Assembly (NCBI GenBank): GCA_038043445.1
Contig: JBBTBY010000087.1
Location: 1-39,117 of the forward strand
Origin: Spirochaetota bacterium
GTDB lineage: Bacteria > Spirochaetota > Brachyspiria > Brachyspirales > JACRPF01
Reading direction: 5' to 3'
DNA: 39,117 nt
In this document: positions 1 to 39,117 of the stretch, one piece after another
How the letters are laid out: every line of letters begins with the position of its first letter
How positions within the stretch are numbered: the first letter of the stretch is position 1
Made by a program: the position numbers and the translations under genes
Notes under the pieces: model-generated
Database searches by the model: none
Told to the model about the DNA's origin: nothing
The model's input: the letters and a program-made list of their open reading frames with translations, nothing else

Positions 1-66
1 ACTTTCCCTCACGGCATGAAACACCGATAATCAAAGAGAACGATCCCCTATGACAGGAGGATACAC

Positions 67-222
67 ATGTTCTACCTCATGCTTCGAATGCTCGCCGATG
101 ACTTGGCCTCGCGCTTGCTCTCGCACCAACAGTACGAGGAATGCGTGGAAAAAGTGACCAGGATGTTCTGCGAGGACCGTGATAATGTACGCGGCATTGA
201 CCGCCGGGCGCCTATTCTCTAG
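67..222 (+). CDS. possible small ORF, unknown
   Basis: A 51-codon ORF starts at an ATG six bases after a perfect AGGAGG (55-60) and ends in TAG at 220-222. The product has a hydrophobic start (MFYLMLRML), two cysteines and a charged second half. I do not recognise it. The opposite strand is also open without a stop across most of this stretch (about 31-388), so coding direction is ambiguous. The strong ribosome-binding site is the only real argument. Bases 223-449 show no gene I can support. Confidence 0.3.
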   Translation: MFYLMLRMLADDLASRLLSHQQYEECVEKVTRMFCEDRDNVRGIDRRAPIL

Positions 223-449
223 TTGCACTTCTTTACGCCCGTCCATCCATGCATCGTCTAATGCGCTAACGTAATTGACTTCTTCCTGGCCTGACACTTC
301 CGGTTGTTCAGTAACGGGCAGGAGCTTGCCTGCAAGGCCGTCATCCCTTCCATGCCCGCCAGTACACCACCCGCCGAATCCCTGTCATTTCCTTGTAAAA
401 TGTTTCGAGATATGGTAGACGCAAGCAATACTACGGGAGGAATTGTTGC

Positions 450-659
450 ATGCCGACAATTCCTATGTTCTACGGCTTACTGATCCGTATGTTCTTTCGC
501 GATGACGAGAAGCCTCATGTGCCGCATATTCACGCCGATTATCAGGGACAGGTTGCAGCGTATGCGATTCAAAGCGGTGATGTTCTTGTCGGTACGCTCC
601 ATGCCGAATTGGACAATTTCAATTACTTCGGTTGCAGATGCGACTTTGCCATGATATAA
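450..659 (+). pseudogene. truncated DUF4160 family protein
   Basis: The first ~50 residues match the DUF4160 family: MPTIPMFYGLLIRMFF, then the HVPHIHADYQG segment and a GDVLVGTL strand. This small protein is often paired with a DUF2442 protein in toxin-antitoxin-like modules. After LHAELDNF the similarity stops. The expected C-terminal helix (QLK..W...H...L...W) is missing and the frame closes at 69 residues instead of about 80-90. A good ribosome-binding site (GGGAGG, 435-440) precedes the ATG. No DUF2442 partner is visible. The tail of this frame contains the promoter of the following pyrD, so the truncation may be fixed by that overlap. Family assignment is from motif memory; whether it is functional is unknown. 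Confidence 0.6.
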
Positions 660-660
660 T
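632..660 (+). promoter_or_regulatory. pyrD promoter, probably leaderless
   Basis: TTGCAG (632-637), 17-bp spacer, TATAAT (655-660), followed after only six bases by the pyrD ATG at 667. The expected transcription start coincides with the A of ATG, and there is no ribosome-binding site in front of it. Confidence 0.65.
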
Positions 661-666
661 CCCCCA

Positions 667-1587
667 ATGGCGAATCTGAAAATCGCGCTCGGCGATATCG
701 AGCTCAAAAAACCGATAATCCTCGCTTCCGGTACGGCCGGTCACGGCGAAATAAGCGATTTTTTCGATCAGAAGAACGTGGGCGCCATAGCGCTCAAAGC
801 GGTGTCGATGAAAAAACGCACGGGGAATATGCCCCCGCGCATCGTTGAAACGCCGGCAGGCGTGCTCAATGCGATAGGCCTTGCCAATGAAGGGATAGAC
901 CATTTCGAAAAGTCGATAATACCGAAACTGAAAAAGATCCGCGTACCGCTCATCGCCAATGTCGTCGGCGATACCGCGGATGAATATGCGGCCGTCGTCA
1001 AGCGTCTTACACGCTTCCGCGAGATAGCGGCATTCGAACTGAACGTCAGCTGCCCGAACGTTCACGGGAAGAACAAACTCTTCTTCGAGGATAACGAAGT
1101 ATTGAAGAAGATGATCGCTTCATGTAAAAAGGCTACGAAGAAGACCATCATCGTCAAGCTCCCTCCGGCGGTGTTCGGCATCGAGGAGCTTGCAAAAACC
1201 GCTGCCGATTCCGGCGCAGACATCATATCGCTTACCAACACCATCCCCGCCATGGAGATAGATATCCGTACCGAACGGCCAATGCTCGGCAATAACCAGG
1301 GAGGGCTTTCCGGCGCGGCGATACGCCCCATTGCGCTTCGCCTTGTCTACCGAGCATCGAAAGCGGTGAGCATACCCATCATCGGCGGCGGCGGCGTATC
1401 GAATGCCGACGACGTGGTGAAGTTCATGCTCGCCGGGGCGACTGCCGTGAGCATCGGCACCGCATCCATGATAACCCCGAACCTTCCCGACACGATATGC
1501 CGCGATCTGGACCGCATCATCGACGGGAAGAACATGAAGAACATCGCCGATCTCACCGGGCGGCTTACGCTCAACTCCCAAAAATGA
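667..1587 (+). CDS. pyrD: dihydroorotate dehydrogenase, class 1B catalytic subunit
   Basis: Oxidises (S)-dihydroorotate to orotate in pyrimidine synthesis, using FMN; cytosolic. The 306 residues fit PyrDB length. Visible features are the N-terminal substrate/FMN loop (ILASGTAGHG), the ELNVSCPN motif with Cys129 as catalytic base (Cys marks class 1, versus Ser in class 2), the GGLSGAAIRPIALR phosphate/FMN segment and the IIGGGGV and GTASMI loops near the C-terminus. Class 1B enzymes normally work with the iron-sulphur/FAD subunit PyrK. None lies next to this gene, so PyrK must be elsewhere or another acceptor is used. The stop overlaps the tsaE start as ATGA, indicating translational coupling. 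No Shine-Dalgarno; the promoter suggests a leaderless mRNA. Confidence 0.9.
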   Translation: MANLKIALGDIELKKPIILASGTAGHGEISDFFDQKNVGAIALKAVSMKKRTGNMPPRIVETPAGVLNAIGLANEGIDHFEKSIIPKLKKIRVPLIANVVGDTADEYAAVVKRLTRFREIAAFELNVSCPNVHGKNKLFFEDNEVLKKMIASCKKATKKTIIVKLPPAVFGIEELAKTAADSGADIISLTNTIPAMEIDIRTERPMLGNNQGGLSGAAIRPIALRLVYRASKAVSIPIIGGGGVSNADDVVKFMLAGATAVSIGTASMITPNLPDTICRDLDRIIDGKNMKNIADLTGRLTLNSQK

Positions 1588-2021
1588 ATATCGATGCGTC
1601 TGTTGTGCTCGATGCGATGCCGGCATTCGCCGAGAAGCTCGTGTCGCTCATTGAACCGGATGATATCATCCTTCTCATCGGCCCGCTCGGTGCGGGAAAA
1701 ACGACGCTCGTGCGCGCGGTGGCGGAGCTGCTCAATGCCGACAGCGAAGCAGCAAGCCCTACGTTCACGATACTCAATGAATACATGGTGACCTTCCGCG
1801 GCGAACGCATGCCGCTGCGCCATGTGGATGTGTACCGCCTCTCCGGCGATGACGCGTTCGATTCCATCGGCCTGCGCGAATCAATAGCAATACGGGGCAT
1901 CACCTTCATCGAATGGGGCGATACGATACGCCATATCCTGCCGCCATGCGTGGAATTGACGATCGATATCGTATCGATGGAAGAACGACGAATGTCCCTT
2001 GTGATCCCCGAACGGAAATAA
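1584..2021 (+). CDS. tsaE: tRNA threonylcarbamoyladenosine biosynthesis ATPase TsaE
   Basis: TsaE is the small P-loop ATPase that works with TsaB/TsaD in t6A modification of ANN-decoding tRNAs. The 145-residue product has the Walker A loop GPLGAGKTT (residues 33-41), the family signature ASPTFTILNEY, the HVDVYRL strand with its catalytic acidic residue and the EWGD motif. I chose the ATG at 1584 because it overlaps the pyrD stop (ATGA) and gives the normal family length; an in-frame start further upstream would lie inside pyrD. Cotranscribed with pyrD. TsaB and TsaD are not in the window. Confidence 0.92.
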   Translation: MNIDASVVLDAMPAFAEKLVSLIEPDDIILLIGPLGAGKTTLVRAVAELLNADSEAASPTFTILNEYMVTFRGERMPLRHVDVYRLSGDDAFDSIGLRESIAIRGITFIEWGDTIRHILPPCVELTIDIVSMEERRMSLVIPERK

Positions 2022-2166
2022 CGCAGACGATAGAAACGCCCCAAGCGTAGAACACCAAGAATCCATCAATAAACAACGAAAATCACAAAAAAATGCAGAT
2101 ACTCGCTACGGCTTTCGTGCTTTTCGCTGTAATCCTGTCTTCTCCCTGGACGTATTATAGAGGAGA

Positions 2167-3021
2167 TCACGCGCTCGCTTTATCCGATGTTGCCGCCTGC
2201 TTATATTCGCTCGGCGATACATGCTCGTACTTCTTGAACAGACGGCTGAAATAGAGCTCATCCTTGAAACCCGAATTTATCGCCGCTTCGCGAACGCTGT
2301 ACCCCTGCAGGAGAAGGTCCTTGCTCTGACGCAGCCGCATGTTAAGGAAGTATTTCTTCGGCGTTACGCCGACATATTTCTTGAAGAGCGTCGCGGTGTA
2401 ATCATATCCGTACGGCGAGAGCGAGAACGCCTCGGCGACGGCATTATCATCGGCCAGATGGCTGTCGATATAGCTCATCATCTTGATGATGAAAAAGTAA
2501 TTATGATCGATGACCGTCTCGTTCTCCGAGAGATACGAATCATAGATGTACTCCGCGAGCACCGATGAGAAAAGGCTCTGCTGCAGTATGCTCTTTTCCT
2601 CGCTCTCATTGAGCGACTCATAGCGCGTGAACGCCGCGCGCACATAGTCCCAATTCGTGAATTTCGCTGTCGGCGAGAATTTTATCAGCGAAAAGAAATC
2701 GACGGTGCCGAACAGTTTCAGCTCGAAATGCTGGGCGATGGCCTCGAAATTATCCCTGCCGTGCACCGCGGTATAGAGCGACATCCCCGGTGTAGCGAGG
2801 AAGGCATGCCCCGGCGTAAGAAGATGTACCGTGCCGTTCGCCGTGAATTCCGCCGCACCGCCGTAACAGACGAAGAGATCATAGTCCTTGTACCCGGAAG
2901 GATTATTGATATGCCATGATGCGTTCTGGCTCTGCTTGCACGGCTTGGCGGTAAGGGTAAGCTTCAGGTTCTCAGGATGAATGATGTCAAGAAAAGTGGC
3001 GGACGGGCGCATGGCGCTCAC
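2167..3021 (-). CDS. AraC family transcriptional regulator with cupin sensor
   Basis: A 284-residue regulator. The N-terminal half is a cupin-like effector pocket (around residues 30-130; YKDYDLFVCYGGAAEF, LLTPGHAFLATPG). The C-terminal ~100 residues form the double helix-turn-helix of AraC proteins (VREAAINSGFKDELYFSRLF, then KKYEHVSPSEYK). The start is GTG at 3021, overlapping the ptsI stop (GTGA); an ATG three codons in (3012) is an alternative. Coupling to PTS enzyme I suggests it senses a sugar or sugar phosphate, but the target is unknown. A run of seven T follows the gene on its own strand near 2087-2093, with no clear stem. Confidence 0.88.
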   Translation of the reverse strand: MSAMRPSATFLDIIHPENLKLTLTAKPCKQSQNASWHINNPSGYKDYDLFVCYGGAAEFTANGTVHLLTPGHAFLATPGMSLYTAVHGRDNFEAIAQHFELKLFGTVDFFSLIKFSPTAKFTNWDYVRAAFTRYESLNESEEKSILQQSLFSSVLAEYIYDSYLSENETVIDHNYFFIIKMMSYIDSHLADDNAVAEAFSLSPYGYDYTATLFKKYVGVTPKKYFLNMRLRQSKDLLLQGYSVREAAINSGFKDELYFSRLFKKYEHVSPSEYKQAATSDKASA

Positions 3022-4832
3022 CGGTCATGCGCGATCGCCGTTTCGCCCGGCTTCACCGCCCGCGTAATGATCTCGGGGAATTTCTGCTGCATGAACTCGA
3101 TGACGAGCCGCCTCGCATCGGACGAACGCTCGGACGCGAAAAGCCTCTCGACGAGCGCCCTGCACTCGCCCGCATCCAGCCCGCGGATGACGCGCTTCAT
3201 GTCCGGTATCACGGGCGGCGCCATGGAAAGGACATCGACATCGAGGCCGACGAGCACGCATGAATAGAGCGGCTGCCCCGCCATTTCGCCGCAGACGGCC
3301 ACCGGTATTCCCGCCGCATGCCCGTTCTCAACGGTGCGCTTGATGAGCGAGAGCACGGAAAGATTGAGCGGATCGTACAGATAGCTTATCTTTTCGTTCG
3401 TCCTGTCGCAGGCGAGCGTATATTGAATGAGATCGTTCGTCCCGATGCTGAAGAAGTCGACCTTATGCGCGAACTTTTCCGACATTATCGCCACCGACGG
3501 TATCTCCACCATGATGCCGACCTTCACCTCGCTGTCGAAGGGGATAGTGCGTGCGGCAAGCTCTTCCTTCGCCGCAGCAAGATGGCCGAGCGCCTGTTCG
3601 AGCTCATCGACGCCGCTCACCATGGGGAACATGATGCTCGTTGCCCCGAAATGCGATGCGCGGAGTATCGCACGCAGCTGCGTACGGAATATCTCCGGGT
3701 TCGCGAGGCAGAAGCGTATCGCACGCCAGCCGAGGAACGGGTTCTCATCGACGTTCGTATTAACGACATCGGCCGATATGAATTTATCGCCGCCGAGATC
3801 GAGGGTGCGTATCGTGACCGGCTCTTTGGTGAACGACTCTATCACCTTGCGGTAATTGATGAACTGTTCTTCCTCGCTCGGGTAGCGGTCACGGCTTATG
3901 TAGAGGAATTCCGTACGGTAAAGCCCGATGCCCTCGGCGCCGAATTTCTTCACATCAGCGACGTCGTCGGGGTCCTCGATGTTCGCCTCGACCTTGATGA
4001 CGCGTTTATCCACGGTCACCGCGGGCACGCCGGAAAGGCGTATGTGCTCTTTCTGGAAATGCGTGAATATCTCGCGCATCGTCTCGTATTCGCGGAGTAT
4101 GCTCTCCGGCGGGTTGACTATCACATCGCCGTGTATGCCGTCGAGGATGAGCATATCACCCTGCTTGACATGGGTGCTGATGTTCACAAGACCGACGACG
4201 GCGGGTATGCCGAGCGAACGCGAGAGTATGGCGCTGTGCGATGTGTCGCCGCCGATATCGACGGCGAATCCGAGCACGAAATTCCTGTCAAGGTGCAGCG
4301 TGTCCGACGGCGTAAGATTATGCGCGACGACGATGACCGGCTCGTCGAGCTTCGGCGATTGAACGATATCCCGGTCCCTGATCAGGTGGCGCAGCACGCG
4401 GTTGCGTATGTCCATGATGTCGTGGACGCGGTCCTTGAGGATGGGATTATCAATGGCCGTGAGCCGCGAGACGAAGCGCATCATGATCTCGTTGTACACG
4501 TGATCGACGTTCTTGCGCTGCTTTTTTATCTCATCGCGGACTTCGTTCAATACGACCGTATCTTCAAGGATCTGAATGTGCGATTTGAGTATCTCGGTGA
4601 CGTCCTTCTGTACGTCCTTGTCGTAATTACCCTTAAGCGATAGTATCTCATCCTTCGATTCCCGTACGGCGGTCTCAAGCCGGCGTATCTCGGATTTTAC
4701 CTTCGATTCGGGTATATCGTACACCTCGACGACGATGTTGTCGTTGTGATAGAGAAATGCCTTCCCGATAACGATGCCGGCGCTGGCGCCGGTGCCGGTG
4801 AATGTCGTTGACTCTATCTCTTTTTCTTTCAT
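3018..4832 (-). CDS. ptsI: phosphoenolpyruvate-protein phosphotransferase (PTS enzyme I)
   Basis: Cytosolic enzyme I transfers phosphate from PEP to HPr at the head of the PTS. At 604 residues it is slightly longer than E. coli EI (575) and lacks the GAF domain of PtsP. Visible features are the N-terminal HPr-binding helical region, the phosphohistidine loop GGDTSHSAI (His199), GIGLYRTEFLY, TIRTLDLGGDK, the metal/PEP site NPFLGWRAIR, GTNDLIQYTLACDR, and VCGEMAG with the catalytic cysteine near the C-terminus. No HPr or EII gene is in the window. The gene is followed without a gap by an AraC regulator. Its promoter (4856-4883) gives a leader of only ~16 nt, so the GGAGG just downstream of the -10 box is probably not in the mRNA. 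Confidence 0.95.
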   Translation of the reverse strand: MKEKEIESTTFTGTGASAGIVIGKAFLYHNDNIVVEVYDIPESKVKSEIRRLETAVRESKDEILSLKGNYDKDVQKDVTEILKSHIQILEDTVVLNEVRDEIKKQRKNVDHVYNEIMMRFVSRLTAIDNPILKDRVHDIMDIRNRVLRHLIRDRDIVQSPKLDEPVIVVAHNLTPSDTLHLDRNFVLGFAVDIGGDTSHSAILSRSLGIPAVVGLVNISTHVKQGDMLILDGIHGDVIVNPPESILREYETMREIFTHFQKEHIRLSGVPAVTVDKRVIKVEANIEDPDDVADVKKFGAEGIGLYRTEFLYISRDRYPSEEEQFINYRKVIESFTKEPVTIRTLDLGGDKFISADVVNTNVDENPFLGWRAIRFCLANPEIFRTQLRAILRASHFGATSIMFPMVSGVDELEQALGHLAAAKEELAARTIPFDSEVKVGIMVEIPSVAIMSEKFAHKVDFFSIGTNDLIQYTLACDRTNEKISYLYDPLNLSVLSLIKRTVENGHAAGIPVAVCGEMAGQPLYSCVLVGLDVDVLSMAPPVIPDMKRVIRGLDAGECRALVERLFASERSSDARRLVIEFMQQKFPEIITRAVKPGETAIAHDR

Positions 4833-4855
4833 ACTGCCCGAAACAACGGGCCTCC

Positions 4856-4883
4856 ATTATATCCAAGGACGCTTTTTTTACAA
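4856..4883 (-). promoter_or_regulatory. ptsI promoter
   Basis: On the minus strand TTGTAA (4883-4878), 16-bp spacer, TATAAT (4861-4856). The predicted start near 4849 leaves a ~16-nt leader. A small inverted repeat (GCCCG 4836-4840 / CGGGC 4847-4851) lies just downstream and may act at DNA level. Confidence 0.55.
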
Positions 4884-4930
4884 GCGCAGTACGCTGCAAT
4901 ATCCGGTGAACGAACAGAGGGGACACTGAT

Positions 4931-4959
4931 TTGACAGTCCATCTCATTGCACCTATACT
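4931..4959 (+). promoter_or_regulatory. strong consensus promoter for the 5001 gene
   Basis: TTGACA (4931-4936), exactly 17 bp, TATACT (4954-4959). The expected start near 4966 gives a ~35-nt leader. It is divergent from the ptsI promoter with about 45 bp between the two -35 boxes. Confidence 0.65.
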
Positions 4960-5000
4960 TGCATTCGTAATACGTTTCTCAGCGGTCAAGGTGCCCGGCA

Positions 5001-6653
5001 ATGGAACATGAAAGAACAACGATACTGAACGTCGAATATCATCATCGAAAGGTCGATAATGCCGATATGTACCTGACCGAATTCGGCATGCCCCTTGCGG
5101 ATATTCTCATGCCGGGGAATTTCCTCACCGATGAAGCATGGTTCAAGAACAATTCCACACGCCTATCCGGTACAAGCTGCCTCTATAAGGTACGCACCAA
5201 GGATATGCAGGGTCAATTCGCGGATATCGTCCTCAAATGGAACCGCATGGGCATGGCGGTACCCGTGGACACCTACATGAACGAGCTTGCCAATGCCGAA
5301 TTCAACAGCCCCTTTGAGGAATTCTCGCTTGTCATGGAGTTACGCGATGCCGTCCGCTGCTACGACATTCACCTCGCGCTGCAGAAACCGCTCGCTATCT
5401 ACGTACCCCGGGAGACCGTCGAGCTCTGGCAGAGCGGCCGCGAAGAATACCGGATGAATTACAAAATAGCGTCCCATAAGGAGATCGCCCTTGACATGAA
5501 CCGCTCCTACGCGGTCATCTATCAGTGGCTGCCCGGAATGGACGCCGCCGTCATGTGCGAGAAACAGATCATCAGTGCGGAAGAAATGGAACGGATCACC
5601 GTGGAAATGGACGATATGCTCCGCGGCATCGGTTTCCTCGTACGCGACAGAAAACCGCATCACATCATATTGAAACCGGATGAGAAGGAAGGATATACAC
5701 GGGACGCATCCGGGATGCCGGTACGCGCCCTCATCGACTATGAACTGCTCGCTCACACCAGCGAAAATGACGCCGTCATCAAGCGGCAGAAGCGGCAGAA
5801 CTACCTCAAGCGCCAGCGCGACCGGTTTACTACCGTGCCGGACCTGTCATCATACCCGCATCTGAAGCAGGTATCGATATTCGGCGTGGACTATGTCTAC
5901 GGTCACGCGGAAAGCACCGAGGGGCGGCTCTGGGTGGTCGGACGAGATCCATTGCTTTTCGATTATTTTCTGCCGGAGCGATGGGAGAACACGCCGAAGA
6001 CAAAAATATCGATGACGCGGGAGATCTATCACACGGTCACGAAGGACAATATCCATATTGTCTGGAAGCTGTCGCATGCGGGCATGAAGCCCGACATGGA
6101 CCCGTCCATCGATGAAGAGAACAAGATACTGCAGTACGGGTATAACAGCCCGTTCGAGGAAATATCCATCGCACTCGAACTGACCGAGAAGGGGATATTC
6201 ACGATATATCCGCGGGCGGTGTACATGGCCGGTTCGCATACCGCCATTCCCGAGGGCATGTCCGATATGAGCCGCTATCAAAGCCATGCGCCTGTCGTCA
6301 TGCCGGACGGAAACCCCCTCTTTACGCAGCATCATGACTACATCAGCATCTGGGGCTACTGGAACGGACCGGATGAGAAGCTCGCCGCCATCGATGATGA
6401 CTACTACGAAGGCATCGATGCGCTGCGGGCGCTCCGCAAAGGCGTCATCACCGAAGAGGTATACCGCCGCTGCATCGAAATAATCCGCGAGCGATTGTCG
6501 CTTGCAGGGATAGAGGACTTGAGCCTGCGCGGCAATCATCTGCTCCTGTCATTCGACTCGAAGGGCAGGCTCATCACGGGGAACGAAGGCGTGCCGGATA
6601 TACGCATATCGAATTTCGAATTCCTCAAGCGCAGGATCAACAGAGCGCAATAG
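5001..6653 (+). CDS. tandem kinase-fold-like protein, function unknown
   Basis: The 550-residue soluble protein has no signal peptide and no family I can name. It looks like two copies of one fold. Copy 1 (about residues 55-260) has a glycine-containing start (RLSGTSCLYKV), a VLKW strand with Lys79, a NSPFEEF helix start (102-108), a hinge-like YQWLPG (174-179), a catalytic-loop-like DRKPHHIILKP (216-226) and LIDYELL (244-250). Copy 2 (about 335-542) repeats them in order: HIVWKL (Lys356), NSPFEEI (382-388), a hinge-like YISIWGYW, RGNHLLLSF (510-518), IRISNFEFL (534-542). This order matches the kinase fold (beta3 Lys, alphaC Glu, hinge, catalytic loop, DFG). The HRD aspartate is not obvious in either copy and the DFG aspartate is Asn538 in copy 2. 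Pseudokinase or divergent kinase is my inference. Its own strong promoter makes it monocistronic. Confidence 0.6.
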   Translation: MEHERTTILNVEYHHRKVDNADMYLTEFGMPLADILMPGNFLTDEAWFKNNSTRLSGTSCLYKVRTKDMQGQFADIVLKWNRMGMAVPVDTYMNELANAEFNSPFEEFSLVMELRDAVRCYDIHLALQKPLAIYVPRETVELWQSGREEYRMNYKIASHKEIALDMNRSYAVIYQWLPGMDAAVMCEKQIISAEEMERITVEMDDMLRGIGFLVRDRKPHHIILKPDEKEGYTRDASGMPVRALIDYELLAHTSENDAVIKRQKRQNYLKRQRDRFTTVPDLSSYPHLKQVSIFGVDYVYGHAESTEGRLWVVGRDPLLFDYFLPERWENTPKTKISMTREIYHTVTKDNIHIVWKLSHAGMKPDMDPSIDEENKILQYGYNSPFEEISIALELTEKGIFTIYPRAVYMAGSHTAIPEGMSDMSRYQSHAPVVMPDGNPLFTQHHDYISIWGYWNGPDEKLAAIDDDYYEGIDALRALRKGVITEEVYRRCIEIIRERLSLAGIEDLSLRGNHLLLSFDSKGRLITGNEGVPDIRISNFEFLKRRINRAQ

Positions 6654-6668
6654 CACATAAGAAAGAGC

Positions 6669-6781
6669 AACCACAGAGGGCACAGAGAACACGGAGAATT
6701 GAGCATTGCCCGGCCAACAAAAAATATATTCATTGTAGCCCCAACGTCTTCTCGGCCTTTCCCTCTGTGAGCTCCGTGGTT
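6669..6781. repeat. pair of inverted CACAGAG/CACGGAG repeats between convergent genes
   Basis: AACCACAGAGGGCACAGAG starts at 6669 and runs on to 6698 with an ACGGAGAA end. An inverted relative, CCCTCTGTGAGCTCCGTGG, sits at 6761-6781. A third copy lies at 34867-34889. The pair could fold as a long imperfect hairpin and may serve as a bidirectional terminator between the 5001 gene and the oxidoreductase. Confidence 0.6.
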
Positions 6782-6805
6782 AAATATTCCTTTCCTGATT
6801 TCCCC

Positions 6806-8095
6806 TCAACGTCTTCTCTTTTTCCCTTTCGGTTTTTTCCCAGGGGCCGGTTTCGCCTTTTTCGCTGCGAGCACTATCGTCCTGCTCTTCTTCGCCCACG
6901 GGAGCTTCATCTCGAAAAAGCCCTTATCCTCATCGAACATCGCCTTCACCGTATCCTCGATACCGGTGATGACCGCATTGTGCTCGTTGGATACATCAAG
7001 GTTCGGATTGTATGCCTCTTTTTCTATGGGCAGCTTCTTCCCGTATTTCATATCGACGACGACAACACCGCCCGATGAGCGGAACCCATTATCGATACAG
7101 ATGACCTGCTGCATGGCGTTCGCTATCGTGGTGAGCGGCTTCGTTCCTTTCTCTATCGCCTCGCAGACGTTCATGAACACGAGATGATGGAGCGGTATCT
7201 TCCCATTATCGATGGTCTCGACGAGTTCATATCCCTTGCCGTTCGCGCGATAGAAGTCCGCCTTGCTCTGCCCTGTCCAGACCATCTTCCCCTTCTCGCA
7301 GATGAACTCCGTCACCGGTCCGAACTGCTCTGCGCAGGCATGGCTTGCGATGAACGATACGGGGACCTTTGCATCGGTGATGACGCGTATGAACTGCGTG
7401 TCGGCGGATTCTATCTCTTTTATCCGATAATTCTCCATGTAGACGGAGACGGGGTTCGCGCTTGCGTCATGCGTCCTCCCGGCGACATAGAGCATGTTGT
7501 TGAGAAAATGCGCGACAGCGTTCTGCATCGGCGAATCGTGCACCGCCTTACCGGCGAAGCGAATATGCCCCGCCCATCCGTTGCGTTTATAGTACGCGCT
7601 CGAGCGCGGCCAGAGCACATAGGTCTTCGCCTTGATGAGCCTGCCGAAGCGTTTTGCGAGTACGGCGTTCTTGACCGCCTGTATCGACGGCGAATAGATG
7701 TTCTGATAACCTATCGCGAGTATGTTCCCGGAGGCATCGGCGGCAGCCTTCATCCGCTCCACTTCAGCGGCCGTACCGGCAGCGGGCTTCTCGCACATCA
7801 CATGATATCCTGCCGTAAGCGCGCGTATCGATAATTCCTCATGCTGATCTATGCCGCAGGGAATGGCGATGAGATCGAGCTTGCCCATCTCGTCCTGATA
7901 CATCTTCTCATAATTCCGGTAGATGCGCACACCCCTGGCACGGAGCTCGGCTTCCCGGGCGGCGTCCTTTTCAGGGTTGCGTATCACCGCGGCCAGAAGG
8001 CGCGCGACGCCTTTTTCCTCGCAATAAGCTATCGATTTCAGATGCGATTCCCCGAAACCGGCGACGCCGACAAGGCCGATGCGTATGGGTGCCAT
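6806..8095 (-). CDS. Gfo/Idh/MocA family NAD(P)-dependent oxidoreductase
   Basis: A 429-residue dehydrogenase, probably acting on a sugar, inositol or sugar acid. The N-terminal Rossmann domain shows GLVGVAGFGESH (dinucleotide loop), and the EKP motif (VMCEKPAAG, lysine catalytic) closes it. The C-terminal alpha/beta domain contains the substrate-side helix HDSPMQNAVAHFLNNML with the usual His. The last ~20 residues are a lysine/arginine-rich tail (KKAKPAPGKKPKGKKRRR), longer and more basic than typical and possibly a nucleic-acid or surface contact. The start has a good AGAGGAG site (8102-8108). The promoter has a palindrome in its spacer. The cupin/sigma fragment is divergently arranged upstream, so local regulation by an AraC protein may once have existed. 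The exact substrate cannot be read from sequence. Confidence 0.9.
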   Translation of the reverse strand: MAPIRIGLVGVAGFGESHLKSIAYCEEKGVARLLAAVIRNPEKDAAREAELRARGVRIYRNYEKMYQDEMGKLDLIAIPCGIDQHEELSIRALTAGYHVMCEKPAAGTAAEVERMKAAADASGNILAIGYQNIYSPSIQAVKNAVLAKRFGRLIKAKTYVLWPRSSAYYKRNGWAGHIRFAGKAVHDSPMQNAVAHFLNNMLYVAGRTHDASANPVSVYMENYRIKEIESADTQFIRVITDAKVPVSFIASHACAEQFGPVTEFICEKGKMVWTGQSKADFYRANGKGYELVETIDNGKIPLHHLVFMNVCEAIEKGTKPLTTIANAMQQVICIDNGFRSSGGVVVVDMKYGKKLPIEKEAYNPNLDVSNEHNAVITGIEDTVKAMFDEDKGFFEMKLPWAKKSRTIVLAAKKAKPAPGKKPKGKKRRR

Positions 8096-8125
8096 GTAGA
8101 ACTCCTCTTCAAGAACGATGCCGTT

Positions 8126-8154
8126 AGTATATCACAGGATATCCATCCTGTCTT
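8126..8154 (-). promoter_or_regulatory. oxidoreductase promoter with operator-like palindrome
   Basis: The minus-strand -10 box TATACT (8131-8126) lies 17 bp from a weak -35 AAGACA (8154-8149). The spacer and -35 are covered by the inverted repeat ACAGGAT-ATCC-ATCCTGT (8134-8151, perfect 7-bp arms). A repressor bound there would block the polymerase. Confidence 0.55.
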
Positions 8155-8206
8155 GGATGAATAGGACATCGTTGTACGAAAGTGACACCTGTCCTCCCCC
8201 TCCGGA

Positions 8207-8235
8207 TGGACAAACGGGCGTTTTTTTCCTATACT
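8207..8235 (+). promoter_or_regulatory. promoter of the cupin fragment, leaderless type
   Basis: TGGACA (8207-8212), 17-bp spacer, TATACT (8230-8235), then ATG at 8242 exactly where transcription should start. No ribosome-binding site is present. Confidence 0.55.
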
Positions 8236-8241
8236 GCGAGC

Positions 8242-8465
8242 ATGGCCCTTTTCATGAAAGCGGCGCCGTATACGGTGACGAAACATTTCCCCGAGCACGA
8301 GCACCCGACATGGCAGTTTAATATCTATCTCTCGGGCAGCGGTACGCTCACCGCACGAGACACGGCCATTGCGTTCGCGCCGCAGCGCATCATCTGCGTA
8401 CCGCCGAACACCGTGCACAGCGAAACAAGTGACGGAGAATATTCGGACATTGTCATCTGGAAGCG
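8242..8465 (+). pseudogene. AraC-type cupin (sensor) half, DNA-binding half missing
   Basis: From the ATG at 8242 the frame reads as the N-terminal cupin of an AraC regulator: TVTKHFPEHEHPTWQFNIYL, SGSGTLTARD, then the IICVPPNTVHS strand, a typical metal/ligand cupin pattern. Around SDIVIWKRR (about 8440-8465) the similarity ends. The frame continues with low-complexity Arg/Ser residues until 8655, overlapping in another frame the sigma region 4 segment. The AraC helix-turn-helix is absent. Either the gene was truncated by recombination with a sigma-factor gene or this is a frameshifted fusion. The promoter still looks intact, as it does for the divergent oxidoreductase. Confidence 0.6.
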
Positions 8466-8705
8466 GCGTTCATATCACTCCTCAGGGGATCGGTCGCACG
8501 TATGCTCAGTTCCCTCAATGAGCGCCAGCGAACGGCGGTCACGCTGCGCTTCGGTCTTGACGGCAGCCCCTCGCGCAGTCTTGAGGAAACGGGAACGCTC
8601 ATGTCGCTCACACGGGAACGTGTGCGGCAACTCCTCAATGAGGCGTTCCGGATGATCCGATCGCTTGAAGGTATTCATGCCATGCGGGCGCATATCAGAG
8701 AGTGA
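8459..8705 (+). pseudogene. sigma-70 region 4 fragment
   Basis: In the frame one step from the cupin, the segment before and after the ATG at 8502 reads as RpoD-type sigma region 4. SLLRGSVARMLSSLNERQR leads into TLRFGLDGSPSRSLEETG, then SLTRERVRQLLNEAFRMIRS. These are the conserved 4.1 (LNERQR..V.LRFGL) and 4.2 (TRERVRQ) elements that bind the -35 box. The open frame runs back to about 8459, directly at the end of the cupin similarity. Nothing of regions 2 or 3 is present. If translated from 8502 it would be a 67-residue free region 4. Remnant or one half of a frameshifted cupin-sigma4 fusion. Confidence 0.65.
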
Positions 8706-8764
8706 AGGCGATGAAAGCTGCCGTCGGAACCGGACATCGATGAGGCAGCTCCGCGATACGCCGA

Positions 8765-8800
8765 ACAAAAAAGCCGCCTCCCGTATGGGAAGCGGCCTTT
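8765..8800 (-). terminator. intrinsic terminator of the amt-glnK operon
   Basis: On the minus strand a 10-bp stem (GCCGCTTCCC / GGGAGGCGGC, one G-T pair, ATAC loop) is followed by six T. It lies just after the glnK stop. On the plus strand a weaker T-rich tail follows the same stem, so it may be partly bidirectional. Confidence 0.85.
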
Positions 8801-8823
8801 GCTTTCGATGCAGTACGCGGACG

Positions 8824-9162
8824 TCAGATGACCCCTTCGCCGCGCTCCTTCGTGCGCACGCGCACCGCGTCATCGACAGGGAGTATGAATAACTTCCCGT
8901 CGCCGACATTCCCGGTGTACGCCGTCTCGACGATGGCATTCACTATCTTCTCCACTGAACCGTTCTTCGCGACGATCTCTATCTTCACCTTCGGTATCAG
9001 CTTGAGATTGTATTCCTTGCCGCGGAACATCTCAACGATGCCCTTCTGCCGCCCATGTCCCTCGACGGCGCCGACGGTAAGCCCCGAGTAACCGAGCTCT
9101 TCGAGCTTATCGAGCACGTCGTCGAGCTTTTCCGGACGCAGTATCGCTTCTATCTTTTTCAT
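8824..9162 (-). CDS. glnK: nitrogen regulatory protein P-II
   Basis: A 112-residue trimeric signal protein that binds ATP/ADP and 2-oxoglutarate and plugs AmtB. The T-loop reads GRQKGIVEMFRGKEY with Tyr51, the uridylylation site, conserved; position 46 is Phe. The B-loop/C-loop region TGNVGDGKLFILPVDDAVRV and the C-terminal RTKERGEG are intact. It follows amt by 19 bp with a strong GAAGGAG site, the common glnK-amtB linkage but with amt first. An intrinsic terminator follows. I use glnK rather than glnB because of the Amt linkage. Confidence 0.95.
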   Translation of the reverse strand: MKKIEAILRPEKLDDVLDKLEELGYSGLTVGAVEGHGRQKGIVEMFRGKEYNLKLIPKVKIEIVAKNGSVEKIVNAIVETAYTGNVGDGKLFILPVDDAVRVRTKERGEGVI

Positions 9163-9181
9163 ATGCTACTCCTTCGCGCCG

Positions 9182-10543
9182 TTACGGCAGCGTCCCGTTG
9201 CTCTTCTCGCCGTGCAGGGTAAGATCGAGCCCGTACAACTCTTCCTGCGGCGCTACACGGAGCCCATTGATGAGCTTTATGAAGCCGAGGATGAGAAGCG
9301 TACCTACCACCGACCACACTATCGCAGCGCCTACCGAGGTAAGCTGCATGAGAAGCTGCTTCACATTCCCGTACAGGAGCCCCGCAGCCGGGGTGGTCCC
9401 GTCAAAATAGAACCCTATCGCCGGGTTGGCGAATATACCGGTCGCAATAGCGCCCCAGATACCACCGACACCGTGTACGCCGAAAGCATCGAGTGCATCG
9501 TCATAACCGAGCGCCTTCTTTATCACCGCGATAAAGAGATAGCAGACAATGCTCACGACAAATCCTATCACGAGCGCCGCACGCACATCGACGAAACCGG
9601 ACGCCGGGGTTATCGCAACAAGCCCCGCAACAAGACCGGTCGATGCGCCGACTACCGTGGGCTTCTTATGCATTATCCATTCTATCGCAAGCCAGGTCAC
9701 ACCGGCCATCGCAGCCGCGGTGTTGGTCACAAGGAACGCATTCGCCGCAAGACCGTTGGCAGCAAGCGCACTCCCTCCGTTGAACCCGAACCAGCCCACC
9801 CAGAGCAGTCCTGCACCGATGAAGGTGAACGGTATGCTGTTGGGCACCGGAACATCCTTGCCGTGCCGCACACGCGGGCCGAGCACTATCGCTGCAACCA
9901 GCGCCGATACGCCGGATGAGGTATGCACTACAAGGCCGCCTGCGAAGTCGAGCGCGTTCGAATATCCTTTCACGCCAAAGAGCTTTCCGATGATGCTCGT
10001 TCCTTCGGCGCCGCCCGAGAGCCAGCCGCCGCCCCATACCCAATGCGCAAGCGGGGCATAGACGAGAAGCGACCAGAGGATGATGAATATCACCCACGCG
10101 CTGAACTTTATCCGCTCCACCACGGCACCCGACACAAGGCCGACGGTGATGATGGCGAACATGAGCTGGAACATCGAGAACGCGAATTCAGGCACCGTGA
10201 ACGTGAGCGAGTCCTTGGTGACGCCGCCCATGAACGCCTTGTTCACATTACCGATAATGCCGCCGATCGACGAGCCGAACGCGAGCGAGTACTGGACTGC
10301 CACCCAGAGCACGCTTACGATGAGCGCCGATCCAAGGCTGTAGTAGATCGTCGACAGAAGATTCTTCTTCCGCACGAGACCGCCGTAGAACAATGCAAGG
10401 CCCGGCACGGTCATAAGCAGCACCAGTGCCGATGACGTGAGTATCCATGCAGTGTCCCCGGAATTGATCGTCGGTGCACTTTGCGCAAAGGCCCCGACGG
10501 CGCCCGCAAGCATAACACCAGCGAGCATGAACATCTTTTTCAT
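9182..10543 (-). CDS. amt: ammonium transporter
   Basis: Inner-membrane Amt/Rh-family ammonium channel, 453 residues from the ATG at 10543. An in-frame upstream extension is rejected because the GGAGG site sits six bases before 10543. The N-terminus is a cleavable signal peptide (MKKMFMLAGVMLAGAVGAFA), followed by about eleven membrane helices. Pore residues are visible: DFAGGLVVHTSSG with the first twin histidine, and AFGVHGVGGIWGA with the second. PGLALFYGGLVR marks the first helix. Expression is probably nitrogen-controlled via the sigma-54 promoter at 10580-10596, and activity via the downstream P-II protein. Confidence 0.95.
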   Translation of the reverse strand: MKKMFMLAGVMLAGAVGAFAQSAPTINSGDTAWILTSSALVLLMTVPGLALFYGGLVRKKNLLSTIYYSLGSALIVSVLWVAVQYSLAFGSSIGGIIGNVNKAFMGGVTKDSLTFTVPEFAFSMFQLMFAIITVGLVSGAVVERIKFSAWVIFIILWSLLVYAPLAHWVWGGGWLSGGAEGTSIIGKLFGVKGYSNALDFAGGLVVHTSSGVSALVAAIVLGPRVRHGKDVPVPNSIPFTFIGAGLLWVGWFGFNGGSALAANGLAANAFLVTNTAAAMAGVTWLAIEWIMHKKPTVVGASTGLVAGLVAITPASGFVDVRAALVIGFVVSIVCYLFIAVIKKALGYDDALDAFGVHGVGGIWGAIATGIFANPAIGFYFDGTTPAAGLLYGNVKQLLMQLTSVGAAIVWSVVGTLLILGFIKLINGLRVAPQEELYGLDLTLHGEKSNGTLP

Positions 10544-10579
10544 GATGCACCTCCGTAGATTTATTGACGAGTACAAGAT

Positions 10580-10596
10580 TGCAAGCCGTGTGCCAA
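10580..10596 (-). promoter_or_regulatory. sigma-54 (-24/-12) promoter of amt-glnK
   Basis: The minus strand reads TTGGCACACGGCTTGCA, a near-perfect TGGCAC-N5-TTGC sigma-54 element. Start predicted near 10570, giving a ~26-nt leader with a GGAGG site. RpoN and an enhancer-binding protein must be encoded elsewhere. Confidence 0.85.
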
Positions 10597-10684
10597 CAAT
10601 ACCTTCGATGCTGCTTTCAGAATGCATGCGCATGGCTTTCCATATTTCATCTAATGAACATTTGCCCGTCAGCGCGATATTCCG

Positions 10685-10701
10685 TGCACAAAGACGGTGC
10701 A
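10685..10701. promoter_or_regulatory. NtrC-like enhancer site
   Basis: TGCACAAAGACGGTGCA fits the TGCAC-N7-GTGCA NtrC consensus. It lies about 120 bp upstream of the predicted amt start, the usual position for an activator of sigma-54 promoters. Confidence 0.6.
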
Positions 10702-10711
10702 TGCGCGCGAT

Positions 10712-10743
10712 AGAGAACAGCGGGTTGCAACCCGCTGTTCTCT
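10712..10743. repeat. perfect 32-bp palindrome
   Basis: Arms AGAGAACAGCGGGTT (10712-10726) and AACCCGCTGTTCTCT (10729-10743) around GC, with no mismatch. CCTTTTT follows on the plus strand, as in a rightward intrinsic terminator, but no rightward gene precedes it. It sits between the NtrC-like site and the lexA promoter. Confidence 0.85.
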
Positions 10744-10778
10744 CCTTTTTCGGTAATAAAAAAAATTACGATTTCCAC

Positions 10779-10807
10779 TTGACAAAACATCGATTCTATT
10801 GTATATT
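10779..10807 (+). promoter_or_regulatory. lexA promoter and candidate self-operator
   Basis: TTGACA (10779-10784), 17 bp, TATATT (10802-10807). TGTATA-TT-TATACA (10800-10813) is a palindrome over the -10 box. ACAGT recurs at 10811, 10826 and 10841, each 15 bp apart. No E. coli-type CTG-N10-CAG, Bacillus GAAC-N4-GTTC or Leptospira TTTG-N5-CAAA box is seen. Confidence 0.6.
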
Positions 10808-10845
10808 TATACAGTGTATTTAACAACAGTATCTAAAGGTACAGT

Positions 10846-11478
10846 ATGCCAGAAGAATTGACCGAAAAACAGCAGGAAATACTCGATTTCATCAATGATT
10901 TCACACGGGATAACGGCTATCCCCCCACCGTACAGGAGATAATGACGAAATTCAACTTCGCCTCACCTACGGCGGTTACGAGCCACCTGAGCGCGCTGGA
11001 AAAAAAAGGTCATATACGCAAGGCGGGGCGACGTGCTCGCGGCATTGAGGTATTGTCCCATGTCAGCGAAAGCACGGATGATCTCATCGATGTGCCCCTC
11101 GTCGGCATGGTACGCGCCGGCGAGAATATGATAGCCGCCGAGGCTGTGGAAGACCGTTTCCTCTTCCCGAAATTCATCGCGCGTGAAGACGGCGTTTTTC
11201 TCATGAAGGTCAAGGGCGATTCCATGATAAACGCGCATATCTCCGAAGGGGACTATATCCTCGTGAAACCGGCACAGGATGCCAATAACGGGGACATTGT
11301 CGTAGCAACATACCGCAACGAAAGCACCGGCTCAGACGATGTCACCGTAAAGCGATTCTTCCGCGGCAAGGACGGCATTACGCTTAAGCCGGAGAACGAC
11401 GACTATGAGCCGATACGTGCGCCGGAAGTGTCCATCGCAGGGAAGGTCATAGCCGTCATACGACTGAACGTAAGCTGA
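10846..11478 (+). CDS. lexA: LexA SOS repressor
   Basis: Represses DNA-damage genes and self-cleaves when RecA filaments form. The 210 residues start with the winged helix-turn-helix (NGYPPTVQEIMTKF, then the recognition-helix stretch SPTAVTSHLSALEKKGHI). The autocleavage site is Ala91-Gly92 (VGMVRAGENM). The protease dyad is Ser126 (KGDSM) and Lys169 (VTVKRFF). Length and order are normal. The start has an AAAGG site seven bases upstream. Two small genes follow in the same direction. Confidence 0.96.
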   Translation: MPEELTEKQQEILDFINDFTRDNGYPPTVQEIMTKFNFASPTAVTSHLSALEKKGHIRKAGRRARGIEVLSHVSESTDDLIDVPLVGMVRAGENMIAAEAVEDRFLFPKFIAREDGVFLMKVKGDSMINAHISEGDYILVKPAQDANNGDIVVATYRNESTGSDDVTVKRFFRGKDGITLKPENDDYEPIRAPEVSIAGKVIAVIRLNVS

Positions 11479-11493
11479 TTAAAGGGAGTCATC

Positions 11494-11751
11494 ATGTATC
11501 TCACGAAGGATTCATTCAATGCGGAAACAGCACGGTGCCTGTTCTGTCACGAACATATGTCGCGCATCATGGACAATACGCGGAAAACATCGTATTTCGT
11601 AGGCGGTAAGATACGCGTTACCTACGAAGTGGCGCGAAGGAAAGAATGCACCATCTGTCGCGGCACGGCAGTGGCACGGCGCGAGATAGCCGTACGTTCG
11701 GGCGAATACAAGCCGGAACTCGTCACGGCGTTCGGTTCACCAGGCAAATAA
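11494..11751 (+). CDS. small four-cysteine (zinc-ribbon-like) protein
   Basis: An 85-residue basic protein of unknown function. It has CLFC (residues 15-18) and CTIC near residues 53-56, a CxxC...CxxC arrangement compatible with a structural zinc site, joined by a beta-rich segment (SYFVGGKIRVTYEVARR). It starts 15 bp after lexA with a strong AAGGGAG site, so it is probably co-expressed with lexA and possibly part of the damage response. The stop lies inside the 5' arm of a strong hairpin. Confidence 0.75.
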   Translation: MYLTKDSFNAETARCLFCHEHMSRIMDNTRKTSYFVGGKIRVTYEVARRKECTICRGTAVARREIAVRSGEYKPELVTAFGSPGK

Positions 11752-11813
11752 TAAGGGCGGGGCGGTCCCACCAATCCCTCCCAAATCTAAAAACCGCCCC
11801 GCTCCTTATTATT
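11747..11813 (+). terminator. long hairpin after the lexA pair
   Basis: AATAATAAGG-G-CGGGGCGGT (11747-11766) pairs with ACCGCCCCG-CT-CCTTATTATT (11793-11813): 19 base pairs with one small bulge and a 26-nt C-rich, G-free loop. The 3' arm is T-rich. It probably ends the lexA transcript or lets only part of it into the 42-residue gene. Confidence 0.65.
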
Positions 11814-11843
11814 ATATTGCACACCATCAGGAAGGAGTTATTC

Positions 11844-11972
11844 ATGGATTCACTGCGTTCGGAAGACATCAAGATATTATCCGAGGAAATGAAAATGATC
11901 GAGACGCGCATGAACATACTTGACCTGGAGCTTACGAAGATATGTGTCGCGCTTGAAAAGCTGCCTGTATGA
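11844..11972 (+). CDS. 42-residue helical protein
   Basis: ATG at 11844 with a GAAGGAG site eight bases upstream. The product is one predicted amphipathic helix (EDIKILSEEMKMIETRMNIL, then DLELTKICVALEKL) with heptad-like leucine/isoleucine spacing, likely a short coiled coil. No family recognised. It lies just past the 11747-11813 hairpin. Confidence 0.55.
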   Translation: MDSLRSEDIKILSEEMKMIETRMNILDLELTKICVALEKLPV

Positions 11973-12193
11973 ACGGGCAACGCATGATCGTACATACTGC
12001 CCGGCGAAAAGAAGCACGAACGATGGGCCGGCGCATCCCGCTCACTTTCCAGGATACAGACACTCTTCCCTTCAGTCTTGAAGAGGAAAGCATAACGGCC
12101 GCACTTTGGAAAAACACCGTAGCCCCCCGAGTCAGCCATGCGGCTATTTGCGTTCGATCACATATACCGGTTCGTCGCCGACAGCAAGCGTAA
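11969..12193 (+). CDS. possible small basic protein
   Basis: A 74-codon frame whose ATG overlaps the stop of the 42-residue gene (ATGA), suggesting coupling. The product is Arg-rich (HTARRKEARTMGRRIPL) and unrecognised. Its last 50 bases overlap the 3' end of the convergent gene at 12144, so the end, or the whole call, is doubtful. Confidence 0.3.
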   Translation: MNGQRMIVHTARRKEARTMGRRIPLTFQDTDTLPFSLEEESITAALWKNTVAPRVSHAAICVRSHIPVRRRQQA

Positions 12194-12500
12194 CAAATCC
12201 GTTTTCAGCACGCAGCGAACGTTCATTACGGCCGAGCATGTCAGTCTGCAGTACCTGCTCCGCTATTGTTGCAAGTTTTACTGGGATGAGCGAGACGGTA
12301 TTGGTTCGTATCCATGGGTTCAACACCGAATTCTGTCCGTGATTCGTTTCCGGCCCTGCATTCGCGGTAAATTTTGCCGCCACATCTTCCGAGACACCCG
12401 TGGTCACCGCTGACGGATGATTAAAAAGCACAACGAACGATCCTTCTGCAGCGCACAGCATCCCTGCTGCAAAAATGGCAGCACAAGTTCTGATATTCAT
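12144..12500 (-). CDS. small secreted protein, C-terminal beta-sandwich-like
   Basis: A 118-residue protein with a signal peptide (MNIRTCAAIFAAGMLCAAEG). The C-terminus (QTDMLGRNE...NGFVTLAVGDEPVYVIE) resembles the last beta-sandwich strands that end many glycoside hydrolases, in which a DMLG turn is followed by a final V.L.L...P.YV strand. The catalytic part such enzymes would have is absent, so this is either a remnant or a small accessory module. It is the last gene of the LacI-linked operon, 12 bp after the previous stop, with a GGGGG site. Confidence 0.6.
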   Translation of the reverse strand: MNIRTCAAIFAAGMLCAAEGSFVVLFNHPSAVTTGVSEDVAAKFTANAGPETNHGQNSVLNPWIRTNTVSLIPVKLATIAEQVLQTDMLGRNERSLRAENGFVTLAVGDEPVYVIERK

Positions 12501-12512
12501 TGATGTCCCCCT

Positions 12513-13739
12513 TCACCTCATCAGCACCGGGTCTGCGACAACCACATGACCGTCCACGGTACCGAATTTCTCATACTTCCCCGCACCCGTTGTCTCGAAA
12601 CGAAGCGATCGTACGCCGGCAAGATCGATATCAAGGACTTCGATATCACGTACCGACCGGAACGTCTTTTTGAATAGAGAACGTTTCCCGTCAGTGACCG
12701 CGACAGAAACAGCCGTGCGTTCCGCAAGCCCCGCGTTCAATCCGATAATGCACGAGAAACGTCTGAACACCCCCGCCGGGAGGCTGTATTCGATATATGA
12801 TGTCACACCCATACCGAAACCATGCGCATATTCCTTTTTCCGAGCACCGGCCTGAAGCATGAGCGGGAACGGCTCCATACGCCGGTCGAAATTACAGGGT
12901 GCATCGTACAGCGGCTTGAAAAAATAGGGATGCGGGCTCCAGCCGCTCATTGAGGACGGCACAAGCGGATCAAGACATACCGTCTTCGGCAGTGAGCCTC
13001 GCCCTGCCTTTCCGCATGCCATTGAGAACGCGGTATACATGATGTCGGCATAGATACGCGCACTGTCAGCGTACGCATCACCGGCAATACGCTGTACCGC
13101 TGGGATATCGTCTGCATAAAGTTTTTTTATAGCGTTGGGCAATTTTGCAAGCGTTCGCGTCGTCAGACGCACCATTTCCTGTGCGGTGAAAAATGCAGCC
13201 TCCTCAGCGGATGCGCCGAGAAGTACCGGACGGTGGCCGCGTATCGAGAACGATGTCGGCAGATTCTCAAGCAGATTATGGAGACTCATGTATCGGTACT
13301 TTTTATTTGTCGGGAACAGCCGCTTGATGAGCTCCATACGCAGCCCCTCTGAGTGTGAAAGCGGATGCGCGAGCGCTGTTGTATCACCGAGTGCGTGAGC
13401 AATTACGCCGAGATACTGTGCTGCGTCAGCCATCCTCTTCCGGCGTATAGCGGCCGATATCGCGGCGTACCAGAATGAGAACTCTTTGTTCCATACGCGG
13501 CAGTTCTCCCGCTCATCCAGCGATGCCGGCCCCATGACGGCACGCTTACCATCGGGCATTGTCATGAATCGTTCCATGACTTTGCGCTCTGAGGGCTTCC
13601 CGCTTACGACAAGATCGCCGTAAAGGCAATAGTGATCGCCGAGACGTTTCGCCTGTGTTCCGAGCAGCGAGCGTATCCATACCGGCTGAACCGATATCGC
13701 CGCTCTCGTTATTCGCTGATGATTGGGATAGTTCGCCAT
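12513..13739 (-). CDS. phospholipase-C-like helical protein with NPCBM domain
   Basis: A 408-residue protein. The N-terminal ~270 residues are mostly helical. The HALGDTTALAHPLSH stretch, with several His and Asp, recalls metal-binding helices of zinc-dependent phospholipase C/S1-P1 nuclease folds (H...D....HP). The C-terminal ~130 residues match the NPCBM carbohydrate-binding module (YAHGFGMGVTSYIEYSLPAG, FSCIIGLNAG, VSVAVTDGK, VRSLRFETTG). No signal peptide is visible, which is odd for an NPCBM protein. The ATG at 13739 has a GGAG site and lies 24 bp after the preceding gene. The hydrolase part is a weak structural guess; the NPCBM call is firmer. Confidence 0.6.
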   Translation of the reverse strand: MANYPNHQRITRAAISVQPVWIRSLLGTQAKRLGDHYCLYGDLVVSGKPSERKVMERFMTMPDGKRAVMGPASLDERENCRVWNKEFSFWYAAISAAIRRKRMADAAQYLGVIAHALGDTTALAHPLSHSEGLRMELIKRLFPTNKKYRYMSLHNLLENLPTSFSIRGHRPVLLGASAEEAAFFTAQEMVRLTTRTLAKLPNAIKKLYADDIPAVQRIAGDAYADSARIYADIMYTAFSMACGKAGRGSLPKTVCLDPLVPSSMSGWSPHPYFFKPLYDAPCNFDRRMEPFPLMLQAGARKKEYAHGFGMGVTSYIEYSLPAGVFRRFSCIIGLNAGLAERTAVSVAVTDGKRSLFKKTFRSVRDIEVLDIDLAGVRSLRFETTGAGKYEKFGTVDGHVVVADPVLMR

Positions 13740-13763
13740 GTGTTCTCCGGACCGCTTTCGCGT

Positions 13764-14666
13764 CTACTTGCTGTTTTGCGTATGTACTGAATACCCTGTC
13801 CCATCGGATACAACGCTGATCCTGCCGTGTATCCCCGTTGCATACACATTCGAACCTGCGTCAGCATAGACTTTTCGACCTGGGCAGTTCGTATTCACAT
13901 ATCGTTCGTAAATGCTGATAATGGTGGTCGACGGCCGTGTCGCCTCCGCGAATTCTTTTGCCGCATGAATGCCGTGAGCGGGCGCGATGAGTACATCGCA
14001 CTTCAACGCTCCAAGTGTAACGGACGGCAGAAGGAGATCCACCTGATCTTCCTTCTCAATGTCGCCTCCAAGCAGGAATGACACATTCCCATGAGTGATC
14101 TTCAGTATCACCGCGTTCGAATTGAGGAGATAATGCGATGCAGGATCGTTCGGCGGCCGCTTCTCAGGATGAGGGTCCGGAAAGAACCCTTTCGGGGGAG
14201 CGATGATCTCTATCGAAAGCGCGTCATCGATCGCAAGTCTGTCGCCGGCGATAACTGCACGATACGCATTCATTTTCGCCTGGAACCGTTTCCGGAGCGC
14301 GGTATAATCAGCAAGCTCCTTGGAGTAGTTCGCATCCATAGCGCCGGAAAAATCAAAACCACTGTCGATAAGCATGTCTATCGGGAATTGATCGACAAGC
14401 CAGAGAAAACCGCCGAAGTGGTCGTAATGCGCATGGCTTGCGATGATGCCGTCAAGTTTCGATATCCCCTTCTCTTTCAGGAACGGGCCGATGATATCAC
14501 GCCCTGCGTTGAAATTTCCTTCCCATCCGCCCCCGGCCGCCGGATATCCGCAGCCGCTGTCGTAGAGCCACGTCTTTCCGCCCGGTGTTTCAATCATGAG
14601 AGCAAGGCCTACGCCGCGGTCCGTGTTCGGTGTTTCAAAACAGGTTAGCGTGAACGGCTTCATCAT
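13764..14666 (-). CDS. metallo-beta-lactamase fold hydrolase
   Basis: A 300-residue enzyme with the metal motif SHAHYDHFGGF (H78, H80, D82, H83), the LLGGDIEKE strand-loop with the bridging Asp, and a late IAPAHG histidine. The architecture is close to ComEC/Rec2-type soluble MBL domains. No signal peptide. The ATG at 14666 overlaps the TGA of the upstream phosphatase (ATGA); the adjacent ATG at 14663 is an alternative. Substrate unknown. With the phosphatase and NPCBM protein it may process a phosphorylated glycan or lipid, which is inference from context. Confidence 0.85.
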   Translation of the reverse strand: MMKPFTLTCFETPNTDRGVGLALMIETPGGKTWLYDSGCGYPAAGGGWEGNFNAGRDIIGPFLKEKGISKLDGIIASHAHYDHFGGFLWLVDQFPIDMLIDSGFDFSGAMDANYSKELADYTALRKRFQAKMNAYRAVIAGDRLAIDDALSIEIIAPPKGFFPDPHPEKRPPNDPASHYLLNSNAVILKITHGNVSFLLGGDIEKEDQVDLLLPSVTLGALKCDVLIAPAHGIHAAKEFAEATRPSTTIISIYERYVNTNCPGRKVYADAGSNVYATGIHGRISVVSDGTGYSVHTQNSK

Positions 14667-15340
14667 TTCCCCCGTGTCAGTTGCTCGCAATCGTAATAAT
14701 GCGAGCAATCATTGATGGTTTTGGCATGGAAGACGCCGTATCCGTTCTTCTCATCAAGTACTATCGTCGTCCTGCTCGACGGATTGATCGTAAACTGGGA
14801 ATACACTATCGGCAGCGGTATCTGAAGAAGATGCGGCAGAAGCGTTTTGATGAAACCTTCATGGCAGAAAAATGATATCACCTCATCATTGTGTGTATCG
14901 ATGCGATACCGGACGCCGTCGCGGTGCATGCCTCGTGATGCAAGAAAATCATCGAATGCGCTGTACTGTTTCGCAGAAACATCGGTCATCTTCTCGCCAT
15001 ACGGGACCAGCCCCTTCCAGTTCTCCATCGTTATAGCGCCTTTCGCGAAAGCGTCGACACCATGCTGATTCCACGCCCACAGCCCCTCTCCCGCTTCGTT
15101 CTTTCCGTAGCAGCCGTCAAGTTCACGAAGCCACTCAAGCGTCGTCGATGTCATCCCTTTGCGTTCTGCGACATAACGCATCGTCGCCTGCGCGCGTCCG
15201 AGAGGCGAGCAGTATATCGAATCGATACGGGTGTCGGTGAGCGCATCGCCGAGCGCTTTCGCCTGCGCATGGCCGCGCTCGGTTATCGTGTCGTTCTTGT
15301 AATCGGGATCGGCGTGTCGAATGAATACCAAGGTTAGCAT
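14663..15340 (-). CDS. histidine phosphatase family protein
   Basis: A 225-residue phosphoglycerate-mutase-like phosphatase. The catalytic RHAD motif (Arg8-His9) and the second histidine in FFCHEGFIKTLLPHLL are present, as is the SPLGRAQATMRY arginine segment. It is first in the operon running to 12144, under a promoter overlapped by a LacI-type operator, with GGAG upstream of the ATG. Substrate unknown; the family includes sugar-phosphate and nucleotide phosphatases. Confidence 0.9.
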   Translation of the reverse strand: MLTLVFIRHADPDYKNDTITERGHAQAKALGDALTDTRIDSIYCSPLGRAQATMRYVAERKGMTSTTLEWLRELDGCYGKNEAGEGLWAWNQHGVDAFAKGAITMENWKGLVPYGEKMTDVSAKQYSAFDDFLASRGMHRDGVRYRIDTHNDEVISFFCHEGFIKTLLPHLLQIPLPIVYSQFTINPSSRTTIVLDEKNGYGVFHAKTINDCSHYYDCEQLTRGK

Positions 15341-15349
15341 ATGCGCTCC

Positions 15350-15433
15350 ATATTAACGTTAACACAATATAATGTCATAGAAGAAATAGTCAAGTTGACA
15401 AAGGATATAATTTCATTTATATTAACGCTAACA
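15350..15433. promoter_or_regulatory. divergent lacI/phosphatase-operon control region with twin operators
   Basis: Operators ATATTAACGTTAACA (15350-15364) and ATATTAACGCTAACA (15419-15433) differ at one base and lie 69 bp apart. Rightward: TTGACA (15395-15400), 17 bp, TATATT (15418-15423), ATG at 15435, so nearly leaderless, with operator 2 over the -10 and start. Leftward: TTGACT (15393-15388), 16 bp, TATATT (15371-15366), operator 1 just downstream. The two -35 boxes abut as GTCAAGTTGAC. The layout predicts joint repression, possibly by looping. Confidence 0.8.
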
Positions 15434-15434
15434 T

Positions 15435-16460
15435 ATGAATATACGTCTTAAGGATATTGCGGAGAAATGCGGTGTTTCTATCAACACCGTATCGCATATT
15501 CTCAATAGAGATCGCGGCGATCTCTACGACCAGAAACTTGTTGCACGGATAAAAAAGACCGCCGCCGCAATGAACTATAAGCCGAGCCGAGCGGCGCAGT
15601 CCCTTGTGCTCAATCGCTCGCGCATCATCGGCTTCGTTGTGCTGAGCGATGCATCAGATGGGCAGGTGCAGCATTATAATGAGTACCCGTTCCTGCTCGG
15701 GCTCAGCCATGAGCTTTATAAGCAGAGCTATCATACCATGCTCGTTGAAATGAAAGAGCTCGGGGGCGAAGAGCTGCCGGCACTCTTGCGTGACCGGATA
15801 TTCGACGGACTGATCATCCATGCCGGCTACGGTGAGCGCCTTACGTCAATGCTTTCTCGCATCGACATCCCGATGATATTCTGGGACTGCGGTCTCTTTT
15901 CCGAAACGGACAGCATTGACCGCAATGAGCGGACGATCGCGCGGCGCTTGGTCGAAGAGCTCATCTCGCTTGGTCATACACGGATCGCATTCCATGCCGG
16001 GAGCGTTACCGCCTGGAAGCGCTACACGAGCGGCGGTGAATCGCATTTCAGCTACGCGGCTCGGTATGAATCCTACCGCGATGTGACCGCCTCGCGCGGT
16101 CTTAAAGAGAACATCATGACGGGGTACGACATCGGCACCGTTGCATCGCAGCTGTCATCGATGGACAGTACCGCAGTGGTAACGCTTGGAGATTCGGTCA
16201 TACCGCGCATCATCATGGCGGCACAGACCATCGGGCGTTCCGTACCGAAGGATATTTCCATCGCCGTATTCGACCGCAATGAACGCATCACGACCGGCGG
16301 GGCGCTCATCCCCGGCGGTGCCCCGTACGACAGATACGCTGCCGGCGAACAGGCTGGCTGCATGCTGCTCAGGAAAATTGCCGCCGGAAAACCGGTGCCG
16401 AGCGCTGTACTGCCAGCCGGGTTCGACCACGGTGAAACGATATCGAACGCACGCTCATAG
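15435..16460 (+). CDS. LacI family transcriptional regulator
   Basis: A 341-residue repressor. The N-terminal helix-turn-helix is RLKDIAEKCGVSINTVSHIL. The hinge helix follows (YKPSRAAQSLVLNRSR), then a periplasmic-binding-protein-like sensor domain (RIIGFVV, ISLGHTRIAFHAG, DISIAVFDRNE). It most likely represses itself and the divergent phosphatase operon through the twin operators at 15350-15433. The ligand is presumably a sugar, not identifiable from sequence. Its mRNA leader would be only about five bases. Confidence 0.93.
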   Translation: MNIRLKDIAEKCGVSINTVSHILNRDRGDLYDQKLVARIKKTAAAMNYKPSRAAQSLVLNRSRIIGFVVLSDASDGQVQHYNEYPFLLGLSHELYKQSYHTMLVEMKELGGEELPALLRDRIFDGLIIHAGYGERLTSMLSRIDIPMIFWDCGLFSETDSIDRNERTIARRLVEELISLGHTRIAFHAGSVTAWKRYTSGGESHFSYAARYESYRDVTASRGLKENIMTGYDIGTVASQLSSMDSTAVVTLGDSVIPRIIMAAQTIGRSVPKDISIAVFDRNERITTGGALIPGGAPYDRYAAGEQAGCMLLRKIAAGKPVPSAVLPAGFDHGETISNARS

Positions 16461-16502
16461 CTGAACGAACGGCATAGCTATCGGACATCGACGAACGATA
16501 CG

Positions 16503-19500
16503 CTATCGAAGCACCATGACCTTCAGCATCTTCGTCTCCGCCCCCGATCTGAGCTGGCAGAGATAGACACCCGGTGATACGCGCGTACCGCTCGTTGTCA
16601 TCAGGTTCCACACCGCCTTACCCATGCCGTCCTTCGGCGGAACCACATCGGCGATGAATTTCCCGGAAATGGAGTAGATCTTCACCGTCGTATCCGCAGT
16701 GATATTAGCGAACACGATGCCCGCCCCGTCGCCGCGATAGGGACTCCCGACAGCCACAGCCTTGCTGAGCGTAGTCTGCTGAGAGAACATCCGCGTGAAC
16801 GCGATATTTCCCGCTATGGCCGATGTTACCGTCTGCCCGGCGCTTACCGTAACGCGGATGTCGTAAGCTTTCGACGTATCGAAGCCTGACGGTATCTTCC
16901 ACGTGTATTGATACGAAATGTTCTCATCGCCGATGCCGCGTCCGCCGGTGATATCTGAAGCAGGTATCTCTGTCCACGCGTTCTGCCCGGCTATCGAGTA
17001 TTCAAAACCGCTCTCGGCATTCCCGCAGAATCCCTTGAACGAGTACCGTATCGATACGCTCTGATCGACCGGCGATACTGCCGCGGTCAATCCCTCGATG
17101 GAAGAGTATGATTGTGATGTACCGTCCGACGATGTCAGCATGATCGATTGCCCGCCCGCCGTCGGCACTTCCTGGCATGATATGCCGTCGACATACACGG
17201 TGCAATTGGTCGTGAACAGTACCATGATACGCCCATTCGCTTCCGTGTACGCACAATCACCTTCGACAGAATACTGCTGCCACGTATCCGTGATAGTGAA
17301 CGTTCCGTTAAGATAGGTCGTCCACGGGGATGAATACTTGAGCAGCCTGAGACTGATCCGTGCGTTCGGCGTCCCCTTGAGCCATGCCGTCAAGCGGTAT
17401 CTCTTTCCCGATGCAACGTCAAACCCGCCCCGGTAGAACTGTATCGAATCGAGATTGGAATATCCGGTGACAACGATCTTCTGAGCTCCATCACCTTCTC
17501 TCTGCGTATTCGATTCTTTCGAGAATGCGGCCACTATACCGTTCGTGCCGTACCATCGGCTCCATCCCGGTGCAACACCGTTCGTATAACTTCCGTTCAC
17601 GAATCGGTCGTTCGAAAGTTTTTCCATCACCGTTACCGATACCGGCAACGAGACATTGGTATTCCCGACAGCATCACGCGCGATGAGCGTAAGCGTATGA
17701 TTCCCATTCGCCGCCGTCGTCGAATCCCATACCGATGTATACGGCGCCGTCGTACTCTCCGGGCCTTTCGCTGCGCCATCGACCAGGAGCTGTACCCCCG
17801 CAATGCCCGAACCGGTATCGCTTGCCGCAGCCGCAACTGATACCGCGCCCGCGACAACGCCTGCCGGCGACGTGATCGCAACTGTCGGCGGGGCTACATC
17901 ATAACCGTAGGCGAAAAGTGCGCTTCCCGGTATCACCTCGATGTTCGTGGTACCCGGTTTCTTCCATCCCATCGCAAGGTGATCGCCGCCCCCGCCCTCT
18001 TTCTGCAATGCCTCGATGTAATACTTCTTTCCGGCGATGAGCGTCGCGGTCCCGCGCTGCGTCGGATACTTCAACCAGTCACGGACACCGGTATATCCGC
18101 TCACCGATGCGATCTTCACTGCCGATGCCGGATCCGTCCCGTCGGAGAGCGAGAGCGAACCGCAATCGTCGGAAGCGATGTACAGCTCGTATGCTCCATC
18201 CGTCGGCGGGATGATATAGCCGCGCATACGCGTGCCGTAATTATCACGCCAGTAATTCGGCGCCTCGCATGTAGAGAGATAATTCGACGCATGCGCAGTG
18301 CCGCTCTTGAACGCGGCTGAATTCGTGAGCGAAGCGAGATCGCTCCCGGTGATGTTCGTCCACACTTCCCAAAGCACTTTCGACACAAGCACGCCGTCGT
18401 GCCGCGGATAGAGTACGGTTATCGTCGAACCGGTATTCCCGAGCGCGTCCTTCGCGTACACCTTGAACGTCGTCGATGCTGCTATCGCGATACTTGCCGA
18501 TGACGTGAACGACAGCCAATTCGCACCGCCGTTCGTCGACCAGTATCCCGTACCGTCGGAAATGGATATCACGACCGTCGTGCCGCCGGTGAACAGCGCC
18601 GGGGGCGACATGGTCACTATCGGAGCGGACGTATCGATAGTGAACACCCTCGAATTCGTCGTGCTGTTGTTCCCGAGCGCATCGCGGCCGTAGAGAAGCA
18701 CGGTCGTCGTATTACTGATAAGGAGATTCGTGCCCGCGGTCGTGAATGCGACGTATGCGCTCCCGTTCGTCGAGAAATAACCGCTGTTCTCCGTCGTCGT
18801 CAGCGTTGCCGTGAACGCCTTATTCGTCGTGAATGCCCCGAACGAGGCCGATACCGTCGGCGCTGTCGTATCGAACGTGTACGTCCGCGTATTCGTCGTG
18901 CTATTATTGCCGAGCGCATCGCGGCCGTAGAAACTGAGCGTCGTCGTACGGTCTATCGTCAGATTCGTTCCCATCGTCGTAAAAGCGACGTATGCGCTCC
19001 CGTTCGTCGAAAAATAGCCCGTGTTCTCCGTCGTCGTCAATGCCGCCGTAAAGGGCTTATTCGTGGTGAACGTACCGATCGAAGCCGAGACTGTCGGCGC
19101 GGCTAGATCAAGCATTCTCGTCAGCGAGTTATTCGATTCGTTCGCTTCCGGTATCCTGTTCACATCGTCTACAAGCGCCTTGACCGTATGCATACCGCTT
19201 ACTGCGGTCCACACATTGGTAGTACTTGTTGACCATTTTGCGGTACCCGTGACCGTGATCGAAGCCCCCGCCGCCATGGACGTTGTCGGCCCGCCCACGC
19301 TGAGCGGAACATCATTTACCCAGAACACGACGGCATGGAACACGTTCGTCGATGCCCCGAGACCGGCATTCGATGCTACCGCGCTCATGGTCACATAGTC
19401 ACCGGGCTTCGGATATGCCGGCGACCATGCAATACTGCTGATCACGAGATCGGCTTTATTCACGGTATACGTTATCGTGTTCGTCGTGCTGTTGTTCCCC

Positions 19501-22500
19501 AATGCATCCCTGCCATAGAGAGCGAGCGTTGTCGTCCTATCGAGGAACAGATTGGTGCCCGCCGTAGTGAACGCCGTGAACGCAGAACCGTTCGTTGAGA
19601 AGTATCCCGTATTCTCCGTCGTCGCGAGAACGGTCCTGAACGCCAGATTCGTCGTTACCGTTCCGATCGATGCGCTTACCGTCGGCGCTGTCGTATCGAA
19701 CGTATACGTCCGCGTATTGGTCGCACTATTATTGCCGAGCGCATCGCGTCCGTAGAGATTGAGTGTCGTCGTACGGTCGATCGTAAGATTCGTTCCTGCT
19801 GTAGTGAACGCCGTGAACGCGGAGCCGTTCGTTGAGAAGTAGCCGCTGTTCTCCGTCGTCGTCAGCGCTGCCGTGAACGCCTTGTTCGTCGTAAGCGAAG
19901 CGACCGAAGCGCCTACCGTCGGTGCTGTCGTATCGAACGTGTACGTCCGCGTATTCGTCGTGCTATTATTGCCGAGGGCATCGCGTCCGTAGAGATTGAG
20001 TGTCGTCGTACGGTCTATCGCAAGATTCGTCCCTGTTGTCGTGAATGCGACGTATGCACTCCCGTTCGTCGAGAAATAGCCGCTGTTCTCTGTCGTCGTC
20101 AGCACAACGGTGAACGGCTTATTTGTCGTAAGCGTACCCACCGATGCGCTTACCGTCGGCGGCGTGGTGTCGGTGACTATCGTGTATGTACGGGAATTCG
20201 TTGCGCCGGTATTTCCCCATATATCGCGTGTGTAATACCAGAACGACACCGTCCTTGATATCGTCACGTTCTGACCCGACGTTGTTATCTGCGTGAACGG
20301 CCCCGTCGCACTGTTCGTCGTCCAATAGCCGTAATTTTCATTCACATCGAGGGGGAGAACGAACGATGCATTGGTGCTGAAGCTGTTGAGCACGCCGGTC
20401 ATCACCGGCGGCGCGGTATCGATGGTTATAGTTACCGCATTCGTCGGGCTGCGCGGGGGCGAACCGGCCACGTCGCTGTAGTACCATATCGTTGTCGTGC
20501 GGTCGACGGTGAATTGGTTCGAATAGGTGACGGAATACGAATTCGGATGGTCCAATTTCGTATACGGCCCGTTGATGCTGTTCGTCGAAAAATAACCGTA
20601 CAATGCGGACGGATATATCGCCACCGTTATCGCCTTGTTCGTGGTGATATTCCCCGTGATATAGGTCCCCGTACTCACGTTCCGTATGGTCATTGCCGGC
20701 CACAGCTCGACATTCGATGTTGTTGACGCAAGTATGGGCGTGAACACCGATTCCCCGTACTCGTTCGTGGCGGCCACTTTATAATAGTACGTGGTCGAAG
20801 GCTTCAGACTGGAATGTGTCCACGACGTGGCGTTCGGCAATGTCGCCGTGTAGCGGGTGAACGCGGTACCGTTGGTGCTCGTATATATGTTGAAACCGCT
20901 TTCATTGCTCGACTTATCATCCCACTTTATCGTGATGTAATTCGACTTTATCGTCTGCGCTATGAGATTGCTCGGACCCGCATTCACATAGTTCGCGATA
21001 TGCACGAGCGGTCCGGCAAGCGGCGATTGACCGGCGGCATTCGATGCGGCGACCTTGTATGCATACACCATGTTCGTTGCAAGGCCGCTGTCCATATATT
21101 GAATGGTGTTCTGCGGCACTGAGGCGAGAAGCGCATAAGCGCCATTATTGACGCTGCGGTACAGATTGAATACGCTTTCATTTATCGCATTATCATCCCA
21201 GGAGAATGTCACCGTATTTGTCGTTGCTGACAGCTTTGTCACGAATGTCGGCGCTTCCGGCGGCATTACTCCGCCATTCGTCACGATAACGCGGGAAACG
21301 GCGTATCCCGGGCAGAGCATGCGGTCCGTCGTATATGCGGCGGCGTATATCGTATGCTCACCGTCGGCAAGACCCGCGGTGTTCCACGAATAGGAAAGAG
21401 CACCGCCTGCCGCCGTCGTTTTGAGCGCATCATCGATGTAGAGATCTATCTTCTGGATCGATCCGCCGCTCAGGCTGGCATTCACCGAGACGGTAAGCGT
21501 TCCCTTCACCGATGTCCCGTTCAAGGGCGATGTGACAGCGACTATCGCCGCCCTCCCGAACGGACGCGACAGCGGATCGCCCACGAATGTGACCGGCCCG
21601 CGAACTTCGCGCCATGAGGTGAAATACGCCGCTTCGAGCGATGTAAACCCCTTCATGAACGCACTTCGGAACGACTCGGAATAATTCGTATACGCCGATG
21701 CGCGGAGAAATCCGAGGAACGGCTCGGTCACCGCCCCGGAGAACGTGGCATACCCGAGACGGAAATAGATCGGTTCCGGGAACTGCTGCTGGAGCCGGCT
21801 CTCGAAGAAATGATCGGGCAGACAGCCGAACGATTCATGCGCTTCGGCATAGGCCCCGACGGCAGCCATGGGATCGGGGAGATAGGTGGTATAATTGCCG
21901 TAGTTGTAGCCGGAATACGTCCCGCCATGCAGGAGCACGACGACATCCTTTACATTGTTCGCTTTGTAATTGTAGCTCCCCGCATACCATGATGCCGGTA
22001 TTCCAGCATTCTTTATCCAATTCGACGCAAGGTTCGTACCTTCGTTCTGCGGAAGCACCGAGTACGGTCCTATCTGCAGTATCCATCGCCCTGTCTTTGC
22101 TGCTGCCTGCGTCCCGTCACCGGCAACAGCATTATCGATGCCCCGTTTCACATCCGTGACAGAATAACCGGCGAGATGCGCCGCAAGACGGAATTTTCCG
22201 TAGGAGGTGTAGGTATTCGTACACGAGAAGGCATAGCCGCCGCTGATGAGCGCGTTCGCATAGAGATTACCCCCGTGCCAAGGGCTTGCTTCATCTACCG
22301 GATAGATGGCAGCTGTCGCCAGATGCGATGCGACCGAAATATCATTCGCCGCGCTCGGCAGACGTACGCGCACCGGGATGCCGGATGAAAGAACGATATA
22401 ATCTATGGTATTCGTAAGCCCGCGCGCTGTTATCGCATTGAATACGGGATGATACAGCTCGTTCGTATACCGCGTAAATGTCGACGCGCTGTAGTAATTC

Positions 22501-22748
22501 GCCAACGCATCGCTGTTGTTGAGCCCGAGATACAGTATATTCGTCTCAGGAATGGCGCGCTTCATCCGGTAATAATTCGCTATCGTGATGGAATCCTGCC
22601 AATTCGTGTTCACCACAAGCAGCACGCGATGCGGGAGCGGAATGGCAGTGAGCATCGCCCCAAAAGAGAATAGCATCGCGATACGAATCGGCCATGATCG
22701 GCAGCGGTCATTTTTCGCAGCTGATTTCTTTTCACTTACACGATTCAT
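16503..22748 (-). CDS. giant secreted multidomain protein, TIGR03790 head with repeats
   Basis: A 2081-residue exported protein. In order: a signal peptide after a basic start (to ~37); a TIGR03790 domain (~38-393; VLLVVNTNWQDS, NILYLGLN, IDYIVLSSGIPV); a bacterial Ig domain (~400-486); two FN3 domains (~496-678); two divergent and three near-identical ~79-residue repeats (~683-1098; ENSGYFSTNGSA, YGRDALGNNS); a CARDB domain (~1098-1215); two more repeats plus one divergent copy (~1215-1450); PA14 (~1456-1613); Ig (~1616-1703); a CBM4/9-like module (~1706-1856); a further beta-domain; and a FlgD/T9SS-like C-terminal domain (~1990-2081, GVYLCQLRSG). This looks like a cell-surface glycan-binding or adhesion protein. 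No catalytic residues can be named. GAGAGG site before the ATG. Confidence 0.85.
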   Translation of the reverse strand: MNRVSEKKSAAKNDRCRSWPIRIAMLFSFGAMLTAIPLPHRVLLVVNTNWQDSITIANYYRMKRAIPETNILYLGLNNSDALANYYSASTFTRYTNELYHPVFNAITARGLTNTIDYIVLSSGIPVRVRLPSAANDISVASHLATAAIYPVDEASPWHGGNLYANALISGGYAFSCTNTYTSYGKFRLAAHLAGYSVTDVKRGIDNAVAGDGTQAAAKTGRWILQIGPYSVLPQNEGTNLASNWIKNAGIPASWYAGSYNYKANNVKDVVVLLHGGTYSGYNYGNYTTYLPDPMAAVGAYAEAHESFGCLPDHFFESRLQQQFPEPIYFRLGYATFSGAVTEPFLGFLRASAYTNYSESFRSAFMKGFTSLEAAYFTSWREVRGPVTFVGDPLSRPFGRAAIVAVTSPLNGTSVKGTLTVSVNASLSGGSIQKIDLYIDDALKTTAAGGALSYSWNTAGLADGEHTIYAAAYTTDRMLCPGYAVSRVIVTNGGVMPPEAPTFVTKLSATTNTVTFSWDDNAINESVFNLYRSVNNGAYALLASVPQNTIQYMDSGLATNMVYAYKVAASNAAGQSPLAGPLVHIANYVNAGPSNLIAQTIKSNYITIKWDDKSSNESGFNIYTSTNGTAFTRYTATLPNATSWTHSSLKPSTTYYYKVAATNEYGESVFTPILASTTSNVELWPAMTIRNVSTGTYITGNITTNKAITVAIYPSALYGYFSTNSINGPYTKLDHPNSYSVTYSNQFTVDRTTTIWYYSDVAGSPPRSPTNAVTITIDTAPPVMTGVLNSFSTNASFVLPLDVNENYGYWTTNSATGPFTQITTSGQNVTISRTVSFWYYTRDIWGNTGATNSRTYTIVTDTTPPTVSASVGTLTTNKPFTVVLTTTENSGYFSTNGSAYVAFTTTGTNLAIDRTTTLNLYGRDALGNNSTTNTRTYTFDTTAPTVGASVASLTTNKAFTAALTTTENSGYFSTNGSAFTAFTTAGTNLTIDRTTTLNLYGRDALGNNSATNTRTYTFDTTAPTVSASIGTVTTNLAFRTVLATTENTGYFSTNGSAFTAFTTAGTNLFLDRTTTLALYGRDALGNNSTTNTITYTVNKADLVISSIAWSPAYPKPGDYVTMSAVASNAGLGASTNVFHAVVFWVNDVPLSVGGPTTSMAAGASITVTGTAKWSTSTTNVWTAVSGMHTVKALVDDVNRIPEANESNNSLTRMLDLAAPTVSASIGTFTTNKPFTAALTTTENTGYFSTNGSAYVAFTTMGTNLTIDRTTTLSFYGRDALGNNSTTNTRTYTFDTTAPTVSASFGAFTTNKAFTATLTTTENSGYFSTNGSAYVAFTTAGTNLLISNTTTVLLYGRDALGNNSTTNSRVFTIDTSAPIVTMSPPALFTGGTTVVISISDGTGYWSTNGGANWLSFTSSASIAIAASTTFKVYAKDALGNTGSTITVLYPRHDGVLVSKVLWEVWTNITGSDLASLTNSAAFKSGTAHASNYLSTCEAPNYWRDNYGTRMRGYIIPPTDGAYELYIASDDCGSLSLSDGTDPASAVKIASVSGYTGVRDWLKYPTQRGTATLIAGKKYYIEALQKEGGGGDHLAMGWKKPGTTNIEVIPGSALFAYGYDVAPPTVAITSPAGVVAGAVSVAAAASDTGSGIAGVQLLVDGAAKGPESTTAPYTSVWDSTTAANGNHTLTLIARDAVGNTNVSLPVSVTVMEKLSNDRFVNGSYTNGVAPGWSRWYGTNGIVAAFSKESNTQREGDGAQKIVVTGYSNLDSIQFYRGGFDVASGKRYRLTAWLKGTPNARISLRLLKYSSPWTTYLNGTFTITDTWQQYSVEGDCAYTEANGRIMVLFTTNCTVYVDGISCQEVPTAGGQSIMLTSSDGTSQSYSSIEGLTAAVSPVDQSVSIRYSFKGFCGNAESGFEYSIAGQNAWTEIPASDITGGRGIGDENISYQYTWKIPSGFDTSKAYDIRVTVSAGQTVTSAIAGNIAFTRMFSQQTTLSKAVAVGSPYRGDGAGIVFANITADTTVKIYSISGKFIADVVPPKDGMGKAVWNLMTTSGTRVSPGVYLCQLRSGAETKMLKVMVLR
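18630..20150 (-). repeat. 237-bp repeats inside the giant gene
   Basis: Five near-identical units of about 237 bp: three at roughly 19455-20150 and two at roughly 18630-19105. They are split by the CARDB-encoding segment. Each encodes TTNK-F...LTTTEN-GYFSTNGSA and YGRDALGNNS. DNA-level similarity is high, pointing to recent duplication or gene conversion, and this is a likely site of length variation and misassembly. Confidence 0.85.
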
Positions 22749-22833
22749 TTTTCCTCTCCATTTCTGATCGTTCCTTCTTTATGTACAGCTGGCGAGTAGA
22801 TTAAAGTGCACATGCTTTCGAAGTATCGAAATA

Positions 22834-22847
22834 TGAAAACGTTTACA
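22834..22847 (-). promoter_or_regulatory. cre-like LacI/GalR-family operator
   Basis: The minus strand reads TGTAAACGTTTTCA, which fits TGWAANCGNTNWCA, the catabolite-responsive-element consensus, at every defined position. It lies upstream of the giant secreted protein gene. No convincing -35/-10 pair was found next to it. Confidence 0.5.
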
Positions 22848-23081
22848 TGACTATGATATGAACGCGCTCCCGTCCATCGCGTGTCGCTGCCGTTCGATGG
22901 ACCTCATCGAGAAATAAATCTTTTGCAGTGTATAACAGGACCGTTCCTGGAACTGAAACGAATCGGATTGTAAGGATTATGCCCTCTATTTTTTCAAGGC
23001 GTGAATAATAATCATGGTACATGCAGGCGAATATGTAAATGCACATCCAGGCAAATTTATATCTATAAAGGCATGAGGAAA

Positions 23082-23182
23082 CGCACCCCTAACCCCCGGC
23101 CCCTTTCCATGGCGCAAATCGGCATCCTGCCTCGCGCCATCTGCGCCATCGTGGCGCACGCCTCTGAGAAGGGAAAGGGGGG
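23082..23182. repeat. left island-flanking repeat with nested insertion
   Basis: A 27-bp block (23082-23108, CGCACCCCTAACCCCCGG...) and a 20-bp block (23163-23182, TCTGAGAAGGGAAAGGGGGG) are each exact inverted matches to 33060-33108. Here they are separated by 54 bp that replace two bases. The 54 bp is itself palindromic: ATGGCGCA (23109) pairs with TGCGCCAT, and TGCGCCA-TCG-TGGCGCA forms a second hairpin. Confidence 0.85.
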
Positions 23183-23214
23183 CGATTCTTATGTCAGAAA
23201 ATATTGCCAATCAA

Positions 23215-26200
23215 TTATGAGGCTGATAGTCTTATTTCATTATCAGGATAAGTTTCATAGAAATGAGAAAACAGCAATTCAACCTTCGTTTGAAATACTT
23301 GCGGAGTATAGGGTTTCGGCAGACCTTCGTCTAAAGTGTCTTCAATAGCCAGACGCACTTGTGCGCGAGCCTGTGCCTTTTGCCGCCAATTCAGGCTCAA
23401 GTTCGACCGTATCTTTTCCAGCAATACCCGCGCGACTTTTTTTACAGCATCACGCTCTTTCGAGGACATTTCGGGAGCGGGACGTGTGAGAATATCAAAT
23501 ATCGTTAATTCTTCCTCGGACAGCTGTTCCCGAACATGTCTCGTTTCCTCAGTTGTCAATGTATCAATACTTGCGAGCAGTTCTTTGAACAGATCTTCAA
23601 TATTCCGGCTGCCTGAATTATATGATTCAATAAGCTCCTCGAATTTCTTCAGGTAATCGGCGCGAGTTTTATTTACTGCGACCATGCGTTCAATGCGCGC
23701 ACGAATAGCGGTCTTAAGCTGTTCCACCTCGATATTCTTCGACTTCGATTTCTTGAAACGTTTTAACAGCGCGTCAAAATCTATTTTGGAAAGGTCGAGG
23801 ATGGACTTTTTACCTTCCTGCAGGGATATACTGAAACCTTCCGTCGCTATTGATTCGTCAAGCAGATCGGATATTTTGCCCATGATGCCCGAGATATCGG
23901 CGATAGCCTCGCCGGTGCGAACGCGAATGGAATCGGATATGACCGCAACGCATTGCGCGATATCCATGAATTCAAGCGTTGCTGTATCCGGTTTAATAGC
24001 ATTGAACAATGCGTGTATCAGACGTTCCTGTCCGAGGAAATCCTTGCGGACCTGGTCCTTCTCGATAAGAATATTAATTGCGTCCGCGATATGCTGCAGC
24101 TTTTCCATTTCTTCAGACTTCACGATGCGGTCAAGGTCAACTGCACGTTTCGCACAAAACCCCTTGATCTGATCGACGGCAACACGCAGATCCTCTACCA
24201 GTAATTTCTTATCCTTCACCGGAGTGGTACCGCCGGAGCCCTTGCCGTATATTGCTAACGCTTTCTCCAAAGAAGCGAAAACGTTCGCGTAATCAACGAT
24301 CATGCCGCTGTGTTTTCCCGGATATACCCGGTTAGCGCGGGCAATGGTCTGCATGAGCGTATGATTGCGCATCGGTTTATCGAGATAGATGGTGGAACAG
24401 CTCGGGGCATCGAATCCCGTGAGCCACATCGCGCATACGAACACAAGTCGCAATGGATCGCTGTCCGCTTTGAAGTGTTCATCAAGCTTTCCTTCTTTCA
24501 TGCGCTTGCGATGCGGAACTATATCAAGCCCCAGCGCTTTCATCTGTTCTATCTCGTTCTGTCCGGGTGAAACAATGAGCGCCATGTCGGTAGTCTTGAG
24601 CACTTCAAAGCGGTCGGCAATGCCCGAAATACGGTCTCCATCGAGTTTGTCTTTGCGCGCTTTCGTCAATTCCGCCTCTACACGCTTACGCTCGACAAGC
24701 CAATGCTGACGAACCTTGTCATACATGCGGAACGCCGTTGCTTTATCAATGGATACGACCATTGCTTTCCCCTGAAACCCGCGTCCGAGGAAATGCGTAA
24801 CGATATCCTTTGCAATGGTATCAAGGCGTTCATCGCGTGTAATGAGATGATACTGTCGTCCGAGTTCGCGCTCAAGGCGTTCGGATGCAGCATCGTTCAA
24901 GTCGGCATCTTCTATCAGGGAATAGATGTCATCATTCAGGCTGGGGTTTTCCAGCTTGAGTTCCGGCGTACGGTTCTCATAGAAGAGACGCACCGTTGCA
25001 CCGTCCTCAATCGATTGCTGGAAATCGTAGATGGAAACATAGCCGCCGAATACTTCTTTCGTTCGTTCTTCACCGGCGATAAGCGGAGTTCCCGTGAAAG
25101 CGAGGAATAACGCTTTCGGCAGAGCCGCACGCATATTGACGGCGAGTGTGTCGTACTGGCTTCTATGCGCCTCATCGGTGAGCACGATGACATCGGAACG
25201 GTCGCAGAGCATGTCATTCGTCTGGAACTTATGTATCAGGGTGAATATATACCGATGATTTTCGCCCAAGAGCTGTCTCAAATGAGCGCCGCTTTCCGCA
25301 TGGCATTCATCGCCTTCCGCTTCACTTACTGCACCGCATTTCTTGAACGTCTTTGCGATCTGATCGTCCAATTCCGTCCTGTCGGTAATAACGACGAATG
25401 TCCAGTTCCCCGGCATGGTACGCATTATCTTCTGCGCATAGAACACCATCGAAAAGCTTTTACCGCTTCCCTGCGTCTGCCAGAACACACCGCCGCGGCC
25501 GTGTCCCTCTTCTTTCGCCTTCATCGACGCCTTTATCGCTTTATTCACGCCGAGGAATTGATGGTTCTGCGCGAGTATCTTCACAAGTCCCGCTTCATGC
25601 TCGGAGAATATTGTGAAGTTCTCCACAAGGTCTATCAAGCGGCTTTTATCGCATACACCGCGTATCATTGTCTCAAGCGATACACAGCGCGGTTCATCTT
25701 CGCTCTCAATACGTTTCCACTCGAAGAATCGTTCCCAATCGGCGGTGAGCGAACCCACACGGCTTTCCGTTCCGTTCGAAGCTATTATCATCGCATTGTA
25801 CCAGAGCAAGGCGGGGATGCCGTTCTGAATGTGTTTATAGCTCGTAAGATTGTCGTTGAATGCCTGCTCTGCCGGAACTCCCGGCTTTTTCAATTCAATG
25901 AGAACGAACGGAAGACCGTTCACAAAGCCGATGAGGTCGGGTCTGCATGTATAGAGCGGCCCGGTTATCGTCATCTGGCTGACCAGGAGAAAATCATTCT
26001 CTTTCGGATTCTGCCAATCAATTACCCGAACGCGTTCTGTCTTTTCTCCGCCGTGTTCATTGTCGGGGATATTTACCTTTACTCCTTCTTTGAGTAATTG
26101 GTATACTTCACGGTTGGCGTCGACAAGGCTCATTGCGGAGCGGTCGCGGGTTATTTCATCGATGGCTTTCTGTATCGCATCTGCGGGGTATTTGGGGTTC

Positions 26201-26487
26201 AGCTTTTTCAATGCTGCTGAGAGATTTTTAGTGAGGACTACTTCGCTTTTTGTTTCGCGGGCGAGTGTGGGGGCGGTCGTCTCGGCTCCGCTCGACGACC
26301 GGGCTCCGCTCAGGGACTGCCGCTCAGCGTTGGTCAAGAGATCAGGAAGAACGGATTGTTGGTCATCAATCGAGCCGATCACTCCGAAGGTTTCTTCCGT
26401 GGCGTTGATGGTTTGCCATCCGAGGGAGGAGAAGAGGTGGATGGCGGGTTGTTCGACGAGTTGGTCTTCGGTGTAGGTGTTGCTCAT
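23215..26487 (-). CDS. hsdR: type I restriction enzyme, R (endonuclease/translocase) subunit
   Basis: A 1090-residue motor/nuclease subunit that cleaves DNA after ATP-driven translocation. The N-terminal PD-(D/E)XK nuclease has Asp184, Glu198 and Lys200 (RPDLIGFVN...VLIELK). The SF2 helicase follows: Walker A QTQGSGKS (337-344), VVITDRTELDDQI, the DEAH box VLTDEAHRSQYD, FTGTPL, and later motifs to ~750. A helical C-terminal domain contacts HsdM. Residues ~52-75 (NAERQSLSGARSSSGAETT) replace the normal short loop before ARETKSEVVL and are encoded by a REP-like repeat. Last gene of the operon, 7 bp after the TIR gene. Intact over its full length. Confidence 0.95.
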   Translation of the reverse strand: MSNTYTEDQLVEQPAIHLFSSLGWQTINATEETFGVIGSIDDQQSVLPDLLTNAERQSLSGARSSSGAETTAPTLARETKSEVVLTKNLSAALKKLNPKYPADAIQKAIDEITRDRSAMSLVDANREVYQLLKEGVKVNIPDNEHGGEKTERVRVIDWQNPKENDFLLVSQMTITGPLYTCRPDLIGFVNGLPFVLIELKKPGVPAEQAFNDNLTSYKHIQNGIPALLWYNAMIIASNGTESRVGSLTADWERFFEWKRIESEDEPRCVSLETMIRGVCDKSRLIDLVENFTIFSEHEAGLVKILAQNHQFLGVNKAIKASMKAKEEGHGRGGVFWQTQGSGKSFSMVFYAQKIMRTMPGNWTFVVITDRTELDDQIAKTFKKCGAVSEAEGDECHAESGAHLRQLLGENHRYIFTLIHKFQTNDMLCDRSDVIVLTDEAHRSQYDTLAVNMRAALPKALFLAFTGTPLIAGEERTKEVFGGYVSIYDFQQSIEDGATVRLFYENRTPELKLENPSLNDDIYSLIEDADLNDAASERLERELGRQYHLITRDERLDTIAKDIVTHFLGRGFQGKAMVVSIDKATAFRMYDKVRQHWLVERKRVEAELTKARKDKLDGDRISGIADRFEVLKTTDMALIVSPGQNEIEQMKALGLDIVPHRKRMKEGKLDEHFKADSDPLRLVFVCAMWLTGFDAPSCSTIYLDKPMRNHTLMQTIARANRVYPGKHSGMIVDYANVFASLEKALAIYGKGSGGTTPVKDKKLLVEDLRVAVDQIKGFCAKRAVDLDRIVKSEEMEKLQHIADAINILIEKDQVRKDFLGQERLIHALFNAIKPDTATLEFMDIAQCVAVISDSIRVRTGEAIADISGIMGKISDLLDESIATEGFSISLQEGKKSILDLSKIDFDALLKRFKKSKSKNIEVEQLKTAIRARIERMVAVNKTRADYLKKFEELIESYNSGSRNIEDLFKELLASIDTLTTEETRHVREQLSEEELTIFDILTRPAPEMSSKERDAVKKVARVLLEKIRSNLSLNWRQKAQARAQVRLAIEDTLDEGLPKPYTPQVFQTKVELLFSHFYETYPDNEIRLSAS
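26279..26331. repeat. REP-like repeat inside hsdR
   Basis: The sequence includes CTCGGCTCCGCTCGACGACC followed by GGGCTCCGCTCAGGGACTGC, related to the intergenic copy at 37224-37251 (CTTCGACTCCGCTCAGGG). It is inserted in frame, adding about 20 Ser/Ala/Arg-rich residues. Confidence 0.55.
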
Positions 26488-26494
26488 AAAATAA

Positions 26495-27577
26495 TCACCA
26501 CTTATTTTCAGTCATTAATTTAATGCGGCCATTTGCAGAAAATTGGAACTGCCTCGTGTCAAATCTGTTTAAATGATGTACCAGCCCAGCGCCATAAGAG
26601 TATGGCTTTTTCCCATTGAATGCATAACTCCCCCTCAGTTCGCTGGTTTCATTGTAGGCGGCAATAAGCTTATCAACTTGCTCGGAGGTGAGTGTTTCAA
26701 TGCCAGGTAATGCGGCAGAAAGTGTATTGCCCATATCATAATTCCGACACTTCCGCAACGCTTGAATGTATGCGAGGAACATCCTTTCATGTTTTATAAA
26801 TACCTTGACAATATCTATGGCTGCTGTTGACCAAGCGCTCGATAGCCCTTGGAACTTCCCTATGAATCCGTATGGATCTTTCCCAAGCCGAACAGCAACA
26901 ATAGGCACGTTTCGCGCAAAGGCGAACCCTACCTCCTGATCTGTCCAATCACTGTCATGAAAGTCTGCTGTCATGAGAGCTACAAATGCGTCCATACTTG
27001 CCAATGCGTTTTCGATTTCATCCTGCCATTTCTTTGTCGGGGTAATGTCTTTGTGCGCGACGAAACATGAAATGCCAAACTGACAAAGCTGATCTTTAAG
27101 CTCGGCCGTTTCTTTTTTCACATCTGATTTATGACTTAAAAAAACGCGATAACCCTCACCGTTCCAAATTCGTTTAGTCGTATTAGGCAACACCATCCTA
27201 TTGCCTGTTAGTTGGAGACCTGAATCCTTTCGCCAATCATTTTCCTCTCCCATTTCCATCTCAAGAAAAACAATGTCAAAAAACTCGTTACTGATATCAT
27301 GGAGTTTGTTCAGCTCTTCTTTTATTTTGATTTGAATTTCGTTTCTCTGCTTGATATTTTTCAAAAATAACTTCTCAGGAACGACGAGATGGAGTGCATG
27401 CCCATAAATTCCACCGTCCCAATTATCGTAACTATAACCTTCTTCAATACGTATTTTTGCGTTGACAATTAATTCTTGCAACGATCGCTTCCCTTCTTGT
27501 GAGAAAACCATCGAGAGCGCAGCAAGATAAAAATCGATATTGCCTGGAATTTTAAAACGAATAGCTTCGCTACTCAT
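26495..27577 (-). CDS. TIR-domain protein embedded in the type I RM operon
   Basis: A 360-residue protein with three parts. Residues 1-140 are an N-terminal domain of unknown role (YLAALSMVFSQEGK, YSYDNWDGGIYGHALHLVV). Residues ~142-250 are a TIR domain: GYRVFLSHKSDVKKE, GISCFVAHKDITP, WQDEIENALASMDAFVAL, DFHDSDWTDQEVGFAF. Glu187 or Glu189 in WQDEIE lies where bacterial TIR NADases carry the catalytic Glu. Residues ~255-360 form a helical C-terminal domain (TLTSEQVDKLIAAYNE). Bacterial TIR proteins of defence systems cleave NAD+ or make cyclic-ADP-ribose signals. The ATG overlaps the hsdS stop (ATGA) and hsdR follows by 7 bp, so it is made as part of the RM operon. Enzymatic activity is inferred. 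Confidence 0.85.
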   Translation of the reverse strand: MSSEAIRFKIPGNIDFYLAALSMVFSQEGKRSLQELIVNAKIRIEEGYSYDNWDGGIYGHALHLVVPEKLFLKNIKQRNEIQIKIKEELNKLHDISNEFFDIVFLEMEMGEENDWRKDSGLQLTGNRMVLPNTTKRIWNGEGYRVFLSHKSDVKKETAELKDQLCQFGISCFVAHKDITPTKKWQDEIENALASMDAFVALMTADFHDSDWTDQEVGFAFARNVPIVAVRLGKDPYGFIGKFQGLSSAWSTAAIDIVKVFIKHERMFLAYIQALRKCRNYDMGNTLSAALPGIETLTSEQVDKLIAAYNETSELRGSYAFNGKKPYSYGAGLVHHLNRFDTRQFQFSANGRIKLMTENKW

Positions 27578-28764
27578 GCAATGACCTTCGCGTGTGCGTC
27601 CTCACTAACATTTTCCCGTCCCGATAACAATCGTGGCAATAGCATGTCGCGGGAGCTCCGAAGATTATTTATTTGACGCTGGATAGCTGATACTTGCCGT
27701 TCAAAAGCATCAGCATATTTGCAAAACATTTCCAGCAGCACTGTTGGCGGCACCTGAACAGTCAATGAATAAGCTTGATTTCGGCTTAACCCTGGGACTG
27801 CCGCATCACTGTTTATAAAATTCAATGTAGGAAGCACATAGAACAAGAAACGTAAAGGCAAGGCTGATCTTACAAAATAGGCAGTATCTATAACAAAGAA
27901 GTCCTCATTGCACCAGAAAACACTACCGACATTGCCTTTTCTTCCAACGATTACACCTGGCCCTTTGACCATGCTGATGTTGTGTGTTCCAACGATGCCG
28001 CTAGAACCAAATACAGGAAATTCGCCATCGCAACGGTCTTCTTTTTTTAACGCTTTGCCATAATTCAATGCGAGAATATCTCCAACCTTTTTCTGTTCCC
28101 ATCCCTCAGGAATACTTCCCATTTCAGAATTAACCATCTTCACCTTCTCATACCCCGGAAACCGGAAATTCACGAACCACTCGCGGTAAAGCGACCGCGC
28201 CATTTCCTCCAGTATCTTTATCCGGCGCATGTTGTTCTCGATGAGGTCGTCGTAGGCGGAGAGGATGGAGGCGATGCGGCGTTGGATGGGGAGCGGGGGA
28301 AGCGGGATACTTATGCTTAGCAAATGCGGCACTTTTATACTTGGTTGAGCTGCTCCAATATCCAAGCTCTTTAATTTCTTCTGAGTCTGTTCCGATGATA
28401 AATAGTAATACAGATAATTTGGATCAGTTGTTTTTGCATTTACTCTCAAGCCAACAAGATTTTGAGCAACACAGCCACGCGGTTCTTTCATTATCGCACA
28501 ACTGCCAATGTTAGCGCCAACCGTTGCAAATAGTATATCGTCTGTTTCTGGATGACCCGCTCGAAACCAAGTATCAAATGTCTCTTGATTTACATACTTA
28601 TTAACCAGTGAATAATCCGGATACTTATTTGCACCGGTAAGCGATGTTGTTTCAATTAATTCGACTCCTTCGGTGGTAAATGGGGGAGTCTTACCGCGGT
28701 TATCAATTATTTTTATAAGTATATTTTCAAGTTTATGATCTTGCGATCCATTTTTATTAGCCAT
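27574..28764 (-). CDS. hsdS: type I restriction-modification specificity subunit
   Basis: A 396-residue DNA-recognition subunit. There are two target-recognition domains (about residues 10-165 and 215-350), each followed by a conserved helical spacer. The first spacer has SIPLPPLPIQRRIASIL then AYDDLIENNMRRIKILEEMA and SLYREWFVNFRFPG; the second has VQVPPTVLLEMFCKY then RQVSAIQRQINNLRSSRDML. The start overlaps the membrane-protein gene by 8 bp. The recognition sequence cannot be read from the protein. Full-length and apparently intact. Confidence 0.93.
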   Translation of the reverse strand: MANKNGSQDHKLENILIKIIDNRGKTPPFTTEGVELIETTSLTGANKYPDYSLVNKYVNQETFDTWFRAGHPETDDILFATVGANIGSCAIMKEPRGCVAQNLVGLRVNAKTTDPNYLYYYLSSEQTQKKLKSLDIGAAQPSIKVPHLLSISIPLPPLPIQRRIASILSAYDDLIENNMRRIKILEEMARSLYREWFVNFRFPGYEKVKMVNSEMGSIPEGWEQKKVGDILALNYGKALKKEDRCDGEFPVFGSSGIVGTHNISMVKGPGVIVGRKGNVGSVFWCNEDFFVIDTAYFVRSALPLRFLFYVLPTLNFINSDAAVPGLSRNQAYSLTVQVPPTVLLEMFCKYADAFERQVSAIQRQINNLRSSRDMLLPRLLSGRENVSEDAHAKVIA

Positions 28765-29317
28765 CGAAACGCTCCGTTATCACGGCTGCTTTTTTATCCT
28801 TAAGAAATGACTTTCGATACTTCTTGAATGCCGGATCGAGTTTAACCCAGAGATAATCGCGTGTCGATGAAAGAAAACACATCTTGATCTTGTGCTTCCC
28901 TATCTGGGAAAGAATATCACCCATAGAGAAAAGTATCATAGAACAAAGATGCGCCTCGCCATATTTTATTGTTCGCGGTATTCGCGCCCCACTCATTTGA
29001 CTAAAATCCGCTGCACTAAGACTCCACCAGCGTTTTTTAGAGAAGAAATATATCCCAGTGATAGTAATATCTATAGGACCATTGTTAATGATCTCGGCCG
29101 CGAGAACAGCCGGTATTTTGTTGTTTTTATCACATTCAACCCAAGATCGAGCTTTGTATTGCACTCGATTCTGTTTGAATGCTAAACATAATGCCACGAT
29201 AACGGCTGCAATAGTTCCGAGCGCTGCCAGGATACTGCCGACAGCACCAACCCATGCGGGATAAACTGTAGAAAACAATTCCTTAGTTGTAAATATATTT
29301 GTGACGATATTCGTCAT
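28757..29317 (-). CDS. single-TM membrane protein in the RM operon, unknown
   Basis: A 186-residue protein with one hydrophobic segment near the N-terminus (about residues 22-47: AWVGAVGSILAALGTIAAVI...). A basic stretch follows (KQNRVQYKARSW), so the rest is probably cytosolic. The soluble part is beta-rich (AEIINNGPIDITITGIYFF, HKIKMCFLSSTRDYLWVKLD), like small Ig-like or beta-sandwich domains. No family recognised. It overlaps the GIY-YIG gene by 4 bp (ATGA) and hsdS by 8 bp, so it is translated with the RM proteins. It could be a membrane anchor or a membrane-damaging effector; neither is shown. Confidence 0.75.
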   Translation of the reverse strand: MTNIVTNIFTTKELFSTVYPAWVGAVGSILAALGTIAAVIVALCLAFKQNRVQYKARSWVECDKNNKIPAVLAAEIINNGPIDITITGIYFFSKKRWWSLSAADFSQMSGARIPRTIKYGEAHLCSMILFSMGDILSQIGKHKIKMCFLSSTRDYLWVKLDPAFKKYRKSFLKDKKAAVITERFDG

Positions 29318-30006
29318 TCGGATCGCTCCGCGGACGACTCTACACTACGGTCGTTTCGATACGCGACTTCGTCGCTACTCAACGACCGGTTTTCTTCTCG
29401 GTCGCCGAGCGATGCAGTGAGCCTGTCGAACTGTGCCGCCTGCACATCAATGTAGCTTTTTACACCATTTGATGCCTTAGTTGTTCGGGAATCGGAGGCC
29501 CCCGAAATAACTGCAGGCGGTGTATCGAGGCGACCATTAGCGGTTATCGAAGCAGTCGGCTCTACGCTCGTTTCGACAAGCTCAACGAGCGAGCCGGTCA
29601 CTGAGCCTGTCGAAGTGACCGGAGAAGCGACCGTACCAGCGGCTTTTTCTACGCTCGTTTCGACAAGCTCAACGAGCGGTTCGGTCACTGAGCCTGTCGA
29701 AGCGACCGCAGAAGAGACTCTTGGATATTCAGTATAGTTCCTTGACAATTCAGGAAGCTTATTATATTCCCCTTCTATCAGCGCCTTCTTCTTCGCATGG
29801 CTCCACCCCTGCACCTGTTTCTCACGATAGAACGCCTCGTCAACACGCGCGTATTCTTCGGAGTAAACGAGCTTTACGGGATGCTTCTTCTTAGTATAAT
29901 TCGCACCGAAAAAGTTTTCATGTTCCCAGACGCGCTTCTCCAAATCAACAGTACTGCCGGTGTAATAAGTGCCGTCGGAGCATTCGAGTATATACATATG
30001 CGCCAT
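29314..30006 (-). CDS. GIY-YIG nuclease-like protein with repeat-encoded tail
   Basis: A 230-residue protein. Residues 1-~90 are a GIY-YIG domain of the short UPF0213-like type: MYILECSDGTYYTGST, then Arg in DLEKRVWEHE, and YREKQVQGWSHAKKKALI. The remaining ~140 residues are low complexity and encoded by palindromic repeats: two copies of STGSVTE/GPLVELVETSVE (87 bp apart in the DNA) and FDRLTASLGDREENRSL. The tail is probably disordered. The start overlaps the hsdM stop by one base (TAATG) and the end overlaps the next gene (ATGA). Such proteins are often found inside type I RM operons, role unclear. Confidence 0.85.
   Translation of the reverse strand: MAHMYILECSDGTYYTGSTVDLEKRVWEHENFFGANYTKKKHPVKLVYSEEYARVDEAFYREKQVQGWSHAKKKALIEGEYNKLPELSRNYTEYPRVSSAVASTGSVTEPLVELVETSVEKAAGTVASPVTSTGSVTGSLVELVETSVEPTASITANGRLDTPPAVISGASDSRTTKASNGVKSYIDVQAAQFDRLTASLGDREENRSLSSDEVAYRNDRSVESSAERSE
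29561..29708. repeat. two direct copies of a palindromic REP-like element
   Basis: Each copy has TTTCGACAAGCTCAACGAGC, then CACTGAGCCTGTCGAAG about 20 bp on (from 29571 and 29658, period 87 bp). TTCGACAAGCTCA and TGAGCCTGTCGAA are inverted partners with one mismatch. A half copy lies at 29416-29434 and another inside hsdM near 30449-30480. Confidence 0.85.
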
Positions 30007-31661
30007 TACTTCCCCAAGATCTCAGCTACATTCTTCGCAATCGTTTTTTCAAGCGTATGCGCTTCACCGTTCAATTTCACAAGCTCATCATTGAGCGTTT
30101 CCAGCTTCTCTTTAAAATCCTCGTCGCTTACATCCTCACCCGGAGCAACACCGACATAACGCCCCGGATTGAGCGACCATCCCTGTTTTTCGATCTCTTT
30201 CAGCGTTGCGACCTTACACAGCCCAAGAACGTCTTTGTATTTCGTCTTCTTGCCGAACACTTCTGCTATTTTATCTTCCGCTTCCTTACCGCCGATAACG
30301 AAATCCAATTCTTCCCCGCGGTACAGTCTCACGATATTGGAAATGAATGATATCTGCGCCTCCGACCAATCGCGATGAGCACGGTCTATCTGCCGGTAAA
30401 TGTGGCGTGCATCGATGAAGAGAACGGTTTTCGATCGCCCGGTCGCTGAGCTTGCGTTGCGCTGAGCCTGTCGAAGCGTCGAAGCGACATTTCTCTTCCC
30501 TTTATCGAAAAACCACAACGTACACGGAAGCGTCACGGTATAGAACACATTCGGCCCGACCGCTATCATTACATCGACACCGCCGTCCTCGATGATCTTC
30601 TGGCGTATATCCTGCTCCGATGAACGAGCATCAGACGCCGAGTTTGCCATAACGAAACCGGCGCGCCCTTTCGCATTCAAGGCGGAGTAGAACAATTGTA
30701 TCCAGAGATAATTGGCATTGTCGGTACGCGGCATGCCGAACGGGTATCGTCTCCCTTTGCCGACCTCGGATTCAAGCCGCTCCTTGTCCACGGCATTCAC
30801 ATTGAACGGCGGATTGGCGAGGACAAAATCGAAGGTTCCCGTGCTGGTATGCGGATCATCGTAATAGGATATTGCTTTTCGTATGTCGCCTTCAAGGCCG
30901 TGCATTGCAAGGTTCATTCGACAGAGCGCTACCGTTGCACCTTCTTTCTCCTGACCATGGATTGATAATTCAGTTGATGGATTTTTCCGATGCTCAAGAA
31001 CGAAACGGGCGCTTTGAACGAACATACCGCCTGAACCGCAGGCCGGATCGAGCACGCGTCCATGGAACGGCTCTATTATTTCAGCTATCAGCCGTACAAT
31101 GCTTGACGGCGTATAGAACTCGCCGCCTTTCTGTCCTTCCGTACGGGCGAACTCACCGAGGAAATACTCATAGATACGCCCGAATACATCGAAGCTCGTT
31201 GCGGCGGATATAGTCGAAACATCCTTGAACAATTCTTTGAGTATCTTGCTATCGAACTCCTGATACGTTCGCGGCAGTACGCCTTTCATCTGAGGGTTCT
31301 GATCCTCAATATCCTTCATCGCATCATTGACAGCCTTGCCGATATTGCTGCTCTCCGGCAGATTAAGCAGATGATCGAATCGCGATTTTTCCGAGAGATA
31401 CAAAATGCCTTCGGCGTGATACGCTGCAGGTTCATCCAATCGTGACCCGCGCCGTGAAGATGATGCCGCCTTTTCAAGCTGCGCTCGGCGTTTAAGAAAA
31501 CGAATATCGGCGAAGCGCAGGAATATGAGACCGAGCACCGGGGTTGAATATTCAGAAGACTTTAAGCCGCTGTTTGCGCGCAGTTGATCGGCTGTATCCC
31601 AGAGGCGTTTTTCCAATGCGTCTGATGCGGTATCCTTTTCTGTAGGTGCAATCCATTGCAT
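30006..31661 (-). CDS. hsdM: type I restriction-modification DNA methyltransferase subunit
   Basis: A 551-residue N6-adenine methyltransferase. The N-terminal helical HsdM domain ([20 protein letters not shown]) is followed by the SAM loop [11 protein letters not shown] and the catalytic motif [29 protein letters not shown] precedes them, as in all HsdM proteins. Residues ~389-411 ([19 protein letters not shown]) are an insertion before [13 protein letters not shown], encoded by a copy of the GCTGAGCCTGTCGAAGC repeat, in a surface loop that usually tolerates length change. First gene of a six-gene operon. Promoter at 31701-31729; AAGGA before the ATG. Confidence 0.95.
30449..30490. repeat. 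REP-like repeat inside hsdM
   Basis: GCTGAGCTTGCGTTGCGCTG followed by AGCCTGTCGAAGCGTCGAAG is a rearranged copy of the repeat at 29561-29708. It is in frame and adds roughly 20 residues before TVLFIDAR. Confidence 0.6.
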
Positions 31662-31700
31662 GATAAATCCTTGCCGATCTTCAATACATTAGCAATGTGC

Positions 31701-31729
31701 AGTATAAACCAAATGAGCTGTTCACGCAA
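31701..31729 (-). promoter_or_regulatory. promoter of the hsdM operon
   Basis: Minus strand TTGCGT (31729-31724), 17 bp, TATACT (31706-31701). Predicted start near 31694, leader about 32 nt with AAGGA before ATG. It lies in the gap between the PD-(D/E)XK nuclease gene and hsdM. Confidence 0.65.
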
Positions 31730-31743
31730 TTTGATCTATTTCG

Positions 31744-32745
31744 TCAGTCTCCCTTACTTGCAGCACGGTACAGATCTTCAAAGGTAAAATTCCTTGACCC
31801 CATTGAACCTTTTATCCCGAGTTTTTTCTTTGAAATAGGTGTAAGGAATGCCAGGAATGGCTCGCCAAGAGTGAGTAATATCAGCTCTTTCGACGGTGTC
31901 TCGTTCATTATTTCTCGAGTGGCGCCCTTTGGGTCGTGATGATTATGATATTTCAGGTATGTCAGGAACTTCGGCTTTGTAACCACATCGATCTCTTTGA
32001 TCGGTGCCATCCAGGATATGCCGGGTTCGACCCGTATCAATGATTGTTTTGTAAAATAATCTGGTGCTTTCCCGGTGAAGTACGGTGCAAAGTATCTGTT
32101 CCCTTCAGCTGATTTAAAGAATTTAGGCTGGCTCTTATAGATATGGTACTTGAAAAAGAGCGCGATGGAATCCCCGCTGAGATCCCGAACATAAATCTCT
32201 CTGTTGTTCCTGACCATACCTTCTGCCTCCATGTATGAGATAAGTTCTTCCGCAATGCGAAGTGCGGTTCTATCATGTTTTTCGTTCCGTGACAGCATCA
32301 ATTTCGACAACGCTTTATGGATAATTGTCCATGTCACGAACGTTATCCGTTTCCTGTACGATGCCGGTAATTCGTGCAGCCATGAATTGACGTGAAAGGA
32401 GCCTCGATCGATAAGCACTAACGATACAGGCCGACGTTGATCAAATGCCTTAAGGTACTTCTTTATCTGCAATGCATTTTGCGAAAAATTAAATTTCGCT
32501 TCAATTATGACCTTTCCCGAAGGCAGATCCAGAACGATATCATGCCTGCTCGCATCATTCTGAACTTCTTCGATCACTATGGTGGCATTCGTTGTGTCTA
32601 TTTCAGATGAAAAAAGACGCCCAATCGCCATGGGGAAATGATAAATTAAATATGCCAATCCTGCGGTAAGTGTTGTCTCTCGTGACCTACCGAATGTACT
32701 GAAAAGATTGTCGACCGGATAACGGGCCCGTATGATCCTGCCCAT
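31744..32745 (-). CDS. PD-(D/E)XK nuclease-like protein
   Basis: A 333-residue protein. Residues ~55-85 carry a PD-(D/E)XK core: ASRHDIVLDLPSG with the metal Asp, then VIIEAKFNFSQNALQIKKYL with Glu-x-Lys and a following helix. The start (NLFSTFGRSRETTLTAGLAY) resembles defence-associated nucleases acting on DNA ends or phage DNA. The C-terminal half is unrecognised. It is upstream of hsdM, transcribed the same way from its own promoter, and separated by 82 bp. No ribosome-binding site is visible at the ATG, and no upstream in-frame start exists before a stop. Confidence 0.75.
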   Translation of the reverse strand: MGRIIRARYPVDNLFSTFGRSRETTLTAGLAYLIYHFPMAIGRLFSSEIDTTNATIVIEEVQNDASRHDIVLDLPSGKVIIEAKFNFSQNALQIKKYLKAFDQRRPVSLVLIDRGSFHVNSWLHELPASYRKRITFVTWTIIHKALSKLMLSRNEKHDRTALRIAEELISYMEAEGMVRNNREIYVRDLSGDSIALFFKYHIYKSQPKFFKSAEGNRYFAPYFTGKAPDYFTKQSLIRVEPGISWMAPIKEIDVVTKPKFLTYLKYHNHHDPKGATREIMNETPSKELILLTLGEPFLAFLTPISKKKLGIKGSMGSRNFTFEDLYRAASKGD

Positions 32746-32819
32746 TATTTGACAGACCCATGCAAAACAGAGCGGCCATTCTTTTGAATTACCATGCCAT
32801 TACCCAATTCCTTCAACAC

Positions 32820-32848
32820 AGTATATTACCGCAAGTTCATACCGTCAA
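32820..32848 (-). promoter_or_regulatory. promoter of the PD-(D/E)XK nuclease gene
   Basis: Minus strand TTGACG (32848-32843), 17 bp, TATACT (32825-32820), giving a ~67-nt leader to the ATG at 32745. The leader lacks a clear ribosome-binding site. Confidence 0.6.
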
Positions 32849-33059
32849 GTATGTCTACGAGACTGTCGCGAAAATGGCATTCATCCGTAACGAAGAATAA
32901 TGGGCATCAAAATTACATCAGAATCGATGAAAACAAGGGGTCATGACCTTGTTCTCTCCATATGATCTGACATTCATTGTGCAGTTTCATATTCATTTCT
33001 GAAGATAGATTTTCGCGGCATATTTTTCTGCATGTATTGTCGATACCGCTATATTTCTT

Positions 33060-33108
33060 CCCCCCTTTCCCTTCTCAGAGGGGAAAGGGGCCGGGGGTTA
33101 GGGGTGCG
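33060..33108. repeat. right island-flanking repeat (uninterrupted copy)
   Basis: CCCCCCTTTCCCTTCTCAGA (33060-33079), then GG, then a 27-bp block ending GGGGTTAGGGGTGCG. It is the exact inverted counterpart of 23082-23182 without the 54-bp insertion. A degraded third copy (GGAAAGGGGCCGGGG) is at 37387-37401. Confidence 0.85.
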
Positions 33109-33131
33109 TTTTGGCGTCAAAATATTAGTCT

Positions 33132-33380
33132 ATAGACAGCGTACACAAGGATATGCTGAACCTGACCTGGGCCGTCCACAACACGGACAAGGCCGTAAGA
33201 CACCCGGCCAAATTCACGGTCACCATGGAGCAGGATATGCTGTGCTTGACCAAGGTACTACGGCACAGGGAATAGGATATGCGGGCCGTAACACAGTCCA
33301 TGCCCTCCATAGATGACTATGTAGCCGACTTGTCCTGGGTTATAGTCTCCGCGACCATAGATATTGTGCTTACGGAGTAG
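33132..33380 (+). pseudogene. decayed gene of 42-bp repeats (coiled-coil-like)
   Basis: One plus-strand frame reads SIDSVHKDMLNLTWAV, then a run ending MEQDMLCLTKVLRHRE, a TAG (33273-33275), then DMRAVTQSMPSIDDYVADLS, ending at TAG 33378-33380. The 14-residue spacing of D-M-x-x-L/V-T is two heptads, as in coiled-coil repeat proteins. The DNA shows about six 42-bp units between 33129 and 33365, with GGATATG recurring at unit boundaries (33149, 33234, 33276). The minus strand also reads as 14-residue repeats (HIL...GQ-Q) with one stop. No start codon with a good site. Probably a remnant of a longer repeat gene. Confidence 0.5.
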
Positions 33381-33433
33381 AATTATATGCCTACGATCTG
33401 AATTCTGCGCCTTAGAGCGGAAATTGCGGCAAT

Positions 33434-33468
33434 AAAAAAACCGGACAGGATGTATATCCTGCCCGGCA
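33434..33468 (-). terminator. intrinsic terminator of the 33494 gene
   Basis: On the minus strand CCGGGCAGGAT / ATCCTGTCCGG stem (one G-T pair, ATAC loop) is followed by seven T. It lies directly after the minus-strand gene ending at 33494. Confidence 0.85.
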
Positions 33469-33493
33469 CCCTTTCTGCAGATACGTCCGTTGT

Positions 33494-33880
33494 CTATGCG
33501 GACTTCTTTTCCTCCTTTACGGCCTGCGTTCTCGGCCCTCTATTCGATTCCCGGGACACTTCGTCACGCAGACTTTTCAGTCTCCGCGACAGCGGGTCCT
33601 TCTTCCCGAGACTGCCGACGATAAGCTCGACCACCGCGGACGCTTCGGCATAAGCGCTCTCCACGGTTTCACGGGAGCGTGCAGATATTTTCTGCGACTC
33701 CGCCCGCGTCTTGATCTGGCCGTCCTCGGCGGCGAACGCTTCGGTCACGAGCGTTTCCAGTTTTGCCGCCTTCACGGACGCATCCACGCCCGCGGGCTTG
33801 AGGTTTTCGCCGCTGGACTTGAGCACTTCAAGTATCCTTTTGGCGAAATCCCTCTTCGAGGTTTCTGTCAGCGATGCCAT
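33494..33880 (-). CDS. small helical protein, unknown
   Basis: A 128-residue, strongly charged, Ala/Glu/Lys/Ser-rich protein predicted almost entirely helical (KRDFAKRILEVLKSSGE, KAAKLETLVTEAFAAEDG, ESAYAEASAVVELIVGSLG), ending in a basic tail (KEEKKSA). No cysteine, no signal peptide, no family recognised. An excellent GGAGGTG site precedes the ATG and a strong terminator follows, so it is expressed as a single-gene unit. It may be a four-helix bundle. Confidence 0.75.
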   Translation of the reverse strand: MASLTETSKRDFAKRILEVLKSSGENLKPAGVDASVKAAKLETLVTEAFAAEDGQIKTRAESQKISARSRETVESAYAEASAVVELIVGSLGKKDPLSRRLKSLRDEVSRESNRGPRTQAVKEEKKSA

Positions 33881-34066
33881 GTGGCACCTCCTTGTGTGTA
33901 TTCTGAAGGCCGTCCTTACGGAACATGCCGTTCATTCCGGCGTTACCATAATACCGAACGGCGATCTTGTATATCACTCCAAAGGGCTATTTTGTCGATT
34001 TCGGTTCATCTGGTACTGCTGGTACTGGGTGATTTTTGCTGACGGCTCACACCGTGTCCCCTCCAC

Positions 34067-34095
34067 TGGAAAATAGCGCGCTCCCGCTGTATACT
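34067..34095 (+). promoter_or_regulatory. promoter of the radical SAM gene, leaderless type
   Basis: TGGAAA (34067-34072), 17 bp, TATACT (34090-34095), and ATG at 34102, the expected start of transcription. No ribosome-binding site. Confidence 0.55.
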
Positions 34096-34101
34096 CCGCC
34101 C

Positions 34102-34812
34102 ATGACGCTCAACGTCCACTCGATAGAAAGCTTTTCCACCGTCGACGGTCCCGGGATACGCTATGTCGTTTTCCTGAAAGGCTGTTCGTTCCGCTGCATC
34201 TATTGCCACAATGTCGACACGTGGAGCGCTGATGGCGGAAAGCCTATCGAAACTTCGGACATACTCTGGGAAGTGAAAAAGAACATCGCCTATCTCGCAC
34301 CCAATAAAGGCGGCGTTACCGTATCCGGCGGCGATCCGCTCGAACAGCCTGAAGCAATTACCGAGCTTTTTACCGAGGTGCGCACGCTCCCGCTTACCAC
34401 TTGTCTTGATACAGCGGGGTATCGCCTCGATGGGCCGGTGAAAAAGCTCCTGTCAGTGACCGATCTTGTACTGCTTGATATCAAACAGCCCATCGACTCA
34501 CGCCATAAGGAACTTACCGGCCACGGCAACAGCACCGTGCTTCTGTTCCAGGACCATCTCGATGAGAACACTATCCCCTACTGGATACGATTCACCGTTG
34601 TCGAAGGTGTTAATGACGACGCCGAGACGCTTGCCGCATTGAAACAGCGCGTCAACGGCCGTACGTCGATGGAAAAATTCGAGGTGCTGCCGTATCACAC
34701 CCTCGGTGCGTATAAATGGAAAGAGCTCGGCATGAAGTCAGCGCTCGAGGGAAAGCCGCCGGCGTCGCAGAAAACGGTCGATGCGGTCTATCGTGCCGTC
34801 GGCGTATCGTAG
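34102..34812 (+). CDS. pflA: radical SAM glycyl-radical-enzyme activase, PflA-like
   Basis: Generates the glycyl radical of pyruvate formate-lyase or a relative using a 4Fe-4S cluster and S-adenosylmethionine. The 236 residues are normal for PflA. The cluster motif CSFRCIYC (Cys28, Cys32, Cys35) follows the family N-terminus HSIESFSTVDGPGIRYVVF. TVSGGDPLEQPE is the SAM-binding GGE-like motif, and VLLDIKQPI and FEVLPYHTLG are also conserved. I chose ATG 34102 because an in-frame upstream start adds residues not seen in the family and the promoter places transcription at 34102. No pfl gene is nearby, so its partner enzyme is unproven. Confidence 0.88.
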   Translation: MTLNVHSIESFSTVDGPGIRYVVFLKGCSFRCIYCHNVDTWSADGGKPIETSDILWEVKKNIAYLAPNKGGVTVSGGDPLEQPEAITELFTEVRTLPLTTCLDTAGYRLDGPVKKLLSVTDLVLLDIKQPIDSRHKELTGHGNSTVLLFQDHLDENTIPYWIRFTVVEGVNDDAETLAALKQRVNGRTSMEKFEVLPYHTLGAYKWKELGMKSALEGKPPASQKTVDAVYRAVGVS

Positions 34813-34866
34813 CGGCCTTACCTCCGCAGCATCGCAACCCCAACTATCACGTAAGAAAAGAAAACC

Positions 34867-34889
34867 ACTTCTCCGTGATCTCCGTGGTT
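34867..34889. repeat. dispersed CACGGAG repeat, third copy
   Basis: CTTCTCCGTGATCTCCGTGG plus GTT; same family as 6669-6698 and 6761-6781, here between the radical SAM gene and the ATPase gene. Confidence 0.6.
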
Positions 34890-34931
34890 TCTCTTTATCT
34901 TTATGTGAGGATGCGGGTCGCAACGAATGGT

Positions 34932-34959
34932 TTGACATACTCGCCGTTTTTTATACACT
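34932..34959 (+). promoter_or_regulatory. copA promoter, nearly leaderless
   Basis: TTGACA (34932-34937), 16 bp, TACACT (34954-34959). Transcription would start near 34966, three bases before the ATG at 34969. No CueR-type palindrome was noticed in the spacer. Confidence 0.5.
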
Positions 34960-34968
34960 ACGTTCACT

Positions 34969-37191
34969 ATGACCGACACAAAACTGCGCGTCTTCGGCAT
35001 GCATTGCGCCAATTGCGCGCTTACGATAGAGCATGCGCTTAAGGGCACCGAAGGGATAACGAATGCCGCCGTCAATTTTGCCGGTGAGGATCTCTTCCTT
35101 ACCTATGACTCACAGCGCATCACGCTCGGGCGCATCGTCGATATGATACGGAAGATCGGTTACCGCGCCGAACCGACGGACGCATCCGAACGCATCGCGG
35201 TCGCTGAGCGTGCGGAAGAGAACGATCTCATGCGGCGGCTCACGGTCGGCATAGCCTTCACCGCTCCGGTGCTCATTCTCTCGATGGTCGGCGATCTGCT
35301 CGACACATATCTGAAGATCGGGTTCATCGCGATGATACCCTATCGGAACGTCATCGTCTTCCTGCTCACAACACCGGTGCAATGGTATGCGGGCTGGCCC
35401 TTCATCAAGCGTGCATGGAGCGAAGTGAAACGGCTTGAGACCGGCATGGACACGCTCGTCTCGATCGGGACGCTTACCGCGTATGTCTATTCGACGGTGC
35501 TCCTCGCACTCTGGATTTTCGGCTTCGGCGAGCCGTCGATGCTCCACTACGAGTCATCCGCAGCGGTGATAACCCTCGTCATGCTCGGCAAATATATCGA
35601 ACGCCGTTCCACGCGCCGTGCCCGCTCATCGCTCGCGAAGCTCTTCTCTCTCGTCAGCAAGACCGCCATGGTCGAAGTGAAGCGCTCGCTCATAGAAACA
35701 CCCGTGGAGCGCATCGTCCCCGGCGATATCATTGTCGCACGGACGGGCGAGCGCATCGCCGTCGACGGCGTCATCCTCCAGGGCATCACCGCGATAGATG
35801 AATCGGCGCTGAGCGGGGAAAGCATCCCCGTCATGAAGAAGAAAGGGAGCGAGGTCTTCGCCGCGACGGTGAATACCGGCGGCATGATAAAATACCGCGC
35901 CGTACGCGTGGGCGAAGCGACCGTGTTCGGTGCCATCGTACGCGCGGTCAATCGGGCCGTGGCAAAAAAGCCGAAGATACAATTCCTCACCGACCGCATC
36001 GCGACCTTTTTCGTCCCGACCATGCTCTTCGTGGCCGTCGTAACGCTCATCGTATGGCTCGCACTCGGACATATCGGCGAGGCGTTCATGCATGCGGTGG
36101 CCGTGCTTGTCATCGCCTGCCCCTGCGCGCTCGGGCTCGCAACGCCTACGGCCGTCATGGTGGCCAGCGGCATGGCATCGGAACGCGGCATGCTCATTGC
36201 GGACGCGGACTCGCTCGATCGCGCGCGGCTCATACGCACCGTGATATTCGACAAGACCGGCACGCTCACGGAAGGGAAGATGAACGTCACCCACGTGCAC
36301 GTACACCGCGGGAGAACGCCACCGGCTTTATCGATAGTGTACGCACTTGAACGATACTCCAATCATCCCCTTGCGGGAGCGATACGTGAATACTGCGAAA
36401 AACAGAAAGTAAAACAGCGAACGGTCGTTGATTTTCAGGAGATACTCGGGCGCGGCGTGGAAGGGCGTATCGCGGGGAAACGTTACTTCGCAGGGAATGT
36501 CGCGTTCATCCGGCAAACGATAAAGCGTCTCGCCAGGGACATCACGATCGAAGCCGCAGCGCGTGCCGAAGCGGGAGAGACCGTCATACTCCTTTCCGAT
36601 GCGAGAAGCGTCATAGCCGTCATCGGCATCGCGGATACGCTTCGCCCCGAAAGCGCGTCCACGGTTGCAGCGCTCAAAAAACGCGGCATACGCACCGTGC
36701 TCATTTCCGGCGACGTTGAACGTGCGGCACAGGCTGCAGGGAAAGCCGCAGGGATAGATGATATCATCGCCGGGGTATTGCCGAACGAAAAAGCGAAGAA
36801 GGTGAGCGAGTACAAGGCACGCGGTGTAACGGCCTTCGTCGGTGACGGCATAAACGATGCGATAGCCCTCTCAACCGCGGATGTCGGCATCGGTCTCGCG
36901 TCCGGGAGCGATATCGCGCGCTCCACGGCGCAGGTGACGTTCATGGGCGGCGGCGTATCGCGTGTAACCGACCTCATCGATCTGAGCAGAGCGGCATCGT
37001 TCACGATACGATCGAACCTCGCCTGGGCATTCGTCTATAACTGCATAGGTATTCCGCTTGCAGCGTTCGGAATGCTCCACCCCATGTTCGCCGGCATCGC
37101 CATGGCACTGTCAAGCATAAGTGTCGTGACGAATTCACTGCTGCTCAAGCGGCGGGTACGAACAACCCCTGACCCAATGCCGTTACGTTAA
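34969..37191 (+). CDS. copA: P1B-type copper-translocating ATPase
   Basis: A 740-residue inner-membrane pump that exports Cu(I) (possibly Ag(I)). In order: one N-terminal heavy-metal-associated domain (GMHCANC, Cys13/Cys16); membrane helices from ~residue 90; the actuator domain with SGESIPV; the intramembrane metal site CPCALGLATP; the phosphorylation loop DKTGTLTEGK; the SNHPLA histidine-proline motif; and the hinge VGDGINDAIAL. C-terminal helices close with MALSSISVVTNSLLLKRR, typical of copper-type pumps. Complete and single-gene, with no CopZ or CueR/CsoR beside it. Confidence 0.94.
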   Translation: MTDTKLRVFGMHCANCALTIEHALKGTEGITNAAVNFAGEDLFLTYDSQRITLGRIVDMIRKIGYRAEPTDASERIAVAERAEENDLMRRLTVGIAFTAPVLILSMVGDLLDTYLKIGFIAMIPYRNVIVFLLTTPVQWYAGWPFIKRAWSEVKRLETGMDTLVSIGTLTAYVYSTVLLALWIFGFGEPSMLHYESSAAVITLVMLGKYIERRSTRRARSSLAKLFSLVSKTAMVEVKRSLIETPVERIVPGDIIVARTGERIAVDGVILQGITAIDESALSGESIPVMKKKGSEVFAATVNTGGMIKYRAVRVGEATVFGAIVRAVNRAVAKKPKIQFLTDRIATFFVPTMLFVAVVTLIVWLALGHIGEAFMHAVAVLVIACPCALGLATPTAVMVASGMASERGMLIADADSLDRARLIRTVIFDKTGTLTEGKMNVTHVHVHRGRTPPALSIVYALERYSNHPLAGAIREYCEKQKVKQRTVVDFQEILGRGVEGRIAGKRYFAGNVAFIRQTIKRLARDITIEAAARAEAGETVILLSDARSVIAVIGIADTLRPESASTVAALKKRGIRTVLISGDVERAAQAAGKAAGIDDIIAGVLPNEKAKKVSEYKARGVTAFVGDGINDAIALSTADVGIGLASGSDIARSTAQVTFMGGGVSRVTDLIDLSRAASFTIRSNLAWAFVYNCIGIPLAAFGMLHPMFAGIAMALSSISVVTNSLLLKRRVRTTPDPMPLR

Positions 37192-37223
37192 GACTGATAA
37201 GCGTTTGTCCGTCAAATTGTCAA

Positions 37224-37251
37224 CGTTCCCTTCGACTCCGCTCAGGGAACG
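37224..37251. repeat. REP-like hairpin in the copA/pfkB gap
   Basis: CGTTCCC-TTCGACTCCGCTCA-GGGAACG forms a 7-bp stem. The loop sequence is the same repeat seen inside hsdR. It may terminate copA transcription. The rest of 37192-37409 holds a further piece of the repeat (GAGCTTGTCGAGG near 37307) and the degraded G/C repeat at 37387-37401; no gene. Confidence 0.5.
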
Positions 37252-37409
37252 GCATCATATGTTCATGCAATAACAGACAAATTCGCTTCCCGAGCCGTTG
37301 CCCCGAGCTTGTCGAGGTGGGAGCCGAGGGACGCGATGAGGAACGTAGAATTGAATCTTGCCCCCTGCCCTCGCCACAGACGTTTCGGAAAGGGGCCGGG
37401 GTATAGATG

Positions 37410-38426
37410 TTAAACAACACTTACTCTCAGACGCGCCGTTTTCCGATAGCGCTCAAGCTCTTCAAGCGCAGCCGCACCGTCCGTGCAGGTCGGCGAGAGG
37501 AGATTGAAACGCGCGCTCGCATTCGCTAACGATAGCGCATCCGTGAGCGGCAAGCCCTCATGTATCGCATAGAGCATGCCGGCGCAGAACGCATCGCCCG
37601 CACCCGCCGTGCCTTTTATTTCGCTCTGCTCCACCTGGAATGACGGCGCGAACGCCGTTGCCCCGCCCCGCGCTTTTACATATCCGCCTTCGGGAAAATG
37701 TATGACGACGAGCTCACGCACCCCGGCATCGAGAAGCGCTGCGGCCGCACGCTCAAGCGCCTTTGCGTCGATACCGCCGTCCTTCCTCCGAATGACCATC
37801 CCCGTCGATTCACCCGCTTCTATCTCGTTCAGGATGAGATAATCGGTATGCTTCAAACAGGGGAGGACGATGCGTTTGAACCTGTCGCCCTGTTCTGAAA
37901 CGACATCGACCGATGTCTTGTATCCGCGCTTGGACATATCACTGAGCAGACGCGCCGCGACGACGCCATATTCGGCATCGGGCGCATCGAGGGCATCGAG
38001 CAGGAGGAGATAACCGATATGGAAGATACGCGCAGGAACATCCAGTCCCGTAAAATCGTCCGGGCATAACTGCGCGTTCACACCGCGGCAATGGAAGAAC
38101 GTACGCGCGCCGGTGGAAACGACCGACATGACATCGGTGTACGAGGTTGCGCCGTCGACGCGTCGCATATTCGTGTTGTCGATACCGTTGCCGGCGAGAT
38201 CGCGGATGATGAAGTCGCCGTCCGCGTCGGTGCCGACAAGGCCGTGTGCATAGAGCGGCACGGACGTTTTCATACGCGCAAGATCGATGAGGACATTGTA
38301 CGGTGCGCCGCCGGTGCCGCGGTATTCCTTCGTGATATTGGTAAGCATCCCCTCCGTCGGATACGTATCGATGACCTTCACATGATCGATTATCCAGTTC
38401 CCGGAAGCCATTATCCCGTTGCGCAT
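37410..38426 (-). CDS. PfkB family carbohydrate kinase
   Basis: A 338-residue ribokinase-fold sugar kinase. Visible are the N-terminal substrate region (YRGTGGAPYNVLIDLARM), the lid strands (TDADGDFIIRDLAGNGID), and the C-terminal signature KGTAGAGDAFCAGML with the catalytic Asp and anion hole. The ATG at 38426 follows an AGAGGGAGA site; an ATG five codons in (MASGNW) is less likely. It lies 15 bp after the D-lyxose isomerase gene, so it probably phosphorylates the ketose that enzyme makes (xylulose or fructose). This substrate is inferred from the neighbour. Confidence 0.88.
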   Translation of the reverse strand: MRNGIMASGNWIIDHVKVIDTYPTEGMLTNITKEYRGTGGAPYNVLIDLARMKTSVPLYAHGLVGTDADGDFIIRDLAGNGIDNTNMRRVDGATSYTDVMSVVSTGARTFFHCRGVNAQLCPDDFTGLDVPARIFHIGYLLLLDALDAPDAEYGVVAARLLSDMSKRGYKTSVDVVSEQGDRFKRIVLPCLKHTDYLILNEIEAGESTGMVIRRKDGGIDAKALERAAAALLDAGVRELVVIHFPEGGYVKARGGATAFAPSFQVEQSEIKGTAGAGDAFCAGMLYAIHEGLPLTDALSLANASARFNLLSPTCTDGAAALEELERYRKTARLRVSVV

Positions 38427-38441
38427 AGCATCTCCCTCTTT

Positions 38442-39117
38442 CTATGTTCCAAGCACGAACGCTTGATAATCATTACATAACAGATATCGCGGACGCTCAT
38501 CCTCGTCTATCGCCGGAAAGCGCCCCGCGGGTTTATGGAAGCGATTATCCGCGGCATCATCATTGACCATGGAAACCTCGCCCACCATGGTCATCCCGCC
38601 CTCGGCGTGGAATGTATGATAGAGATACGGCGTAAGCGTGATGCTTTCCCCGGGATGAAGACGTATCGCCTCCCCTGCCCGCACCGTCCGCTCGATGCCG
38701 TCGATGGAAACCGTTATCGGCTCTTGAGAAAGCGATTCATCCTTCGCCGCCGTATGCATCGTTATGACAAGCTCGCCGCCCCCGCGATTGATGATATCTT
38801 CCATTTTCTTCCAGTGAAAATGCATGGGTGTCACCTGCCGTTCACGCACGATCATTATCTTCTCGGCGTACGGCTTGGGATATCGCGTGTCGTTGAGCCT
38901 GCCGTTGCGTATCGTGAAGAGCATGAGCCCCGTTGCAGCGAAATCGCCGGAACCGAAATCGGTGATGTCCCATCCGAGCGAAAGGTCGAACACTTCACGC
39001 GCCTCGGACGCATGGCGCTTCCATTCGTCGATGGAATAGAACGCGAACGGCGGCAGCCGAAAATGCATGGCGTCGAAGAACGATGCCGCCTCGAGCAGGT
39101 AACGATTTATCTCTGAA
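38442..39117 (-). CDS. D-lyxose ketol-isomerase (partial, 5' end beyond the window)
   Basis: A cupin-fold Mn-dependent sugar isomerase (D-lyxose/D-xylulose, also D-mannose/D-fructose). Family signatures: LGWDITDFGSGDF, YAEKIMIV, and the metal site in VTPMHFHWKKMEDIINRGGG. A second His lies in YLYHTFHAEGG, followed by VGEVSMVNDD. An internal ATG at 39068 could look like a start, but the frame stays open to the window edge. The upstream residues (SEINRYLLEAASFF, then DAMHFRLPPFAFYSI) match the normal N-terminus (K-R-S-E-I-N...). The true start is therefore just outside the window. Confidence 0.85.
   Translation of the reverse strand, partial: SEINRYLLEAASFFDAMHFRLPPFAFYSIDEWKRHASEAREVFDLSLGWDITDFGSGDFAATGLMLFTIRNGRLNDTRYPKPYAEKIMIVRERQVTPMHFHWKKMEDIINRGGGELVITMHTAAKDESLSQEPITVSIDGIERTVRAGEAIRLHPGESITLTPYLYHTFHAEGGMTMVGEVSMVNDDAADNRFHKPAGRFPAIDEDERPRYLLCNDYQAFVLGT

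Follow-up and report, generated by a model that had tools for sequence, protein, structure and literature searches.

The window analysed here, 39,117 nucleotides of a Spirochaetota genome, contains a gene whose product carries one set of kinase-like motifs twice in a single chain. This raises the question of whether the protein is a two-lobed pseudokinase, as a preliminary description of the window had proposed, or whether part of it could still be an active enzyme, and which cellular process it might then serve.

Family and distribution

The open reading frame list gave an ATG-initiated frame encoding 550 amino acids (Table 1). It is a genuine gene, present in a single copy in the window's genome. 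By scanning the genomes of approximately 85,000 species, we identified 94 loci with a relative, 80 of which were retained. More than 75 full-length homologues from approximately ten bacterial phyla were found, all with the two-module layout. The carrier records include Spirochaetota, Elusimicrobia, Omnitrophota, Nitrospirae, Planctomycetota, Verrucomicrobiota, Lentisphaerae, Kiritimatiellae, Deltaproteobacteria, and Fibrobacteria, a list that is not exhaustive. Nearly all of the homologue matches cover residues from about 2 to 545, indicating that the two-module layout is fixed, and the full-length two-copy homologues in many phyla exclude a fusion artefact. The distribution is sparse, with members in 7 of 393 Spirochaetota genomes, 7 of 236 genomes of one verrucomicrobial class, and 3 of 249 genomes of one planctomycete class. 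Four loci (L045, L081, L083, and L084) have split or shortened frames, which reflect sequencing errors or gene decay.

No Pfam, NCBIfam, or PADLOC family matched the tandem protein, so that members would at present be annotated as hypothetical. Among 69 members, none matched Pkinase (PF00069) at E 0.1, and the Pfam gathering threshold was not reached. ABC1/UbiB (PF03109) was matched weakly by three of the 69 (best E 0.011) and Kdo/WaaP (PF06293) by one (E 0.052), in both cases below the Pfam cut-off, and a single-copy relative (L097) showed a similarly weak ABC1/UbiB match (E 0.11). Membership of these named kinase families was therefore rejected. An anti-phage defence role was also discarded, because three members searched against PADLOC matched no family at E 1 and homologues were absent from the plasmid and phage records searched.

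Table 1. Features of the tandem-protein locus, with window positions; residue counts refer to the 76 full-length rows of the family alignment.
Feature	Position	Strand	Evidence
ptsI (PtsI, phosphoenolpyruvate--protein phosphotransferase), divergent neighbour	3018..4832	-	NCBIfam TIGR01417, E 9e-182, above cut-off
Predicted sigma-70-like promoter, TTGACA-17-TATACT	4931..4959	+	11/12 consensus bases
Tandem-protein gene	5001..6653	+	ORF; full-length homologues, ~37-57% identical, many phyla
Copy 1, residues 7-271, kinase-like module	5019..5813	+	AlphaFold2, fold matches, conserved columns
G57-T58-S59, putative glycine-rich-loop equivalent	5169..5177	+	G57 75/76, T58 69/76, S59 67/76; absent from copy 2
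K79, putative ATP-anchoring lysine (VAIK position)	5235..5237	+	76/76
E107, αC glutamate in NSPFEE	5319..5321	+	76/76
D216-x-K218-P-x-H221, catalytic loop (HRDxKxxN position)	5646..5663	+	D216, K218 76/76; H221 75/76
D246-Y-E248-L-L, DFG position, metal-binding Asp kept	5736..5750	+	D246, E248 76/76
Copy 2, residues 287-544, pseudokinase module	5859..6632	+	hhalign to copy 1, E 7e-31
E387, αC glutamate, kept	6159..6161	+	75/76
WGYWNGPD, residues 451-458, after hinge strand, copy-2-specific	6351..6374	+	68-73/76 per position, except Y453 52/76
S508, R510, H513, degenerate catalytic loop	6522..6539	+	Position 508: N52, S8, Y4, D4 of 76; H513 76/76
N538, DFG-Asp position	6612..6614	+	Asn 72/76

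Internal duplication

The two halves of the protein are homologous. Profiles of residues 40–285 and 286–550, each built from 76 family members, were aligned by hhalign over 206 columns with an E-value of 7.2e-31 and a probability of 99.9%, compared with E = 0.16 for a control in which the second half was reversed. The repeat of the same ordered motifs, noticed in the preliminary description, is thus borne out, and the motifs named there pair up: the VLKW strand bearing K79 corresponds to the VWKL strand bearing K356, NSPFEE at residues 102–107 to its counterpart at 382–387, the catalytic-loop stretch DRKPHHII (216–223) to SLRGNHLL (508–515), and DYELL (246–250) to NFEFL (538–542) at the DFG place.

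We constructed a tree from both halves of 22 proteins and five single-copy relatives, in which a branch with 100% support separates all copy-2 modules from all copy-1 and single modules. This topology indicates a single old duplication that preceded the spread over phyla and, to judge from the sequences, one ancient event is the origin of the two-module layout. The single-copy relatives (L097, L098, L100, L102, and L103), for which a search had been suggested beforehand, all group with copy 1. Two of them, L097 and L100, nest among the verrucomicrobial copy-1 modules, suggesting that copy 2 was lost; both have Arg at the position of K79. The other three form a separate group on the copy-1 side of the tree. 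One genome (G455) encodes a tandem protein (L092) as well as a single-copy protein (L100).

Predicted fold

With the family alignment, AlphaFold2 modelled the whole chain at a pLDDT of 90.6; copy 1 alone reached a pLDDT of 94.8 and a pTM of 0.89. In a Foldseek search, the best 50 PDB matches listed were kinases or kinase-fold entries throughout, for the whole-chain and the copy-1 models, with match probabilities of 0.97–1.00 among the best 50 listed for copy 1. The TM-scores to known kinases were about 0.3, with rmsd values mostly of 7–12 Å, and limit the likeness to a divergent kinase core. The whole-protein superpositions were poor, and TM-scores were still near 0.3 when copy 1 was modelled alone. 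Few helices follow the DFG segment in the models. In the viral structure library, Ser/Thr kinases ranked at the top, with one unrelated polyprotein among the best matches. The copy-1 sequence profile matched 16 PDB chains at E-values of 10 or below (best 0.077). Each of these chains is a protein kinase, twitchin kinase among them, and individually none is significant; the copy-2 profile matched no PDB chain. Judging by these models, the protein almost certainly adopts a tandem kinase fold, as had been proposed, and copy 1 has the bilobal core fold of the PKL superfamily, as a divergent member.

Catalytic residues of copy 1

The four PKL residues, β3 Lys, αC Glu, catalytic Asp, and DFG Asp, are all present in copy 1, in each of the 76 rows. 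The second metal ligand, typically but not universally Asn in the PKL superfamily, is His in 75 rows and Asn in one. The loop formed by D216, K218, and H221 also gave a weak profile match to the catalytic loops of PAK, ULK, and RAD53. The complete conservation of the Lys, the αC Glu, the catalytic Asp and Lys, and the DFG Asp, residues on which a functional kinase depends, makes activity probable, and we consider it likely that copy 1 is catalytic.

These observations divide two of the earlier claims. Active-site acids had been regarded as altered, which applies to copy 2 with its Asn538 and does not apply to copy 1, where K79, E107, D216, and D246 are invariant. Similarly, the term two-lobed pseudokinase captures the tandem kinase fold and the degeneration of copy 2, but not copy 1, which keeps the K/E/D/K/D series in all 76 proteins. 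This conservation rules out that both copies are degenerate, and the protein is better described as an N-terminal kinase module, probably active, that is followed in the same chain by a pseudokinase.

Copy 2

In the proteins included in the tree, copy 2 no longer possesses a Gly loop, carries Asn or Ser in place of the base Asp, and has Asn instead of the DFG Asp in all 22, while the αC Glu is kept. Copy 2 therefore lacks both the catalytic Asp and the DFG Asp of the PKL superfamily, and conforms to the definition of a pseudokinase as a kinase fold in which the Lys, the HRD Asp, or the DFG Asp is lost. The WGYWNGPD signature is not present in copy 1. The mean column identity is 58% in copy 2 versus 55% in copy 1, and the identity to the nearest homologue is 65% versus 51%. 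Read from the alignment alone, copy 2 is a pseudokinase under selection, probably serving as a sensing or docking module.

Gene surroundings in the window

The tandem gene is flanked by the divergent ptsI and by a convergent gene for a Gfo/Idh/MocA oxidoreductase. The strong promoter noted in the preliminary description agrees with a predicted sigma-70-like site close to consensus in the interval between ptsI and the tandem gene (Table 1). Elsewhere, the window encodes an AraC-family regulator (2167–3021, minus strand; HTH_18 and AraC_binding), a protein whose sole match is an AraC-type cupin ligand-binding domain (8182–8655, plus strand), and an ammonium transporter (9182–10702, minus strand; Pfam PF00909, E 2.4e-117). 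A 2081-residue multi-domain protein (16503–22748, minus strand) with Big_7, fn3, CARDB, PA14, and weak C-terminal sorting domains is probably a large secreted protein.

Neighbouring genes across the family

A GTP-type PEP carboxykinase, PEPCK(GTP), is the immediate neighbour of the tandem gene at eight loci. Its gene lies upstream on the same strand at four (L035, L037, L039, and L064), downstream at three (L053, L068, and L095), and divergently at one (L050), in carriers from Planctomycetota, Verrucomicrobiota, and Fibrobacterota. Other loci adjoin further enzymes of the PEP–pyruvate–oxaloacetate–malate node: a PycB/OadA-like protein resembling subunit B of pyruvate/oxaloacetate carboxylase (L016, L018, and L065), malic enzyme (L008 and L015), malate dehydrogenase (MDH; L041), and aspartase (AspA; L074 and L080). 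An ADP-forming acyl-CoA ligase adjoins L027 and L062, and PTS EIIA proteins adjoin L009, L078, and L013. A second recurrent neighbourhood, found in several phyla, combines PTS EIIA-type proteins with Na+/H+ antiporters beside the kinase gene (L005, L009, L013, and L078).

At the genome-contig loci, PEPCK accounted for 7 of 152 adjacent open reading frames and for none of the 384 more distant ones (p 1.3e-4), with L095 as an additional case. When PEPCK, PycB, malic enzyme, MDH, AspA, and PtsI were pooled, the counts were 15 of 152 versus 0 of 384 (p 3.7e-9); because the families other than PEPCK were picked after being seen and the loci are phylogenetically related, the pooled value is optimistic and weight should be given to the PEPCK figure alone. 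At approximately four fifths of the loci, no enzyme of this node adjoins the tandem gene.

PEPCK(GTP) also co-occurs with the family at the genome level. It was present in 46 of 50 carrier genomes, versus 257 of 393 Spirochaetota (65%; p 3e-5) and 77 of 113 genomes of one verrucomicrobial class (68%; p 5e-4), by Fisher tests uncorrected for phylogeny. We found neither a GTP- nor an ATP-type PEPCK in the window's genome (G000, 97% complete). This rules out PEPCK as an obligatory partner and implies that it is neither universal nor the only one.

Proposed role

The gene often adjoins enzymes for the interconversion of PEP, pyruvate, and oxaloacetate, which suggests that the protein is probably a switch in central carbon metabolism. 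Copy 1 would be a minimal, probably ATP-dependent protein kinase that holds Mg-ATP by means of K79/E107, D246, and H221 and phosphorylates a protein with D216 as the catalytic base. Its activity would be set by copy 2 through the binding of a metabolite or a partner. The likeliest targets would be PEP carboxykinase, pyruvate/oxaloacetate carboxylase, malic enzyme, or, in the window's genome, PTS enzyme I, so that carbon could be directed either to gluconeogenesis or to catabolism, much as AceK directs it at isocitrate dehydrogenase. Taken as a whole, a pseudokinase-regulated kinase at the PEP–pyruvate–oxaloacetate node is a reading that we put forward tentatively, as a plausible one. The family, its duplication, the kinase fold, the intact and the degenerate site, and the gene neighbourhood are computational results, from which catalytic activity, allostery, and target are inferred. 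The most specific form of the reading, in which the catalytically dead duplicate would respond to a C3/C4 metabolite and thereby control copy 1, with PEPCK, pyruvate/oxaloacetate carboxylase, malic enzyme, or PtsI as the protein phosphorylated, is rather doubtful.

Copy 1 might instead phosphorylate a sugar, a nucleoside, or another metabolite, with copy 2 assisting in acceptor binding. The metabolic gene neighbours and the His at the loop Asn position, a feature of WaaP, are compatible with such a small-molecule kinase, as are the weak Kdo match of one member and the absence of any recognised feature of an activation segment or of peptide binding. However, the neighbours are differing enzymes of one node rather than members of one biosynthetic pathway, and the fold and profile matches are mostly protein kinases, which renders this alternative unlikely.

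The protein might also be an active kinase that serves some other housekeeping or stress function and whose gene lies near central-metabolism genes by chance, as the unrelated neighbours at most loci and the missing PEPCK in the window's genome could indicate. Such an incidental neighbourhood is quite unlikely in view of the upstream, downstream, and divergent arrangements of PEPCK in three phyla and its restriction to adjacent positions within the same loci, to which L095 adds.

That copy 1 binds ATP and acts as an AMPylase, a glutamylase, or a UbiB/COQ8-like ATPase appears improbable: the weak ABC1/UbiB matches, the atypical Asn-to-His exchange and D[YF]E in place of DFG, and the presence of Rv3197 and MSMEG_1954 among the fold matches listed would agree with it, but all 76 proteins retain K, E, D, K, and D in canonical succession, which fits ordinary phosphotransfer. 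A scaffold of two pseudokinases that senses ATP or a metabolite and controls its partners by binding would account for the missing catalytic acids of copy 2, the His in place of Asn as the second metal ligand of copy 1, and the Arg at the K79 position in two single-copy relatives, but is likewise improbable, given that the base, the Lys, and the two acids of copy 1 do not vary among the tandem proteins.

If the preferred reading is true, the family would constitute a phosphorylation switch on the PEP–pyruvate–oxaloacetate node and would be the counterpart there of AceK at the isocitrate node. We know of no kinase-fold regulator of this node in bacteria, from a search that was not exhaustive.

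Comparison with known systems

AceK is a bacterial isocitrate dehydrogenase kinase/phosphatase that switches a central-carbon enzyme (PMC6591243, PMC3747045). The likeness to the tandem protein would be one of purpose and not of descent; no relation was detected, and AceK was absent from the best 50 fold matches listed. The nearest solved folds are ULK1/2, FIKK13, haspin, RIO2, CDK9/12, and PknB. The tandem protein shares with the protein-kinase superfamily an N-lobe strand Lys, an αC Glu, a D-x-K-P loop, and an Asp at the DFG position, in the same order, and differs in the His at the loop Asn, in D[YF]E instead of DFG, in the few C-lobe helices, and in TM-scores of about 0.3.

The UbiB/COQ8 (ABC1) atypical kinases are approached through the weak profile matches of a few members and through mycobacterial UbiB homologues among the fold matches listed, although the profile matches are below the Pfam cut-off. 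The WaaP/Kdo lipopolysaccharide kinases share the His at the loop Asn position, which is known for WaaP, and one weak, below-cut-off Pfam match, but are single-domain proteins with another gene context.

A 2025 review describes the bacterial pseudokinase families ActPs1-3, GLW, CP1, DYD, and DLHK, which have degenerate motifs and are drawn from Ser/Thr (Hanks-type) kinases (PMC12599244); its main text names neither tandem or duplicated families nor Planctomyc-, Verrucomicrob-, or Spirochaet- groups. In our literature searches, the tandem kinase–pseudokinase family was found in no paper. It may already be listed under a number among the 72 kinase-like families of KINtaro (PMC10870513), and we would classify it as a divergent new family of a superfamily that is already known.

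Because the pairing of kinase and pseudokinase is fixed across many phyla that have received little study, the family offers a simple natural system in which to ask how a dead copy controls a live one. The eukaryotic tandems JAK and GCN2, which originated independently, likewise combine an active and a pseudokinase module in one chain. The bacterial protein differs from them in the N-terminal position of its putatively active module and in a duplication that took place within a divergent bacterial family.
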